Below, in pieces: positions 1-64,000 of a stretch of 64,000 nt of DNA. The position numbers and the translations under genes were made by a program. The notes beneath the pieces are model-generated. The model saw only the letters and a program-made list of their open reading frames with translations, did no database searches and was not told the DNA's origin. This DNA comes from Aliikangiella marina (GTDB taxonomy: Bacteria; Pseudomonadota; Gammaproteobacteria; Enterobacterales; Kangiellaceae): contig NZ_VIKR01000003.1 of assembly GCF_007004765.1 (NCBI RefSeq), positions 372,001 through 436,000 on the forward strand, written 5' to 3'. Position 1 is the first letter of the stretch; every line of letters starts with the position of its first letter.

Positions 1-474
1 TGCGAATCTTCCGGCGAATTTGTGAGTTACAAGGCAGGGGTTTATGCTGAAAAAAGCAATAAAAAGGCTCATGCGTTTAACTTGTACTGTAATGTTGCTT
101 ACAAAGGCGATTATCGGGCACAGTTTAAACTTGCACGATTATATTTACATGGCATAGATGGCTATCTGAGTTCAAATAAAGTTGTTGCAGGCGTATGGGC
201 TCGAATCTCGAATTCAGTGGCACGAAGTGTAAAACGCAAGAATTTGATTAATCAAATTGAAAGCGAATTATCTAAAGATGAATTAGCGGAATTAAATTCT
301 ATTTATACGACTGCTAGAGCGCTTATCCCAAGTGGTAATCGAATCGATCATCAATACATCAAGGAAGATTTGAGTAAGTATTTGAAAGATGAAAAACGAG
401 TTTACACAGGCTCAAGAATAAAGCGAAAAAAGGATAACGCGCCTAATAACTTAGATACTTTTGACTTTAATTAA
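1..474 (+). CDS. Sel1-like repeat protein, 5' end outside window
   Basis: The reading frame is open from the first base of the window, so the gene begins upstream and only its C-terminal part is seen. A GTG at base 22 is in frame but there is no reason to take it as the start. The stretch around HAFNLYCNVAYKGDYRAQF and KLARLYLHG matches the A-x-x-LY-x-x-A-x-x-G-x-x-x-AQ-x-x-LA-x-LY-x-x-G pattern of Sel1-like repeats, helical repeats that usually mediate protein-protein contacts. After about one and a half repeats the protein ends in a charged, Lys-rich tail. Partner and function are unknown. It is the first gene of the AT-rich island. Confidence 0.6.
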   Translation, partial: CESSGEFVSYKAGVYAEKSNKKAHAFNLYCNVAYKGDYRAQFKLARLYLHGIDGYLSSNKVVAGVWARISNSVARSVKRKNLINQIESELSKDELAELNSIYTTARALIPSGNRIDHQYIKEDLSKYLKDEKRVYTGSRIKRKKDNAPNNLDTFDFN

Positions 475-507
475 GAGAAAGTATTTGAATTTTGTTTTTT
501 GCTGGAT

Positions 508-534
508 AGCCTTTAGTCGTAACCGACTCTAGGC
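508..534 (+). other. Stem-loop downstream of the Sel1-like gene
   Basis: AGCCTTTAGTCG and CGACTCTAGGCT form a 12-bp stem with two mismatches around the loop TAAC. No T-run follows, so it is a poor intrinsic terminator. The right arm and flank (GACTCTAG) resemble the start of the repeat copy at 7738, so this may be a diverged relative of the island repeat. The rest of 475-692 holds no gene I can support. Confidence 0.4.
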
Positions 535-692
535 TTAAACTCCATCAGTATGGATATAAGCTCAAGCTATTATATTGGTTTGGTTACAAGGCTTTAATTA
601 GCGTTTAAAGAGTATAGTTGGCTTGGATTTTAAGTTGGGGTTTCAGGTTATAGCAATGTAATCAATTGACAAGTATAAAAATTGAGTACCTA

Positions 693-836
693 ATGGGTAT
701 CAAAAGTGATCCGGAAGTTGATAAAGCGGTAGAGAAATTTACTGTTGAGCTATTAAATATTTTGCTTGCAAAAGATATCTCTCTTTTAGACAAGCGCCAG
801 ATTACTTTTGTCCATTTATCTGAAAATAAGATGTAA
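693..836 (+). CDS. Possible 47-residue small protein
   Basis: An ATG-initiated frame of 47 codons ending in TAA. The product begins MGIKSDPEVDKAVEKF and ends HLSENKM. It is hydrophilic with an amphipathic middle (VELLNILLAKDISLL) and has no signal peptide. It lies between the Sel1-like gene and a lipoprotein gene, on the same strand as everything else in the island. The frame stays open upstream to a possible TTG at 666. No clear Shine-Dalgarno sequence is visible and I do not recognise a family, so it may be a gene fragment or chance. Confidence 0.3.
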   Translation: MGIKSDPEVDKAVEKFTVELLNILLAKDISLLDKRQITFVHLSENKM

Positions 837-894
837 GCATTTCATGTGATTGGGTTTTATGTATTTTGATTCTCGTTATCAGTTCAATATAACA

Positions 895-1893
895 ATGAAA
901 TTTATTTATCTAGTTATTTTATCCTTAACTCTAGTTGGATGCGTGAGTAAAGTCAGGAACGAGAGCACGAGCTTAGCTGACGAGCAGCAAAAACATGCAA
1001 TGTTTTATATTAATGAATTGAAAAGTTGCCCGTTAAAATTTCAGCGAGGTGTGTTTCTAGATGGCGGAACTATAGCGGTAAGGGTTCACTATTCTACTTC
1101 TGATATTCGATATTTTGGAATTGAGAACTCACTACCGCTTGAGGTTAATAATTCTTCGAATTCCTTGACTGATGAGGATTATGAATATATTGCTAGTAAT
1201 AAGGAAATTAATGTTTTCTTAGGTGTATATCCTGGAAGCAAAGGTTACTCACAGGTACTGCCATTTAAAGGAAGTGAGGAACTTGCTTTGCGAACAGTTA
1301 TCAGTAAATGGTCAGATTGCGAACAACTAGACAATGCGTCTAAACAAGCCATAGAAAAATTTATTAGTGACTTGGATGGTGATAGGACAAGAGGTACAAA
1401 TTATCTGTTCGACGCACCCAACGAAAAGTTGTTGCTGTGGAGGCAGGATAATTCGAGAAAAGGAATTTTTGGCGAGGATGTCAAAAATGAATATATTACG
1501 CTAATGGGCCTTCAGACAGCAGTTGTTGAACTTTCAGATATAACAGCTTGTGACAATGCATTCGACTGTGATCTTAAATGGTATAAATTTACAATAAATG
1601 TCAAATATAGTCGGGAAGAAAAGAACTTAAATAAAATAATCTACGCAGTTAGAAAGGACGCTTATAAACCAATTATGAATACTGCTACATTAGGGATTTT
1701 TGTATTAAGTGAAATACCAATAGAGTCGCAAAATGAAGCGTTAGGTTCAAAATACTATTTGCATGAAATAGCTTGGCCAAAGAGTATATATTGCTTTAAT
1801 AGCAGGCTAAGTGATATTGGAATACCCAAATATGACACTATAAGCTATAGAGCTTATGACCACTGGGAAATGCAATGTATTAGTGCTGAGTAG
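895..1893 (+). CDS. Predicted lipoprotein, unknown function
   Basis: The longest frame starts at 850, but the internal ATG at 895 gives a classical lipoprotein signal peptide: MKFIYLVILSLTLVGC, with lipobox LVGC and the acylated Cys at residue 17. I therefore place the start there, giving 332 residues. The mature protein is soluble, with paired cysteines in the second half (TACDNAFDCDL) that could form a disulphide, and no family I recognise. It is probably attached to the inner leaflet of the outer membrane or to the inner membrane. It stands alone between small island genes on the same strand. The function is unknown; an immunity or adaptor role would be speculation. Confidence 0.65.
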   Translation: MKFIYLVILSLTLVGCVSKVRNESTSLADEQQKHAMFYINELKSCPLKFQRGVFLDGGTIAVRVHYSTSDIRYFGIENSLPLEVNNSSNSLTDEDYEYIASNKEINVFLGVYPGSKGYSQVLPFKGSEELALRTVISKWSDCEQLDNASKQAIEKFISDLDGDRTRGTNYLFDAPNEKLLLWRQDNSRKGIFGEDVKNEYITLMGLQTAVVELSDITACDNAFDCDLKWYKFTINVKYSREEKNLNKIIYAVRKDAYKPIMNTATLGIFVLSEIPIESQNEALGSKYYLHEIAWPKSIYCFNSRLSDIGIPKYDTISYRAYDHWEMQCISAE

Positions 1894-2055
1894 AGAGATA
1901 GGCTTTGTATCTGTTGAGTTTTGATAGATCTAGTTAATTACACAACTGTCATTCGAACCATTCTAAAATTATAGAAAAAGCAGTTATCAAATAGTGCAAT
2001 CGATTAAAATAGTGAACAAGTGAATTGACTCCAATATACAGACAATGGTAATAAC

Positions 2056-2718
2056 ATGAATAAAATTTATATTTTAGTTTATCTAGTTTTATTAACTGGC
2101 TGTTCTGCAAGTCAAAAGTTACTAGATGAGACTGCAAAAGATAAGACAATACTCATTTCAAAAAGTGCTTTAGAATCATACGAAAAAAAATACATCGAAA
2201 AAAGCGAAAATAAAGCATTTGCTCAATCATATACTGGAGCTTGGGCTTGGCGAGCTAACTTTACTTCTATTGAACACGCTGTAAAGGCTGTATACTTAGA
2301 TTGCCTTAAGAACAGTAATTACAAACCCTGTAAAATTGTAAATATTAATGGTGAATGGACGTCTGGTTTATCTAGTGAAATAGTGGCTAATGTAAACCTT
2401 TCAGAAGTTGAGTTAGCTAGGGAGCATTTTAAACGTCAGCCTGAAGAAATAAGAAAAGTATTTGATGAAATAAAGAAAGACATATTCGTCCTATATCTAG
2501 AAGAGTTAAAAAGCCATCCTACTGCCAAGGGGAAATTAAACATTAAATTTCTAGTAATGTCCGATGGTACGGTTAAAAATTTAGAGCTTATTAGAAGCGA
2601 ATTAGGTGTAAGCTCGTTGGAAGAGAAAATCCTTTCGGTAGTGTCAGATTTAGATTTCGGTACATCAGTAATTAACAGTGAAGAGATTACATATACGTTT
2701 ACCTTTTTTCCTGAGTAA
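2056..2718 (+). CDS. Lipoprotein with TonB/AgmX-like C-terminal domain
   Basis: This 220-residue protein starts MNKIYILVYLVLLTGC, a lipoprotein signal with lipobox LTGC (Cys16). The last 75 or so residues carry the pattern GKLNIKFLVMSDGTVKNLEL, then SSLEEKILSVVSDLDFG and ITYTFTFFPE. This is the beta-alpha-beta layout of the TonB C-terminal / AgmX-PglI C-terminal group, which has an F-x-I-x-x-DG-x-V strand and a final Y-x-F-x-F-x-P strand. There is no N-terminal transmembrane anchor or Pro-rich linker as in true TonB, so it is not an energy transducer of the usual type. It probably is a periplasmic or outer-membrane tethered structural or binding protein. Downstream bases 2719-2833 contain GAGTTAAG, a short word that recurs ahead of several other island genes. 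Confidence 0.6.
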   Translation: MNKIYILVYLVLLTGCSASQKLLDETAKDKTILISKSALESYEKKYIEKSENKAFAQSYTGAWAWRANFTSIEHAVKAVYLDCLKNSNYKPCKIVNINGEWTSGLSSEIVANVNLSEVELAREHFKRQPEEIRKVFDEIKKDIFVLYLEELKSHPTAKGKLNIKFLVMSDGTVKNLELIRSELGVSSLEEKILSVVSDLDFGTSVINSEEITYTFTFFPE

Positions 2719-2833
2719 AATCGTAAAGCATTAGAGTTAAGACACGGGAATAAAATGAGAATATTGAAGGTTTTAAGAATAAGGATACAGTTTAGAGGAT
2801 TCGACTCTGACCCAGGTTTATAATAATAACTAT

Positions 2834-3361
2834 ATGAATGCAGAAAAACTAAAACAAAGTATAGGAGCATTTTTCGAGCGAAAATTGTCGTTATTCAATA
2901 ATGTCGAATTTGAGCTTATTAAAGTGAATGAAGTGAATAGTTATTTCGTTGGGATAGCATTGCTTGATAATCCTGAAGACCCTGTAAATCTTGTGTTTTC
3001 GACGCCAATAAATCATCAGCATTTTTATTTTATAATATCTGAAGCGAGCCCTGAAATATTTAAAAGTGAGCTCGCTTTATTACAGCATTATAGTGAGTGC
3101 GTGTCTAATCTATGCAAAGATCACTCTATTCCCTCTGATAGTGTGCATTTGAATGAAAGAGGATATGCTGGTTATGTTCTTGTCAGCCCTGCTACTTTTC
3201 ACGATAGATTAGATGAAGTTATTATTGTAGACGATACTCCTATCGCTGGTATTGGGGTTGGCACAGCGACTCAATTCGACCTTAAGCTCAAAAGAGAACA
3301 AGGCACTGATGCATTATATGAAAACTGGAATACGAAGGGTAAGGATTGTCTATCCTTTTAG
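2834..3361 (+). CDS. Small soluble island protein, unknown function
   Basis: A 175-residue soluble protein with no signal peptide or membrane segment. It has an alpha/beta look with strands such as YFVGIALLDN and HFYFIISEA, and a C-terminal VDDTPIAGIGVGTATQFDLK stretch. I do not recognise a family. Size, composition and setting (one of many unrelated same-strand small genes) are like immunity proteins of polymorphic toxins or like integron-cassette proteins, but nothing in the sequence proves either. It is followed directly by the first clear copy of the island repeat. Confidence 0.55.
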   Translation: MNAEKLKQSIGAFFERKLSLFNNVEFELIKVNEVNSYFVGIALLDNPEDPVNLVFSTPINHQHFYFIISEASPEIFKSELALLQHYSECVSNLCKDHSIPSDSVHLNERGYAGYVLVSPATFHDRLDEVIIVDDTPIAGIGVGTATQFDLKLKREQGTDALYENWNTKGKDCLSF

Positions 3362-3400
3362 ATATTTTGCGTAAGATTCGCTGAAAAGATGAATGTGCGT

Positions 3401-3470
3401 CCTACTTCATCACTCACCTGCTACTGAGCAAATAATTTTAGAAAAAGATAAGCGGACGCTGATTTATAAG
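3401..3470 (+). repeat. Island inter-gene repeat, copy 1
   Basis: The copy reads TTCATCAC, then GCTACTGAGC, an AT-rich stretch, then AAGCGGACGCTGAT. It lies between the stop at 3361 and the ATG at 3492. It matches the shared layout (CATCAC box, GnCACT-like box, A-rich spacer, AAGCWGnCAYTCA box) with several differences. Confidence 0.5.
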
Positions 3471-3491
3471 ATTTGATATGCACACAAGCTA

Positions 3492-3815
3492 ATGAGTAAA
3501 AAACAAGAAATATATAAGGAAATTTTAGAGCTTTGTTTGCCAGAGTTGAGAAATAGTCTATCGGGTAGCTTCGTTTTCGGAAGAAGAAGAAAGGATGCAT
3601 TTGAACTGTCGCAATTAGTTCATAACCTATATGTATCAATATTAGAACCGGATTTTGTGGAACATGATCTTTGGTTTTTAAACGTTCAAGCTAAGGAATT
3701 TTTCGAATCTTCTCGAAGTTCGGTACTTTATGTACCAATAAATGAGCTCATTAAAGAGTTATTTAAACAAGTACCCGATAACGCTAGAATTAAGTTAGAT
3801 TGGGACGGTCCGTGA
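3492..3815 (+). CDS. Small soluble island protein, unknown function
   Basis: A 107-residue hydrophilic protein without signal peptide. It opens MSKKQEIYKEILELCLPELR and has a middle with helical character (DAFELSQLVHNLYVSILEP) and an acidic, Trp-containing end (KLDWDGP). I recognise no domain. The compact all-alpha appearance and genomic setting resemble small immunity-type or cassette-borne proteins, which is inference only. It is separated on each side by a copy of the island repeat, so it forms one unit of the array. Confidence 0.55.
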   Translation: MSKKQEIYKEILELCLPELRNSLSGSFVFGRRRKDAFELSQLVHNLYVSILEPDFVEHDLWFLNVQAKEFFESSRSSVLYVPINELIKELFKQVPDNARIKLDWDGP

Positions 3816-3880
3816 CCAGAAAATGCAAGTTGTTAGTAAGGCAGTCTTCATCAGAGTCTGAGTGAAAATATGATGGCGAC

Positions 3881-3950
3881 AGGCTCTGTTCATCACATAG
3901 AAGACACTTGGAACTCATTTTAATAAACATAAAAGCAGCCGTTCATTCAA
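3881..3950 (+). repeat. Island inter-gene repeat, copy 2
   Basis: One of the better copies: AGGCTCTGTTCATCAC, then AAGACACTTGG, an AT-rich spacer, then ATAAAAGCAGCCGTTCATTC. A diverged partial copy of its left part (CAGTCTTCATCA) lies just upstream, near 3842. The word GAGTTAAGTGAATCAAGG follows before the next ATG. Confidence 0.6.
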
Positions 3951-4015
3951 ATTAAGGATTGTACAAGAGCTGAAATTAATTCAGAGTTAAGTGAATCAAG
4001 GTTATTTCTAGTCTT

Positions 4016-4423
4016 ATGGAAGACATTAAGTACCCAAGCATCGAAGCTGTAGTGAAAATTTTAGAGAAAGTGGGAGTTGGTCCTGCATCTCGTGATCTGA
4101 ATTGCCAAGACTACGAATACACGACTTGTAGAATGGAAGAGTTGGAGCAGTATTTCCAGAACTATAGTAAGTCTGATACGACGGTTCAGGAAAAACGTGT
4201 GCTTGGATGTTATTTTATGGAAGGCTTGAATGACTTCGTATCTGCGCATAATATTAAGCATCCACTTCAAGATCAAATATTAGAAATTCTGCATAAAGAC
4301 TTAGATATTCACCAAGCAGAATTAGATTACCGGGTAGAGACGGATGATCCGGTAGAAGAACATTGGTGGCCTATTCGTAAGTATGTTTTAAAGTGGCGAA
4401 TGAATGCAAAAAATGTCAGATAA
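4016..4423 (+). CDS. Small soluble island protein, immunity-like size and setting
   Basis: A 135-residue acidic protein starting MEDIKYPSIEAVVKILEK. It has a mostly helical central segment (VLGCYFMEGLNDFVSAHN) and a C-terminal aromatic patch (EEHWWPIRKYVLKWR). There is no signal peptide or membrane segment. Proteins of this size and shape are common as orphan immunity-type genes, but I cannot name the family from sequence alone. It overlaps the next gene by about 20 bases, so the pair (this protein plus a small zinc-ribbon membrane protein) probably moves and is translated as one unit. Confidence 0.55.
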   Translation: MEDIKYPSIEAVVKILEKVGVGPASRDLNCQDYEYTTCRMEELEQYFQNYSKSDTTVQEKRVLGCYFMEGLNDFVSAHNIKHPLQDQILEILHKDLDIHQAELDYRVETDDPVEEHWWPIRKYVLKWRMNAKNVR

Positions 4424-4715
4424 AGAGTTTTGGAATGAAGTAGATAATTATAAGAAACTAATGGCTCTTACATTTGCACTTTGGATTCCATTTGGAATTA
4501 CTACTAGTCTAATTTGGGTAAGAGTGTTTGAATTCGAATTTAACTTTATTGTTGGAATGGTAATCTTGCTACTATGGGGATCTATTCAGCTAAAAATAAA
4601 TCATGATTTTAGAAAGCTAAAGCTCAAATGTCCGAAATGTGATAAGCAAGCATTTAACGATATACCTGTTTTATTTTCAGAGAACTCTTGTGCGAATTGT
4701 GGATATAGAAGATAA
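4404..4715 (+). CDS. Two-pass membrane protein with C-terminal zinc ribbon
   Basis: This 103-residue protein (or 100 residues from the second ATG at 4413) has two hydrophobic segments, around LMALTFALWIPFGITTSLIW and FIVGMVILLLWGSIQL. It ends in a zinc-ribbon-like knuckle pair, CPKC and CANC, spaced by about 17 residues. The layout suggests an inner-membrane protein with a cytoplasmic metal-binding tail. It overlaps the 3' end of the preceding gene and is followed by a repeat copy. Function unknown. Confidence 0.55.
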   Translation: MQKMSDKEFWNEVDNYKKLMALTFALWIPFGITTSLIWVRVFEFEFNFIVGMVILLLWGSIQLKINHDFRKLKLKCPKCDKQAFNDIPVLFSENSCANCGYRR

Positions 4716-4728
4716 AATTAGATGTTTT

Positions 4729-4800
4729 GGCTCTAACCATCACTTTGCGGCCTCTTGATTTTTAGCCATGGAAGAGAATGTCATCAAAAGCTGACACTCA
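4729..4800 (+). repeat. Island inter-gene repeat, copy 3
   Basis: GGCTCTAACCATCAC, then GCGGCCTCTTG, a spacer, then CATCAAAAGCTGACACTCA. It is followed by GAGTTAAGTAAT immediately before the ATG of the pseudogene at 4828. Confidence 0.6.
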
Positions 4801-4827
4801 ATATGATATTTACTAGAGTTAAGTAAT

Positions 4828-5061
4828 ATGCCTGCATATATGTGTAAATGCGGAACAGGAGTATCTGTAGGTGAAGTTCCTTGTGATAAACAATGGAACT
4901 TTATTTCTAATGTTCAGTTTGACAAGTATGAAGAGTCAATCGACTCTGAAGAGCTATATTAGGAAATGCAGGAATTTTTTAAATGTCCTTCATGCGGACG
5001 CCTTGCGATGTTCTAGGATGGATGGGATAGTGATCCCGTATTTTACTTGGAAGATGGTTAA
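4828..5061 (+). pseudogene. Broken small zinc-binding protein gene with two in-frame TAG codons
   Basis: Read through, this frame encodes 77 codons: MPAYMCKCGTGVSVGEVPC (codons 1-19), then DSEELY, stop, EMQEFFKCPSCG, then LAMF, stop, DGWDSDP, ending LEDG. The conserved-looking CKCG near the N-terminus and CPSCG in the middle are typical of small zinc-binding proteins. Both halves read as one protein once the stops are ignored. The stops are TAG at 4960-4962 and TAG at 5014-5016. The second sits where an aromatic or other residue would be expected before DGW; one base change from TGG (Trp) would explain it. The gene is placed 12 bases after the island word GAGTTAAGT, like intact neighbours. 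It is probably a decayed unit of the array. Confidence 0.65.
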
Positions 5062-5078
5062 AGCGATTAACATGTTTA

Positions 5079-5143
5079 GGCTCAAACCATCACAAAGCCG
5101 CCTTTTGTCGGTCTAAGAAATATTAAAAGAATTTGACATTTAA
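5079..5143 (+). repeat. Island inter-gene repeat, copy 4
   Basis: GGCTCAAACCATCAC, then GCCGCCTTTTGTCGG, an AT-rich spacer, then a degenerate right box (AAAAGAATTTGACATTTAAA). The left half is well kept and the right half has diverged. Confidence 0.5.
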
Positions 5144-5156
5144 ATGTACTGAAGAT

Positions 5157-5579
5157 ATGAAAGAAAATAAACTCTATAAAAAGTATGCTAAGAAACTAGG
5201 TGAGTTTGTACTCATACTTGTTATTGTATTCATAGTGCGAAATATATTTTTTCCTAGCCCGCAACTAGATGAGTGGCGTTCATTACCTCCAATACTACTT
5301 CAAGCTAAAAGCCAAACCGATGTGGCAGCTTTTATTGAAGAATTTAAGGTTAATGAAGTTGCTCTTGAAAAAGAGCTTAACGTTATAGGTATATCTATAG
5401 AAGAGTTTAAGAGTTCAGTGGAGATTGGTTTTATGCTGGATCATCCTAAAGATAAAAAATATGGAGTAACTTTCGTTTTTCGATCGTCAATTGATCATGA
5501 GTTACTTTCCCCCGCGTATACAAATATTGTTAATGACTTTTGGAAAAGATACAAGCTAGAACATAATAGTGAAGAGTAA
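5157..5579 (+). CDS. Single-pass membrane-anchored small protein
   Basis: The frame extends upstream to a TTG at 5133, inside the repeat, but the ATG at 5157 gives a sensible N-terminus: MKENKLYKKYAKKLG followed by the hydrophobic segment FVLILVIVFIVRNIFF. That is a signal-anchor with positive residues on the cytoplasmic side, so the bulk of the 140-residue protein is predicted to be periplasmic. The remainder is charged and ends in an acidic tail. No family recognised. It is one unit of the repeat-separated array. Confidence 0.55.
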   Translation: MKENKLYKKYAKKLGEFVLILVIVFIVRNIFFPSPQLDEWRSLPPILLQAKSQTDVAAFIEEFKVNEVALEKELNVIGISIEEFKSSVEIGFMLDHPKDKKYGVTFVFRSSIDHELLSPAYTNIVNDFWKRYKLEHNSEE

Positions 5580-5588
5580 TTAGTCGAT

Positions 5589-5652
5589 GGCGCAATTCAT
5601 CACTTTGTTGCCACTGGGAATATCAATTTAAATAAATAAAAGCTGCCACTCA
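5589..5652 (+). repeat. Island inter-gene repeat, copy 5
   Basis: One of the best copies: GGCGCAATTCATCAC, then TTGCCACTGG, an AT-rich spacer, then AATAAAAGCTGCCACTCA. The word TGCCACT occurs twice in direct orientation inside the copy. AGTTAAGG follows, just before the next ATG. Confidence 0.65.
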
Positions 5653-5688
5653 CAAGTACACAATAATACTGAAAGTTAAGGAATAGAT

Positions 5689-6030
5689 ATGAAAGCAGTT
5701 TTGGTAATTCTAATATTATTAATCCCTACAGTATCTTCCGCTTCAGATAAACCTACTCGAGTAGACATGGCGGGGATTCTTAAAATGTGGGGCAAAGAGA
5801 AGCCTGACGCAGAGATTCCTGGAGTGAGCCTCTTTATTACTGGCAAAGCCGCTGAAAAGCTCTATAAAGAATTGAAGGTGGAGCCTTTACGCAACGAGTG
5901 CTTTGATGATGGCACTTTAACGAAATACCTTGGCAGGTTTGAATGTAGCTATAGCGAGAAGTATCAATATTCCTGTTCGATTGGAATAGGTTTATCGGAT
6001 CAGAAGCTTTATTATGCTGAGTCATGTTAA
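5689..6030 (+). CDS. Small secreted Cys-containing protein
   Basis: 113 residues with a clear signal peptide: MKAVLVILILLIPTVSSAS, cleavage expected after SSA or SAS. The mature part has four cysteines (NECFDDG, FECSY, YSCSIG and a final AESC), suggesting two disulphides in the periplasm. The start ATG is preceded by AAGGAATAG, an acceptable ribosome binding site. I recognise no family. The small disulphide-bonded form would suit a periplasmic inhibitor or immunity protein, but that is inference. It sits between two repeat copies. Confidence 0.6.
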   Translation: MKAVLVILILLIPTVSSASDKPTRVDMAGILKMWGKEKPDAEIPGVSLFITGKAAEKLYKELKVEPLRNECFDDGTLTKYLGRFECSYSEKYQYSCSIGIGLSDQKLYYAESC

Positions 6031-6058
6031 ATAGCAAGTCTAGTGGTGAGTTTAATTA

Positions 6059-6129
6059 GCGCTTTCATCACCAAACGGTCACTCGCATCTTTATTTGATA
6101 AGAAATGAAACTTGAAAGCAGTCATTGAA
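6059..6129 (+). repeat. Island inter-gene repeat, copy 6
   Basis: GCGCTTTCATCAC, then CGGTCACTCGC, a spacer, then TTGAAAGCAGTCATTGAAT. It keeps all boxes of the shared layout. Confidence 0.6.
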
Positions 6130-6181
6130 TGCAATATGTCAAGAGACTAGTGAAACAACAACTTAAGAAAGTGTATTCTAT

Positions 6182-6694
6182 ATGCTAATTATTCAAGAAA
6201 TTGTGTCACGATGGACAAAGAAGTCTAGAGGAGCTCCTGGTGCGGCTATTAGAAACAGCGTACCTGAGTTTCTTGTAGTATCGGTACCAAATTCTAAAAT
6301 GGAAAGTGATAGCTGGATTTATCAACGGGAAATATTCGACGAATTCAAAAACTTCAAAGAACCATTCAAGCAGATTAATGTACTTCGACCTTTTAAACTT
6401 AACAAGTTTGGTGTTACAGATCTCTCAGCGTTAGAAGATAAAGTCGCAGTTAAAGTTAACTATGGTTCTTGGGGTGGTGCACCCATTAGAGACTATCAGG
6501 AAAATGAAGCATTTATGCTATCTACCAAGGAAATTGGCCAAGTGAGGTATAATTGGCGTGTCTCTCATGATGAAGGTGGTTGGGCATATGAGAAAACTGT
6601 TTTGAATATCGCTCTAGTTTCCGAGTTCGATTCAAGTTTGTTCGTTAACAGTAAGCCGAATTACATTTATGAAGATATGCCTAATTTGTGGTAG
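6182..6694 (+). CDS. Soluble island protein, unknown function
   Basis: A 170-residue soluble protein with no signal peptide. It has a Ser/Gly/Trp-rich central part (VNYGSWGGAPIRDY) and a beta-rich second half (WRVSHDEGGWAYEKTVLNIA). It ends in IYEDMPNLW. No family recognised. Base composition and spacing match the neighbouring array units. The start ATG at 6182 has no good Shine-Dalgarno sequence, and a later internal start cannot be excluded. Confidence 0.5.
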   Translation: MLIIQEIVSRWTKKSRGAPGAAIRNSVPEFLVVSVPNSKMESDSWIYQREIFDEFKNFKEPFKQINVLRPFKLNKFGVTDLSALEDKVAVKVNYGSWGGAPIRDYQENEAFMLSTKEIGQVRYNWRVSHDEGGWAYEKTVLNIALVSEFDSSLFVNSKPNYIYEDMPNLW

Positions 6695-6714
6695 ATGGTT
6701 TTTAATTAGGTAAA

Positions 6715-6780
6715 GATCTCAAAATATCACTTTACAGTCATTGGCAACAAGTATTAGCTAATATTTAAAGCAGACATTCA
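6715..6780 (+). repeat. Island inter-gene repeat, copy 7
   Basis: GATCTCAAAATATCAC, then ACAGTCATTGG, a spacer, then TTTAAAGCAGACATTCA. The first box has changed from CATCAC to TATCAC. Confidence 0.5.
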
Positions 6781-6810
6781 GTATAGCCATTTTGATCAAA
6801 TGAAAAATAT

Positions 6811-7071
6811 ATGAACATAGAACCTTGGTCTGAAATTGATAGTAGATTAGTAAATCAACTTAGAAAATGTGCCGATGAAAAGCGGCTCAACTACTTAGAT
6901 AAAGTTTCCAATTCTATTACTTATTCGTATATCGAATTTTTAAAGTGTGCAAGCGAACAAAAAATGGATTACGGTCAAGTATTCGGCGATTTCCACTTTC
7001 TTTCTGCCTACCAGTTAGAGTTAAATGGGGAAAGAAGAAAGTGTTCAATGAGCGGCAGCTTCGAAGCCTGA
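6811..7071 (+). CDS. Small soluble island protein, unknown function
   Basis: 86 residues starting MNIEPWSEIDSRLVNQLRKC and rich in charged and aromatic residues, predicted helical, with no signal or membrane segment. The C-terminus (RRKCSMSGSFEA) runs into what looks like diverged repeat sequence, so the present stop may have been created by a deletion or junction and the protein could be a shortened version. Function unknown. Confidence 0.45.
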   Translation: MNIEPWSEIDSRLVNQLRKCADEKRLNYLDKVSNSITYSYIEFLKCASEQKMDYGQVFGDFHFLSAYQLELNGERRKCSMSGSFEA

Positions 7072-7077
7072 ACTCGC

Positions 7078-7094
7078 AAAAAGCTGCGCTTTTT
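7078..7094. terminator. Small stem-loop after the 86-residue gene
   Basis: AAAAAGC-TGC-GCTTTTT makes a seven-base-pair, three-base-loop hairpin seven bases after the stop codon. It could act as a weak bidirectional terminator. The AAAAAGCTGC part is also the right-hand box of the island repeat, so this may be a rearranged repeat copy rather than a purpose-built terminator. Confidence 0.35.
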
Positions 7095-7133
7095 ACTCGC
7101 CCATTAACACGGATTTTTGCTTAGAGAAAGAAT

Positions 7134-7556
7134 ATGCGAATTATAGCCATACTTGTTGTTTTGTTGTCTCTAGGGAAAGCGTTCTCAATGACAGATACTT
7201 TAGGCCATTCGTTTGGTTTCAACTTTGTTTTCTTTTCACTTCTATTTTTTGTTTTTGTGCCAATGATAGCAACACGATTGCGGATTAAAATGTTTCAACA
7301 ATACTGCGATAGTTGGCTGAAAAATAATGGTTACAACTACACACAGATTACACCTGAACCGCACTTGTTATCGAAAGGTAAATTAAGATGGTTAGTTTCG
7401 GATGCACAGCTAGTATTTAGTATCAAAAACTGTGAAAAAGAAGAGTTTTGGTTTGCATGTGGTAGTTGGCTATTGGGCCCAATAACTAAACAAGTAAAGG
7501 TTTACAAGGTAAATGAAAAAGATGTTCTAATCATTGATAAATTTAAGGCGTCTTAG
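7134..7556 (+). CDS. Two-pass membrane protein, unknown function
   Basis: 140 residues with an N-terminal hydrophobic stretch (RIIAILVVLLSLGKAF) and a second, strongly hydrophobic segment (FVFFSLLFFVFVPMIA) ending near residue 50. A soluble basic region of about 90 residues follows, with three strand-like segments. It is predicted to be an inner-membrane protein with a cytoplasmic C-terminal domain. The ATG is preceded by AGAGAAAG, a plausible ribosome binding site. The 266 bases after it (7557-7822) contain only a very short frame beginning MSNPLNAHFREAN and a repeat copy. Confidence 0.5.
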   Translation: MRIIAILVVLLSLGKAFSMTDTLGHSFGFNFVFFSLLFFVFVPMIATRLRIKMFQQYCDSWLKNNGYNYTQITPEPHLLSKGKLRWLVSDAQLVFSIKNCEKEEFWFACGSWLLGPITKQVKVYKVNEKDVLIIDKFKAS

Positions 7557-7737
7557 TGGTTGTGATGCGCTTTACAAACTAAAAATCGCATAACAAAACT
7601 CCCATGAGCAATCCATTGAATGCCCACTTTAGGGAAGCAAATACAGCTATAGCTCTATAACCTTCGACTGTCTCCTTTATTGCAATGATTTATTCAACTA
7701 ACTAGATGCTTTATCTGTAATAAAATTAGGGGTAACT

Positions 7738-7800
7738 GACTCTAGCCATCACCTTTGAGACACTCGTTGTTCAATTGGATATAATTAAAGCTGCCACTGA
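7738..7800 (+). repeat. Island inter-gene repeat, copy 8
   Basis: GACTCTAGCCATCAC, then GAGACACTCG, a spacer, then AATTAAAGCTGCCACTGA. It closely resembles the copy interrupted by the insertion sequence at 9685-11385. AGTTGAATC precedes the next ATG. Confidence 0.6.
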
Positions 7801-7822
7801 ATTCTATTGAATTAGTTGAATC

Positions 7823-8182
7823 ATGAATAAAATTAAAGAAAGAGAAGTGTTCATCGAAGATTGTGATTGCGGGGTAAATCACCTTAATAAATATATAGAA
7901 GGCATGCTCATAAAACCTGATTCAGACGTTCAGTTTTCAACTGCATTAATTGAACATAATGACGAAAGAGACCTTTGGTTTTGTTTTTTCTCAGTTGGTT
8001 GCAAGGGGATAACGGATAAACATTGCTTTTTCACTATTCATTCATACTTTAATGAATTGGGTCGATGTTACAGTATTAAAGATGGCGAAGAATCACCTTT
8101 TAAGAATGTATATAGTAAGGATTTATACAGGATAAGCAGAGATGAAGTCTTAAGAGATAGCGTTCTTAAAGGTGTCCTATGA
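7823..8182 (+). CDS. Small soluble Cys-rich island protein
   Basis: 119 residues starting MNKIKEREVFIEDCDCG, with five cysteines (CDC, and singles near FCF, GCK and HCF) and no signal peptide. The beta-strand-like stretch LWFCFFSVGCKG is flanked by charged regions. No family recognised. It lies 32 bases upstream of the next gene with no repeat between them, so these two genes probably form one two-gene unit. Confidence 0.5.
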   Translation: MNKIKEREVFIEDCDCGVNHLNKYIEGMLIKPDSDVQFSTALIEHNDERDLWFCFFSVGCKGITDKHCFFTIHSYFNELGRCYSIKDGEESPFKNVYSKDLYRISRDEVLRDSVLKGVL

Positions 8183-8214
8183 ATATAGTACCGAATAATT
8201 AAGTTAGTTTTATT

Positions 8215-8595
8215 ATGAATACTAAAGAGTTTAAATTGGTTGTTTATGGAATATCTACCGAGCTAGGATCTAGTCCAGGGCAAGTGATAGAACCCAATGT
8301 AACTCCCAATTTTTGGGCTTGTAAATTAGAACATCAGCTGTTTAATGTATTTATTATATGTTCAGAAAATAATGAGTGGGCACTTTTAGATTCCTATGAT
8401 CCAACCAAGTGTGAATTGAACTTTATTGATAACGAAATGATCTCAAAAGCACTTAGCTCAAGGTTTGGAATAGTTTTAAATTTGAAAAAAAAGCTTGAGA
8501 GTGATTTTATAGCGCTGCCTTCAATGAGTGAGAATGACATTAAATACTGGAGGCCGAAAAATCTCGGAGAAGGGATTTTCAATTGGTGGGATTAG
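8215..8595 (+). CDS. Soluble island protein ending in an aromatic motif, possible immunity protein
   Basis: 126 residues, no signal peptide. The final segment MSENDIKYWRPKNLGEGIFN followed by WWD is a distinctive Trp-rich ending. I associate such IKYWRPK-x-x-G-x-x-x-FN-WWD endings with small proteins found near polymorphic-toxin loci, but this is from memory and not proven here. It is the second gene of a pair with the 119-residue protein and is followed by a repeat copy. Confidence 0.5.
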   Translation: MNTKEFKLVVYGISTELGSSPGQVIEPNVTPNFWACKLEHQLFNVFIICSENNEWALLDSYDPTKCELNFIDNEMISKALSSRFGIVLNLKKKLESDFIALPSMSENDIKYWRPKNLGEGIFNWWD

Positions 8596-8635
8596 CTATA
8601 GAGTTTATCTTTCTGGGTGAAAAGAGCCAACGACC

Positions 8636-8700
8636 GGCAACGTGCATCACTTAGTTGTCTTTTGGTATTTGGAACTTATGAAATAAAAGCAGTCAATCAC
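8636..8700 (+). repeat. Island inter-gene repeat, copy 9
   Basis: CGGCAACGTGCATCAC, then AGTTGTCTTTTGG, a spacer, then AATAAAAGCAGTCAATCAC. An in-frame extension of the downstream gene runs back through this copy, which is a reason to place that gene's start later. Confidence 0.6.
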
Positions 8701-8745
8701 GCGAACTTGTGCTCTAACATCACTAGTTCTTACCATAACATCTTA

Positions 8746-9261
8746 ATGAAAATACTTACTATGAAGTTGTTAAGTTTAAAAATTGTTTTTATATCTGTGT
8801 TTTTTTCGACTTCGTGCCTTGCTAGCCAGGATACTGTCTATTTTTGGAATAATGTTTCGTTTGAAACAGATCAAGGAAAGGTATACCTTCGCGTAGATCA
8901 GAAAACAGGTGCCCTAAGTGAAATGCGAGTGTTTATTGATGATAAGGAAGTTAGTGTAGATAACAAGTACTTCTTAGGCTTGTCTTCAATACAGTTGAAT
9001 ACAGTTAAGTATTCTGGAGGGTGTTCTTTTCGCCCTGTTAAGTGCTATAAATACCTAAGTTTTGAATATCGAGTAGATGTTGACTTTGAAGTTTATCCTG
9101 ACTGGTACGAAGACCCTCAAGTAACGTTTATCTTTAGTGAAGGCCAGTTTGTGGAGAGGAGACAGCGAATTAAAAAGTCACCTAAACTGTGGGAGCTGAT
9201 ATCAACCGACCTTAAAGGTGTAGTTCATGTTGGTAAAGAAGAAATCGTCAGATCATATTAA
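8746..9261 (+). CDS. Secreted protein, unknown function
   Basis: The longest frame begins inside the upstream repeat at 8617, but the ATG at 8746 (or the next at 8761) gives a proper signal peptide: MKILTMKLLSLKIVFISVFF followed by STSCLAS. I use 8746, giving 171 residues. The mature protein is beta-rich with a single close Cys pair (GGCSFRPVKCY). A possible lipobox TSC in the signal region is not well formed, so export by Sec with ordinary cleavage is more likely. No family recognised. Confidence 0.55.
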   Translation: MKILTMKLLSLKIVFISVFFSTSCLASQDTVYFWNNVSFETDQGKVYLRVDQKTGALSEMRVFIDDKEVSVDNKYFLGLSSIQLNTVKYSGGCSFRPVKCYKYLSFEYRVDVDFEVYPDWYEDPQVTFIFSEGQFVERRQRIKKSPKLWELISTDLKGVVHVGKEEIVRSY

Positions 9262-9307
9262 TAAGCGAAAGATTAAAGAAGTATGCTCTATTTAGAGTGT
9301 CGATATA

Positions 9308-9526
9308 GTGACTGTCAGTAATAGTCTTTTAGATATGGAACATTGGTGCTCGTGTGCTGAGAAGGCATATGAGGAAGGTAGAAGCCTAATAGTCGAATTA
9401 CTTGATGGCTCTACGAAGGAAATTGAACTAAGCGACGCGGAAGGCGAGTTTGATTGTTTAGGAGAAATGCTCAAAGAAGTATTGTTTAAGGCAAAAGAAG
9501 AAGGATTTTTTTGGGTTTACCTCTAG
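9308..9526 (+). CDS. Small acidic soluble protein
   Basis: 72 residues from a GTG start: MTVSNSLLDMEHWCSCAEKA, then a strand (RSLIVELLDGSTKEIELSD) and an acidic helix, ending FFWVYL. The product is acidic, has no signal peptide and is of unknown family. The start is not certain because no strong ribosome binding site is seen. It is the last intact small gene before the insertion sequence. Confidence 0.45.
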   Translation: MTVSNSLLDMEHWCSCAEKAYEEGRSLIVELLDGSTKEIELSDAEGEFDCLGEMLKEVLFKAKEEGFFWVYL

Positions 9527-9667
9527 CTAAACCTTGTTTGATGTCATTAGAAGAATATAGCGGATCGTTTGGTTGGCCATGTTATGAGAAAATTGAAATT
9601 GAAGGTTTTGTAAACTAGCAGTCGAGAGGCTCAAGGCATCAGAGGTTGTGTAAAAAGTATGAACGAT

Positions 9668-9684
9668 AGGCAACTCTCATCACA
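9668..9684 (+). repeat. Left fragment of an island repeat, cut by the insertion sequence
   Basis: AGGCAACTCTCATCACA corresponds to the first boxes of the island repeat. It ends in ATCACA exactly where the insertion sequence begins. The rest of the copy resumes at 11386 on the other side. Confidence 0.5.
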
Positions 9685-11385
9685 GACTGTGTGAAAACGA
9701 TCGATTATTTGTTTGATTTGTGATCTAATGATCTTACGGTCATTCAGCCATCGGTTAACTCAATGAAACGTTTCATTCAAGGTGAAAACCGAAGTCAAAG
9801 TACCTTATTTCCCGAAGCATTAGATGATTACATCAGCGAAGAAAATCAGATAAGAGTCATCGATGCTTATGTCGATTCAATCGACTTATTATCACTAGGC
9901 TTCAAAGGTGTAGAACCGAAAGACACGGGTCGTCCATCCTACCACCCATCAGTCATGCTTAAGTTATATATCTATGGCTACTTAAATCGTCTTCAATCAA
10001 GTCGGCGTTTAGAAAATGAAACGCATCGTAATGTTGAATTAATGTGGTTACTCAGCCGATTAACACCAGACTTTAAAACGATAGCGGACTTTAGAAAAAA
10101 TAATGGTCGAGGCATCAAGAATGTATGCCGTCAGTTTATCGAATTATGTCGTCAATTAAACTTATTTAGTGAAGCGGTGATAGCCGTTGACGGTAGTCGC
10201 TTTAAAGCAGTCAATAAAAAGAATCGAAACTTCACCCAGGCGAAAGTAAAGTCACGGATTGAACGAGCGGAAGCGAGTATCAGCGCATATATGTCAGCGC
10301 TTGATAAAGCCGATAGAGACGCACCGAAAGATACAGCTACTCAAGAAAAACTTAAAGATAGAATTCAATCATTGAAGGATAAAATTGTTGAGCTTAATGA
10401 AATAGACAAGCTGCGAAAAAAGTCACCCGATGGTCAACTATCTTTGACCGATCCAGATTCCAGGGCGATGTCGACAAAGGCCAATATATCAGGGCTTGTG
10501 GGATACAATGTTCAATCAGCCGTAGAGTCTAAGCACTATCTGATAGTAGCTCACGAGACGACCAACAGTGGCTCAGATCGAAACCAATTAGCGAATATGG
10601 CCAAGCAAGCTCGCTCAGCAATGGGCAAGAAATCGCTGACGGTATTAGCTGACAAAGGGTATTACAGCAGCTTGGATATATTAGCCGTTAAAGAGTTAGG
10701 AATGGAGCCATTGGTACCTAAAATTTTTACGTCAGGCAAAAAAAAGCAAGGAATGTTTACCAGGGATGAATTTAAGTATCAGCCCAAAAGAAATGAATAT
10801 CGATGTCCCGCAGGAGAGCGACTGCCTCATCGCCACTCGTCATTTGAGCGAGGAATGAACATTCATACTTACTACAGTAGCAACTGTCGAACTTGTAAGC
10901 TCAAACAAAAATGTACAACGGGAAAAGAGCGCAGAGTCCGGCGATGGGAACATGAGAAAGTCTTAGAAGAAATGGACGATGCGTTAAAGAAATTTCCTGA
11001 TCCTATGTTGGTACGAAAATCGACAGTTGAGCATCCGTTCGGAATAATAAAGTCATGGATGGGGGCAACGCATTTCCAAATGAAGACATTAAAACATGTG
11101 AGCACTGAAATGAGTCTGCATGTCTTGGCGTACAATCTAAAACGAGTGATGAAAATAATGGGAAGTAAAACGCTGATAGAAGCGATAAAAGCCTGAGGAA
11201 GGCTTGGCTTTAATATATCGATGAAATAAGGCCTTATACGAGCGTATATGACGGCTCTTAAATTGGCGCAAATATTAAAGAAAATATTTCATAATAAAAT
11301 TAAAATTCGTTAAACCGGCTAAGAGAAAGCCTAAATAGCAATTGAGACCATAATATGTGATGATAGGGTGTTTTCACACAGGCTG
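9685..11385 (+). mobile_element. IS1182-type insertion sequence
   Basis: The element has a 12-bp perfect terminal inverted repeat, CTGTGTGAAAAC at 9687-9698 and its complement at 11370-11381, and one intact transposase gene between. The six bases ATCACA occur directly outside both ends (9679-9684 and 11386-11391) and may be the target duplication. The bases between the repeat ends and ATCACA differ in number (2 and 4), so the exact borders are uncertain by a few bases. The 3' 190 bases of the element are non-coding. Confidence 0.75.
9763..11196 (+). CDS. IS1182-family transposase
   Basis: This 477-residue protein has full length for the family and no frameshift. The N-terminus (RFIQGENRSQSTLFPEALDD) and the segment RPSYHPSVMLKLYIYGYLN match the DUF772 / InsH N-terminal domain. 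The catalytic DDE core shows Asp in AVDGSRFKAVN, Asp in VLADKGYYSS and Glu in STVEHPFGIIKSW. A Cys-rich stretch (YRCPAGE, SNCRTCKLKQKC) in the third quarter is typical of IS1182 and related elements. It catalyses cut-and-paste movement of its own element. It is intact, so the insertion may be recent or still active. Confidence 0.9.
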   Translation: MKRFIQGENRSQSTLFPEALDDYISEENQIRVIDAYVDSIDLLSLGFKGVEPKDTGRPSYHPSVMLKLYIYGYLNRLQSSRRLENETHRNVELMWLLSRLTPDFKTIADFRKNNGRGIKNVCRQFIELCRQLNLFSEAVIAVDGSRFKAVNKKNRNFTQAKVKSRIERAEASISAYMSALDKADRDAPKDTATQEKLKDRIQSLKDKIVELNEIDKLRKKSPDGQLSLTDPDSRAMSTKANISGLVGYNVQSAVESKHYLIVAHETTNSGSDRNQLANMAKQARSAMGKKSLTVLADKGYYSSLDILAVKELGMEPLVPKIFTSGKKKQGMFTRDEFKYQPKRNEYRCPAGERLPHRHSSFERGMNIHTYYSSNCRTCKLKQKCTTGKERRVRRWEHEKVLEEMDDALKKFPDPMLVRKSTVEHPFGIIKSWMGATHFQMKTLKHVSTEMSLHVLAYNLKRVMKIMGSKTLIEAIKA

Positions 11386-11445
11386 ATCACAAAAGAGACG
11401 CTCGTCTTGATAAAATAGTCTACTAAAAGTGGTCGTTAAAATGGA
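11386..11445 (+). repeat. Right part of the interrupted island repeat
   Basis: ATCACAAAAGAGACGCTCG, a spacer, then ACTAAAAGTGGTCGTTAAA. The left part aligns well with the copy at 7738 (CATCACCTTTGAGACACTCG). Together with 9668-9684 it makes one repeat copy split by the insertion sequence. Confidence 0.5.
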
Positions 11446-11461
11446 TTGAAAGGTTAGATAA

Positions 11462-11647
11462 TTGGGAATCATTAAAGAAAAGAATGAAATTGCTAAACGA
11501 GGCCTTTCTTTAGCTTCGGAGCTGGACAAATTATCGAAAAAGTATCATGTTAAATCTGACATACATGAAATGTTAGCATGGGAAGCTGATATTCTTAGAG
11601 CGAAGTCTCGTGATTTAATAGAAGGTTGTGGAGTTATGGAGAATTAA
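11462..11647 (+). CDS. Possible last array gene, 61-residue helical protein
   Basis: The frame is preceded by a stop codon at 11459, so the TTG at 11462 is the only upstream start. AAAGG lies about nine bases before it. The product (MGIIKEKNEIAKRGLSLASE to SRDLIEGCGVMEN) is predicted to be one long amphipathic helical bundle without signal peptide. It follows the split repeat like other units of the array, which is the main reason to accept it. No family recognised. Confidence 0.4.
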   Translation: MGIIKEKNEIAKRGLSLASELDKLSKKYHVKSDIHEMLAWEADILRAKSRDLIEGCGVMEN

Positions 11648-11868
11648 AAACACTCGGCTTTTTCGATTAATCGCGATTCGAACGCCGATAAAGAGCTATC
11701 GGATATTTCAGTAAAGGTAAAAAAATTCATAATCACTATCAGAGTCATGAAAACTCATAGGTCTTTTGGATTGATAGGATTGCCTGTTTTCATCACCGTC
11801 CAGCCAGTCGAAAAAGTAAATAAAAGAGCCCAAATTACTAAAAGGTGACACTCGGTTTCTTAACTTAG

Positions 11869-12780
11869 TTAATGTTGAAACATAATATCGTGAATCTCCC
11901 GTCTCAACCACTTTCTCATTGGATCTTGGTGAGTACGAGCATGCCAAGTTTGGCTGATATTCACCTTGGGCAACTTAATAGGACATTTATAGATAGATAA
12001 TCTTTCATAATTTAAAGCGGACATCCTTGCTATAGATTCGAGGCAAACAACAATACAATTTGTATCTTTAACAATGAGCGGAGGCGCTAAAAAACTTGAA
12101 ACGCCCGCAACGACCTTTCTGGATAGGTTCAGTTCACGTAACTCCTTATCGACTATTCCATCAAGATCACCAGATAAAGTAGTTATTATATGTCTACAGG
12201 CTAAAAAACCTTCGAGGTCAAGATGGTCCTTAATTTTTGATGTATCGCTATTAGCTAATACCACAAAGGACTCTTCTTTTAGCTTTTGCTGATAGTAAGA
12301 ATCAGATAAACCATGATAGAAGCCAGCAATTGCTATGTCGCATTCGCCAGTTTCCAGCTCTTTTTTGGGCAACTTTCCTAAGGTATTGTGGCAAACCAAT
12401 TTTAATTTTGGTGCTTTCATTTCGATCCGAGCTAAAAGGCTTGGTAGTAACAATTGCTCGATAAAGTCAGTAGTATATAAGTGAACAGTATCTTCATTAA
12501 GCAGGAAGTTTTGAGACTCGAGTTGGTGGTATAAACCTTCAATCGACTGAATTGCCTGTAATACTTGAGGTGCTATTTGTTCTGCTAATGGTGTTATCGT
12601 TAGCCCTCTAGCCGCTCTTACAAAAAGCTGGTCATCAAACTCATTCCTTAATTTATTTAACTTATGGCTGAGCGCAGGTTGGCTGAGAGCCATCCGTTTT
12701 GCTGCGTTAGAAAGGTTCCTCTCTTCGAATAAAACTTTGAATGCAAACAGTAAGTTTAAATCTTTACTTGAGATATTCAT
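11869..12780 (-). CDS. LysR-family transcriptional regulator
   Basis: 303 residues. The first 65 or so form the winged helix-turn-helix of LysR proteins: DLNLLFAFKVLFEERNLSNA followed by AKRMALSQPALSHKLNKLR, then LFVRAARGLTITPLA. The rest is the LysR effector-binding domain. It is transcribed away from the oxidoreductase gene at 12869 with only 88 bases between the starts. That is the usual LysR arrangement, in which the regulator controls its divergent neighbour and itself. Family membership is sure. The effector is unknown; the oxidoreductase suggests a sugar- or polyol-like compound. Confidence 0.85.
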   Translation of the reverse strand: MNISSKDLNLLFAFKVLFEERNLSNAAKRMALSQPALSHKLNKLRNEFDDQLFVRAARGLTITPLAEQIAPQVLQAIQSIEGLYHQLESQNFLLNEDTVHLYTTDFIEQLLLPSLLARIEMKAPKLKLVCHNTLGKLPKKELETGECDIAIAGFYHGLSDSYYQQKLKEESFVVLANSDTSKIKDHLDLEGFLACRHIITTLSGDLDGIVDKELRELNLSRKVVAGVSSFLAPPLIVKDTNCIVVCLESIARMSALNYERLSIYKCPIKLPKVNISQTWHARTHQDPMRKWLRREIHDIMFQH

Positions 12781-12868
12781 ATTTTGGATTGGAGCTATTA
12801 AATCTATTCATTTCTTGTGAGTGTAGTTTGTCATTAAACTGCACGTCAACTAATCACAGGAGATAATT

Positions 12869-13885
12869 ATGAGTAAGTTACGTTTAGGTATTGTAGGTTC
12901 AGGTATGATCGCTGGAGTTATTGCTAATGCGGTGAGGCAAGTCGAAAGTATTGAGCTAGTTGCGGTGGCAAGTCGTCGTCCAATTTCTGCCAAAGCATTT
13001 GCTGAAGAGCATGGCATCGACCAAGTATTTGATACTTGGCAAGAGATGCTTGCATCTAGTGTTATTGATGCTATTTATGTCGCAACGCCAACTGCAAGCA
13101 AAGAAGAAATTGCTATCTATGGCGCACAAAACAAGAAGCATTTATTAGTTGATAAACCCTTTGCTAGTTTTGAATCCTTAGAAAATATCATCAAGGCTGC
13201 AAAAGCAAATGCTGTTAGTTTTATGGATGCGACTCATTTCACTCATAACCCACGCACTAAGACGCTTAATAATTTGATGCAAGAAGAAATTGGCGCACCA
13301 CAAGCGGTTAGAACTTCCTTCTTCTTTCCATTCATGGACAGAAATAACATCCGTTTTAATATCGAAAAAGAACCGACTGGCGCAGTAGGTGATATGACTT
13401 GGTATTCAATGCGTGCTATTGCCGAATATTTAAAGCCAACTGTACCAGTCAAGACTGTATCAGGTGGTATTGTCAGAGACGAAGAGACAAATGCGGTTAT
13501 CCGTGGCTCGGGTGTCTTAGTGTTTGAAGATGGCAAATCATCTACATTCGACTTTGGATATAACGCTGGAACCTGTTTGATGGACTTAGATGTGCTTGGT
13601 CATGAAGGCGTATTTAGCATGTCTGACTTTGTACTAGATTGGAAAAATGGCTTTGCCTTTGATAACCAAGAGCATGTAATCGGATTTACCAAGCGTACTG
13701 GAATGCAATTACCTAAAGAGCATAAATATATCGAGGCTGATTCTTCTTTCCCTCAATCGGTGTATATGATGAAAAATTTTGCTGATTTAACTGCAAATGC
13801 TAAATCGAAAGAGAATGTTCAAGCACAACATTTAGCTTTGTTGACTCAACAATTATTGGATAAATATTGGGAAGCCGTGGCATAA
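12869..13885 (+). CDS. Gfo/Idh/MocA-family NAD(P)-dependent oxidoreductase
   Basis: 338 residues. It has an N-terminal Rossmann fold with the nucleotide-binding stretch LGIVGSGMIAGVIA, followed by YVATPT and the family motif LLVDKPFAS, which carries the conserved Lys-Pro near the active site. The C-terminal half is the substrate-binding sheet domain. Members oxidise or reduce hydroxyl groups of sugars, inositols and related compounds; the substrate here cannot be read. The ATG is preceded by CAGGAGATAATT, a strong ribosome binding site. It is probably regulated by the divergent LysR protein. The 263 bases downstream hold nothing I can support. Confidence 0.85.
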   Translation: MSKLRLGIVGSGMIAGVIANAVRQVESIELVAVASRRPISAKAFAEEHGIDQVFDTWQEMLASSVIDAIYVATPTASKEEIAIYGAQNKKHLLVDKPFASFESLENIIKAAKANAVSFMDATHFTHNPRTKTLNNLMQEEIGAPQAVRTSFFFPFMDRNNIRFNIEKEPTGAVGDMTWYSMRAIAEYLKPTVPVKTVSGGIVRDEETNAVIRGSGVLVFEDGKSSTFDFGYNAGTCLMDLDVLGHEGVFSMSDFVLDWKNGFAFDNQEHVIGFTKRTGMQLPKEHKYIEADSSFPQSVYMMKNFADLTANAKSKENVQAQHLALLTQQLLDKYWEAVA

Positions 13886-14148
13886 GCTATAGTTTTAGCG
13901 AAATAATAAGTAAATTTAAAGCGCTGTATTTCGAAAAACGTAGTTGTAGTTTTCCGTCTAGTGCAGCGTTGAATGGCTGCTTTGCGTATGCCAGTTCGCG
14001 GTCACGTTCAAGATATTGCTATGACCGTTATATGGCAATCTTTGACTCAACAGATAATATAGTTTTTCCACATACCCAAACACAAGCTATAGAAATAGGC
14101 TAATTCTTTAACTTCCAATTTGTTAGGGCCCAATGTGGGCAAATAGTC

Positions 14149-16323
14149 TTAATCGATTTGATATCGAAATCCCAGTTGAAGCCATCGAGGGAGTTGTGGA
14201 ACTTCGGTAAACACAGTTGAACTTCCTTCTCCTGGCACACCGTATTTCTCGTCGAATAAATTGTTAATTTTTAGGGAAACATGAAAGTTATTAAAAAGAT
14301 TTATTCTTTCTAGGTATAAATCGGCGACAGTAAAAGCACTTGCTGACTTGTCCAATCCATCACCGAGCTCAGAAAGTGTCGACCGTCCTTGCCAACGAAT
14401 AACTGGCGATACAACCCAATCGTTTTTACGCCAAGTTAATCCGAGTCTGAGTTTTTCGTTGGAGGTAAAAGGCAACTCAGTTTCTTGTTCGTTTGCCTGA
14501 CGATCGCCATCAACGTAACTAAAATTAATCCAACTTTTTAGTTGAGAGCCAGAACTCAATTCTGTTTGGTAATTTAACGTAAAATCAATTCCAAAAGATT
14601 CGAGTTTGCCAAGGTTTTCATTGATTTGTGTGGTCGCAATAGTGCCACCTGATATAAAGTCGTCGATCGCGGTGTCAGTTATCGCAGGTTGAATAATATC
14701 ATCTAAGCGATTAAAAAATAGGTCCGATTGAAACAATAAAGAGTCAGACAATAGATGTGTCCAACCGATCTCTAAAGTTTTCATTTTTTCAGGTTTAAGA
14801 TTTGGGTTTGGTATTTGAAAGAAAAAGCTTTGATATAAATCGTCATTTCTCTGAAATTCAAAAGAGCCGAAAAAGCGAAACCGATTCTGTGGCGATGGTG
14901 CGAGAAAAGCTTCTCCATAAGACAACTTCAACGATGTTTTTTCGGACTGCCGATAAACCAAACCAATTCTGGGAATTAAAGTGCTCCCATAAGTTGAAGA
15001 GTCTTCGTACCTTACCCCTAATGTAGTTGTTAACTGCTCGTTGATCTCACTTTGCAATTGAGAAAACAAACTGGTGTTATGCCAATTAATATGAAAAATT
15101 GGTATAGCAATTTCATTGTTGGTATTTGGGAAAAACAGCTGCTGTGCAGAAGGTGGTAAACCGGTTTGATAAGGAGTTGGTAGATCTGCTGTTAACGGGA
15201 TTGACTCTAAATCCTCATATGAGTACCCAAAAGTTAGAATGTTATTTTCGCCAAGCGATGCCTTAAATATTTGTCGCCAATCTTGTTTAGTACCTTTTGC
15301 ATACTTATAACTTTTTTCAAACCCAACAAAAATATTAGCGAAGCTTGTTTGCGGAGAAAGTTCGTAAAGGTTATCAGTGATTTGAATTTCCGTCGACCAA
15401 GTATCGCTGAGTTGACGAGTAAACTTCAGGTAGCTTGTTGCCAAAGTTGATTCCCAAAGCGGCTCTTGTCCATAGTCAACAAATTGAGGTAGTGCTAATG
15501 CTGTTGAGTACTGAAATGCGCGCTCGGTATAACCCACAGTCCATGCTTCGCCAAGGTTTAGCATAATATCTAAGCTGTGACTTCTGTTTTGTAAATTTGG
15601 TGCTGCTCGCTGTTGCGCTGGAACAATAACATCACCATTAAAATTAATTAAATCGGTTAACGGAAAGCTCTCAGGGTTAGCTGATACGATGTCGTTTAAA
15701 CTTTGTTGGTGCTTATGAGCACCCAAGCGTAATTTAAAACGTTCGTTTTTCCAATTGGCCAGGATATGGGCACGACCATAGTCAGTTTCTCCGCCGACAA
15801 CGGAAAATTCTGACTGGGGTTCAGTATCACTGGTTGTAATTAGATTTATCACAGCGGTCATAGCGTCAGCCCCATATAGGGCTGATGCCGGTCCAAAAAG
15901 AATTTCAATCTGCTGGACGAGATACAATGGGAAGTTTTCCGCAAGCGCGATTACATCGCCAGTGGCCGGTGTTATTCTAAATCCATCTTGCAGAATGATG
16001 AGTTTATTGTTTCCGAATACGCCACGTACGCCGATACGATTGAAGTCAGGTGATTCGGAAGCCCATGCATGATCAAAGCTGATTGAGTCTTGTAATGCGT
16101 CAGTCAATGTTTGGTAGCCGCGCTCTTGAATTTCTTGGCGTGAGATGACTCGCAGGGTTGCGGGAGCATTGACGACTTGTTCTTGTGAAAGGCTAGCCGA
16201 GGAAACTTTGACCTTCATCAGGTCGTTAAGTGACAAGTTAAAGATATCCTCTTCCGAACCAGAAGCATGGAAGCTGGTAGAAAGCGTTAAAAATGCGGTA
16301 GAGATAACAGCTAATGGACGCAT
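14149..16323 (-). CDS. TonB-dependent outer-membrane receptor
   Basis: 724 residues with a signal peptide (MRPLAVISTAFLTLSTSFHA then SG). A plug domain follows: NAPATLRVISRQEIQERGYQ, then NRIGVRGVFGNNKLIILQDG and IEILFGPASALYGADAM, all standard plug motifs. The remainder is a 22-strand-type barrel with Tyr/Phe-rich strands, ending WLQLGFRYQID. It imports a scarce ligand across the outer membrane using TonB energy; the LNDLMKVKVSSAS start is common in receptors of vitamin or siderophore type, but the ligand cannot be told. It lies upstream of, and in the same direction as, two S9 peptidase genes but is separated from them by a terminator. Confidence 0.9.
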   Translation of the reverse strand: MRPLAVISTAFLTLSTSFHASGSEEDIFNLSLNDLMKVKVSSASLSQEQVVNAPATLRVISRQEIQERGYQTLTDALQDSISFDHAWASESPDFNRIGVRGVFGNNKLIILQDGFRITPATGDVIALAENFPLYLVQQIEILFGPASALYGADAMTAVINLITTSDTEPQSEFSVVGGETDYGRAHILANWKNERFKLRLGAHKHQQSLNDIVSANPESFPLTDLINFNGDVIVPAQQRAAPNLQNRSHSLDIMLNLGEAWTVGYTERAFQYSTALALPQFVDYGQEPLWESTLATSYLKFTRQLSDTWSTEIQITDNLYELSPQTSFANIFVGFEKSYKYAKGTKQDWRQIFKASLGENNILTFGYSYEDLESIPLTADLPTPYQTGLPPSAQQLFFPNTNNEIAIPIFHINWHNTSLFSQLQSEINEQLTTTLGVRYEDSSTYGSTLIPRIGLVYRQSEKTSLKLSYGEAFLAPSPQNRFRFFGSFEFQRNDDLYQSFFFQIPNPNLKPEKMKTLEIGWTHLLSDSLLFQSDLFFNRLDDIIQPAITDTAIDDFISGGTIATTQINENLGKLESFGIDFTLNYQTELSSGSQLKSWINFSYVDGDRQANEQETELPFTSNEKLRLGLTWRKNDWVVSPVIRWQGRSTLSELGDGLDKSASAFTVADLYLERINLFNNFHVSLKINNLFDEKYGVPGEGSSTVFTEVPQLPRWLQLGFRYQID

Positions 16324-16466
16324 AAAATCGGATATTTATTAGTATCTAGCTAAGTCTAGCTGAGAAAATGCGAGTTCGCTACGTTAAATTTTAGGGAAAT
16401 ATGCTAGTAACTCTCTGAATTTTAACGAGTTATATTTATTGTGCGGCAGAGAAAGCTTGTCAGAGA

Positions 16467-16491
16467 AAAGGGCGCTGAGTAGCGCCCTTTT
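16467..16491 (-). terminator. Intrinsic terminator of the first S9 peptidase gene
   Basis: AAAAGGGCGCT-GAGT-AGCGCCCTTTT forms a perfect GC-rich hairpin with T-runs on both strands. It lies 36 bases past the stop codon of the peptidase gene ending at 16527, and ahead of the receptor gene on the same strand. Confidence 0.8.
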
Positions 16492-16526
16492 GTTAATGGC
16501 GAAGATTAATATCGCCCAATCTGGAT

Positions 16527-18467
16527 TTATCTTAGGTTTTTATTAAGGAACTCAAGTGATCGCGCATAAAACTCCTCGAGATTCTTTTCATCAGCGAACC
16601 CGTGACCTTCATTATCTTTGAACATCCACTCAAAAGGCATATTTCTCTCTTCGAGAGCCGCTCTCAAAATATGTGCTTGCTCTGGCGTCACTCTGCGATC
16701 TTTGCCCCCGTGAACAATAAATACAGGGATTTTAAGGTTGTTGATATAGGTAATTGGCGACTCATCTTTTAGCAGTCGTTCATCAGACCCATAAACTTTT
16801 TCAGCTTCTTTTGAGACTGAGCGAACATCTGCGTAGTCAGCATCTTTTTCTTGCTCGAGCGCGTCATATACGCCAGCAGCAGCGATGCTACATTTAAATA
16901 AGTCCGGCTCAATGGTCGGTGACATAACGGCTGAGTAGCCCCCGAAACTCCACCCCATAATACAGGCTTTGTCATCGCTAATGTTATCAAGTGACATTGC
17001 CCATTTAGTCCCGTCGATGATGTCATGCTGAATCAAAGTACTTCGTTTTTTATAAGCAACTTCCTCATATTCTTTACCGTAGCCACCAGAGCCGCGATAG
17101 TTGACTTGGAGAACCGCAAAGCCATTGTTAGCAAGCATCTGTGGCGTGGTGTCAAAATTAAAGTGCCAACCGTCACGAACACCATATGGACCGCCGTGTA
17201 CATAGGTTACCATCGGCGTATCAGCGTGGGCGTTATTGGGTAAAGTTAAGTAACCATAGATTTCTTTGCCATCTCTTGCTTTAAATGCAATTGGTTTTTT
17301 CTCGACCATCGTTTGCGGTTCTAGCCAGCTTTTCTGACTGAGTAAGTATTCAGCAGATTTTTTCTTGGGGTTATACAAGTAGAAATCACCTGGATTTCTA
17401 TCACTCATGACCATTACGATGATCTCGCTCATATCCTCGGTTCTTGAGGTGATTCTAATATCATGTCCTTCGAAAGCTTCGAATAGACTTTTATGGAGTT
17501 GTGCGAACTCATCTTCTTTGTCTAAGTAGTGATACTCAACATTGCCGGGCATAATACCTACACCGACTACGGATCCCTCTCCAGGTTTGGTAACCAAGTT
17601 ATGGATATCTGTTTTTTCGTTTTGAAAGACCTTACTGATTTTTTTGGTTTGCATATTGTATTGGTATAAAGCCTGCGTTCCATTGTTAGGATGAGTTGAT
17701 AGATAAAGGTTTTCACTTTTCTGATCGACAAACAATGGCTCAAAACTGCTGAGTTTTTCATCCTCGGCTATTTCGTTCCACTCGCCATCGTTAAACCAAA
17801 ACATTCTGTCCTTGCCTTCGATATCCACACCGCTTGAGATAACCGGTTCTCCTTGGGCGTTAACAACCACTCTCATGTTTCCAAACGGTGTTGTTGCAAC
17901 TGTTTTTTTACGACCGGTGTACGCGTTCAATTTGATAATTTTAGTGGGTGAATCCATGTCCCGACGAAAAAAACTGTAGGACATAATCAAAATGTGTTTT
18001 GGATCATCGGGGAGCAAATGCATGATCCGAGCGGATGCTAAATCATTACCTTTGCGATTACTGATCTTTCCTGATTTATTGGCGTCATAACCAAATATTG
18101 CGCCTCTTCTAGAACCATCGATATTGATGCCATAAATGTCTCCCATGGAACGACCCGCGGCGAACCGCTGACTATCAATACTTCGTGTAAAGATGACACG
18201 TTCATTATTGAGCCAATAGAATTGTTCTATGTGTTCACCTTGGCCAAAATCAAAATCCCTGACGGGCTTCATTGTTTCGCGATTGATGATTGCAAGAGCA
18301 GTACTGTCTTTACGCGGAAAAGTGGCCGCGAAATGCTTTCCGTCGGGTGATAATTTTATATTTCTAAACTGAGCATCTTTAGCAAAATATGAGAGAGGTA
18401 GAGGTTTTGCTGCGATAGTGAAAGTTGTCGTACATAATATAAAAAAAGAAATTATTTTTTTTATCAT
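16527..18467 (-). CDS. Secreted S9 prolyl-oligopeptidase-family peptidase (first of cluster)
   Basis: The frame extends to 18632, but the internal start at 18467 gives a signal peptide (MIKKIISFFILCTTTFTIAA) and is preceded by AAGGATAAGG, so I use it (646 residues). The N-terminal two thirds is a beta-propeller-like region with repeated blade motifs (LSPDGKHFAATF). The C-terminal third is an alpha/beta hydrolase with catalytic Ser507 in GWSFGGYS, Asp590 in VHGGKDRR and His622 in NEGHGF. It cleaves short peptides, probably in the periplasm. It is related to its neighbour at 18678 throughout its length, so the pair arose by duplication. Confidence 0.88.
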   Translation of the reverse strand: MIKKIISFFILCTTTFTIAAKPLPLSYFAKDAQFRNIKLSPDGKHFAATFPRKDSTALAIINRETMKPVRDFDFGQGEHIEQFYWLNNERVIFTRSIDSQRFAAGRSMGDIYGINIDGSRRGAIFGYDANKSGKISNRKGNDLASARIMHLLPDDPKHILIMSYSFFRRDMDSPTKIIKLNAYTGRKKTVATTPFGNMRVVVNAQGEPVISSGVDIEGKDRMFWFNDGEWNEIAEDEKLSSFEPLFVDQKSENLYLSTHPNNGTQALYQYNMQTKKISKVFQNEKTDIHNLVTKPGEGSVVGVGIMPGNVEYHYLDKEDEFAQLHKSLFEAFEGHDIRITSRTEDMSEIIVMVMSDRNPGDFYLYNPKKKSAEYLLSQKSWLEPQTMVEKKPIAFKARDGKEIYGYLTLPNNAHADTPMVTYVHGGPYGVRDGWHFNFDTTPQMLANNGFAVLQVNYRGSGGYGKEYEEVAYKKRSTLIQHDIIDGTKWAMSLDNISDDKACIMGWSFGGYSAVMSPTIEPDLFKCSIAAAGVYDALEQEKDADYADVRSVSKEAEKVYGSDERLLKDESPITYINNLKIPVFIVHGGKDRRVTPEQAHILRAALEERNMPFEWMFKDNEGHGFADEKNLEEFYARSLEFLNKNLR

Positions 18468-18630
18468 AACCTTATCCTTAGGTTTAAGAATGGATAGTCG
18501 AACGTTGTTAGAATAATAAAGAAATATACTGCGCCAAAGGGGCTTTGTGAAAGTAACTATTTTACAAACTATCGATTTTTTAGCGGAATCGTCACATTTA
18601 ACAGCGCAAGACTGGTGAATCTTCTCACTC

Positions 18631-18656
18631 AAAAAAAAGAGGGCACGTAGCCCTCT
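18631..18656 (-). terminator. Intrinsic terminator of the second S9 peptidase gene
   Basis: On the minus strand AGAGGGC-TACGT-GCCCTCT is followed by eight T residues. It lies about 20 bases after the stop codon at 18678, a textbook rho-independent terminator. Confidence 0.85.
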
Positions 18657-18677
18657 AAGATTCTGAGTATTAAGTGT

Positions 18678-20663
18678 TTAGCTACCAATATTTTTTTCTA
18701 AAAAGTTCAAAATTTTGGTGTAAACCTTACGACGGTTATCTTCATCATAGTAGCCATGCCCTTCATTGCCTAGCTCTAACCATTCATAAGATTTGTCGAT
18801 TTTATCAAAAGCTTCCATCAGGTTTTCTGCATGTTCGATAGGGGCTCTTTCATCTTCTTCTCCATGAATGAGCAGTATTTCAGCTTTAATCTTATCAACA
18901 TTATGAACGGGAGAACGGCGTTTTTGGTCTTCAATATCATTACCTAGTACTTCTTTAAGATATGCTTGGCCACTGTCACTCTCCGCGATGTCACCTTCCT
19001 CAAACATAATCGGTAAATCATAAACACCGACAGAACCGATTGCACACTTGTACAAATCAGGTTCGCGAACCGTTCCCATTAGCGCCGCATAACCGCCGTA
19101 GCTCGCACCATAAATACAAATTCTTTTAGGGTCGGCAATACCTTGCTCAATCATATATTTCGTAGCATCGGTTAGGTCATCTTGCATCAGAGTTCCCCAC
19201 TTACCATGTCCTGCTTCCTCAAACTGAGTACCAAAACCGCCGCTACCACGATAGTTGACTTGAAGAACTGCGTAACCTCGATTAGCTAACAGCTGAACTT
19301 CCCAATCGAATCCCCAATAATCTCTGACTCCGTGAGGCCCACCATGAGGAAGTACAACAAGCGGCAAATTTTTAGCGTCTTTTGTAGGTAAAGTTAAGAA
19401 ACTGTTCAGAGCAACACCGTCTCGAGTTTTGATTTCAACTGCATTCATTGGCTTCATCAATTCGAGTTTAATCGTTGGCCGAGTAGTGACCAAATAATCA
19501 GCGCTCAACTTTTGAGTATCGAATAAGTAATAATCTCCAGGGTTCGTATCAGAATACACATGAACGATGACTTTTGATTCATCCTCTGTGGAACTGGTGA
19601 TGGTAATATCGTAACCTTCAAACGAGCTCACAAGCATTTTATGTAGCTTAGCTTTCTTATCTTTTTTATCTAAGTAATGGTATTGTGGTTTGTCCCAATT
19701 GGTACCCACCGCCACAATTCTCTTCCCAGAAAAGTCTCTAATGTATTCTGAAATATTGACTTTTTCGTCGTGGAAGATTTTCTCTATCGCCTTGGTGTTT
19801 AAGTTCATTAGGTACAAAGCTCTTGTGCCTTCACCAACATTCGCCGACAGATAGACGCTTTGGTTATCCTCGGTAAAACTAATCGGAATAACATTTTTGC
19901 CCTCAAAGTTGTCTAACGAAAAGTTTTCCCAGTCGGCATCTTTATCCGCTTTATAAGAGAGGACTAAATTGTTAGATTTATCTACTGCCACCGAAAAGCG
20001 GGTGATACTGTTGTTATCGGTGAGCGCTGAGGCTAACGGCATAGGCAAACCGCCGACCTGTCGACGAGAGCCATCATACACGTTTAATTTTAATATCTTA
20101 GGCTTGGCATCTTTGTTGGTTACCCAAAAGTTGCCTGCTATTCGCCAAGGGTAAAAGGCGATTAGAATATGTTCATCATCATCTTCGAGCATATCGATGA
20201 TTTCATGGTTTCCGTAAGCGGCTTTGTTCTTCTTAATACGCGACCCCGTTTGCATTTCGCCGGCGCTTTGTCCAAAGATATATCGATGCTTCGAACCATC
20301 GATATTTACACCAACAAGATCACCAGTGTCTCTCAGTGTTTTGTCCCATGCATATCTAACAGTTACGGTATAAACAAGTCTCGTATCATTAACCCAATAA
20401 ACACGTCCGATGCCTTTTCCAGAGCCAGGAACGTTGAACGCTTTTTGCGGTTGGCGAGTTTTAGCATCGAGAATAACAAGTAGATCTTCTCCGTCTTTTT
20501 TAACAATCACCGACATTTTTTCACCATCAGGTGATATTTGGAAATTGGTCTGAGTTGGAAGTCGAATAAAATCATCCAAGGTCATGGATAAGTTGTTTGC
20601 GTTTGTTTGTAAGCTTATGACAAGCAACAAAAACAGCACGATATGATGAATTTTTATGCGCAT
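18678..20663 (-). CDS. Secreted S9 prolyl-oligopeptidase-family peptidase (second of cluster)
   Basis: 661 residues with signal peptide MRIKIHHIVLFLLLVISLQT then NANN. A beta-propeller-like region precedes the hydrolase domain, in which the triad is Ser521 (GASYGGYA), Asp604 (IHGEEDERA) and His636 (NEGHGYYDE). It is close in layout and many motifs to the peptidase at 16527 (both have VLQVNYRGSGGXG and DLYKC/DLFKC), so the two are paralogues. Substrates are likely oligopeptides reaching the periplasm. It has its own terminator, so it is probably transcribed separately. Confidence 0.88.
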   Translation of the reverse strand: MRIKIHHIVLFLLLVISLQTNANNLSMTLDDFIRLPTQTNFQISPDGEKMSVIVKKDGEDLLVILDAKTRQPQKAFNVPGSGKGIGRVYWVNDTRLVYTVTVRYAWDKTLRDTGDLVGVNIDGSKHRYIFGQSAGEMQTGSRIKKNKAAYGNHEIIDMLEDDDEHILIAFYPWRIAGNFWVTNKDAKPKILKLNVYDGSRRQVGGLPMPLASALTDNNSITRFSVAVDKSNNLVLSYKADKDADWENFSLDNFEGKNVIPISFTEDNQSVYLSANVGEGTRALYLMNLNTKAIEKIFHDEKVNISEYIRDFSGKRIVAVGTNWDKPQYHYLDKKDKKAKLHKMLVSSFEGYDITITSSTEDESKVIVHVYSDTNPGDYYLFDTQKLSADYLVTTRPTIKLELMKPMNAVEIKTRDGVALNSFLTLPTKDAKNLPLVVLPHGGPHGVRDYWGFDWEVQLLANRGYAVLQVNYRGSGGFGTQFEEAGHGKWGTLMQDDLTDATKYMIEQGIADPKRICIYGASYGGYAALMGTVREPDLYKCAIGSVGVYDLPIMFEEGDIAESDSGQAYLKEVLGNDIEDQKRRSPVHNVDKIKAEILLIHGEEDERAPIEHAENLMEAFDKIDKSYEWLELGNEGHGYYDEDNRRKVYTKILNFLEKNIGS

Positions 20664-20940
20664 TGTATTTCCCCAAGTGTTTTTATAATTGGCTTCATTC
20701 CATTAGCAGCGATTATACCGACTAATTTATTTTAGAGTGTATTAAAAATCCGCCAATAACTATCAATAATCAGCCAAAACAAGCAATCTGACTAATTTTT
20801 GAGCAGCTTACTATATCTGCAGACGCTTTGCATAAGGTTTGTATGATAGGTGGTCGATTTTTGAGCAACATAAGTTTTGAACCGTTATCGAGATTATCTC
20901 GACTTAAAAGGTGATTACTGAACAATTAGAGGGTTTATTG

Positions 20941-21456
20941 ATGAAAGCACGAATTAAAAACTGGCTTCTTTTCTTCACATTAAGCATCGTTTCTCATACC
21001 GCTTGGGCGGCTCAAGACTATAACTCGTCTCGCTCCAATACCACCTCCGCTCGTGAAAGCGTAGAGTTAGTGCTGGCGAAGATACTCAAGGACATCCAAC
21101 GCGAGATTGCTACGGGCATTAAAAAAGAATTAGCTAACCAAAGCTCGAGAATTAAAGGCGCTGCGCCTGATATGCGGATGACCTTAACCGTTAAGATTTC
21201 ACCCAAAGGCAGCTCACGAGCTCAGTACTACAATTCGTCTCGCTCTAATAATATCAATGGGCATAGTGGCGGATTGGCGACTGAGTTGAAAAAGCGATTA
21301 TCAACAATGCAGAGTCAGATTATTAAAGAATTCAGGAAAAAACATCCCAAGCCGAGAACAAAAAACAACCGCATGCCTGATTCCTTTTTTGATATATGGG
21401 TCGACGTTCGAGTTGCAAAGCAACCGGGTAAAGCTCGCCGAATCAACAAAAGATAA
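20941..21456 (+). CDS. Small exported basic protein with a repeated YNSSRSN motif
   Basis: A GTG at 20911 is in frame, but the ATG at 20941 follows GAGGG by eight bases and begins a clean signal peptide (MKARIKNWLLFFTLSIVSHT then AWAA), giving 171 residues. The mature protein starts QDYNSSRSN, and the same word recurs as QYYNSSRSN about 70 residues later, each time followed by a helix-forming charged stretch. This suggests two diverged copies of one module. It is basic, with a Lys/Arg-rich end. I recognise no family. It is convergent with the S9 peptidase at 21522 and shares a bidirectional terminator with it. Confidence 0.7.
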   Translation: MKARIKNWLLFFTLSIVSHTAWAAQDYNSSRSNTTSARESVELVLAKILKDIQREIATGIKKELANQSSRIKGAAPDMRMTLTVKISPKGSSRAQYYNSSRSNNINGHSGGLATELKKRLSTMQSQIIKEFRKKHPKPRTKNNRMPDSFFDIWVDVRVAKQPGKARRINKR

Positions 21457-21474
21457 TCGATGAAAAATCTACCT

Positions 21475-21500
21475 AAAAAAAGGGGCCAACTGGCCCCTTT
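21475..21500. terminator. Bidirectional terminator between convergent genes
   Basis: GGGGCC-AACT-GGCCCC is flanked by seven A residues on the left and TTT on the right. It serves the minus-strand peptidase gene (eight-base T-run on that strand) and probably also the plus-strand small protein gene. Confidence 0.8.
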
Positions 21501-21521
21501 ACAATCAATGTTTTGCTAGAG

Positions 21522-23504
21522 TTACTTGAGTAAATGCTCTTGCATAAACAATACTACGGCTTGCTGGTAAATATCGCGATTTTCTTTTTTACGATAACCG
21601 TGTCCCTCATTTAAGGCATTCATATACCAAACGGGAATATTTTCCTCTCTCAATGCTTTAACGATCTGAATCGCTTCGGTTACTGGCACTCGTGGGTCAT
21701 TTTCACCTTGGACAACAAACATCGGTACTTTAATTTTTTCCACGTTGTTATTTGGTGAGATTTTTTCTAAATGAGCCCGCATTTTAGGATCTCTTTCATC
21801 GCCGTACTCAACTCTTCGTAAATCTCTGCGGTAACTTTTTGTGTTTTCCAAGAAGGTAACAAAATTAGAAATACCGACGATATCGACTGCCGCTTTTAGG
21901 CGATCACTGTAATGAACCGCACTTGCTAAAACCATGTAGCCGCCATAACTTCCGCCAAATACCGCGACGCGCTCTTTATCTAAATCGGGTTGGGTCTCAA
22001 TCCAATCCAAAAGGGCACCAATATCTTTCACCGAATCTTCTCGCTTAAAGCCATTATCCAGTGCCACATATTCTTTACCATAGCCGCTAGACCCCCTAAC
22101 GTTTGGTGCAATTACGGCAACGCCTAATTTAGCCAGCCACATCTGAAAAGTGCTACTAAAGTAAGGACGATACTGAGCTTCAGGGCCTCCGTGAATTGAT
22201 ATAATGACTGGAAACGGACCTTTTCCTTCCGGTTTATAAACAAATGCGGGAATTTCACGGGTAACCCCATCCTTCTTGTCGAACGTTGGATAACGAACTA
22301 ACTCAGGTTCTATGAACGACTCGGAATTTAGTCCACCGACTTCACTGTAGGTCCAACGTTCAAGCTTTCCGGCTTGAGTAGGATCCTTTTTAAGGTTCAG
22401 TACGAAGGTGTCTGTCGGTGTTTTCGGTGTGTTAATTGACATCGCAAGCTTACTGTTATCGGCATTAAACTCCATGCCACCAACCACACCAATCGGCAAG
22501 CTTTTCACGGGCTTGTATTCAAGGGTTTTAGTATTTAACAGATATAATCGACTTAAACCATTTTCATTGGTCACAAACGCTGCTCGGGATTTGTCTTTGT
22601 TAAATGTTGTGCCTTGCACATCCCAATTAATATCTTTGGTAACGATTGTTTCTTTGCCGGTTTTAATATTTCGATAAACCAGTTGAGTAAATTGGCTATA
22701 GCGATCAGTTGTAATGAAAACGCCTTCGCCTTTGGCGTCAAAATCGAGGCCGAAATTTCTCGATTGCTTTTCTTTATCACCAGCGACCACGGTTAGTTTG
22801 CCGGTCTTTAAATCTTTGAGGTGAACTAAGGAACTGGTTGAGGAGATATATTGCTGAATTAACAGTTTATCTGCTTGCTTGTTAAATGCTCTCGGTCCCC
22901 ACCAAGTACCATCAGGTGACTCGACCGCAATCTCGTGTTCAGGATTGTTGTTCTCATCAAAACTTGCAAGCCAAACATCATTTGAACGGCCATTACGTCG
23001 AGTGCTTTGATAAGCGAGTTGGGTACCATCGCGGTTCCACAATAATGCACCATTGCGCGACTCGCCATCGGAGATCATTTTATAATCACCGGTTTTTAAA
23101 TCCATGGTGAAGATCTGGGCATACTCGCTACCACCCGCATCCATGGTAAACGCCAGAGCATTATTATTCGGTTGCATTGAAACTTGTCCAATGGGCTCGT
23201 CAAAGAATGTGAGCTGATGACGCGCGCCACCCGCTTTATCGACCCGATGAAGTTGCGCGACATCGCCAAATCGGGTGGTGATAATGATACTTTCGCCGTT
23301 CTGAGTCCAGCCATCAAAACCAGCCGATCGAACATTTTGGTACCGATTGAGATCTTGACCTATCGATGCAGGAATTTGCGGAATGTCCTCGAGGACTAAG
23401 TTTCCATTATTTAACGTTCTGGTTTCGACGGCACTTAGGGAGAGAGAGATAAGTGCGGATGTTGTTAACAGTGAGATTTTCGATGCAAGTGCGCTTCTTT
23501 TCAT
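21522..23504 (-). CDS. Secreted S9 prolyl-oligopeptidase-family peptidase (third of cluster)
   Basis: The frame runs to 23600, but the ATG at 23504 gives signal peptide MKRSALASKISLLTTSALIS then LSLSAVE, with AAAAGGGC upstream, so 660 residues. The propeller region contains TolB-like blades (NADNSKLAMSINTP). The hydrolase domain has Ser519 in GGSYGGYM, Asp603 in GENDPRVP and His635 in NEGHGYRKK. The sequence differs more from the other two in the cluster and resembles dipeptidyl-peptidase/acylaminoacyl-type S9 enzymes. It acts on peptides, presumably in the periplasm. It is divergent from uspE. Confidence 0.88.
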   Translation of the reverse strand: MKRSALASKISLLTTSALISLSLSAVETRTLNNGNLVLEDIPQIPASIGQDLNRYQNVRSAGFDGWTQNGESIIITTRFGDVAQLHRVDKAGGARHQLTFFDEPIGQVSMQPNNNALAFTMDAGGSEYAQIFTMDLKTGDYKMISDGESRNGALLWNRDGTQLAYQSTRRNGRSNDVWLASFDENNNPEHEIAVESPDGTWWGPRAFNKQADKLLIQQYISSTSSLVHLKDLKTGKLTVVAGDKEKQSRNFGLDFDAKGEGVFITTDRYSQFTQLVYRNIKTGKETIVTKDINWDVQGTTFNKDKSRAAFVTNENGLSRLYLLNTKTLEYKPVKSLPIGVVGGMEFNADNSKLAMSINTPKTPTDTFVLNLKKDPTQAGKLERWTYSEVGGLNSESFIEPELVRYPTFDKKDGVTREIPAFVYKPEGKGPFPVIISIHGGPEAQYRPYFSSTFQMWLAKLGVAVIAPNVRGSSGYGKEYVALDNGFKREDSVKDIGALLDWIETQPDLDKERVAVFGGSYGGYMVLASAVHYSDRLKAAVDIVGISNFVTFLENTKSYRRDLRRVEYGDERDPKMRAHLEKISPNNNVEKIKVPMFVVQGENDPRVPVTEAIQIVKALREENIPVWYMNALNEGHGYRKKENRDIYQQAVVLFMQEHLLK

Positions 23505-23773
23505 TGTTGAGCCCTTTTGGTCGCATTTAAGTGAAATTAATAGTATCACCTCGTTAGTTGCAGCTCTAATCCTTGAGTGTAAATAACCTTTTCCGTGCAT
23601 TGATAGACAGTGTTTTACGATACAACCGCCTATGACGTGGATCAGGGAATCTTTTGTGAGTGTCTGTAAGATTAATATTTAAGGGTGAACCAATTGTCTG
23701 AAGTCGCGTCGATAGTATCCACTTGCCTAAAACAACAATGCTAGTTGTATTTCAGGTAACGCAGAGAGCCTTT

Positions 23774-23804
23774 TGCAGAACCTAATGCAGAACCTAATGC
23801 AGAA
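23774..23804 (+). repeat. 12-bp direct repeat in the uspE leader
   Basis: TGCAGAACCTAA occurs twice in tandem, followed by a third partial copy (TGCAGAA), ending just before the GAGGAGG ribosome binding site of uspE. The repeat is in frame with uspE, so it also lengthens the open frame. Confidence 0.8.
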
Positions 23805-23817
23805 ACGAGGAGGCGAT

Positions 23818-24729
23818 ATGTATAAATCTCAAAACGTTTTAGTTGTTGTTGATTTTCGGCAAGAAAAACATCATGCATTACCCAGGGCGCTCGAACTTGC
23901 AAAACGCTTTGGCTCTCAATTGACGGTGATTACCTGTGTTTATCAACATATCGTTGATTTAGTGCCTAACGGCAGTGGGATCGATCTTGAGCGAATACGG
24001 CATGAAGCCACCGCACATTATGAGAATGAATTGAGAGATATGGTTAATCCGCTCATTGAGGCAGGTTTTCAGGTCGATGCCGACATTCACTTTGAGGTTC
24101 TATGGAGTAAAAGTTTCTCCGAGGGACTGCTTCAATATGTAAGTGCGAATAATTTTGATTTGGTCGTAAAAACAGCGCATCAACACGGCACACTCGAGAA
24201 GGTGTTTTTTACACCCACCGATTGGCACTTATTAAGAGATTGCGAAACGAATATTCTGTTTGTCAAAAAAGGCGCTTGGCCTTCATCAACCAATATTTTA
24301 GGTGCAATTAATATTGAAGATGACGAAGCACACCAACGATTAAATCATGACATCGTCAATGCCACGGCGGCAATCGCCGAATCTTGCCAAAGTGATGGCC
24401 ACATTTTAAATGTATTTCCTTGGGCTAAAATTGATTTGGACAAATTTAAGTATCTCTTTGATAAAGAAGATCAGTTTTTAGCGATAAAAAATATTCACAG
24501 AAAACAAGTCGAAGCGTTTGTAAAAGATTATCCGTCGTTGCTTGATAATATTATTATTGCCGAGGGATTAGAGCCTGATGAGACGATTCCGGAAATTATT
24601 AAATCAACTTTTTCGGATTTGTTGATTATGGGGTGTGTCAGACGCAGGGGCTTTGCAGGGATGGTGATTGGCAACACCGTAGAAAAAATTCTTGATGACA
24701 TCAATTGTGAGGTTCTTGTTTTAAAGTAG
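23818..24729 (+). CDS. uspE: Universal stress protein E-like tandem UspA protein
   Basis: 303 residues from the ATG at 23818, which sits seven bases after GAGGAGG; earlier in-frame ATGs lie in a short repeat and are unlikely starts. Two UspA domains lie in tandem: the first begins KSQNVLVVVDFRQEKHHALP, the second follows around SSTNILGAINIEDDEAHQRL. The second ends in LLIMGCVRRRGFAGMVIGNT with the C-terminal motif VEKILDDINCEVLVLK. This length and arrangement are those of UspE, a cytoplasmic stress-resistance protein. A G-x2-G-x9-G(S/T)-like loop is partly visible in the second domain only. Confidence 0.85.
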   Translation: MYKSQNVLVVVDFRQEKHHALPRALELAKRFGSQLTVITCVYQHIVDLVPNGSGIDLERIRHEATAHYENELRDMVNPLIEAGFQVDADIHFEVLWSKSFSEGLLQYVSANNFDLVVKTAHQHGTLEKVFFTPTDWHLLRDCETNILFVKKGAWPSSTNILGAINIEDDEAHQRLNHDIVNATAAIAESCQSDGHILNVFPWAKIDLDKFKYLFDKEDQFLAIKNIHRKQVEAFVKDYPSLLDNIIIAEGLEPDETIPEIIKSTFSDLLIMGCVRRRGFAGMVIGNTVEKILDDINCEVLVLK

Positions 24730-24889
24730 CTTGATGAATTGTAACTAACATCATGACTAAGCGATAAGCTCACTCTCTAGCGAGTCATTTTCTTAGCAGA
24801 ACTACAACAAATAGCGCCAGAGTGCGGCTACCTAAAGTTGCCAGGAGAAGTAAAAGGAAAATAAGAGAAGGTAAGTCTATCGTAGTTTG

Positions 24890-24909
24890 CTCGCCACATT
24901 AGTGGCGAG
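24890..24909 (-). other. Hairpin enclosing the hslO stop codon
   Basis: CTCGCCAC-ATTA-GTGGCGAG is a perfect 8-bp stem with a four-base loop. The hslO stop codon (bases 24899-24901) lies in the loop. No T-run follows on the minus strand, so it is not a standard terminator but may stabilise the 3' end of the mRNA or stop transcription weakly. Confidence 0.6.
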
Positions 24910-25753
24910 TTTGATTTCCTTTGACACCATGATGAGTTTTGATGTCAACTTCCGAAAAGCTAAATTGATTAAGGCAAAATTCGCATTTTACGGCAACCTC
25001 GCCTTTGCTTTCGATAATCTCAGTAATTTCTTCTTCAGGTAGCAGACTGAGGGAGTCGAGCATTTTTTTCTCGCTACATCCACAAGTAAATTTAACCTGA
25101 TCAGTGGTCATTCCGCGAATACTTTCTTGATGGAATAAACGGTGCAAAATAATATCGCTAGAAACGGATAAACATTCTTCTTCCTTTAACGTTGATGCTA
25201 AATAAACCAAGTGATCAAACGAGTCTTCACTCAGCATATCAGGAAGCGCTTGGAGAAATAATCCGAATACTTGCGATTCGTTATTAAACAACCAGATACG
25301 TGTTTTCAGCTGTTCAGATTGATTAAAATAATTTTCAATACATTCTGCGAGGTTTTCACCATCTAATGGCACGATACCTTGATAGCGCTTGCCTTTTAGC
25401 GGTTCGATCGTGATTGAGAGATGACCGCCACTAACAAGGTCGGTAAATGAGTCATTAGAAAAATCGGCACTTTTGTCATACCTTGCCAACCCCCTGTAGC
25501 CGAGCTTATGAGTTGTTTGTACAACCAGCATTTTTAGTTTGCTGTTAGTTTGCAACTGCAAAGAAATTTTTCCTTCGAACTTTAGCGTCGTAGCCAACAG
25601 TAAGTTAACTGCCGCAGCTTGTTGGAGTAGGTTTGCGATGACATTCGGATAGTCATGGCCTTTTAGCACACGCTCAACAGTGTCTTTTAACTCGACGGCT
25701 TCGCCGCGAATTCCATGGGTATCAAATATAAATCGATGGAGTAAATCAGACAT
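24899..25753 (-). CDS. hslO: Hsp33 redox-regulated chaperone
   Basis: 284 residues, the usual length for Hsp33. The N-terminal domain carries the expected TTLKFEGKISLQLQT and LSITIEPLKGKRYQGIVPL motifs. The C-terminal zinc centre is complete: Cys224 and Cys226 (CGC) with Cys257 and Cys260 (CEFC). Oxidation of these cysteines releases zinc and activates the holdase in the cytoplasm. A TATAAT-like -10 element lies about 35 bases upstream of the start (25787-25792, minus strand). The stop codon lies in a hairpin loop. Confidence 0.95.
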   Translation of the reverse strand: MSDLLHRFIFDTHGIRGEAVELKDTVERVLKGHDYPNVIANLLQQAAAVNLLLATTLKFEGKISLQLQTNSKLKMLVVQTTHKLGYRGLARYDKSADFSNDSFTDLVSGGHLSITIEPLKGKRYQGIVPLDGENLAECIENYFNQSEQLKTRIWLFNNESQVFGLFLQALPDMLSEDSFDHLVYLASTLKEEECLSVSSDIILHRLFHQESIRGMTTDQVKFTCGCSEKKMLDSLSLLPEEEITEIIESKGEVAVKCEFCLNQFSFSEVDIKTHHGVKGNQTRH

Positions 25754-25836
25754 ACGGTATCAATGCTTTAAATCAATAGACGCGCAATTATACCTTTGCA
25801 AGCAAGTCGGCAAAAGGAAATTTGAAAGGCAGGGAG

Positions 25837-25864
25837 AAAAAAGGCGGATGTTGTGGGATCCGCC
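25837..25864 (-). terminator. Intrinsic terminator of the DUF1338 gene
   Basis: On the minus strand GGCGGAT-CCCACAAC-ATCCGCC is followed by six T residues, nine bases past the stop codon at 25873. Confidence 0.85.
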
Positions 25865-25872
25865 ATAAAAAA

Positions 25873-26676
25873 CTAAGCAGCTTTGCTGTTAGTACTCTCG
25901 AAAATCTTATCTGCTGAGGAAGCAATAAAGCCCTTGAATAATTCGCCATTCGCTTTAGGATAGCGAAGCGCAAATTCATAGAAGCAACTTGGAATCGTGA
26001 GTGTTGTATCGCTGAACTTAACTTCAACATGGTTGGCCAATGTTGAAGACTGCTCTAGCATCGATTCTGGTGTACCTTTAACTTCGCCACCTGAGGTATT
26101 CAGTGGGAATCCATTATCTTTAACAAATTGGTTCACCTGTTCAATAGTCTCGAACTGCGCTAAATCGTTAATCGAAACAGTGAAGTGATTCGGGCGATAT
26201 CCAAATGCAGCGACCCAGGCAGCGTACTCACTCTCTTCAAGCAATCTCTCATAGACATCTGAGACGATAGTCCAAGGTCGACCGGAATACATAAAGTCTT
26301 GTTCTTTCACTTTGTTTAAATCGACTTGTGAAACCAGTTGCTTAATTAAAGTTTGTGCTTCTCGTGAAAACTCCTCGACTTTAAGCTCGCTGATAAATAC
26401 CAACGGCATAGTTGGATGAGCATAGTGTTTCGCACGAAGCTTCTTTTTCTCAAAGTCGTACTCTTGAACTTCCACATAGCCTGCTTCGAGTAACGGAGCG
26501 GCAACATCTTCTACTCTGAGACCTGGAAGACCGAAGGTTCTGAATGCGACGTGATCGTTAACTACCTGATTTTCTTGGCTAAAAAGCTCGAAAATTTTCA
26601 AAGCATCTGGATTAAGTGCCAAGTAGTCTTGCCACATGTTCTCAAATAATTGTTCTACTGACTGTGAATTGCTCAT
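25873..26676 (-). CDS. DUF1338 protein, 2-oxoadipate dioxygenase/decarboxylase-like
   Basis: 267 residues. The stretch VNDHVAFRTFGLPGLRVED near residue 40 holds the conserved His of the DUF1338 fold. RPNHFTVSIND near residue 180 contributes the second His, and the final FIASSADKIFEST is typical. Members described in bacteria and plants (HglS/YdcJ relatives) are iron(II) enzymes converting 2-oxoadipate to 2-hydroxyglutarate in lysine breakdown; whether this short form does the same is inference. The gene is divergent from a LysR regulator 206 bases away, which probably controls it. Confidence 0.8.
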   Translation of the reverse strand: MSNSQSVEQLFENMWQDYLALNPDALKIFELFSQENQVVNDHVAFRTFGLPGLRVEDVAAPLLEAGYVEVQEYDFEKKKLRAKHYAHPTMPLVFISELKVEEFSREAQTLIKQLVSQVDLNKVKEQDFMYSGRPWTIVSDVYERLLEESEYAAWVAAFGYRPNHFTVSINDLAQFETIEQVNQFVKDNGFPLNTSGGEVKGTPESMLEQSSTLANHVEVKFSDTTLTIPSCFYEFALRYPKANGELFKGFIASSADKIFESTNSKAA

Positions 26677-26882
26677 TTTTTACTACTCTATTAAAGCGAT
26701 CTCTTTAACGGCCGCGATGAATTGACCGACAGACTGGTTAAATAATGCGCGCACTATAGCTATTTAATAGTTAGAGGAATAATATTGATTGTGTATACTT
26801 GGTATAGGAAATAGTGATGGCCAACAGACTATCATCACCTTAGTTATACAGTAACCAGACATTACGAAAAATAGAGATTGAA

Positions 26883-27758
26883 ATGGATCTAAGAGAACTA
26901 CGTTATTTTGAATCAGCCTATGAGTTAGAGAGTATTAGCGCGGCGGCTAAGCATTGTTTTGTTTCTCAGCCATCGATCTCAGCGGCAATTCAAAACTTAG
27001 AGCACTTTCTCGGAGAATCCTTATTTGTCCGTCATACGCGCGGAGTCACGCCAACGGAAGCGGGCCACCGATTGTATCCGTTATCGCAACAGCTAACCGG
27101 CCAAGCGCGTTCGATAAAACAACTGTTTCAACAAAAAGCGGCTATTCAACCATTTCGCTTAGGGGTTGTGCAGGCGCTTGGGGCTTCGCGAATGAGCCAT
27201 CTAATCAAAGAAATAATCGATTCGGTCGATGGACTGGAATTGACCCTTGTTGATGCGGATAAGCGAGCCTGTGAAGCAAGAATTATCGCGTCTAATATGG
27301 TAAAACCTGGCGAGGTATTTATGCCATTTTGGCGTGATGAGTTTTTAATGGCATTGCCACCCGGACATGCTTTGAGCTATCAGTCAGAACTTTCTTTGGA
27401 AGATCTGGATGGTTTGAATTTTATATTAAGAAGCCCTAGCCTCGTCACACGAACCTTAATGCGGAAGATGGAGCCCAAGGACATCAAAATGAATATCCGA
27501 GCGCGCATTCATACGGTTGAATATGCGGTTGAGCTAGTCGCGGCGGGAGTTGGCGCAGCTGTTGTCCCGGACCATCCCAGTTTTTATAACACACAGCAAG
27601 TTCCTCTTCTAAAAATAAAAGGTATGCAGTTTGATCGAGTGATTGGGTTAGCCTGGTCGCGTGAAGCTGAGATGGACAAAACGTTAGAGTCAGTCATTAA
27701 CGTATGCAAAGTCAACAAAATAGACCACTTTGATTTGCAGCCTTATGAAATTAAGTAA
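26883..27758 (+). CDS. LysR-family transcriptional regulator
   Basis: 291 residues. The N-terminal winged helix is clear: MDLRELRYFESAYELESISA, then AAKHCFVSQPSISAAIQNLE and LFVRHTRGVTPTEAG. The effector domain follows. It is oriented away from the DUF1338 gene, so that gene is the likely target, with lysine or 2-oxo acid catabolites as possible effectors (inference). It is convergent with the solute-binding protein gene, only four bases from its end. Confidence 0.85.
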   Translation: MDLRELRYFESAYELESISAAAKHCFVSQPSISAAIQNLEHFLGESLFVRHTRGVTPTEAGHRLYPLSQQLTGQARSIKQLFQQKAAIQPFRLGVVQALGASRMSHLIKEIIDSVDGLELTLVDADKRACEARIIASNMVKPGEVFMPFWRDEFLMALPPGHALSYQSELSLEDLDGLNFILRSPSLVTRTLMRKMEPKDIKMNIRARIHTVEYAVELVAAGVGAAVVPDHPSFYNTQQVPLLKIKGMQFDRVIGLAWSREAEMDKTLESVINVCKVNKIDHFDLQPYEIK

Positions 27759-27762
27759 CTTG

Positions 27763-28515
27763 TCACTCGATCTGCCATTTGTTTTTTAAATCAACTAAGA
27801 TTCCGGTTGATTGGAGCGCAGTGTAGGCGGTCATTATCTGATTGATATGTCTCTTATCAGTGCCTTTACTAAACGCAAAATACAAATCATTGCTGAAAGC
27901 ATCGAGCTCTACAAACTTTTCGAGATCTTGACTGCTTAATCCCAGGCTTTCCGCTCTCTTTGGCGCTTCATCAGTTGCAAAAATAAAATCCACTTGTCCC
28001 GCCTGCAACATTTTAAGACTTTGGTTCGAATTATCGACTAAATACAGGTGGCTAAATCCTTCGTCTTTGGCTGTCTGAGCGGCGTTGGTGGAGCGAGAAA
28101 TGGCGAACCGAGCTCCTTTTAAATCCTCGTAAGACAATGATTGGGGCTTATTTTGCCCTTTCATTCGCCAAGCATAAATTCTTTCCCGCATCAGCTTCCC
28201 GCCCCAAACAAACTTATTTTCTCTTAGCGCAGAGCGAGAAATTGAGAAAATAAGATAATTGGGTTTTTCAAGGGCCAGTTTGTAGGCTCGTGGCCATGGG
28301 ATTACTTTGATTTCTGTATCGAGTTTCGCCTGAGCTAACAGTTTTGCCATTACCTCTGCGCAATAGCCAGTTAACTGTTCATTCTCGGTGTAATATTGAT
28401 AAGGCGCTCTATTCTCAGTCACAAACTTCAGTTCGCTCGCCGCAGAAGCCTGATGAATCAAAACGAGTAATAGACAATGCAAATAAGGCTTAAAAGTCAT
28501 CGCTTGAATCGACAA
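27763..28515 (-). CDS. Periplasmic solute-binding-like protein (SBP_bac_3 type)
   Basis: 250 residues with signal peptide MSIQAMTFKPYLHCLLLVLI then HQASAA. The mature part shows the bacterial family-3 binding-protein pattern: LKFVTENRAPYQYYTENEQL then GYCAEVMAKLLAQA, FSISRSALRENKFVWGG, and GQVDFIFATDEAPKRA. No ABC permease or ATPase is adjacent, so it may work with a distant transporter or as a sensor-like orphan, as many marine gammaproteobacterial copies do. The ligand is probably an amino acid or similar small molecule, which is unproven. Confidence 0.75.
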   Translation of the reverse strand: MSIQAMTFKPYLHCLLLVLIHQASAASELKFVTENRAPYQYYTENEQLTGYCAEVMAKLLAQAKLDTEIKVIPWPRAYKLALEKPNYLIFSISRSALRENKFVWGGKLMRERIYAWRMKGQNKPQSLSYEDLKGARFAISRSTNAAQTAKDEGFSHLYLVDNSNQSLKMLQAGQVDFIFATDEAPKRAESLGLSSQDLEKFVELDAFSNDLYFAFSKGTDKRHINQIMTAYTALQSTGILVDLKNKWQIE

Positions 28516-28554
28516 TAAAATAACCTTAAGTGTAGATCAGTATTATTTATTAGG

Positions 28555-28593
28555 AAAAAAATAACCCCGAAGGCTTTCACCATCGGGGTTATT
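28555..28593 (-). terminator. Intrinsic terminator downstream of EF-G
   Basis: AATAACCCCGA and TCGGGGTTATT form an 11-bp stem around a 12-base loop. On the minus strand it is followed by a run of T. It is about 60 bases past the EF-G stop codon. Confidence 0.85.
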
Positions 28594-28600
28594 ATAGAAC

Positions 28601-28640
28601 TTAGTTGGTAGCACTGAGTCTTCAAAACTCAGCACCTAAA
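28601..28640. other. Second stem-loop, tRNA-anticodon-arm-like
   Basis: Between EF-G and its terminator, CTGAGT-CTTCAAA-ACTCAG forms a perfect 6-bp stem with a 7-base loop, preceded by AGTTGGTAG. The loop is identical in form to an anticodon loop with TCA at the anticodon positions. No acceptor stem or T-arm can be found, so it is not a functional tRNA by eye. Confidence 0.4.
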
Positions 28641-28650
28641 ACTTAAATTC

Positions 28651-30735
28651 TTATTTTTTCTCGTTACGCTCTTTCACTTCAGCAATAACTTCTTCTGCCA
28701 CGCTGTTAGGGCATGGTAGGTAGTGAGAGAATTCCATCGAGAATTGACCACGACCTGAAGTCATTGTACGTAAGTGACCGATGTAACCGAACATTTCTGA
28801 AAGTGGTACGTCAGCTTTGATGCGAACGCCAGTCACACCTGCTTCTTGAGACTTGATCATGCCACGACGACGGTTCAAGTCACCGATTACATCACCAACG
28901 TGATCTTCTGGAGTGAACACGTCAACTTTCATGATTGGCTCAATTAACTGAGGACCCGCTTTTGGAATCGATTGACGGAAAGCACCTTTAGCAGCGATTT
29001 CGAAAGCAACTGCGCTCGAGTCAACTGCGTGGAATCCACCGTCGAATAGTTCGATTTCTACGTCTTGTACTGGGAAGCCAGCAAGTACACCTTCGTCCAT
29101 CATGCTGTTGAAACCTTTTTCAACTGCAGGCCAGAATTCACGAGGAACGTTACCACCGACAACTGTTGATTCAAATTTGAACCCAGTTCCTGGCTCACCA
29201 GGCTTGATACGGTAGTCGATTTTACCGAACTGACCAGAACCACCTGATTGCTTCTTGTGAGTGTAACTGTCTTCGATTGGCTGAGTGATAGTCTCACGGT
29301 ACGCGACCTGAGGCTTACCAACTTCAAGCTCAACACCATAAGTACGCTTTAAGATATCAACTTTGATGTCCAAGTGAAGCTCACCCATACCTTTAAGGAT
29401 GGTTTCACCAGTTTCTTCGTCAGACTCAACAACAAATGAAGGATCTTCAGCAACCATTTTACCGATAGCGATACCCATTTTCTCAGAACCGCCTTTATCT
29501 TTAGGCTTAACAGCAATCGAGATTACTGGCTCTGGGAATACCATTGGCTCAAGCGTACAAGGATTGTTTGGATCACAAAGGGTGTGACCAGTTTGTACGT
29601 TCTTCATACCAACAACAGCGATGATGTCACCCGCTTGCGCGCTGTCTAACTCAGTACGCTCATCAGCGTGCATCTCAACCATGCGGCCGATACGCTCTGT
29701 TTTACCGGTGTAAGAGTTGAGCACTGTGTCACCTTTCTTCATTACACCAGAGTAAATACGGATAAAGGTTAAAGCACCGAAACGGTCGTCCATGATTTTG
29801 AACGCCAATGCGCGAAGAGGCTCGTTTGCATCAACTGTTGCTACTTCACCGGTCTCTTCACCTTCTTCGTCAGTTAAAGGTTGTGGTTTAACTTCTGTTG
29901 GTGATGGTAAGTAGTCAACAACAGCGTCAAGAACCAATTGAACACCTTTATTTTTGAACGCAGAACCACAGTAAGTTGGGAAGAACGCTAGTTCATTAGT
30001 TCCTTTACGGATACAACGCTTAATGTCTTCTAAAGAAGGCTCTTCACCTTCTAAGTATTTTTCCATCAGGTCATCGTCTTGCTCAACCGCAGTTTCGATC
30101 AACATTTCACGGTATTCAGCTGCTTTGTCGACTAAGTCTGCAGGAATGTCTTGGACTTCGTAGTTTTCTGGAAGACCTGTGTCATCCCAAACGTAAGCTT
30201 TCTGGCTTAAGACATCAACGACACCAACGAAATCATCTTCAATACCGATTGGTAAAGTCATTACCAATGGGTTTGCGCCAAGAACATCTTTTACTTGTTT
30301 AACAACGCGGTAGAAGTCAGCACCCATACGGTCTAACTTGTTGACGAAGATTAAACGAGCAACTTCTGATTCGTTCGCGTAACGCCAGTTGGTTTCTGAT
30401 TGAGGCTCAACACCACCAGAACCACAGAAAACACCAACACCACCGTCAAGTACTTTAAGAGAACGATATACTTCTACTGTAAAGTCAACGTGTCCAGGAG
30501 TATCGATGATGTTCATACGATGGTCTTTCCAGAAACAAGTTGTAGCAGCTGACTGGATAGTAATACCACGCTCTGCTTCCTGTTCCATGAAGTCAGTTGT
30601 TGACTCACCGTCATGTACTTCACCAGTTTTGTGGATCTTACCGGTAAGCTTCAAAATACGCTCAGTTGTAGTGGTTTTACCCGCGTCTACGTGAGCGAAA
30701 ATGCCTATATTTCTGTATTTAGATAAATCAGCCAT
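28651..30735 (-). CDS. fusA: Elongation factor G, second (stand-alone) type
   Basis: 694 residues, full length. The G domain shows G1 [13 protein letters not shown]3 DTPGH and G4 NKLD. Domains II to V follow, including the characteristic GGSGQFG and the C-terminal [23 protein letters not shown] moves tRNAs and mRNA through the ribosome after peptide transfer and splits ribosomes with RRF. The gene is not in a str operon (no rpsL, rpsG or tuf nearby). The [16 protein letters not shown] start and position suggest the second EF-G found in Vibrio, Shewanella and relatives. Whether a separate str-operon copy exists cannot be seen here. Confidence 0.92.
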
Positions 30736-30800
30736 TGTTCTACTCTAATTAATTAAAAAAATAACTCTTAAATTCTTGGCGCTACTCGCGAAAGGCGCGC

Positions 30801-30806
30801 ATTATA
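30801..30806 (-). promoter_or_regulatory. Candidate -10 element for EF-G
   Basis: A perfect TATAAT on the minus strand, about 65 bases upstream of the EF-G start. No convincing -35 box is seen at 16-18 bases, so the assignment is tentative. Confidence 0.4.
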
Positions 30807-30991
30807 CACTAGTTATTTGTTGTCGGCTATTTGGATCTTGCATAAAAATTAAACAAAGATTTTCCCCCGAAAATAAGCGCGTTTTAAGGTGCTTCGATGA
30901 ACCACTTGAAGTGAATGTCGAGACTTAAAAGGTGGGGGTAAACCTATTGTTAATCAAAGGGTTAGCTGTTTTCTTTAGTCGCTGATGCCAC

Positions 30992-31399
30992 CTAGCTACC
31001 TTCGGACTGAGGATCGTAGTCGTGAATATTTTTAAAGCGGTGAATCATGCGGCGCTGCTTTTTGTCGGGCTTTTTGTGAGTCGTCGGCGCTGCGAGCTTG
31101 CGCATTTGGGTGGTTTCTTCCCTTTTGCGAATACTTTCAGCGGTTTCTTCATAAAGCGTTTGGGCAACCTTTGCTGGTCCGCGTTTGTCCGATAGTGCCG
31201 TGACAATAACCGTTTTCTCATCGAAACCTTGGCGCAACTTGATGGTCTCACCAAGTTGAACCACCTTACCGGGTTTTGGTTTTTGGCCTTCGTAATGGAC
31301 TTTACCGCCATCTATCGCGGCTTTCGCGATAGCGCGAGTCTTGTAAAAACGACAGGCCCACAACCATTTGTCTAATCGAATTTTGGATTCCTGTGACAT
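30992..31399 (-). CDS. hslR: Heat shock protein 15 (S4-domain RNA-binding protein)
   Basis: 135 residues, typical for Hsp15. The S4 domain opens the protein (IRLDKWLWACRFYKTRAIAK, then IDGGKVHYEGQKPKPGKVV). A basic C-terminal tail follows (KKPDKKQRRMIHRFK). Hsp15 binds free 50S subunits carrying a nascent chain and helps ribosome recycling after heat stress. It stands alone on the minus strand, opposite in direction to the type II secretion operon. Confidence 0.92.
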   Translation of the reverse strand: MSQESKIRLDKWLWACRFYKTRAIAKAAIDGGKVHYEGQKPKPGKVVQLGETIKLRQGFDEKTVIVTALSDKRGPAKVAQTLYEETAESIRKREETTQMRKLAAPTTHKKPDKKQRRMIHRFKNIHDYDPQSEGS

Positions 31400-31824
31400 A
31401 TTCCCAACTGTGGCTTAAAAAGTTACAAACTAAGGTATTTATTTGTTATTCTTTGACCCCATTTTAACAAAGGTGGCGTTGATATCGCCAGATTGGTGTA
31501 ATTAGTTGTGGTTATTTCAGAAAACTGAAATTTACCAGCACTAAAATCGCCGGTTCTCAAGATTCGGGTAATAAGTTCAGGTAAACTGGCCTTGTAAAAG
31601 GTATCTGATTTCAAGCGGTTTGGGCCCTAAAATGGACGGTTGGCAAGCTCAAAAAGGTGTTAAAGTCTCGGTTAAATGAGGCTGTAAGCAAACAGCTAAG
31701 TTGGTGTCTGTCAGAAGCGACCACCGTGATAAATTATAAAATAAACCAACATTATTATTGTTATAAGGGCATAGGACTAGCGAATCACTCGCCTACCGAG
31801 TGAGACAGAAAGTTTCAAATAAAG
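31400..31824. other. Intergenic region upstream of gspC
   Basis: This 425-base stretch separates two divergent transcripts and carries no gene I can support. It contains two perfect hairpins: ATTTCAG-AAAA-CTGAAAT at 31514-31531, and TCACTCG-CCTAC-CGAGTGA at 31785-31803, the second ending 21 bases before the gspC ATG, where it could affect ribosome access. Promoters for hslR and for the gsp operon must lie here, but I cannot place them firmly. Confidence 0.5.
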
Positions 31825-32763
31825 ATGAATTTCAAGAACTTAGCATCTATAAACTGGTATAAAAATTACAGTAACTGGCTTCCATTCGTTCAATGGCTTG
31901 GCTGGATTATCGTGGTTTATGTTGCCGCCAAGATTTTTTGGATCTGGGTTCTCTATTTTACCGCACCCAGCGAGCCGCAACCTTTCCAAGTCAATGCCCG
32001 CCCAGTGGCTGGTAATTCCCAAACCGTCGACATTAATGACGTATTAAAGCGCGACTTGTTCGGCAGCATTGTCGAAGCGCCACAAGAAGAAGTTGTGGTC
32101 GAAGAAAACGTCGCCCCGACTCGACTTAATCTCAAATTACGCGGCATTTATGCCGCACAGACTAAATCGAAAGCGAATGCCATTATCGAAGATAACCGCG
32201 GCAAGCAAGCGGTTTACTTTATCGATGACAAACTCAATGTGAGTGGGCGCGTCTATTTACGTCAGGTTTTTTTCGATAAAGTCATATTAGAAACCAATGG
32301 AAAGCGTGAGCAACTTAGCCTCGAAAAACCCGAACTTGCTATTACTACGTCGACTAAGACCAATCAAATTAGAACTTCGAGTAAGAAAGGTAAGGGTGAG
32401 AAGCGAGTCGACGACAAGCGAAGTAATACCCGTTTAAGCCAGAAGCTCAATTCGTATCGCGATAAATTATTGAGTGATCCGAAAAGCGTTGCAGACGTTA
32501 TTACAGGAAGCCCTCACATGGTGGACGGTGAGCTACGAGGTTTTAAGATTCGACCCGGCAGAGATCGCCGATTGTTCCAAGAGCTTGGTTTAAGAAACAA
32601 TGATGTTGTCACAGCAATCAATGGTGTGACTCTCGATAATATGCAAGATGCGATGACACTGATGAGCGAAGCGCAATCTCTGCAAGAAGTATCAGTGGAT
32701 ATTCAGCGCGGCAATGAGCAGCTGAGTCTGTTGTTAAATTTAAGTGATAAACAAGGACGTTAA
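31825..32763 (+). CDS. gspC: Type II secretion system protein GspC
   Basis: 312 residues. A cytoplasmic N-terminus, a transmembrane helix (LGWIIVVYVAAKIFWIWVLY) and a periplasmic homology region (RDLFGSIV ... RLNLKLRGIYA) are followed by a C-terminal PDZ domain (LRGFKIRPGRDRRLFQELGL, then NDVVTAINGVTLD). GspC links the inner-membrane platform to the GspD secretin and helps choose substrates. It is the first gene of the gsp operon. Confidence 0.93.
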   Translation: MNFKNLASINWYKNYSNWLPFVQWLGWIIVVYVAAKIFWIWVLYFTAPSEPQPFQVNARPVAGNSQTVDINDVLKRDLFGSIVEAPQEEVVVEENVAPTRLNLKLRGIYAAQTKSKANAIIEDNRGKQAVYFIDDKLNVSGRVYLRQVFFDKVILETNGKREQLSLEKPELAITTSTKTNQIRTSSKKGKGEKRVDDKRSNTRLSQKLNSYRDKLLSDPKSVADVITGSPHMVDGELRGFKIRPGRDRRLFQELGLRNNDVVTAINGVTLDNMQDAMTLMSEAQSLQEVSVDIQRGNEQLSLLLNLSDKQGR

Positions 32764-32765
32764 GA

Positions 32766-34862
32766 GTGCCTTATACAAAAGCTATAACAATGAAATTCAT
32801 GAAATCATTCTTCGGGGTTGCAGCGCTGACTGCAATGGCAATCTTTTTGTCGACTGTAACCTTTCAGGTTTCTGCGGCTAAAGCGACTTTAAACTTAAAA
32901 GAAACAGACATCGAAGTATTTATTGAAAGTGTTAGCCGTATTACCGGTAAAACTTTCATCATTGATCCGCGAGTGAAAAACAAAAAGGTCACGGTGATTT
33001 CTCAGCACGAAATGGACGAAGAAGAAATTTTTGCGTTGTTCCTCAGTGTGCTACAAGTCCATCAATTTACCGCGGTTGAAACCGACGGAATTTACAAAAT
33101 TGAACAGCTTCAGGCTGCTAAGCAAGACAGCGTGCCAGTCTACTCAGAAAATGGACCAAGTTTTAGCGGCGATCAAGTGATCACGCGGGTGATAAAAGTC
33201 GATAACATTGACGTAGGACAATTGGTTCCACTGTTGAGAACCTTGGTTTCAACTCAAGGTCACATGGCTCAATATAAACCAACCAATGTGATGGTCATTC
33301 ACGATACCTCAGCGAACTTAGAACGTATTGTGAAAATCATTCGCCAAATCGACAAAGAAAGTAACGAAGAAATCCAAGTAATCCCAATGCAGCATGCCTC
33401 TGCGAGTGAAGTGGTACGCATTTTGGAAAGTTTGGAAAAGAAGAGTGGTCAAGCAAAAGGGCCGACAACTAACGTTCCGCGCTTTGTTGCTGATGAGCGA
33501 ACCAACAGTATTTTATTGAGCGCTGACGCAAAAGCATCATTGAGACTGAGAGCACTAATCGCCCGATTAGACTCTGAAATAAGTGATAGCGGAAACACTA
33601 AAGTGATTTATTTAAAGTACGCTAACGCAGAAGAGTTAGCGACTTTATTAGAAGGCGTGGGCGAATCAATTGAGCAAGAAGAAGGCAAAGATAAACCGAC
33701 ACGTCGTGGCGGAAATAACAAGGCGTATTCGATTAAAGCGCATGCTGAAACCAATTCTTTAGTTATTACTGCAGCGCCGGATATCATGCGCTCATTTGAG
33801 TCAGTCATAACTCAGTTAGATTTGCGACGTAAGCAGGTTCATGTTGAAGCAATTATTGTTGAAATTTCAGACAACCGAGTTAAAGAACTGGGTGTTCAAT
33901 GGGCGACTGAGGCGGGCCTAATTAACTTTACTAATAGTTCGCCATCGATTGCTCAAGTAGGCGCCGGCGTATTGGCTTATAATGGTCAAGATCAAGGTAC
34001 CACCACCACCATTATTGATGGCAATATCGTTACTGAAACACCACCAAGTAACGGTGATAACGGCGCAGCACTCGGTCAAGTTCTCGCGGGAGCGACGGGT
34101 GCATTGTTTGGTTTTTCTGACGATGAGTCTTGGGCCGGACTGCTGAAAGTTTTGGCGACGGACACCGACTCAAATGTACTCTCCACGCCAAGCTTAACAA
34201 CGTTAGATAATGAAGAAGCCACCATCAGCATCGGTCAAGAAATTCCGGTCATCACTGGCTCAACGCTAGGCAACAACAATTCAAACCCGTTCCAATCGGT
34301 TGATCGAAAAGATGTTGGTATCAAATTAAAAATCACGCCACAAATTAATGAAGGCGACAGCGTTATATTAAAAATCGAACAAGAAGTTTCGAGCATCGCT
34401 GGGGCAACTGGTGCGGATATAGTGACTAACAAGCGCCAAATTAATACAACCGTTTTAGCGGGGGACGGACAAACCATTGTTCTTGGCGGTTTGATAGACG
34501 ATGACATTCAAGAGAGCGCTCAAAAAGTTCCTTTATTAGGAGATATTCCAATCCTTGGGTATTTATTTTCATCGCGAGCGACCACGAAAATAAAGCGTAA
34601 CCTAATGGTGTTTATACGGCCTTCTATCATCAGCGATGCGTCCGGTTTCGACGATATCAGCTCTCGCAAATATAACTTTATGCGCGCACAACAACTTGAT
34701 TGGCAGCAGCGCGGTGTCTCATTAATGCCAACGATTGACTCTAATGTGATGCCGAAGTGGAATGATGAACTCGCTTTGCCGCCATCGTTTGAAGAAACGC
34801 TTCGCCAGCATGATTTAGAAATGCAAAAGAAAGCGCAAGAAGCCGCTGAAGAGAATCAATAG
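32766..34862 (+). CDS. gspD: Type II secretion system secretin GspD
   Basis: 698 residues from a GTG start that follows AAGGA by eight bases; an ATG at 32790 is the alternative. A signal peptide ending VSAAKA precedes the N0 domain (TLNLKETDIEVFIESVSRIT) and several N1-N3 domains. The C-terminal secretin domain carries VPLLGDIPILGYLFSS and the terminal S domain. It forms the outer-membrane channel of the type II secretion system. No pilotin gene is adjacent. It begins three bases after gspC. Confidence 0.95.
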   Translation: MPYTKAITMKFMKSFFGVAALTAMAIFLSTVTFQVSAAKATLNLKETDIEVFIESVSRITGKTFIIDPRVKNKKVTVISQHEMDEEEIFALFLSVLQVHQFTAVETDGIYKIEQLQAAKQDSVPVYSENGPSFSGDQVITRVIKVDNIDVGQLVPLLRTLVSTQGHMAQYKPTNVMVIHDTSANLERIVKIIRQIDKESNEEIQVIPMQHASASEVVRILESLEKKSGQAKGPTTNVPRFVADERTNSILLSADAKASLRLRALIARLDSEISDSGNTKVIYLKYANAEELATLLEGVGESIEQEEGKDKPTRRGGNNKAYSIKAHAETNSLVITAAPDIMRSFESVITQLDLRRKQVHVEAIIVEISDNRVKELGVQWATEAGLINFTNSSPSIAQVGAGVLAYNGQDQGTTTTIIDGNIVTETPPSNGDNGAALGQVLAGATGALFGFSDDESWAGLLKVLATDTDSNVLSTPSLTTLDNEEATISIGQEIPVITGSTLGNNNSNPFQSVDRKDVGIKLKITPQINEGDSVILKIEQEVSSIAGATGADIVTNKRQINTTVLAGDGQTIVLGGLIDDDIQESAQKVPLLGDIPILGYLFSSRATTKIKRNLMVFIRPSIISDASGFDDISSRKYNFMRAQQLDWQQRGVSLMPTIDSNVMPKWNDELALPPSFEETLRQHDLEMQKKAQEAAEENQ

Positions 34863-34874
34863 AAAGGTTGCTTT

Positions 34875-36500
34875 ATGTCAGTCAGTGAGTTCATGCAACA
34901 GGAAGAAAAAGTTGAATCGCAAGTCAGCGAGACTGAGGGCGATGAGATTGAAAGTGCAGATGTTGCAACTCAAGAAGTCATTGAGTCTGCAATCGAAACC
35001 ATTGAGTCTTCGATAAAGCTGCCATTTACTTTCGCCAAACGCCAAGGAGTGGTAATTCGCTTACCGGAAGATGACAGTCCTGTCGCTTTACAAAAAGAAA
35101 CGCTAAAGGCAGTCGTTAAGCATGATACACCGCTTCAAGCTATCGCAGAAACCAGGCGTTTTGCTGGTCGCAAAGTTGAATTTTCAGAAGTCGGTGAAGA
35201 TGAGTTTGAAGCAATCTTAAGCGAAGTTTATCAAGACAATTCTGGCGAAGCGATGGCCGCCATGGAAGATATTGGCGATGATATGGACTTGTTTCGTCTT
35301 GCCGAAGAAATTCCAGAAACAGAGGACTTGCTAGAAGCAGATGATGATGCACCTATCATTAAATTGATCAATGCATTGTTAACAGAAGCAATCAAAGTTA
35401 ATGCCTCTGATATTCATATTGAGACATTTGAGAACGACTTAAAAGTTCGTTTCCGAGTTGACGGTGTGTTGAGAGAAATGCTGTCGCCCAGCAAAAAGCT
35501 GGCGCCCTTATTAGTTTCGCGGATTAAAGTTATGGCGAAACTCGACATTGCTGAAAAACGTATTCCACAAGACGGTCGAATCGCTTTAAAAATTGCTAAT
35601 CGTGGAGTGGATGTTCGTGTATCAACGATCCCCTCAAGCCACGGTGAGCGCGTGGTGCTGAGACTATTGGATAAACAAGCGGGCCGGTTAGACTTTTCTC
35701 ATCTTGGTATGCCATCGGCTTTGATGGAGAAGATGAGTGATATTCTGCATAAACCGCATGGCATTATATTGGTCACCGGACCAACGGGGTCGGGTAAAAC
35801 CACAACACTTTACGCTGGATTGACCTTGCTTAACTCGACTTCGCGAAACATTTTAACCGTCGAAGATCCCATTGAGTACTTACTTGATGGAATTGGTCAA
35901 ACCCAAGTCAATAGTAAAGTCGATATGACTTTCGCGCGCGGCTTACGTGCAATTCTGCGTCAAGATCCAGACGTGGTAATGGTTGGTGAGATTCGAGATT
36001 TAGAAACCGCGCAAATTGCAGTGCAAGCGAGTTTAACTGGTCACTTAGTATTGTCTACGTTGCATACTAATACCGCATCGGGTGCAGTAACGCGATTGCA
36101 AGACATGGGAATCGAACCGTTTTTACTATCGTCTAGTTTATTAGGTGTGCTTGCTCAAAGACTCGTGAGAACGCTGTGCCCTAGCTGTAAAAAGCCCGCA
36201 AAGGCTAATCCAAAAGAATGTGAGTTGATGGGATTTGACGGAAATAATCCGCCGACCATTTATCATGCAGAAGGCTGCGTTGAATGTAACAATCTTGGCT
36301 ATCGTGGGAGACAAGGTATTTTTGAGCTTTTGCTGATAGACGAAGAAATGCGCGACAAAATTCACAATGGTGCGAGTGAACTCGATATTGAGCGCCATGC
36401 CCGAGCCCAAAATTTTAGTATTCGAGAAGATGGCAAAAGTCGAGTGCTTGAAGGAATTACAACCATCGAAGAAGTTCTTCGAGTGACACGAGAAGATTAG
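34875..36500 (+). CDS. gspE: Type II secretion ATPase GspE
   Basis: 541 residues. The acidic N-terminal extension ([20 protein letters not shown]) precedes the GspL-binding domain. The ATPase core has Walker A GPTGSGKT, Walker [10 protein letters not shown] and Asp/His boxes ([15 protein letters not shown]). A tetra-cysteine zinc motif is formed by CPSCK and CVEC. It powers pseudopilus assembly from the cytoplasmic face. It follows gspD by 12 bases and precedes gspF by 14. Confidence 0.95.
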
Positions 36501-36514
36501 GGTGGTGATGACTG

Positions 36515-37738
36515 ATGGCTGCGTTCGAATATGTTGCACTTGATCAAAAGGGCAAACAGAAGAAGGGAATCATAGAAGGCGACACTCCGCGCCAAATTCG
36601 TCAGATCTTACGTGACAAACACTTAATTCCTTTAGATGTTGAAAGTGTCACTTCAAGTAAAAAGCAAAAAGCCACCTCAGGTAGAAGTAGTTTTTTCCAA
36701 ACCAAAATTAGCGCTTCCGATCTCGCACTTATTACACGCCAAGTGGCGACTTTAGTTCGCGCCGCAATTCCTGTTGAAGAAACCGTCAAAGCGGTCGCTG
36801 ACCAAACTGAAAAAGCCAAACAGCGTAGTATGTTGATGGGGATTCGTTCGCGAGTTGTAGAAGGCCATACCATGGCTGATGCACTCAGTGAATACCCCGG
36901 CGTTTTTAATGATTTATACCGTTCAATGGTGGCGGCAGGCGAAAAATCTGGTCACCTGGATTTAGTCTTAGAAAGGCTAGCGGATTACACCGAATCGCGA
37001 CAGGAAATTCAGTCAAAAATTTCTGGGGCACTTGTCTATCCGATTATATTAACGGTTGTCAGTGTCGGCATAGTAGGATTTTTATTAGGCTATGTTGTGC
37101 CGCAAATTGTCGGCAGTTTTACTCAGTCAGGACAAGAGCTACCGATGATTACACAAATTCTCTTGTCGATGAGTGAGTTTGTTAAAAGTTATGGTATTTG
37201 GGTTTTAGTCAGTGCAGTCGCATTGTTTTCAGGTTTCAAAATGTTGTTAAGAAAACCCAAATTAAGACTTGCATGGGATAAGTGGAAGCTTAGCGCGCCC
37301 ATTGTCGGTAAAGTCATTCGCGGGATGAATGCTGCGAGATTTGCGAGGACGCTCGCCATCCTTAATCAAAGTAGTGTTCCTCTATTGGAAGGAATGAAAA
37401 TTGCCGGTGATGTTATGACTAACGCGGAGTTAAAGCGCGCGGTTAAAGAAGCGGCGGTAAGAGTTCGTGAAGGTGCTGGTTTGAAAGTTTCACTGCAACA
37501 GTGTGGATATTTTCCGCCGATGATGTTGCACATGATTGGTAGTGGTGAGAGTTCTGGCGAGCTCGAACAAATGCTCGATCGAGCCGCTTATAATCAAGAA
37601 AAGCAGTTTGACAATATGGTCAGTACGATGATGAATATGATCGGCCCGATTATGATTTTGATTATGGGCTCCTTTGTTTTCACCATAGTACTAGCAATAA
37701 TGTTACCTGTATTCAAATTGAGTGAAACCTTAGGTTAA
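36515..37738 (+). CDS. gspF: Type II secretion inner-membrane protein GspF
   Basis: 407 residues with the N-terminal motif FEYVALDQKGKQKKGIIEGD, two T2SSF domains and three hydrophobic membrane segments (YPIILTVVSVGIVGFLLGYV, FVKSYGIWVLVSAVALFSGF, and IGPIMILIMGSFVFTIVLAI). It is the polytopic platform protein that coordinates GspE and GspL. The 126-base gap to gspG contains a paired palindromic element, so expression of gspG onward may differ from that of gspC to gspF. Confidence 0.95.
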   Translation: MAAFEYVALDQKGKQKKGIIEGDTPRQIRQILRDKHLIPLDVESVTSSKKQKATSGRSSFFQTKISASDLALITRQVATLVRAAIPVEETVKAVADQTEKAKQRSMLMGIRSRVVEGHTMADALSEYPGVFNDLYRSMVAAGEKSGHLDLVLERLADYTESRQEIQSKISGALVYPIILTVVSVGIVGFLLGYVVPQIVGSFTQSGQELPMITQILLSMSEFVKSYGIWVLVSAVALFSGFKMLLRKPKLRLAWDKWKLSAPIVGKVIRGMNAARFARTLAILNQSSVPLLEGMKIAGDVMTNAELKRAVKEAAVRVREGAGLKVSLQQCGYFPPMMLHMIGSGESSGELEQMLDRAAYNQEKQFDNMVSTMMNMIGPIMILIMGSFVFTIVLAIMLPVFKLSETLG

Positions 37739-37767
37739 CGCTTAGTAAAGCAGCTAAGTAAAATGAG

Positions 37768-37843
37768 TGTAAGTTGGGTTGAGGAACGAAACCCAACATC
37801 TAAATTTTAATATCGTTGGGGTTCGTTCCTCACCCCAACCTAC
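37768..37843. repeat. Paired palindromic element between gspF and gspG
   Basis: Two copies of a 30-base element stand in inverted orientation: GTTGGGTTGAGGAACGAAAC then CCAAC, and the complement of GTTGGGGTGAGGAACGAACC then CCAAC. Each copy is itself a hairpin (TTGGGTT around GAGGAACG). The whole forms a long imperfect inverted repeat around an AT-rich centre. The form is that of REP-like dispersed elements; whether other copies exist in the genome cannot be seen here. Confidence 0.8.
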
Positions 37844-37864
37844 CCAGTAAGGTAGAGGTTAAAT

Positions 37865-38320
37865 ATGCAAAAGCAATCCGGTTTTTCATTGCTTGAGATC
37901 TTAGTAGCAATGGCCATCATGGCAATATTGGGCGGAATCATGGTTACCCAATTTATGGGCCAAACTGAAACTGCAACGATGCAGCGACTTAAGGGTGATT
38001 TTGCTGCGATGGAGTCGGCACTGATTCAGTATCACTCAGATAATTTAATGCTACCGAGCACTGAACAAGGCTTACAAGCGCTAGTGACCAAGCCGCAAGA
38101 TTCGCCAGTTCCTAAAAACTATGCTCGTCGAGGTTATCTAAAAGAATTATCACAAGATCCTTGGGGTAATGACTATCAATATGCCTATCCTGGCGAGTTT
38201 GGTGAATATGACATTTATTCCCTCGGTGCTGATGGTGAAGAAGGTGGTGAAGGCCTTAATGCAGATATTGGCAACTGGAATATAGACGAAGCGATCAAGT
38301 TACTTAAAAGTCAGGAATAA
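37865..38320 (+). CDS. gspG: Type II secretion major pseudopilin GspG
   Basis: 151 residues with a prepilin leader: MQKQSG, then the methylated Phe of FSLLEILVAMAIMAILGGIM, with Glu at position +5 after the cleavage site. The calcium-binding loop region (GADGEEGGEG then LNADIGNWN) is kept. It forms the pseudopilus that pushes substrates through GspD. It needs a prepilin peptidase for processing, which is not encoded in this operon. Confidence 0.95.
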   Translation: MQKQSGFSLLEILVAMAIMAILGGIMVTQFMGQTETATMQRLKGDFAAMESALIQYHSDNLMLPSTEQGLQALVTKPQDSPVPKNYARRGYLKELSQDPWGNDYQYAYPGEFGEYDIYSLGADGEEGGEGLNADIGNWNIDEAIKLLKSQE

Positions 38321-38328
38321 GTTTTTAA

Positions 38329-39009
38329 ATGGCCACCCAATTTGTTCGACCGGTAAAGTTTGCGATTAATCGCGGCTTTAGTTTGATCGAAATTCTGGTG
38401 GCCATGGCGATTATCGCTTTACTCGCTGGGCTCGCTATTCCGTTTATGGGAAATAGCAATGACAAGTATGCGCGCCAAGAAATCAATCGTCTATTAGCTG
38501 CGGTCGAACTAGTTCGCGATATGGCCGTGATTCAAAATCGTGAGTATGGGTTGACCATAGATGAAGATGGTTACCAATTCTTAATTCTCGATGACGAGGA
38601 TCCTGAAGCCCCACCACGCTGGAAAATTATTTCAGATGTGAAAGCGTTGAATCAATATGAGTTTCCTGAAGAAGTTGAAGTTAATGTTGCCATCGATGGC
38701 GAAAATATTTTCGATTCTGCTGAAGATGATGTGGAAATATTTGAAGAAGATGTCAATATTTTTGAAGATGAGGAAGAAGAAGAACAAGTCGACCCGCCAC
38801 AAATCTACTTTCTTTCTACAGGCGAACAAAACCAATTTACGCTAGCGGTCGCTTCCAACGATCAGTTCCAATCGGACAGAGAGGAGCCCAAGTTTTATCG
38901 TATTAAAGGTGAGCTTAGTGGCGTCTTGGAGTACCAAGGCCCATTGCCTGGTAATTTATTCCAGGATATCGATCGCGATTATACCGACTATCTTGAGGAT
39001 GATTCATGA
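38329..39009 (+). CDS. gspH: Type II secretion minor pseudopilin GspH with acidic insertion
   Basis: 226 residues, longer than most GspH proteins. The prepilin motif is GFSLIEILVAMAIIALLAG. In the globular domain there is an acidic run, roughly residues 122-154 (AEDDVEIFEEDVNIFEDEEE then EEQVDP), where the word EIFEEDVNIFEDE partly repeats. It is a minor pseudopilin placed near the pseudopilus tip. The gene starts 8 bases after gspG and overlaps gspI by 4. Confidence 0.9.
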   Translation: MATQFVRPVKFAINRGFSLIEILVAMAIIALLAGLAIPFMGNSNDKYARQEINRLLAAVELVRDMAVIQNREYGLTIDEDGYQFLILDDEDPEAPPRWKIISDVKALNQYEFPEEVEVNVAIDGENIFDSAEDDVEIFEEDVNIFEDEEEEEQVDPPQIYFLSTGEQNQFTLAVASNDQFQSDREEPKFYRIKGELSGVLEYQGPLPGNLFQDIDRDYTDYLEDDS

Positions 39010-39410
39010 TGAATAAATCTCTCTCGGTAAAGCAAGTTGGTTTTACATTGCTGGAAGTTTTGATAGCGATGGTGATCTTTGGTACGACGGTTACCTTTCT
39101 GTTAAAAAACTTAAACGAACAGCAACGAGCGCACAGTGAAATTACCATCAAAACCATAGCTCACTGGGTTGCTTTAAATAAGATGGCGGAAACACGCTTA
39201 CAGCCCAAGTGGCCAAACATTGGCGTGACCCGAGGCGAAGCGGAAATGCGCAATCGAACTTGGTATTGGTTACAGACCGTAAGTAAAACGACTGAAAAAG
39301 ATTTACGCCAAATTGAAATCGAAGTTCGTCTTGAAGAGTCGGACGAGAATCCTGCCACACGCTTTGTCGGATTTATTGCGGAAAAAGACGATGAAAGCAA
39401 AGCGCAGTAA
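39006..39410 (+). CDS. gspI: Type II secretion minor pseudopilin GspI
   Basis: 134 residues with prepilin motif GFTLLEVLIAMVIFGTTVTF and the family features NKMAETR and ... EVRLEES. It forms the pseudopilus tip complex with GspJ and GspK. It overlaps gspH by four bases (ATGA), with translational coupling likely, and overlaps gspJ by 20. Confidence 0.93.
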   Translation: MMNKSLSVKQVGFTLLEVLIAMVIFGTTVTFLLKNLNEQQRAHSEITIKTIAHWVALNKMAETRLQPKWPNIGVTRGEAEMRNRTWYWLQTVSKTTEKDLRQIEIEVRLEESDENPATRFVGFIAEKDDESKAQ

Positions 39411-40110
39411 AGTTGCCGGTTTTACGCTTATTGAAATCATGGTTGCTATGGCAATCATGGCGCTGATTGGCGTCGGGGCATTAACGCTATTAAACGCGGC
39501 AACCAACAGTGGAAACAAAATTAAAACCGAAGGTAATCGGCTGAATGACGTGCAGCGGGCCTTCTTGTTTATCTCTAACGATATGCAACAAGTCACTACT
39601 CGACAGGTCCGCGATGAGTTTGGTGACAAGCTGCCCAGTATTAAAAGTGATTTGCAGGCGTCGACACCGTTTATTCGGTTAACTCGTCTTGGAAGACGAA
39701 ATCCTGCGCAATTACCGCGCTCTAATTTGGAGCACTTGATGTATACCGTTGAAGATAAAACACTGATTAGGAGCAGTTATCAGTATGCCGACGGTATGTC
39801 AGAAAATTACGCGTTAAAGCGTCCGATTCTAAAAAACGTCGAAGACATGAAAATCAAGTTTTATGACGGCGAAGAGTGGCAAGATTATTGGCCCTTAACT
39901 GAAGACCCGGAGGATAATCAATTTGATGCGCTGCCGTTAGCGATTCGGATGCAACTCGAGCTGACCGACTATGGGGTACTTGAACGAATCTATGTTGTCT
40001 CGGATCGCCGCGAAGCGAGAGAAGATGATGAACGTGGTGAAGGTGACCAGCGGGGTGGTGGAGATTCAGGCGGCGGTGATACCCGTAATGGAGAGGAAAC
40101 TCGTCAATGA
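39391..40110 (+). CDS. gspJ: Type II secretion minor pseudopilin GspJ
   Basis: The frame is open from 39313, but the ATG at 39391 gives the usual short leader MKAKRSKVAG before FTLIEIMVAMAIMALIGVGA, so I place the start there (239 residues). The domain contains MQQVTTRQVRDEFGD and LKNVEDMKIKFYDG-type motifs. The C-terminal 30 residues are a low-complexity Asp/Gly/Arg tail (ERGEGDQRGGGDSGGGD). It is part of the pseudopilus tip. It overlaps gspK by four bases. Confidence 0.92.
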   Translation: MKAKRSKVAGFTLIEIMVAMAIMALIGVGALTLLNAATNSGNKIKTEGNRLNDVQRAFLFISNDMQQVTTRQVRDEFGDKLPSIKSDLQASTPFIRLTRLGRRNPAQLPRSNLEHLMYTVEDKTLIRSSYQYADGMSENYALKRPILKNVEDMKIKFYDGEEWQDYWPLTEDPEDNQFDALPLAIRMQLELTDYGVLERIYVVSDRREAREDDERGEGDQRGGGDSGGGDTRNGEETRQ

Positions 40111-41168
40111 ACTCGCTCTCTTCTCCGCACAAACAGTCAGGTACCGTATTAATCACGGTTGTATTGATTGCGGCTTTTGTCATTGTATTAGTGGTTGAAT
40201 CGATTAAGACAGTCAGGTATCAAAAACAGCTCAGCAACAATTTAATCAACCGCGATCAAGCGTACTCCTATTTGATGGGGATGGAAGAATTAGCGAAAAT
40301 TTTATTAAAACGGGCATTTGATGCCACTGATGAAGACACTGTCCACTTAAACCAGCCTTGGGCGCAACAAGAAATAACTTTCCCGATAGATGGTGGAGTG
40401 ATGACGGCAACAATTAAGGATATGCAAAGCTGTTTTAATTTAAATTCAATCACTAAGCCCGGCAAACAAGAAAATGAAAACTCGAATGGACGCGGTGGTG
40501 GCTTAATTCCTAATCCATCACCTTCTCCAGGAAAGGGCCAAGAAACGCCGGGACAGGAATCCCTAGGCGTTATTATTGACAATACTTTAGAAAATACTGA
40601 AATCCAATCTGATGAACTGACAATAAGCCTATTTGATTGGATTGATGACGATATAGAGCCTTTCGATCATCGCGGCGCTGAAGACGATTATTACTTGGTA
40701 ATGGAGCCGCCGTATCGTGCGCCCAATGCGCCAATTGCGCATATCAGTGAGCTGGTAACCGTAAAAGGATTTTCGAATAAAGCATTGACTCAATTAAAAC
40801 CATTTATTTGTGTATTACCAGAGCCCGAAGTCGACCAAATTAATGTTAATACGGTTGAGGAAGATAATGCGTTGGTGATTTATTCAATTGTTAAATCGCA
40901 GAATATTAAACTAGAAAATGTTCAGCAAGCATTACGTGCGCGTCCAGAAAATGGCTATGAAGAAGTTCGTGACTTTATTGATGAACTGTCCGGCTCGGCT
41001 AATGCGGTGAGTCAATCGAATCGAGAGAGACTATCGGTCACTAGCGACTTTTTTGAAGTTTCCTCGAAAGCAGAGATCGGCGGTACAAGAGTAGCGATGA
41101 AAACTTTATTTCAACGTGATGGCAACAACAACTTTAAAATCGTATCTCGGTACTTTGGTCGAGAGTAA
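40107..41168 (+). CDS. gspK: Type II secretion minor pseudopilin GspK
   Basis: 353 residues. The prepilin helix is GTVLITVVLIAAFVIVLVVE. The family lacks the Glu+5, as here. The two-domain body includes the calcium-site region ISLFDWIDDDIEPFDHRGAE and the helix-hairpin-helix ITELVTVKGF-like segment (ISELVTVKGFSNKALTQLKP). A Gly/Pro/Ser/Asn-rich insertion near residues 114-150 is unusual. It caps the pseudopilus. A 111-base gap follows before gspL. Confidence 0.92.
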   Translation: MNSLSSPHKQSGTVLITVVLIAAFVIVLVVESIKTVRYQKQLSNNLINRDQAYSYLMGMEELAKILLKRAFDATDEDTVHLNQPWAQQEITFPIDGGVMTATIKDMQSCFNLNSITKPGKQENENSNGRGGGLIPNPSPSPGKGQETPGQESLGVIIDNTLENTEIQSDELTISLFDWIDDDIEPFDHRGAEDDYYLVMEPPYRAPNAPIAHISELVTVKGFSNKALTQLKPFICVLPEPEVDQINVNTVEEDNALVIYSIVKSQNIKLENVQQALRARPENGYEEVRDFIDELSGSANAVSQSNRERLSVTSDFFEVSSKAEIGGTRVAMKTLFQRDGNNNFKIVSRYFGRE

Positions 41169-41279
41169 GGTGACGAGTGTTATACAAATTGGATTATCGT
41201 TAAACAGTAGAATCGGGTACACTAAATCGAAGTCGGTGGCTTATCAGAGTGACCGGTGTAAATAGAGCAATAATATCAA

Positions 41280-42530
41280 ATGAATAAATTAACCATATTT
41301 TGGAATGATAAAGGAACAGCCCATTTTAATTGGTGGGTGACCGATCGTTCTGAACTGGCTGAATCAGCGATTCCCTCGCTGGAGAGCCACGAAATTCTTA
41401 AAGCCGATTTGGCTTGCATGGCTGAGCTTGCAGTAGGTCGTAAAGTGGAGCTTGTCGTGAGTAGCCATGATGTCCATTTTAATCAAGTCAATATCCCTGG
41501 AAAAGCCCAGCGACACTTACGAAAAGCTATCCCCTATTTGCTCGAAGAGCAGCTTGCTGACTCGGTTGACGAACTGTTTATGGCTTTCGGCACTAAGCTA
41601 CCATCGGGTGATATACCGGTAAGAGCGATTGAGCTTAACTATTTAAAGCGAATTGTTGAGCAGTTTGCAGAGGCTGAAGTTAAGTTAGATAGTGTTGTGA
41701 CTGACTTGGATTTGTTGGAGACACCAGAAGAGGGAACTTTAGTGGTGTTAAAGGAAGGGCAAGTTCTAGTCAATGATTCGAAAGTTGGCGCTTGGCAGTG
41801 TGAACAACAAGACTTTTCATGGTTAATCCAAAAACAATTAAATGATGTCCAAGAAGATGATGAAATGCCAATCGCTATCCCGATGAAAGTGATTGCAGAG
41901 GAGGAAGAACAATACCAATTCTTTGAGCAAAATCTGCCCGCAGGACGGTTTGCTCCATTGTCAGCGCTTGTCGACTCTGTTTATGCATACTTGTCCGGTT
42001 ATCGAATAAAGCCTATCAATATGTTGCAAGGTGAATTTGAGCCAAAAGCTGAAAGTTCGCCTCTCAAAGACATGTTGCTAAAAGTAGCTTCGGTCGCGGG
42101 AATTGTGTTGGCAGCCCATCTGATATATCAAGGCTCACAGTGGTTTTCACTGAAAGCCGAAAGTGAATATTTGTTGAAAGAAAGAAATGCTTTATGGAAA
42201 CAAGCGTTTCCAGGACGTAAAGTTACCTCCAGTCCATTGCGCTCAATGCAAAGTTTCTTACGTGGATTGGGGCAAGGCCAGGCAAACGGTGGCTTTTTAA
42301 ATTTACTCAAATCGACGACTGGTTTAATCACTGATCTCAATTTAATTTATCCGACGAATATTAGTTATAACTCGGCCCGTAACGAATTACGTATGGACAT
42401 CATTGCGAAAGACTTACGCACGCTAAATAGTTATCGCGACGAGTTAAAGAGTTCGGGACATGAGGTGGATATGTCATCAGCGACCCAGCGTGGTGAAGGT
42501 TATTCAAGCCGCTTGATCATTCGGAGGTAA
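41280..42530 (+). CDS. gspL: Type II secretion inner-membrane protein GspL
   Basis: 416 residues. The actin-like cytoplasmic domain contains AIPYLLEEQLADSVDELFMA, which binds GspE in the family. One membrane helix (KVASVAGIVLAAHLIYQGSQ) leads to a ferredoxin-like periplasmic domain. It anchors the ATPase to the membrane and pairs with GspM. The 111-base gap before it may hold an internal promoter, but I cannot place one. Confidence 0.9.
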   Translation: MNKLTIFWNDKGTAHFNWWVTDRSELAESAIPSLESHEILKADLACMAELAVGRKVELVVSSHDVHFNQVNIPGKAQRHLRKAIPYLLEEQLADSVDELFMAFGTKLPSGDIPVRAIELNYLKRIVEQFAEAEVKLDSVVTDLDLLETPEEGTLVVLKEGQVLVNDSKVGAWQCEQQDFSWLIQKQLNDVQEDDEMPIAIPMKVIAEEEEQYQFFEQNLPAGRFAPLSALVDSVYAYLSGYRIKPINMLQGEFEPKAESSPLKDMLLKVASVAGIVLAAHLIYQGSQWFSLKAESEYLLKERNALWKQAFPGRKVTSSPLRSMQSFLRGLGQGQANGGFLNLLKSTTGLITDLNLIYPTNISYNSARNELRMDIIAKDLRTLNSYRDELKSSGHEVDMSSATQRGEGYSSRLIIRR

Positions 42531-42532
42531 TC

Positions 42533-43015
42533 ATGGAACAGATTAAAGAATGGTATAACAGTTTACAAGATAGCGAGCAACGAATCGTTTTAGCAGCGTC
42601 GCTTTTCTTTGGTTTAGTGATTGTGTTTTTTGGCATAATTAAACCGATTAATGATGCAGTTAGTCGGCTAGAAGGACAAGTGCAAAGTCGCCAGAACACG
42701 GTTTCTGAGTTTAAGAAGAATATGCCGGTATTAGTCGCCAATCGCAGTGCTGCGCGGCGTGCGTCAAACTCAGGTGGCTCGCTAAGCAATCTAGTCACTT
42801 CAAGCACTCGTCAATTTCAACTCAATGTTTCTCGAGTTCAAGAAAAAAGCCCGACAGAAATGCAGGTGTGGTTCGATAATGTTGCTTTTAATGATTTTCT
42901 ACGTTGGACTGCACAGCTTGAAAACCGACATCAGATTAGAATTGAATCTGTGAATATTCGTAATAAAGAAAGAAACGGGTTGACCAGTATCGATATCAAA
43001 TTGGTAAGAAATTAG
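42533..43015 (+). CDS. gspM: Type II secretion inner-membrane protein GspM
   Basis: 160 residues. The N-terminus EQIKEWYNSLQDSEQRIVLA precedes a membrane helix (ASLFFGLVIVFFGIIKPI). A periplasmic coiled and ferredoxin-like domain follows. It starts two bases after gspL; the pair is normally co-folded. Confidence 0.9.
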   Translation: MEQIKEWYNSLQDSEQRIVLAASLFFGLVIVFFGIIKPINDAVSRLEGQVQSRQNTVSEFKKNMPVLVANRSAARRASNSGGSLSNLVTSSTRQFQLNVSRVQEKSPTEMQVWFDNVAFNDFLRWTAQLENRHQIRIESVNIRNKERNGLTSIDIKLVRN

Positions 43016-43054
43016 TCTCTAGATTTACGTATTTAAAAAAGAATAAATTACTCA

Positions 43055-43810
43055 ATGAAGAAAAAGATTTTTATTTTAGTTAGTCTGTTTTTGATACTGG
43101 TTGTCGCGTTCACTCCGGCAAAACTTCTCTTAGGATTTTTACCTGATCGCTCACCTTTCTCATTGAATGGTGTATCAGGAACCGTGTGGAGTGGGGAGGT
43201 ATCTCAAGTTGCAGTCAATCAATTGTCATTTAGGGATGTTCTTTTTTCGGTCGATCTGCTTTCATTAGTGATGTTTTCGCCCTCTGTTTCGCTTGATATT
43301 GCCAGTGGCGACATGGCTGGTGATTTAGTTTTTCACTTGACCGATGATCCTAGTAAAAATATTGAAGTGTCCGATGTTAATATCAATTTTTCTGGAAAAG
43401 AGTTAAAGCGTTTTCTACCTTTACCGGGACTAGAAGTGAAAGGTGACTTCTTGACTAAAGATTTAGACTTTGTGAGCGAAAATCAAAAACCAAAATCGGT
43501 TGACGGCACCGTCAGGTGGCAGAGTGCCGAAGTAAGTTATGCCGGTCAATCTTTTACACTCGGTGACTTTATTATTCGGGCAACCACGGATGAAGAAAAA
43601 AAAATCATTAAAGCGGAAGTATTGAAGTCTAAAAATGCACTTGATTTGCAAGGTGATATTATTTTACAAGCCAACGGGATGGTCGAAATAACCGGCAGTA
43701 TCAGTACTGAAATCGACCAAACGTTATACACGGCTTTTGCATTGTTCAATAATGGTAAGCCTAATAATGGTCGATTACCGATAAAGTTTAAACAAAGAAT
43801 TTTTAGGTAG
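43055..43810 (+). CDS. gspN: Type II secretion system protein GspN
   Basis: 251 residues. An N-terminal membrane helix (KKIFILVSLFLILVVAFTPA) is followed by the family motif LNGVSGTVWSGEVSQVAV and beta-rich repeats. The role is accessory and not essential in several species. It ends the gsp operon; yrfG starts 47 bases later and is likely co-transcribed in part. Confidence 0.88.
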   Translation: MKKKIFILVSLFLILVVAFTPAKLLLGFLPDRSPFSLNGVSGTVWSGEVSQVAVNQLSFRDVLFSVDLLSLVMFSPSVSLDIASGDMAGDLVFHLTDDPSKNIEVSDVNINFSGKELKRFLPLPGLEVKGDFLTKDLDFVSENQKPKSVDGTVRWQSAEVSYAGQSFTLGDFIIRATTDEEKKIIKAEVLKSKNALDLQGDIILQANGMVEITGSISTEIDQTLYTAFALFNNGKPNNGRLPIKFKQRIFR

Positions 43811-43857
43811 TTCACCTCGACTATCACTTCACCAACGTTTTATCTTGGATTTAATTC

Positions 43858-44523
43858 ATGGAACCGAAACTCGATTGGGAAAAGATTGATACTGTCCTAT
43901 TAGATATGGACGGGACAATTTTAGACTTAAAGTTTGATAATGACTTTTGGTTAGACTTTTTACCACGGGTTTATGCAGAAAAAAATAATATATCGTTAGC
44001 CGAAAGTAAGGCGTTCCTGAGAGAAAGTTATGGCTCGATAGAAGGCAAACTCCAATGGTATTGTTTGGATTTTTGGAGTGAGCGGTTAGATATTGATATT
44101 CCAGCACTTAAAATGTCATTAAAGCATAAAGTTGCGTTTCGGGATGGCGCTGTAGAATTTTTAGCGTTCTTAAGGCGTCAAAACAAAAAGGTTTTTTTAG
44201 TCACTAATGCTCATCGAAAGACTTTAGAGATAAAGTTACTTAATGCCAATTTTCATGAGTACTTTCTTCATTTAACCAGCTCACATGACTTCGGATATCC
44301 AAAAGAGGAGCAAGCATATTGGTGTGCGCTCAATGAAAAATATCCCTTTGATAAAAGCCGGACACTTTTTGTTGATGATAGTGTACGAATATTAGAGTCG
44401 GCCAAAGAATATGGAATTAAATATATTCTAGGTATTACGTCCCCGGATAGCTCAAAAGGCGCTCAAGATTGCTCGCCGTTTGAGTCGATAACTGATTATA
44501 AGAAGTTTATTGCCCATGTCTAA
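43858..44523 (+). CDS. yrfG: HAD-family GMP/IMP nucleotidase YrfG
   Basis: 221 residues. HAD motif I is VLLDMDGTILDL, motif II LVTNAHRK, and motif IV FVDDSVRI, all complete. The cap helix region KLQWYCLDFWS is typical of YrfG, a cytoplasmic magnesium-dependent 5'-nucleotidase with preference for GMP and IMP. It overlaps nudE by 14 bases, and the gene order gspN-yrfG-nudE-cysQ is conserved in related gammaproteobacteria as far as I recall. Confidence 0.88.
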   Translation: MEPKLDWEKIDTVLLDMDGTILDLKFDNDFWLDFLPRVYAEKNNISLAESKAFLRESYGSIEGKLQWYCLDFWSERLDIDIPALKMSLKHKVAFRDGAVEFLAFLRRQNKKVFLVTNAHRKTLEIKLLNANFHEYFLHLTSSHDFGYPKEEQAYWCALNEKYPFDKSRTLFVDDSVRILESAKEYGIKYILGITSPDSSKGAQDCSPFESITDYKKFIAHV

Positions 44524-45064
44524 GAAACCCCGAATTGTAGAACAAAAAGAAGTCGCGAGAACACGTATCTTCCGGGTTGAAGAGCTGTCACTTGAATTTA
44601 GCAATGGACAGGAGCGAATCTATGAAAGAATGGTTTCTGGTGGTTCCGGCGCTGTTATGATTGTACCAGTGACCGAAGACAAGCAGCTGTTATTGATTCG
44701 AGAGTATTCTGCCGGTACTGAGGATTATCAGTTGGCATTTCCAAAAGGTTTGGTGGAAGGAACAGAATCAATTTTTGAGGCAGCCAACCGGGAAATCAAA
44801 GAAGAAATCGGTTTTGGCGCAAATGATTTTCACGCATTAAAAAAAGTCAGCTTAGCGCCTGGCTACTTTACCCACCAAATGAATATTGTGCTCGCTCGAG
44901 ACTTATACACTGAAAAGTTAGAAGGCGATGAGCCTGAGCCATTAGAGGTTGTTTATTGGCCGCTCGACGAAATCAATAGCCTTTTAGAACAAGAAGATTT
45001 TACCGAAGCCCGCTCAATTGCGGCACTTTTTTTAGCAGAAAAGTATTTGACGGAATTAAACTAA
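44510..45064 (+). CDS. nudE: ADP compounds hydrolase NudE
   Basis: 184 residues from the ATG at 44510 or 182 from the ATG at 44516 (MSKKPRIVEQ), which is the more usual N-terminus. The Nudix box GLVEGTESIFEAANREIKEE is complete with IGF following. NudE hydrolyses ADP-ribose, Ap3A, NADH and related compounds, with magnesium, in the cytoplasm. Overlap with yrfG suggests coupled translation. Confidence 0.92.
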   Translation: MPMSKKPRIVEQKEVARTRIFRVEELSLEFSNGQERIYERMVSGGSGAVMIVPVTEDKQLLLIREYSAGTEDYQLAFPKGLVEGTESIFEAANREIKEEIGFGANDFHALKKVSLAPGYFTHQMNIVLARDLYTEKLEGDEPEPLEVVYWPLDEINSLLEQEDFTEARSIAALFLAEKYLTELN

Positions 45065-45080
45065 ATCAAGGAATCAGACA

Positions 45081-45929
45081 ATGAGTTTATTAGAATACCC
45101 TATCAATGATATTTTAAAAGTCGTCAAACAGACTGCGTTGGACGCAGGTGATGCAATAATGGAAATTTATCAAAGCGACGATTTTGATGTGCAGTTAAAA
45201 GGTGATGAATCACCTTTAACTAAAGCTGATTTAGCTGCACATAATGTCATTATTGATGCTTTGGAAAAAAGTTTCCCTGCGATTCCTTGTTTATCTGAAG
45301 AGAGTAAAGCGATTGCTTTTGAAGAGCGACAAAAATGGGACCATTATTTTATTATCGATCCGCTCGACGGAACCAAAGAGTTTATTGCGCGTAACGATGA
45401 GTTTACCGTGAATATTGCACTTATCGAAAATGGCCAGCCAGTATTGGGCGTGATTTACGCGCCGGTATTAAAAACTTTATACTTCGCCGCTGATACCGTA
45501 GGGGCATATAAGCAAGTTGATAACCAGGAGCCTCACCGAATTTCTGTGAGAAAGCTACAACAAAAAGAAGGTCAAAACCACTTTACCGTTGTTGCTAGTC
45601 GGCGTCATGGCTTAGACAAAGTCGAGACAATGTGCCAAAACTTTGCTAGTTATGACCTGACGAGCCGAGGAAGTTCACTTAAAATGTGTTTAGTGGCAGA
45701 AGGTGCTGCAGATTTGTATCCTCGATTAGCTTTGACTTCAGAGTGGGATACCGCTGCAGCGCAATCGATTGTTGAACATGCGGGTGGGATGCTCGTTGAA
45801 TTAGACTTCTCGGCCATGCAGTACAACCAAAAAGAGTCCTTGCTAAATCCGTTTTTTCTGGTACTCGGTGATCCATCGTTTGATTGGAAAAAGGAGTTAG
45901 TCATACCCAACCTTGAAACTAACACATAA
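45081..45929 (+). CDS. cysQ: 3'(2'),5'-bisphosphate nucleotidase CysQ
   Basis: 282 residues. Inositol-phosphatase family motifs are present: LSEES near residue 72, IIDPLDGTKEFI (metal ligands) and, near the end, SEWDTAAAQSIVEHAGG. CysQ removes 3'-phosphoadenosine 5'-phosphate formed during sulfate assimilation. It acts in the cytoplasm or at the membrane. It follows nudE by 16 bases and precedes the peptidase gene by 19, so all four genes from yrfG on may be one transcript. Confidence 0.92.
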   Translation: MSLLEYPINDILKVVKQTALDAGDAIMEIYQSDDFDVQLKGDESPLTKADLAAHNVIIDALEKSFPAIPCLSEESKAIAFEERQKWDHYFIIDPLDGTKEFIARNDEFTVNIALIENGQPVLGVIYAPVLKTLYFAADTVGAYKQVDNQEPHRISVRKLQQKEGQNHFTVVASRRHGLDKVETMCQNFASYDLTSRGSSLKMCLVAEGAADLYPRLALTSEWDTAAAQSIVEHAGGMLVELDFSAMQYNQKESLLNPFFLVLGDPSFDWKKELVIPNLETNT

Positions 45930-45948
45930 CTTCTCAAGGGAGTTTTAA

Positions 45949-48012
45949 ATGAAAAATAATAAATTGATTTCGTTGTTGTTGTTAGGTCTAGTGCTATCAC
46001 CGCTTAGTGTGGTCGCAAAACAGACCGTAATGACATTACAACAAACAGTAGAGACTAAACAAGTCGTTGCCTCGATCCCGTCACCCAGTGGTGAGCATAT
46101 CGCGTATACCTTAAGAGTCCCGCGAGAGGCATATGAGGATAAGGATGGCACTGCGTACGTTGAGCTACATGTAGTCGATAAAGCAGGCAATAGCCGTCGT
46201 TTTGTCACAGGAAAAGTTAATGTCGCCAGTATCAGTTGGGGTGATAACGGCCAATCAATTTATTTCTTGGCGAAGCGCAACGATGATAAACATCGCAGTG
46301 TTTATCGCATAGCAATCGATGGCGGTGAAGCAGAAAAACTTGTTTCAACTAGTGCTGATATTTCTGCTTACACCCTCAACGCTGACTCAAGCAAGTTAAC
46401 TTATTTAGCAAAGCCAGCTAAAGATCCAATGGATAAAACGTTAAAAGAAAAAGGCTTTAAAGCGAAGGTCTATGAAGAGTCAATTAAAAAAGCCAGTGCA
46501 TTTACGGTTGATCTAAAAGACTTGGAGAAAGCGCATAAAAAAATCGACATAAAAGAGCATATCCGCTCTGTTGAGTACCACCCAACTAATGACCAATTAT
46601 TAATGCGAGTGACGCCTACAGCGTTGATTGATGACAATTATGTCGCATCTCAATATCGCATTTATAATCAAAAAGGCAAGCAGCTAAAAGCGTTCGATAC
46701 CGAAGGGAAGTTAGGCGCTGCTCGATGGTCTCCAGACGGCAAGTATGTTGCTATCATCGGTGCTGAAGATAAACATGATCCCTCTTCGGGTCGCTTGTTT
46801 ATTGCGAATAGCAAGTCAGGAAAAATCATTGAGCCTGTAAAAGACTACATGGGCCATGTAAGAGACATTCGATGGGTATCTGATTATCAGGTTGCCTATC
46901 TCGGCCATGTTGGTACCCAGTCAGAAGTCTCGTTAGTCAATGTCGATAGCGGTAAGGTTTCGAATAAAATTCCAGCCGGAGAATATGTTATTGAGTCTAT
47001 TCAAACGGATCGCTCGGGTAAAATGCTTGCCGGTATTGCAAGTTCTGATAAGCATCCGCGAGAAGTTTTTGATTTAAATGGACAGGAGCCTAAGCGTTTA
47101 ACTGACTCTAACCCATGGTTGGCAGATATAAAAATGCCAAAACAGGAAACCGTCATTCATAAAGCTCGTGATGGCGTTGAATTGAGAGGCGTACTAGCCT
47201 ATCCAATCAACTATAAAAAGGGCAAGCGCTATCCATTGATTATGATGGTACACGGTGGACCAGAAGCCCACGTTAGTGACTCTTGGCTGGACCGCTACTC
47301 TTATCCAATAAAGTACGCCACAGGTAATGGGTACGCAGTATTTTTACCTAATTATCGCGGTAGTACCGGTATGGGAGTTGAGTATTCAAAGCTTGGCCAA
47401 GCCGATTATGCCGGTGCTGAGTTTAACGATTTGGTCGACGCCATTGAGCATCTATCAGACATGGGGATTGTTGATAAAAAACGTGTCGGTATTACTGGCG
47501 GTTCGTATGGTGGCTATGCTTCTGCTTGGGCTGCTACTGCGCTGAGCGAGCACTTTGCGGCGAGTGTAATGTTTGTAGGAATATCCAATCAATTATCTAA
47601 ATTCGGTACCACTGATATTCCGGTGGAAATGTACAATGTTCACGCGAGAAATTATCCATGGGATAAATGGCAGTGGATGTTAGAGCGAAGTCCTATCTAC
47701 CACACGGATAAAGCCAAAACACCGATTTTAATTATGCATGGTGAAGAAGATACTCGCGTTCATCCCGCACAGTCGATGGAATTATACCGCTATATCAAAA
47801 CGCGAACTGATACTCCAGTGCGAATGGTGACCTATCCTGGCGAGCCGCATGGCAACCGGAAATCTGCAGCGCAATTAGATTATTCTATGCGTTTAATGCG
47901 ATGGATGGACTTCTATTTGAAAGGTAAGAAGAAAGGTAAAGCAATGCCAGCTTATGAGTTAGATCATAAAGCGGTTTTGAAAAAAATGAAGGAAGAGAAA
48001 AAAGACAAGTAA
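45949..48012 (+). CDS. Secreted S9 prolyl-oligopeptidase-family peptidase (fourth)
   Basis: 687 residues with signal peptide KLISLLLLGLVLSPLSVVAK and a strong ribosome binding site (AAGGGAG). A TolB-like propeller region (ARWSPDGKYVAIIG) precedes the hydrolase domain: Ser519 in GGSYGGYA, Asp601 in HGEEDTRVH and His634 in GEPHGNRK. The C-terminus is extended and Lys-rich (KKMKEEKKDK). It differs from the cluster at 16.5-23.5 kb, having GEPHG in place of NEGHG. It is a periplasmic or secreted oligopeptidase. It ends in its own terminator. Confidence 0.88.
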   Translation: MKNNKLISLLLLGLVLSPLSVVAKQTVMTLQQTVETKQVVASIPSPSGEHIAYTLRVPREAYEDKDGTAYVELHVVDKAGNSRRFVTGKVNVASISWGDNGQSIYFLAKRNDDKHRSVYRIAIDGGEAEKLVSTSADISAYTLNADSSKLTYLAKPAKDPMDKTLKEKGFKAKVYEESIKKASAFTVDLKDLEKAHKKIDIKEHIRSVEYHPTNDQLLMRVTPTALIDDNYVASQYRIYNQKGKQLKAFDTEGKLGAARWSPDGKYVAIIGAEDKHDPSSGRLFIANSKSGKIIEPVKDYMGHVRDIRWVSDYQVAYLGHVGTQSEVSLVNVDSGKVSNKIPAGEYVIESIQTDRSGKMLAGIASSDKHPREVFDLNGQEPKRLTDSNPWLADIKMPKQETVIHKARDGVELRGVLAYPINYKKGKRYPLIMMVHGGPEAHVSDSWLDRYSYPIKYATGNGYAVFLPNYRGSTGMGVEYSKLGQADYAGAEFNDLVDAIEHLSDMGIVDKKRVGITGGSYGGYASAWAATALSEHFAASVMFVGISNQLSKFGTTDIPVEMYNVHARNYPWDKWQWMLERSPIYHTDKAKTPILIMHGEEDTRVHPAQSMELYRYIKTRTDTPVRMVTYPGEPHGNRKSAAQLDYSMRLMRWMDFYLKGKKKGKAMPAYELDHKAVLKKMKEEKKDK

Positions 48013-48040
48013 ACAGCAAACAATAGAAAAGCAAAAAATA

Positions 48041-48070
48041 AAAAAGCCCAACAATAAGTTGGGCTTTTTT
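48041..48070 (+). terminator. Intrinsic terminator of the fourth peptidase gene
   Basis: AAAAAGCCCAAC-AATAA-GTTGGGCTTTTTT is a perfect stem with a six-base T-run, 28 bases past the stop codon. The A-run on the other side lets it work for minus-strand transcripts too. Confidence 0.9.
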
Positions 48071-48084
48071 GTTTACAGTTTTAA

Positions 48085-48133
48085 AGCACTTAGCACTTAG
48101 CACTTAGCACTTAGCACTTAGCACTTAGCACTT
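48085..48133. repeat. Seven perfect tandem copies of a 7-bp repeat
   Basis: AGCACTT is repeated seven times without a mismatch, followed by AGCAT. It lies between the terminator at 48041 and the end of the amidohydrolase gene at 48150, in a non-coding gap. Confidence 0.95.
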
Positions 48134-48149
48134 AGCATTAACTTCCCTC

Positions 48150-51100
48150 TTAATGTCTCCAATGATACATGGCTTGCTTAATTCTTAAGGCCATTGCCGT
48201 CGCATTGGGTAGCGATTGCATATTCAATCGCTCAAAGAAGAAAGGCTCTCGTTTGTGACCCTTACGGCCAATTTCATTCATTGTTGCCGTGTCGAACAAA
48301 CGTCCGTTGATCATTGTATGGGAGACTTTTTCAGACAGTCGTAAGTTTGATAACACCTCACCATCAACAACTATGAGATCAGCGAGCTTACCGACTTCGA
48401 TACTACCAATATCTTTATCCATACCAAGATAAGCTGCACCATCAATTGTTGCTCCGCGTAGTGATTCCCAGGGGGTAAAACCACCTTGATTCATCATCCA
48501 CATTTCCCAGTGAGCCGCTAATCCTTCACGCTGACCATGCGCACCAATAACGACCGGTACGCCTGCCTTATTAAGCTGTTTTGCCGTTTTGGCAACATCG
48601 AAGTGATTATAATGATCGTCAGGTGCCGTGGTACGACGAATTGAGTTTGGCTCAACGAAATAGCGTGGCGTCCATTGCATGAGTTTTTCATTTTCCCAAA
48701 CATTTGTTCTGTCATACCAGTAAGTTTCACCCGAGAGTCCACCATAAGCGACGCCAAAAGTTGGAGAATAACCGACCTCTGTTTGCGACCAAAGTTGGTT
48801 GACATCATCATAGACTTTAGCGACAGGGACTGCATGTTCCAATCCCGTATGACCATCAACAATCATTGTTAAATTGTGATAGAACTTTGCGCCACCTTCT
48901 GGAACTACCATGATACCGAGTTCTCTGCCTGCTTTGATAACCTGTTGCTTTTGATCGCGACGAGGTTGGTTATAGCTCTTAACAGAGATAGCGCCGAGTT
49001 CTTTGAGGCGTTGGACGTGAAACTTTGCGTCTTCATAGCTATCAATGTTAGCCGTGTAACCAGGCGCTTTGGCACCGTAAAGAATGGTTCCTGTTGAGTA
49101 AATTCTTGGACTAACTGTGAGACCTTTTCGCTGCATCTCTGCCGCAGCAAAAATCTCTGAAGTATCATTGGATGGGTCATGAATGGTAGTGACACCAAAA
49201 GCCAAAGATGAGTAACTCATCCAGTTTTGTTGTGGCGTAATTTCATTACTTCCTTGACCACCATGCGCATGGACATCAACAAGACCAGGTAATACTGTTT
49301 TTCCCGACACGTTGATTGTTTCCGCATCACTAGGGATACTAACTTCACCTTTTTTACCAACCGCTTTAATGCGATTGTTTTCTACAAGTACTACTCCATC
49401 TTCGATGATTTCTTGAGTGTTGTAGGCATCACGCATGGTAACAACTTTGCCACCAATTAATGCAATCATTCCCGTTGGTTTGTCTGCTTTAGTTTTAAAG
49501 GATAAATCAATTCCTTCTGAAACAGGTTCTGGTAGTTCTTCAGGACTACCATCAAAGTGTGCAAAAGCATCTTTCAGATCGCGAGAATATAAGTTAGCGC
49601 CATGTGCCCAGCCGATGGTTTTGCTATCAGCGGACCAATGAAGAAACTCTCCCGAGCGTTTCGAAATTTGCTTAACAGGAACATTTTTACTGCTAGAGGT
49701 GAGTGATTCAGACTTACCGGTGAGCGCGAAAGGTGCAAGGAACGCATTATATTGTTGGGTAAAGGCAATCCACTTACCATCAGGTGATACTTTGAATTCA
49801 GTAATATCATCGCCAGTAAAGTGCTCGCGCTTTTGATTTCCATTAAGATCGACACTCTCTAATTTCGCTTTAGCACCAAAGCCAAAGCTTGAGTAAAAAA
49901 TCCGCGAATCATCAGCAGAGAATTGAGGACTTCTACCCGTATCATGAATTCTTTTTGAGTCGCCACCCGATGCATCAGCAACATAAATACCGGGTTCCAT
50001 TGAGTACTCGGGTGAAGTCAAATAGCCGCCCGTAAATCGACGGAAAACAACTTTCTTACCATCGTTTGAAAATGACGGTTCTACATAATGACCTGGCTCA
50101 GTCGTAATCGTTTTTCCTTTGCCTCCGCGGCTAGAAACGACTTTTACGCTACCAAGTTTTTGATCATCCCAAGTGACATACGCAATTTTTCGGCCGTCCT
50201 TAGAAAAGGTTGGATAAAATTCAAAATGATCTTTTTGACTTGTTAGTCTTTTACGTTTGCCTGATTTCACGTCGCGGATGTAAATTTTTCCAAGCGCTTG
50301 ATAGGCAATTTTATCGCCCTTTGGGGACATTTGAGCCCAGCGAATCATTTTTACATCGAAGGTATCGGGAGCGACTTCAATCGCAAAGCGCAAAGCGGGT
50401 GTAACTTGTTTTTCGATGTTCACTTCAAAAGGAATATTAGCGACTTTGGCATCTTTGACATTCACTTTGTGAATTTTACCTGCAGCCCAAAACACAATCG
50501 ATTGATTATCAGGTGTCCAATCAAATGCTGGCGTATTACCATGACTTCCATTGGTTTCTTGAAGGTCGCGATCGAGCCCTGCGTAAAGCGGTTTGTCTAA
50601 ACCGGTTTTCAAGTCTTTGACGAAGAGCACCGATTGGGTATCGACACGACGCACATAAGCCAAGTATTTACCATCACTGGACGGTGTCGGAGCGATTGCG
50701 CCACCAGCGCCGCCAACAAAGGTAATTTCTTTGCCGGTTTCTCTATCTAGTCGTTTGATAGTAAAAATTTGCGTAGTTGGATTTTTATTGTATTGCCATC
50801 GCGTACCTGGCGTTGAGTCCATTGAGAAATAGACATAGCGTCCGTCAGGAGAGAATGCAGGTTCGGCAATATTCTTTTGCGCACTCAAATTAGACCCGAG
50901 ACGTTTTTTCAGTTGATAGCCGCTACCGCCGCTTTTATGGTACATCCAAATTTCACCAGCTGCGATACTTCTTGTTCCCATGAAGCCTCGTTTGGCAACA
51001 ATGAAATCACCATCTGGCGACCAGTTAGGAGTGTGGACAAGGTTCCGTTTTTCAGAACTGACAGCCTTCGGGTTGCTGCCATCAGCATCCATAATCCAGA

Positions 51101-51509
51101 GGTTGTCGGCACCGTCGCGGTCACTGATAAACGCAATTTGTTTTCCATCAGGACTAAAACGCGGCTGCATATTCCAAGCCATTCCTTGTGTGACAGGTGT
51201 TGCTTTACCGCCTTTTGCCGGTATCGTGTAAATGTCGCCTAGCATGTCAAAAGCGATCGTCTTACCGTCAGGACTCACATCGACATTTGACCAGGTGGAT
51301 TCATTAGTTTTAATGGTGATAGTTTTCTTATCGCCAGGAGGATTATTAACATCCCATTTTTCTTCTTTTTTAGCGTCTTTCTTATTATCGTTGGCGGCCT
51401 CTTCGGCTGCTGGTTTGGTCGGCGTATCTGCTGCGAAGCCAGCAGTTGGAGTCGTTGCCAACACCAAACCTGTAAGTGCCGCAGACACGCAGGTGGTGAC
51501 AAGTTTCAT
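48150..51509 (-). CDS. Exported TolB-like propeller / amidohydrolase fusion protein
   Basis: 1,119 residues with a signal peptide ending AGFAAD, then an acidic-basic linker (AAEEAANDNKKDAKKEEKWD). Residues from about 60 to 680 hold many TolB/WD40-like blades (VSPDGKTIAFDMLGD, FSPDGKQIAFISDRDGADNL). From about 690 on there is an amidohydrolase domain: GKTVLPGLVDVHAHGGQG with the metal-binding HAH, a Lys in ISVKSYNQP, HTGLEHAVP and the end GKLADLIVVDGEV. The family of such fusions is known in Alteromonas-type bacteria, but the substrate is unknown. It is likely periplasmic. Confidence 0.85.
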   Translation of the reverse strand: MKLVTTCVSAALTGLVLATTPTAGFAADTPTKPAAEEAANDNKKDAKKEEKWDVNNPPGDKKTITIKTNESTWSNVDVSPDGKTIAFDMLGDIYTIPAKGGKATPVTQGMAWNMQPRFSPDGKQIAFISDRDGADNLWIMDADGSNPKAVSSEKRNLVHTPNWSPDGDFIVAKRGFMGTRSIAAGEIWMYHKSGGSGYQLKKRLGSNLSAQKNIAEPAFSPDGRYVYFSMDSTPGTRWQYNKNPTTQIFTIKRLDRETGKEITFVGGAGGAIAPTPSSDGKYLAYVRRVDTQSVLFVKDLKTGLDKPLYAGLDRDLQETNGSHGNTPAFDWTPDNQSIVFWAAGKIHKVNVKDAKVANIPFEVNIEKQVTPALRFAIEVAPDTFDVKMIRWAQMSPKGDKIAYQALGKIYIRDVKSGKRKRLTSQKDHFEFYPTFSKDGRKIAYVTWDDQKLGSVKVVSSRGGKGKTITTEPGHYVEPSFSNDGKKVVFRRFTGGYLTSPEYSMEPGIYVADASGGDSKRIHDTGRSPQFSADDSRIFYSSFGFGAKAKLESVDLNGNQKREHFTGDDITEFKVSPDGKWIAFTQQYNAFLAPFALTGKSESLTSSSKNVPVKQISKRSGEFLHWSADSKTIGWAHGANLYSRDLKDAFAHFDGSPEELPEPVSEGIDLSFKTKADKPTGMIALIGGKVVTMRDAYNTQEIIEDGVVLVENNRIKAVGKKGEVSIPSDAETINVSGKTVLPGLVDVHAHGGQGSNEITPQQNWMSYSSLAFGVTTIHDPSNDTSEIFAAAEMQRKGLTVSPRIYSTGTILYGAKAPGYTANIDSYEDAKFHVQRLKELGAISVKSYNQPRRDQKQQVIKAGRELGIMVVPEGGAKFYHNLTMIVDGHTGLEHAVPVAKVYDDVNQLWSQTEVGYSPTFGVAYGGLSGETYWYDRTNVWENEKLMQWTPRYFVEPNSIRRTTAPDDHYNHFDVAKTAKQLNKAGVPVVIGAHGQREGLAAHWEMWMMNQGGFTPWESLRGATIDGAAYLGMDKDIGSIEVGKLADLIVVDGEVLSNLRLSEKVSHTMINGRLFDTATMNEIGRKGHKREPFFFERLNMQSLPNATAMALRIKQAMYHWRH

Positions 51510-51618
51510 TATTTTCTCCCTTATATTGGAATAATTATGAGATCGATGGATAAATCGATGGCCAATAGGGTATAGATCCCAGGGTAAGTGGTAAAGGGAG
51601 GAGATGTATCAAATGTTG

Positions 51619-51663
51619 AAAAAACTCGCTCAGCAGACCACTAGGGCGGCTCGGAGCGAGTTT
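51619..51663 (-). terminator. Terminator of the DUF805 gene
   Basis: AAACTCGCTC and GAGCGAGTTT pair as a perfect 10-bp stem around a 22-base loop, with a T-run on the minus strand. It lies 30 bases past the DUF805 stop codon. Confidence 0.7.
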
Positions 51664-51692
51664 GCTTTTCTTAATTTTGGGTTTAGCGACAA

Positions 51693-52253
51693 CTATTCAC
51701 TAATCTGGGCGGCTTTTGCTCGCTCAGAATAGTCTTGATAAGCTGGTAAGGCGATAGCGGCAACGATCCCAATAATGATGATAAGCGGAAAAAGCGTCGC
51801 CATAATCCAGGTACCTGTAGTGTTTGGCGAAGGTCGCGCACCATATTTGTTTGCCCCTTGAGTTCCCGGTGCAAACAATACATATAATCCGAAGGCGATA
51901 TTAACGAACGGAATTAGGTAAATGAGGGTTAACCATCCTGTGTGGTCCAAATCATGAAGACGTCGAATTCCCACGATAAATCCCCAAACCACAAGCCCGA
52001 TATAACCAACAATCACAAAAATCCCCATTGCACCGGCATAAAATTCTGAGGGATTTGCTGCCTGAGTGGGAGCCATTGCCCCCATAATCATTGCGGGGAT
52101 AAACAATAAGAAGTATGCGGCTGTATTGTAAGCGAGAAACCGCGCCCTGCCGATTCGCTGTGTAGCGCTCATGATGCGTACCTCTTGAAATTCTGGCAGA
52201 TCTTGACTCATTACTTGACTTTCTGGCGCGGCATAAACTGATTCTTGATTCAT
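51693..52253 (-). CDS. DUF805 inner-membrane protein
   Basis: 186 residues. After a 40-residue cytoplasmic start comes the DUF805 core: QRIGRARFLAYNTAAYFLLF, IGLVVWGFIVGIRRLHDLDH, TGWLTLIYLIPFVNIAFGLY, and a last hydrophobic segment (MATLFPLIIIIGIVAAIALP). RLHDLDHTGW is the diagnostic loop. The C-terminus resembles a prepilin-like hydrophobic end (AYQDYSERAKA), seen in some members. Function unknown. Confidence 0.85.
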   Translation of the reverse strand: MNQESVYAAPESQVMSQDLPEFQEVRIMSATQRIGRARFLAYNTAAYFLLFIPAMIMGAMAPTQAANPSEFYAGAMGIFVIVGYIGLVVWGFIVGIRRLHDLDHTGWLTLIYLIPFVNIAFGLYVLFAPGTQGANKYGARPSPNTTGTWIMATLFPLIIIIGIVAAIALPAYQDYSERAKAAQISE

Positions 52254-52569
52254 TTTATTTGTTTCCTTTTATAGTTATTTTATCCATATAAACAACGGAT
52301 CCCATGTGACAGAGGTATGATTCAGTTTTGTGCGCTTCAAATCAAGTGAAAAAATAACTTGATCATTAAAATGCGGATACTTTTTGTTAATTAATTTATG
52401 CTCGATTTATTGAGCATAAAGGCACAAAGAGATAGGGAACTGGTGCTTGGGAGTAGAGGAGCTGAAAAAATCAGATTGATTGGTTATCAGTAAAGCGAAA
52501 TTATTCGGCTATAAAAAACGGGACTTAAAAGCCCCGTTTGTTCACTCGTTACAAGAGATTTATTTTGAT
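52254..52569. other. Intergenic region between mdh and the DUF805 gene
   Basis: No gene seen. It holds a perfect hairpin, TTTATGCTC-GATTTATT-GAGCATAAA at 52395-52420, with no T-run. Being upstream of the DUF805 gene it could be an operator or an mRNA leader structure. The mdh terminator lies at 52513-52539. Confidence 0.5.
52513..52539 (-). terminator. Intrinsic terminator of mdh
   Basis: On the minus strand AAACGGG and CCCGTTT form a stem around GCTTTTAAGT, followed by a run of T, 30 bases past the mdh stop codon. Confidence 0.8.
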
Positions 52570-53550
52570 TTACGGCAACAAGTGACTTACAGCATCTCGC
52601 TCTTCCGCAAGTTCTGTTTCAGTCGCTTCTAGCTTAGCTTGGCTAAACTCATTGATATCTTGTCCTTGAACAATTGACCAGTCACCATCTTTACAAGTAC
52701 ATGGGAATGAGAAGATTAAACCTTCTTGAATACCATAGGAACCATCTGAGTAGACGGCCATGCTCACTGAGTCGCCGTCTGCCGTTCCAAGCGCCCAATC
52801 ACGCATGTGATCGATGGCCGCGTTTGCAGCGGAAGCCGCTGATGAAGCACCACGAGCTTTGATGATCGCTGCGCCTCGTTGCTGAACGGTCGGAATAAAG
52901 TCGTTCTCGTACCAGTCTTGCTCGACCTTATCCATCGCGTTGCCACCGGCAACATTGGCATGATAAAGATCGGGGAATTGAGTTGAAGAGTGGTTACCCC
53001 AGATTATCATGTTAGTAACATCTGTTACCGCGGTGCCAGTTTTTTGCGCTAGCTGAGTCATTGCGCGGTTTTGGTCAAGGCGTGTCATCGCTGTGAAATT
53101 GCGAGGGTTTAAATCTGGCGCATTACGTTGCGCAATAAGTGCGTTGGTATTCGCAGGGTTGCCCACAACCAGAACCTTGATATCACGGCTGGCGTGTTCG
53201 TTCATCGCCTTACCTTGTACCGAGAAAATTGCCGCGTTAGCTTCAAGCAAATCTTTTCGCTCCATACCTGGACCGCGAGGGCGAGCACCAACGAGTAACG
53301 CATAATCAGCGTCTTTAAAAGCAACATTAGGGTCGTCTGTGCAAACTACGTCTTGGAGAAGTGGGAAAGCACAGTCATCAAGCTCCATTTTAACGCCTTG
53401 GAGCGCTTCCATCGCAGGAGTAATGTCTAATAGTTGTAAAATTACCGGTTGGTCGTTTCCTAGCATTGCGCCGGAAGCGATACGGAATAATAGTGCATAA
53501 CCAATTTGGCCAGCAGCACCAGTAACGGCAACGCGTACAGGTTGTTTCAT
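52570..53550 (-). CDS. mdh: Malate dehydrogenase (326-residue type)
   Basis: 326 residues. Rossmann loop [20 protein letters not shown], then [19 protein letters not shown] with the substrate-binding Arg, [12 protein letters not shown], and the active-site His in [12 protein letters not shown]. It is the longer, eukaryote-cytosolic-like type rather than the 312-residue form of E. coli. It oxidises malate to oxaloacetate with NAD+ in the cytoplasm. It stands alone with its own terminator, and GAGG lies upstream of the start. Confidence 0.95.
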
Positions 53551-53845
53551 CTCTAATATCCTCAGGTGTTAGATGATTAGTGTCATTGGACTCGAAAGCT
53601 TAAAGATAGCCGAAAAATGGCTAGCTTTCATAAAGTGGCGGGATTTTAGCACAAAGCTTAACCGGATACCTACTATACCTAGGGCTAATATTGACTTTAG
53701 ACAAAGAATTCAAGCAGACAAATACTTATGGGTTTTGAGAAGGTTTAAGCCAGTTTGCGAACCGTTTATCCGACGGATAATTGGTCTTTTGCTATTTTGG
53801 GTGTATCCTTTACCTTATCTTGCAAATCGAGTGCTTGTCCAAGAA

Positions 53846-53931
53846 TAGTAATTACGACCAGCTAGTAATTGCGAAAGACTAGTAGTTCAGAAAGACTCGT
53901 AATTGCAAAAGTAGACTAGTTGAAAAAAGAG
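53846..53931 (+). repeat. Imperfect 17-bp tandem repeats upstream of the metal-efflux operon
   Basis: Successive units read TAGTAATTACGACCAGC, TAGTAATTGCGAAAGAC, TAGTAGTTCAGAAAGAC, TCGTAATTGCAAAAGTAGAC and TAGTTGAAAAAAGAG. The first three are exactly 17 bases, the fourth 20. They end eight bases before the start of the Met/His-rich gene, so they lie in the leader or promoter. The region 53551-53845 upstream of mdh contains only an ORF I do not trust. Confidence 0.75.
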
Positions 53932-53939
53932 TAATTTCC

Positions 53940-54389
53940 TTGAACACATCGACGCTAATGCGGTTAACGGCAATTGTTTGGTTATTGGCCTTTATCGGTC
54001 AATCCCTTGCTGCGTCCGTTGTGCACTGTAATATGCAGATGATGGCATCGATGTCGGTCGAGTCTGCGACCACTGATTCTCATATGAACCACTCTCGGAT
54101 GAATTACGCCCAGATGGATCATTCGGAGATGGATCATTCACAGATGAGTCATTTGAATAGCGAGCATGGCTCGCATTCAGACAAGATAATGCAAGATAGT
54201 ATCAAGCTAGTCCCTGAGTGTTGTCAGATTAGTGCTGACTGTAACGAAGGCAATTGTTCATACGTCTATTTATCGTTACCGGTTGCTCAAATCGAGTCAC
54301 CACTCAATCAATCTAAATTGCTCAGTCTATCGACGTTTGCACAGATAAAGCGTCAATCCTCTTTATACCGTCCGCCCATTTTTGCCTAG
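53940..54389 (+). CDS. Met/His-rich exported small protein, possible copper sensor or chaperone
   Basis: 149 residues from a TTG start, or 143 from the ATG at 53958; neither has a strong ribosome binding site, though AAGAG precedes the TTG. The signal peptide (LTAIVWLLAFIGQSLAAS) is clear. The mature part contains a Met/His-rich block with the pattern HMNHSRMNYAQMDHSEMDHS then QMSH, suited to binding copper or silver. Two pairs of cysteines follow (ECCQISADCNEGNC). It precedes cusCBA-like genes. Proteins of this kind upstream of copper operons are known (CopL-like or DUF2946-like), but exact family membership is not proven. Confidence 0.7.
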   Translation: MNTSTLMRLTAIVWLLAFIGQSLAASVVHCNMQMMASMSVESATTDSHMNHSRMNYAQMDHSEMDHSQMSHLNSEHGSHSDKIMQDSIKLVPECCQISADCNEGNCSYVYLSLPVAQIESPLNQSKLLSLSTFAQIKRQSSLYRPPIFA

Positions 54390-54404
54390 CACAGGATAAG
54401 TGCG

Positions 54405-54499
54405 TCTGCGTTTTGCAGAAACACTTCAACCGTTATTGTCTTTTTTGTTTTTGAAAAGACGTTACTTTTGATCAAGAAATGATTCAGTTTGACTGAATC
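54405..54499 (+). promoter_or_regulatory. Three consecutive stem-loops between the leader gene and cusC
   Basis: TCTGC-GTTTT-GCAGA at 54405-54419, GTCTTTT-TTGTTTTTG-AAAAGAC at 54438-54460, and GATTCAG-TTTGA-CTGAATC at 54481-54499. The last ends two bases before AAGG of the cusC ribosome binding site (54501-54505). The gap has only 122 bases. The arrangement, after a Met/His-rich leader gene, would suit attenuation or a regulator binding site, which is inference. Confidence 0.5.
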
Positions 54500-54511
54500 A
54501 AGGCAACACCG

Positions 54512-55861
54512 ATGAATTTTATAAGTTTAATGAAACTGTTATCCCGGCGATCCTTGTTATTCGTCGTCGCTCTTTTAGCTTTTTACTTGAAAAACCTAAC
54601 GGCTTCTGAATTATCGATGACCTTGACTGAGGCGATAGCGTTAGCCCAGCAAAACGACCCCTGGTTGGAGGGGAGTAAACACCGCCAACTTGCGTTAGAA
54701 GCGCAAAGTGTTGCAGCGGGCGTTTTACCTGATCCTAAAGTGTCATTATCGCTCGCTAATTTGCCGGTCGATGGGTTTGACTTTAACCAAGAACCGATGA
54801 CTCAAGTCAAATTTGGAGTGAGTCAAATGTTTCCTCGCGGAGAAACGCTAGAAATCGAAGCCCAGCGATTGAGACAATTAAGTGAACAGTTTCCTTACTT
54901 GAGGATAGCGCGAAAAGCGCAAGTTACTGAGCGTGTGACTCACTTATGGCTGGATGCACACAAAGCAAAAGAGAGTATTCTGCTGATTGAGTCAAATCGT
55001 TCTTTATTTGAACAACTCATTGATATTGTACAAGCAAATTATGCCTCGACCATTGGCAGAACCCGCCAGCAAGATTTAGTCAGGGCTCAGCTTGAACTCT
55101 CCCGACTTGACGATAAATTGATTCAGTTGGAAGAACAGTTCCAAATCGCGCAGAGCCAAATAACTGAGTGGCTCTTTTCTAATTTGCCTAACGAACCATC
55201 ACGGCAACTGGTTTTTGGAAAAAATCCTCAAATCGCTTTGCACCCGCAATTTAAATTCTTGCGGCAAGCGAAGGATGCTGAATTAGTTGAGTACATGACG
55301 CTTAGTCCGCAAGTCGTAGCCGTTGAGAAAAAAATAACGGCGAGTAAAACGAATGAATTACTTGCCAAGCAGTCATACAAACCAGCATGGGGTTTAAATG
55401 CTAGTTATGGGTTTCGTGACGATGATCCGAATGGCAACTCAAGGGCAGACTTTTTTTCGCTAGGTGTTAGTTTTGACATTCCAATCAACACCAGTAGCCG
55501 TCAAGACAACCAAGTGGTGGTTGCGTCAAGTCACACTGCAAAATTAAAAACAGAAAAATGGCAATTACTTCGTCAGTGGTTGGCAAAGTTTAAATCACTT
55601 AATGCGAAGCTCCAACAGCTTACCGAGCGAAAAAAATTGTTTGATGACACTCTCTTACCACAAATGTACCAACAAGCCGAAGCCTATTTGACGGCTTACA
55701 CCAATGATGAGGGTGACTTTGCCGAAGTTGTTAGGGCTCGTATTGCACAATTAAATTCACAGATCGAAAGTTTAGCAATCGAAGTGGAAAGACAAAAGAC
55801 AATAGCTTCAATCAACTACTATTTAACCCAAACGACTCAAGTGTCAGGAGAGTCAAAATGA
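54512..55861 (+). CDS. cusC: TolC-family outer-membrane efflux protein (CusC-like)
   Basis: 449 residues with signal peptide LLFVVALLAFYLKNLTASE. Two outer-membrane efflux (OEP) repeats are seen, beginning LTEAIALAQQNDPWLEGSKH and KAKESILLIESNRSLFEQL. Coiled-coil hairpins contain many Gln and Glu. It is the outer-membrane channel of a tripartite metal efflux pump. ATGA overlap with cusB shows the operon. The symbol is by role; sequence relation to E. coli CusC is distant. Confidence 0.8.
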   Translation: MNFISLMKLLSRRSLLFVVALLAFYLKNLTASELSMTLTEAIALAQQNDPWLEGSKHRQLALEAQSVAAGVLPDPKVSLSLANLPVDGFDFNQEPMTQVKFGVSQMFPRGETLEIEAQRLRQLSEQFPYLRIARKAQVTERVTHLWLDAHKAKESILLIESNRSLFEQLIDIVQANYASTIGRTRQQDLVRAQLELSRLDDKLIQLEEQFQIAQSQITEWLFSNLPNEPSRQLVFGKNPQIALHPQFKFLRQAKDAELVEYMTLSPQVVAVEKKITASKTNELLAKQSYKPAWGLNASYGFRDDDPNGNSRADFFSLGVSFDIPINTSSRQDNQVVVASSHTAKLKTEKWQLLRQWLAKFKSLNAKLQQLTERKKLFDDTLLPQMYQQAEAYLTAYTNDEGDFAEVVRARIAQLNSQIESLAIEVERQKTIASINYYLTQTTQVSGESK

Positions 55862-57603
55862 AACTGATCAATAATCACTTACAGCTTATCATAGGGTTGA
55901 TTCTTGGTGGCATCATTTCAGCTGTATTCGTTCTTACATTTCATCGACCCGGTAGTGATCATTCAAGCCAAGCTAGCGATGAGAAAAAGCCACTGTATTG
56001 GGTTGCTCCAATGGACTCAAATTATCGACGTGATAAGCCGGGAAAGTCTCCGATGGGTATGGACCTTGTTCCCGTTTATGCTGAAGACTCTGCAAGCTCG
56101 AATGCTGGCGTTGGTGCCGTTATGATCGCCCCGGAAGTGATTAATAACTTAGGGGTTCGCACTGCAAAGGTCGAACGAAAAGCACTAGAGACTGTGATAA
56201 AAACCGTCGGTTTTGTCCAATATGATGAGGAAAAATTAGTTCATATACACCCGCGGGTTGAAGGATGGATAGAAAAACTTTTTGTAAAAGCGGTCGGGGA
56301 TACGGTTGAGAAAGATCAACCTTTATATGAAATATATTCACCTGCTCTGGTTAATGCGCAAGAAGAATTTATCCTGGCATTAAGTCGAAAAAATAGTTTA
56401 TTAGTGCGGGCGGCGGAAGAGCGATTAAAAGCGCTTCAAATTTCTGAACGTGTGATACGGCAATTAAGACAAAGTCGACAAGTGAGCCAAAGTATTACCT
56501 TCTATGCGCCCCAATCGGGTGTCATTGATAACCTCAATATTCGACAAGGATTTTATGTTAAGCCTGGTACAACGTTAATGTCGATTGGTGCGCTTGAGCA
56601 GGTATGGGTTGAAGCTGAAATTTTTGAGCGGCAAGTACCTTTTGTCAAAGTCGGAATGCCAGTCACTATGACGTTAGATTATTTGCCGGGAGAAATGTGG
56701 CAAGGTCAGGTGGATTATATTTATCCGACGCTAGAAACCAGTACTCGAACGGTCAAAGTTAGATTGAAATTTGCAAATCGCGACGATCTCCTTAAGCCCA
56801 ATATGTTTGCCCAGGTTAATATTGATGCGAAAACCGACAGCCCATTGTTGACGGTTCCTCGAGAGTCGGTGATTAGAACGGGCAAACAAGATCGCCTTGT
56901 TCTTGCACTTGAGGATGGCCGTTTTAAGTCAATCGAGGTTAAACTGGGTCAACAGGACGGTAGTGACTTTGAAATCATCGAAGGGGTTGAAGAAGGCGAC
57001 ACGATAGTTACTTCCGCTCAGTTCTTAATTGATTCTGAGTCGAGTAAGTCTTCGGACTTTAAGCGTATGCAAAGTTTGCAAGACGAAACATCATCGGTTT
57101 GGACCTCGGCAACCATTCACTCACTTACACCTGAACAACGTTTGGTTAACGCGAGTCACGATGCGATAAGTGAGTGGCAATGGCCTGAAATGACGATGGA
57201 CTTTTCTGTGTCGGAGTCGGTCGATTTCTCACAACTTAAAGCGGGGCTTTCTTTGCATATTGAAATTACCCGAAGTGATGATTCGAGCTACCAAATTAGT
57301 GATATTCATATAATGGCACACACTGAATCGAATGAGGACGAAAAACCTGCATCGGCGAAAGTAGACGGTGTCATCAATTCAATCGATATTAAAAATCGAG
57401 TATTAAACATTAGTCGAGGCCCAATTAAAAAGTGGGATCGTCCCGCGGCAACCATGAATTTTTTGGCTAGCGATGAAATCGACTTGACTAATATTCAAGA
57501 AGCCGCCTCGATTCGATTTACGTTTGAAATTCGAGATGGTGAATTTGTCATCGTCGCCATTGATGAAAGCAATCACGCAGCTAATCCACCTGCGAAGCAC
57601 TAG
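55858..57603 (+). CDS. cusB: CusB-like membrane fusion protein with two C-terminal CusF-like domains
   Basis: 581 residues, much longer than E. coli CusB. In order: a signal-anchor ([20 protein letters not shown]); a heavy-metal-binding domain [20 protein letters not shown] then GMDLVPVY; the hairpin, lipoyl and beta-barrel domains of the fusion-protein family; then two CusF-like domains (about 414-490 and 498-570). The first keeps the copper ligands at exact CusF spacing: His434, Trp442, Met445 and Met447. The second has Arg, Arg, Ala and Met at these places. It carries metal in the periplasm to the pump. It overlaps cusC by four bases. Confidence 0.87.
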
Positions 57604-57614
57604 GAGATAGCTTA

Positions 57615-60600
57615 ATGATTGAATCAATAATACGCTGGTCTATCAAAAATCGCTTCTTAGTATTACTGTCGACCCTTATTCTAATCGGTAGTGGTGCGTA
57701 TTCCGTAAAAAATACACCGGTAGATGCGATTCCGGACTTATCTGATGTTCAGGTTATTATCAAGACAACTTATCCAGGACAGGCTCCTCAGGTGGTCGAA
57801 GATCAAGTCACTTACCCACTTACGACTGCCATGTTATCTGTCCCGGGAGCGGAAACTGTCAGAGGTTTTTCTTTTTTTGGTGATTCTTATGTTTATGTGA
57901 TTTTTGACGATGATACCGATCTCTATTGGGCGCGTTCGCGTGTACTTGAATATTTGAGTCAGGTAGCGCCTTCTTTACCGAGTGCGGCTAAATCTCAACT
58001 CGGTCCTGATGCTACGGGGGTCGGATGGATTTATTTGTATGCCTTGGTGGATAGAACCGGGCAACATGACTTAAGTCAATTACGCAGTATTCAAGACTGG
58101 TTCTTAAAGTTTGAATTACAGACCGTTCCTGGCGTTTCTGAGGTTGCTGCTCTTGGCGGGATGGTTAAGCAATATCAAGTAAAAGTCGATCCGGACAGGT
58201 TACGCGCTTTTTCAATTCCGTTAGCGCATATCCAAATGGCGTTAAAACGAGCCAATCAAGAGATTGGCGCGTCAGTTGTAGAAATGGCTGAAGCTGAATA
58301 TATGGTTCGAGCATCGGGTTATTTACAAAGCGAAATGGATATTGGCAATGTTCCTTTAGGTGTAAACCAAAATGGCACTGCGCTGTTACTGAAAGATGTT
58401 GCTGATATATCTGTTGGTCCTCAAATGCGTCGCGGAATCGCAGAACTCAATGGCGAAGGTGAAGTTGTTGGCGGTATTGTAGTGATGCGTTTTGGGGAAA
58501 ATGCGCAAGAAACTATCCGTGGCGTTAAGGCTAAATTGGAAGATTTAAAGCAAGGATTACCTGAAGGGGTAGAGGTAATCACCGTCTATGACCGCAGCAC
58601 TTTAATCGAGCGAGCCGTGGACAATTTATGGCAAAAGCTATTAGAGGAGTTTTTAGTTGTTACTTTGGTTTGTTTTGCATTTTTATTTCATCTTCGCTCG
58701 AGTTTGGTTGCGATTATCTCGCTGCCCGTGGGGATTTTAGCCGCGTTTATTATCATGCATTGGCAGGGACTCAATGCCAATATTATGTCGCTTGGTGGTA
58801 TCGCAATAGCTATCGGTGCAATGATCGATGGCGCGATTGTAATGATAGAGAATATGCACAAGCATATGGAACAAAAGTCATTAACCGAGAAAAATCGCTG
58901 GCAGTTGGTCGCGGAGTCTGCTGTTGAAGTTGGACCTGCACTCTTTTTTAGTTTATTAATAATCACGGTTAGCTTCGTTCCTGTTTTTACGCTTGAAGCC
59001 CAGGAAGGAAGAATGTTTTCGCCACTAGCCTACACCAAAACTTACGCCATGGCCGCAGCGGCAGCTTTGGCAATCACATTGGTGCCTGTCTTGATGGGGT
59101 ATTTCATTCGCGGCAAAGTTCTACCGGAAAACAAAAATCCGCTCAACCGGGTGTTGGTATCGAGTTATCTACCACTCTTGAGAAAAATATTAGACTATCC
59201 CAAGTCATTTTTACTACTTATGCTTGTCGTTTTAGCGATTGGCTTTTGGCCGGTAAATAAAATCGGTAGTGAGTTTATTCCACCTTTAGATGAAGGTGAT
59301 TTAATGTATATGCCAACAACTTATCCAGGCTTATCCATTGGTAAAGCTCGCGAGTTGTTACAGCAAACGGATAAGCTTATTCGAACGCTTCCTGAAGTCG
59401 AAAATGTATTTGGAAAAATTGGACGTGCCGAAACAGCGACTGATCCCGCGCCACTGACAATGATTGAAACTTTCATTCAATTAAAACCTAAAGACCAATG
59501 GCGAGCGGGCATTGACACTCAAGATTTAATTGACGAATTAGATCAGCTCGTTAAATTTCCGGGTCTGACGAATGCGTGGGTAATGCCGATTAAAACTCGT
59601 ATTGATATGTTAGCAACGGGTATTAAAACACCTGTGGGAATAAAGGTGGCTGGTCCCGATTTAAATGTGATTCAAAAAATTGGTCAGCAGCTCGAGTCAG
59701 TCTTAAAGGAGCTTCCTGGTACGGCCTCAGTTTATTCTGAAAGAGTTGCTGGCGGTCGTTATATTAAAGTTGATATCCGTCGAGAAAAAGCTGCACGATT
59801 TGGCCTCAACATTGCTGATATTCAACAGGTGGTAGCAACGGCTATAGGTGGGATGAATGTTACCAACACTGTTGAAGGTTTAGAACGTTACCCTATCAAT
59901 ATTCGATACCCGCAGGACTATCGCGACTCTCCAGAAGCACTTGCGCTCCTGCCAATAGTGACGCCGAGTGGTCAAAGAATTCCGTTAGCGGATGTCGCGA
60001 ATGTTTATATTGAAGACGGGCCACCAGGAATTAAGAGTGAAAATGCAAGAATAAACGGATGGGTTTTTATTGATCTTGAGGGAGGAGATATTGGCTCTTA
60101 TGTCGAAGCCGCGCAAGCATTGGTAAGAGACAAAATTCAATTACCACCTGGGTACTCGTTAAATTGGTCTGGTCAATATGAGTACATGCTTCGTGCGCAA
60201 GAAAAATTGAGCTATCTAGTTCCTTTGACTTTAGCGATTATTATCATTTTGCTATTTATGAGTTTCAAGCGCTTTACTGAAGTGATGATTATTATGGGAA
60301 CCCTACCTTTGGCAATGATTGGAGGGATTTGGTTAATTTATCTTGAAGGATTTAATTTTTCAGTTGCGGTTGGTGTTGGCTTTATAGCTTTGGCGGGAGT
60401 AGCTGTCGAAATTGGAGTCATTATGTTGGTTTACTTAAATCAATCGTTTGACAAGTTAAATAATGACGCTAAGTTGAATCAACGCAAAGTCAGTCGCTCG
60501 GCGTTAAAACAGGCCGTTATTGAAGGGGCAGGACTGAGAATAAGGCCAGTGATGATGACCTCAGTATCGATCATTGTGGGCTTATTACCGATACTTTATA

Positions 60601-60746
60601 GCGATGGCACTGGTAGCGAGGTCATGAGTCGTATTGCTGCGCCTATGGTTGGAGGGATGATTAGTGCACTGATTTTAACTTTAATCGTGGTTCCGTTAGT
60701 GTATTATTTATGGCGATTAAATCAGTTAACTGATCCGAACATATAA
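57615..60746 (+). CDS. cusA: CusA-like heavy-metal RND efflux pump
   Basis: 1,043 residues, the length of CusA/CzcA-type RND proteins. N-terminal [20 protein letters not shown] is the HME-RND signature. The proton-relay Asp lies in [19 protein letters not shown], and [20 protein letters not shown] starts the second periplasmic half. It exports monovalent copper or silver (or divalent metals) using the proton gradient, through CusC. Substrate is assigned to copper because of the CusF-like domains in CusB. It starts 11 bases after cusB. Confidence 0.9.
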
Positions 60747-61489
60747 TGAGTGAAACGATCCAGACCATTTCTCTGACGAATTTAGCGATAGCATTTATTC
60801 CAGTTGTTATTGTAATTGGGATACTAGTTAAGTGGTCTTTAGATGCCAAGAATGCGGTTTACGCGGTATCAAGAATGTTAGGCCAACTTTTGTTGGTTGG
60901 TTACGTTTTAGCATTTATTTTTGATTCGGACAGTGGCTGGCTAATTTTCGGTATTCTAGTGGTTATGGTATTTGCTTCAAGCTGGATAGCCTTGGGAGTC
61001 ATTAAGACCGATCGAATGGCGTTTTTTGGCTATTCATTGATGGCTATTCTGCTCGGTGGCGGTCTGGTACTTATTGTTATCACTCAAGGTGTTGTGAAAC
61101 TGGACCCTTGGTATTTACCAAGATACATGATACCGCTAGCGGGAATGATCTTTGCCAATGCGATGAACAGCGTGAGCTTGGTGGCCGAGAGAGTCTCGGC
61201 TGAGTTATCAAGAGGTGAACCTTATGCTAACGCCAGAAATATTGCCTTTAGTGCGTCTCTCATTCCAATCACTAATTCGCTCCTGGCGGTAGGCTTAGTG
61301 TCTCTGCCGGGAATGATGACTGGGCAGATTTTATCGGGAGTATCGCCGTTGATTGCGGCACGATATCAGATAATGGTGATGTGTATGATTTACGGCTCAT
61401 CGGGTATTGCGTCAGCGTTGTTTCTGGTGTTTGCTAAACAACAATTGATAAAGGGCGCGTCGCAAGTCGCCGATAATAATGATAAATAA
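60746..61489 (+). CDS. FetB-like (UPF0014) membrane permease
   Basis: 247 residues with about seven membrane segments. The motifs RYMIPLAGMIFANAMNSVSL then VAERVSAEL, and SLPGMMTGQILSGVSPLIAA then RYQIMVMCMIYG are those of the FetB/YbbM family, which with the ATPase FetA exports iron in E. coli. No FetA-like ATPase gene is in the operon. It overlaps cusA by one base (TAATG), so it is translated with it. Its role in a copper operon is inference: iron, copper or another metal. Confidence 0.85.
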   Translation: MSETIQTISLTNLAIAFIPVVIVIGILVKWSLDAKNAVYAVSRMLGQLLLVGYVLAFIFDSDSGWLIFGILVVMVFASSWIALGVIKTDRMAFFGYSLMAILLGGGLVLIVITQGVVKLDPWYLPRYMIPLAGMIFANAMNSVSLVAERVSAELSRGEPYANARNIAFSASLIPITNSLLAVGLVSLPGMMTGQILSGVSPLIAARYQIMVMCMIYGSSGIASALFLVFAKQQLIKGASQVADNNDK

Positions 61490-63182
61490 TAAGCGTGTTT
61501 TCTTTTTTCGAAAAGCTCATAAATGGTTAGCGTTAATCGTTGGAATACAGGCGGTTATCTGGTGCTTGAGTGGGTTGTACATGACAGCTGTTCATATCGA
61601 AACGGTGAGAGGGAATCACCTAGTAAAAGATCTGCCGCTTAAACCCTTAGAAAACTTACTTAGTTCAGACTTAAATCTAAAGGTAAACGAAAAATATTAT
61701 CGATTTCATTCTCTTGCGATGGTTAATGATGAGCCTGAATTAACACTTTTTTCCGATAGCCAAAAAATAAAATACAATCTTCGTTCCGGCGAGCTCGCGC
61801 GTCCGATAAGTGAACAGGATATTGCCGATAAAGCCGCAAAAATTTATGTAGGAAACGGGAACCTACAAAATATTCAGTTATTAAATCACTATCCTCAGGA
61901 AATTGGTGGAAAAAATCGCCGAGTATGGCGTGTAACTTACGATGATTTTTTAAACTCGACTTTATACTTTGATTTTGAAACCGCAGAATTGATCAGGGCT
62001 CGTTCTGATCTTTGGCGGTGGTTTGATTTTTTGTGGATGCTCCACATAATGGACTACGATGCTCGAGAAGATGTTAATAATAACCTCTTGAAGATTGCCG
62101 CTACGATGGGGTTGTTACTCACCCTCTGTGGTATTGGGATGCTATTTTATTCATTTGGCCATCGTAAAGTAAAACAAGTAACGACTTTGTCGTTGTTAAA
62201 ATCTGTGCACAAATGGCTCGCTCTCGTTATCGGCCTTCAATTGGTTATTTGGACATTGAGTGGCGTTGTATTTAGTCTTCTCGATAAGGAAAAGGTTTCT
62301 GGACGCTATTTAATTAACCAGCAGGATGTTGTTAGACCTTTATTGGAACTCGACAAGCTCAAACAAATTCAGGTTCGCTATCCTGCAATAGAGACAGTCT
62401 TGACTCATAGTTTGTTAGGTAACCCCGTGTATCAAGTAAACATTAACAATGAACGTATCATGCTTGATTCGAAATCCTTAGAACCATTAAGTTTAAGTGA
62501 GTCGACCGTTAAATTAATTGCGACGCAGCGTTTTAGAGGAGATGGCGAGCTTTTACAACTCAGTCAAATCAATGTTCAAAGCACTGAAACAAGAAAGTAT
62601 CAATTGCCTTTGTGGAAAGCGGATTTTAATGATGCAGAAAGTACTAGTCTCTATATTGATGCCAAGACAGGAAATGTGATGGGCGCTAAAACTGATACTT
62701 GGCGGCTATTTGATTTTTTTTGGATGTTACACATTATGGATTATGGAGAACGAAATGACTTTAATCATGCTTTAATTATTTTTGCGGCTGCTATTTCCTG
62801 TTTTATTGCACTGAGCGGTTTGCTTATGTTGTTTTCCGCTTTTAAATGGTCAGACTTTAGTTTATGGACTCGATACCGAACAAAAAGAATTAACCTAAAC
62901 TCTCGAGAAGGTGAATTGGTAACGATTCAAGCCAATAAATTTATGCGTTTATTGGATTTATTTAATCAAAAAAATATTGCTGTTCGCTCGAGTTGTGGTG
63001 GCGGTGGAAGTTGTGGTTTATGTCGAATAAAGGTAATCGGTAATTGCGATGTGTCGCCGGCGGATAGACAATTTTTTACAGAAACTGAACTGCAACAAGG
63101 CTATCGATTAGCTTGCCAAGTTGAATTGTGTGAAAGTATCAGCCTCGAATTACCGGCTCGCTATTTCGAACAGCTAAAGTAA
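61479..63182 (+). CDS. Double PepSY membrane protein fused to a 2Fe-2S ferredoxin domain
   Basis: 567 residues. Two similar halves each begin with a PepSY-associated helix (HKWLALIVGIQAVIWCLSGL; HKWLALVIGLQLVIWTLSGV) and end with FLWMLHIMDYDARED or FFWMLHIMDYGERND, so the membrane part is an internal duplication. Periplasmic segments lie between. The C-terminus from about residue 475 is a plant-type 2Fe-2S ferredoxin, with SSCGGGGSCGLCRIKVIGNC and the fourth Cys in LACQVE, like the NqrF N-terminal domain. It probably moves electrons across the inner membrane, for instance for metal reduction (inference). It overlaps the FetB-like gene by 11 bases and ends the operon. Confidence 0.85.
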   Translation: MINNKRVFFFRKAHKWLALIVGIQAVIWCLSGLYMTAVHIETVRGNHLVKDLPLKPLENLLSSDLNLKVNEKYYRFHSLAMVNDEPELTLFSDSQKIKYNLRSGELARPISEQDIADKAAKIYVGNGNLQNIQLLNHYPQEIGGKNRRVWRVTYDDFLNSTLYFDFETAELIRARSDLWRWFDFLWMLHIMDYDAREDVNNNLLKIAATMGLLLTLCGIGMLFYSFGHRKVKQVTTLSLLKSVHKWLALVIGLQLVIWTLSGVVFSLLDKEKVSGRYLINQQDVVRPLLELDKLKQIQVRYPAIETVLTHSLLGNPVYQVNINNERIMLDSKSLEPLSLSESTVKLIATQRFRGDGELLQLSQINVQSTETRKYQLPLWKADFNDAESTSLYIDAKTGNVMGAKTDTWRLFDFFWMLHIMDYGERNDFNHALIIFAAAISCFIALSGLLMLFSAFKWSDFSLWTRYRTKRINLNSREGELVTIQANKFMRLLDLFNQKNIAVRSSCGGGGSCGLCRIKVIGNCDVSPADRQFFTETELQQGYRLACQVELCESISLELPARYFEQLK

Positions 63183-63189
63183 TTAAAAG

Positions 63190-64000
63190 CTAACCGCCTA
63201 GCGCGCGTCGCGTGTCATTGATTCTCTGCTTAGCGTCCGCAACAAATGATAAACTTTTTTCGGGTGATAACTCCGCTTCTAAATGTAATTTAACGAAAGC
63301 AGGAATCTGATTAATGCGCGGGAGTTTTTTATTTTGAGGAAAAGCGATGTAAGTATGAAGTTTAGATACCAAAATTAAATCGGCTAAATTGACGGTCATT
63401 TCTTCATTGTATTTCCACTGATCTCGATATTGTGCCACTTGAATAAATTTTTCATTCAATCCCCACTTGCGAATAATCGCTGAGCCGATGCTAGAAGCAT
63501 ATCGTTCAAATAAAAAATACATCGCTGAATCATCCTCAATAAGTTCCGGATATTGAGCCGCTTTATCAATTAACGGAAGACAGCCGATATCTTGCACTAA
63601 TCCACCCAAAATGGCTTCATCAGGATCGAACCGGATGTCTTGAATATGTTCAGCAATGACACTGGCAACTGCTGCAGTGTAGGTGCTGTTTTGCCAGATT
63701 TTTTTTAACCAGGTCGCCATTTTTTTGTTGTTGTAAGCAAATAACGCTCTAATGGCATAAGTCATCGCAATGTTTCTAGTGTTAAGTAGTCCAAGGCGAC
63801 CAATAGCCAAGGGAACTTTTTGAATTTCTGCTGCGCCTCGATAGACCGGCGAGTTTGATATTTGAATTAAGTAACCACAAAACGCAGCGTCTGACTCAGC
63901 TACTTTACTGAGCTTGTTAATATCGGTATCGGGATCGGCCGCTTCTCTTTTTATTTTTAAACTGACCTCTGGCAAAATTGGCAACCGAATATCACCGGCA
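63190..64000 (-). CDS. HDOD-domain signalling protein, 5' end outside window
   Basis: The frame is open to the end of the window, so the start is missing (a TTG at 63984 is internal). The visible 270 residues begin at the typical HDOD opening RLPILPEVSLKIKREAADPD. SDAAFCGYLIQISNSPVYRG, IGRLGLLNTRNIAMTYAIRA and ILGGLVQDIGCLPLID follow, all HDOD features. Such proteins act as non-catalytic signalling modules in regulation of motility, biofilm or gene expression. It is convergent with the PepSY-ferredoxin gene, seven bases apart. Confidence 0.85.
   Translation of the reverse strand, partial: AGDIRLPILPEVSLKIKREAADPDTDINKLSKVAESDAAFCGYLIQISNSPVYRGAAEIQKVPLAIGRLGLLNTRNIAMTYAIRALFAYNNKKMATWLKKIWQNSTYTAAVASVIAEHIQDIRFDPDEAILGGLVQDIGCLPLIDKAAQYPELIEDDSAMYFLFERYASSIGSAIIRKWGLNEKFIQVAQYRDQWKYNEEMTVNLADLILVSKLHTYIAFPQNKKLPRINQIPAFVKLHLEAELSPEKSLSFVADAKQRINDTRRALGG

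Follow-up and report, generated by a model that had tools for sequence, protein, structure and literature searches.

Rows of small, unrelated genes on one strand, separated by a diverged repeat, are found in the genome of Aliikangiella marina (Kangiellaceae), which raises the question of whether they were assembled by a gene-capture system and, if so, whether that system is an integron. We examined a 64,000-nucleotide stretch of this genome (hereafter the window; contig NZ_VIKR01000003.1 of assembly GCF_007004765.1, positions 372,001 to 436,000; the genome is 5.34 Mb in 8 contigs). A sequence-only reading of positions 3401-11647 of the window had described at least nine intergenic copies of a 60-70 bp repeat, plus one split by an insertion sequence, and had proposed either a sedentary integron with unusual recombination sites or an orphan immunity-gene array. 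That observation was confirmed, and the repeat family is larger than it had stated, whereas the proposed interpretation is only partly supported.

A dispersed repeat family in two Kangiellaceae genomes

To establish whether the repeat is real, we built a sequence-only profile model (R1) from 15 copies and searched the window and the whole genome. R1 recovered the described copies, with 11 matches within 3406-11856, all on the + strand. A retrained model (R2) gave 11 matches with E-values from 1e-12 to 2.6e-6, including the copy split by the insertion sequence, and an additional degenerate copy at 1937-1984 (+; E = 6e-4), between the genes to the left of 3401. The array continues leftwards in degenerate form, and a second array lies about 55-60 kb upstream. 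Across the genome R1 gave 71 matches at E<=1, many of them untrained and as low as 1e-10, clustered in about ten arrays with a single orientation inside each, which is far above chance; we estimate about 60 copies in total. The absence of further copies in the genome had been named beforehand, together with a fixed gene order in related strains, as grounds for rejecting the proposed interpretation, and the search for further copies came out against rejection.

Six congeneric genomes had no match at E<=0.001. Among 40 genomes of the family, only one other (G012) has arrays, with about 13 copies, while G036 has one clear copy, G006 has one marginal match, and G001 has one weak match with R2. In 395 genomes of the order nothing else has more than one match. 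A pattern scan of 84,980 species genomes returned nine hits, of which only one, on a Kangiellaceae contig, was real according to the model and the rest were single chance-like hits; however, the pattern catches only 13 of 56 sites of the A. marina genome and 1 of 14 of the second set, so absence elsewhere is not proven. Viral contigs gave no hit with the first pattern and only single hits with relaxed patterns, the best of which lies inside a phage structural gene. Searching plasmids and phages with the array by blastn gave no match.

Within the window, the sites, the cassette genes and the insertion sequence are all on the + strand. Site 1 is at 3394-3464 (core at 3408; E = 4e-8 with R2, as for the values that follow) and is followed by a cassette gene of 107 aa without a Pfam match (3492-3815). 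Site 2 (3877-3947; core 3891; E = 1e-12) precedes genes of 135 aa (4016-4423) and 103 aa (4404-4715), the latter encoding a zinc-ribbon-like membrane protein with a 78% identical homologue in the second array. Site 3 (4724-4802; core 4738; E = 8e-12) is followed by site 4 (5077-5142; core 5087; E = 3e-7), which has a weak box2 (the distal box described below) and was not in the training set, and then by an ORF of 148 aa (5133-5579). Site 5 (5584-5654; core 5598; E = 1e-12) precedes a gene of 113 aa (5689-6030), and site 6 (6052-6130; core 6066; E = 5e-10) a gene of 170 aa (6182-6694). Site 7 (6711-6782; E = 7e-8) has the variant core TATCAC at 6725 and is separated from site 8 (7733-7802; core 7747; E = 3e-10) by two genes of 86 and 140 aa (6811-7556). 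Two genes of 119 and 126 aa (7823-8595) lie between sites 8 and 9 (site 9, 8631-8701; core 8645; E = 2e-9), and two genes of 171 and 72 aa (8746-9526) between sites 9 and 10. Site 10 is cut by an IS1182-like insertion sequence (9684-11384; transposase 9763-11196), with its left part up to CATCA at 9673-9683 and its right part (ATCAC, box1, and box2) at 11383-11440 (E = 3e-6). It is followed by a cassette gene of 61 aa (11462-11647), which has a 92% identical copy in another array, with DNA homology starting at CATCAC. Site 11 (11777-11856; core 11791; E = 6e-8) is array-terminal and is followed by a convergent LysR gene.

Architecture of the site

Alignment of 56 copies on CATCAC gave a logo with conserved positions -13 G, -12 A, -9 G, and -7 C, the core at 0 to 5, and +12 G, +14 C, +17 T, and +18 C. 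These positions are symmetric about the core and resolve the boxes into TGANNGNC-N6-CATCAC-N6-GNCNNTCA, i.e., two inverted arms around a nearly invariant 6-bp core. Column-by-column comparison of the left arm with the reverse-complemented right arm, with GNC/GNC and GA/TC in register, scored 1.77 in this register against at most 0.79 at sixteen other shifts. The CATCAC box and the GnCACT-type box (box1) of the sequence-only reading are therefore one contiguous dyad site with a left arm (TGANNGNC) that it had not seen, and AAAAGCWGNCAYTCA is a third, direct copy of the same arm. This third box (box2) is AAAAGCNGNCRYTCA, the right arm again in direct orientation. The box-to-box spacing, from the start of the core to the start of box2, is bimodal, at 39-41 or 47-50 bp in this genome (49-51 bp in G012); in the window it is 40 bp at sites 1, 2, 5, and 9, 41 bp at site 7, 39 bp at site 8, 48 bp at sites 3 and 6, and 49 bp at site 11. 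The core is exact in 49 of 56 copies and in 14 of 14 of the second set, with no consistent GTTRRRY motif in the logos. The AGTTAAG motif that had been noted near start codons appears, by inference, to be the remnant of a longer leader that is seen best in G012.

To determine whether the site folds in the manner of an attC hairpin, we ran RNAalifold on 63 sites, which found no consensus pair. When the arms were forced to pair, 57.9% of cells paired in register against 30-50% when slid, but exactly as many (57.9%) paired when partners were shuffled among sequences, and the covariation score equalled that of the shuffles. The symmetry is thus in the consensus, as for a protein-bound duplex, and not in compensating pairs as for a hairpin, and these are not attC hairpins.

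Homology junctions at the core

Comparison of the arrays on both strands identified seven pairs of homologous gene units between arrays (L numbers denote the sequence stretches compared). Unit L042:10273-10901 / L045:7869-8497 (0.63 kb, 95% identical) begins at CATCAC and ends at the next CATCAC in both places, with unrelated DNA outside. L044/L046 (94%), L008/L041 (90%), and L041/L045 (72%) stop at CATCAC on the right, and L045/window 11386 (88%) starts at the core on the left. The seventh pair, found on the other strand, has a junction at the edge of box2. Of 14 ends, six are at the core, three are at the edge of a RAYT-like element, and five are at neither (one at the first base of box2, one in the leader, and three elsewhere). 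Six of 14 ends at the core has a chance probability of about 7e-8 given site density. This is the strongest evidence for exchange at the core, although it rests on few units and the list was assembled by reading BLAST output. For a one-cassette array flanked by a hydrolase gene, we compared relatives to look for an empty site, but these were only about 50-55% identical and had different neighbours.

The IS1182-like element has only two copies in the genome, and both lie inside the core of a site (CATCA|C), in different arrays, with the same ATCA duplication and different flanks. Several array-terminal sites are followed after box1 by a GTCATTCCGAGCG element. A group II intron is also among the guests of the arrays.

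Gene content of the arrays

Units are 350-1912 bp long (median 604 bp) and hold one or two genes, with the longest ORF on the site strand in 46 of 49 units; one of the exceptions is a Y1-transposase element. Of 75 proteins scanned, most match nothing in Pfam. Single hits include Imm33-like, DUF4262, DUF2750, DUF4304, DUF6678, macro domain, and S1 proteins, and a YefM/YoeB toxin-antitoxin (TA) pair in G012, where the arrays have the same site but other genes. PADLOC gave only weak hits, and no Rhs/CDI/T6SS gene was seen beside the arrays. An orphan-immunity content is therefore plausible, but it rests on these few hits.

Search for a recombinase

A search with PF00589 gave seven tyrosine-recombinase hits in this genome, comprising XerC (in a duplicated contig segment), XerD, two phage-type integrases, a TnpS-like protein divergent from a KfrA/TnpT-like gene next to mer-like genes, and fragments. 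None of them is near an array, and neither these nor the other recombinase loci examined have an evident site beside them. No recombinase gene was found among the ORFs of the arrays examined and their flanks. TnpS-like genes are present in 9 of 40 family genomes and do not track the arrays. No match to TIGR02249 (IntI) over the cut-off was found in this genome or in G012, while 20 of 40 family genomes have one. An IntI-derived protein in A. marina, G012, and G036 has lost the catalytic HxxR and the tyrosine.

Interpretation

We consider it more likely than not that these are arrays of mobile gene cassettes with a non-attC recombination site, built by site-specific recombination at CATCAC, probably by a tyrosine-type recombinase. 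In this view, a cassette is the stretch from one CATCAC to the next, comprising the core, right arm, spacer, second arm copy, leader, and one or two small genes. The site architecture, its multi-copy and co-oriented layout, and the homology junctions at the core are demonstrated by our analysis. The remainder is inferred from sequence alone, namely that a recombinase binds the arms, exchanges strands within CATCAC, and excises or inserts circular cassettes at any CATCAC site, with the accessory arm as a further recombinase or helper contact. The overlap would then have to be identical between partners, which would explain why the core is nearly invariant and why all cassettes point one way. 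The recombinase itself is inferred, its tyrosine type being deduced from the layout of the site, and it may be lost or act from elsewhere, as for attC clusters lacking an integrase (CALINs). Ongoing exchange is likewise inferred, and the cargo is possibly a reserve of orphan immunity and other accessory genes. The proposal of a gene-capture or gene-shuffling locus is thus supported, that of a sedentary integron is not supported as membership, although the reading that the arrays work like an integron is supported, and that of an orphan immunity-gene array remains possible.

Several alternatives could account for some of these observations. An orphaned integron array (CALIN) with divergent attC sites, recombined by an IntI as folded single strands, would have the same appearance of small co-oriented genes of unknown function with IS and group II intron guests and a TA cassette, and half of the family's genomes carry IntI. 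This is very unlikely and mostly refuted, given the lack of a consensus fold, arms that pair only as their column composition predicts, a conserved element that is a double-strand-style dyad, the lack of a consistent GTTRRRY, and the absence of a complete IntI from both array-bearing genomes. Equally doubtful is that the repeats are ends or relics of a transposable element (MITE-like or Y1/RAYT-related) that carried genes along. RAYT-like elements, MITE-like hairpins, and the IS do lie in or next to arrays, but there are no inverted terminal repeats at unit ends, a single core lies between neighbouring units, the IS and the RAYT elements have their own ends, and RAYT copies are spread over the whole genome, which also argues against a RAYT-like element as the driver.

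A somewhat stronger, though still unlikely, alternative is that the repeat is a regulatory module (operator/promoter of a regulon of small defence genes) and that arrays were shuffled by ordinary illegitimate or homologous recombination. The repeat lies directly 5' of each gene, some leaders carry further palindromes, the site plus leader is conserved at 89% in front of unrelated genes in G012, and some junctions fall in box2 or the leader. However, several breakpoints fall precisely in a 6-bp core in repeats otherwise too diverged for homologous recombination, and the core is better conserved than the arms. A gammaproteobacterial counterpart of rAID, in which orphan immunity genes are collected with the help of a tyrosine recombinase, partly overlaps with our preferred explanation rather than excluding it. 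The layout matches except for the enzyme, and the Imm33-like, DUF4262, DUF4304, and DUF2750 cassettes are in keeping with it, but no recombinase is adjacent, most cassettes have no recognisable immunity fold, and the cargo also includes S1, macro-domain, and TA proteins; we regard this reading as possible but doubtful.

It is possible, though tentative, that the arrays represent a second, non-integron system of gene-cassette capture, in which cassettes carry a double-strand core site with a CATCAC overlap at their 5' end and are exchanged among about ten arrays by an undescribed recombinase, independently of IntI and of attC folding. Integrons are the textbook case of stockpiling gene cassettes in bacteria, and an independent solution with a different, fully defined site would show that cassette arrays evolved more than once and would give an entry point to how rAID-like immunity arrays grow, which is described as unresolved (PMC12247911). 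The arrays also offer dozens of tagged unknown genes whose cargo can be tested, and the core and arm motif is precise enough to clone and assay directly. We found no description of this site in the literature searched, which lacked most subscription papers.

Comparison with known systems

The arrays share with integrons and CALINs the head-to-tail, co-oriented small cassettes of mostly unknown genes, a TA module, targeted IS and group II intron guests, exchange (inferred here) at a common point of the site, and, as in a CALIN, the absence of an integrase. They differ in that the core is CATCAC and not GTTRRRY, the site is at the 5' side of the gene with the inferred crossover at its left edge, and the site is a dyad plus a direct accessory arm without a hairpin. 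Inverted arms about a 6-8 bp overlap shared by partners, as in tyrosine-recombinase sites, are present here. Tn4430 TnpI/IRS and attI-type sites likewise have inverted core arms around a short overlap plus direct-repeat accessory arms, but those sites occur once per element, whereas here every gene carries one, and we identified no related recombinase. In p-dif modules (XerCD), gene modules are bounded by tyrosine-recombinase sites; judged by eye from the logo, the arms and core found here do not resemble dif, and the sites are all in one orientation. The closest analogue by reported layout is the rAID arrays of Bacteroidales, described by a tyrosine recombinase, co-oriented genes of 100-300 codons, and conserved intergenic motifs, with a way of growth that is not clear (PMC12247911). 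Co-oriented short genes and a conserved intergenic motif, and possibly an orphan immunity content, are shared with the present arrays, which belong to another phylum, are many and dispersed, have no recombinase gene beside them, and have homology junctions that map to a core.

Mobile elements and repeats within the arrays

An IS1182-like element has only two copies in the A. marina genome (G000), at 9684-11384 of the window and at about 6347-8047 of L041 (an extracted locus, like the other L-numbered regions below), and both copies are inserted in the CATCAC core of array sites. A RAYT-like Y1 transposase element of about 1.3 kb was identified inside three arrays (L045:8849-10166, L046:5631-6947, and L043:10357-11392), with related and partial copies located throughout the genome. 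A group II intron with a reverse transcriptase is located inside a cassette of the array of G012, the second array-bearing genome (L075, about 824-2880). A GTCATTCCGAGCGTAGTCGAGGAATCTC hairpin-type repeat directly follows box1 (the right arm of the site) of array-terminal sites, where it replaces box2, the direct copy of this arm (L046:9355, L008:3147, L047:8029, and L049:10446).

A leader with two palindromes (CCTTCAATTGAAGG and CCTCAATTGAGG) is found 3' of box2 at L044:351 and 1830 and at most sites of G012 (L074-L077). This leader is conserved in front of unrelated genes, and is possibly an operator or a 5' UTR module. On contig C5 of G000, both the array at the start of the contig and xerC recur 59,097 bp further on, and a compared 10-kb stretch is 99% identical, which reflects either a large duplication or an assembly artefact.

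Recombinase-related genes

An IntI-derived protein which lacks the HxxR motif and the tyrosine was identified in three Kangiellaceae genomes (L090:4378-5481 on the minus strand, corresponding to about 148.4-149.5 kb of contig C2 of G000; L107:1132-2055; and L106:1264-2193 on the minus strand). The box-I arginine is also changed in two of the three proteins. Similar partial IntI-like matches occur in other large-genome members. This protein is possibly a domesticated integron integrase, inferred from sequence to be catalytically dead. A TnpS-like recombinase gene and a TnpT/KfrA-like coiled-coil gene, divergent from each other, are located next to mer-like genes (L093:4076-6177), and this arrangement resembles the Tn4651-type resolution pair.
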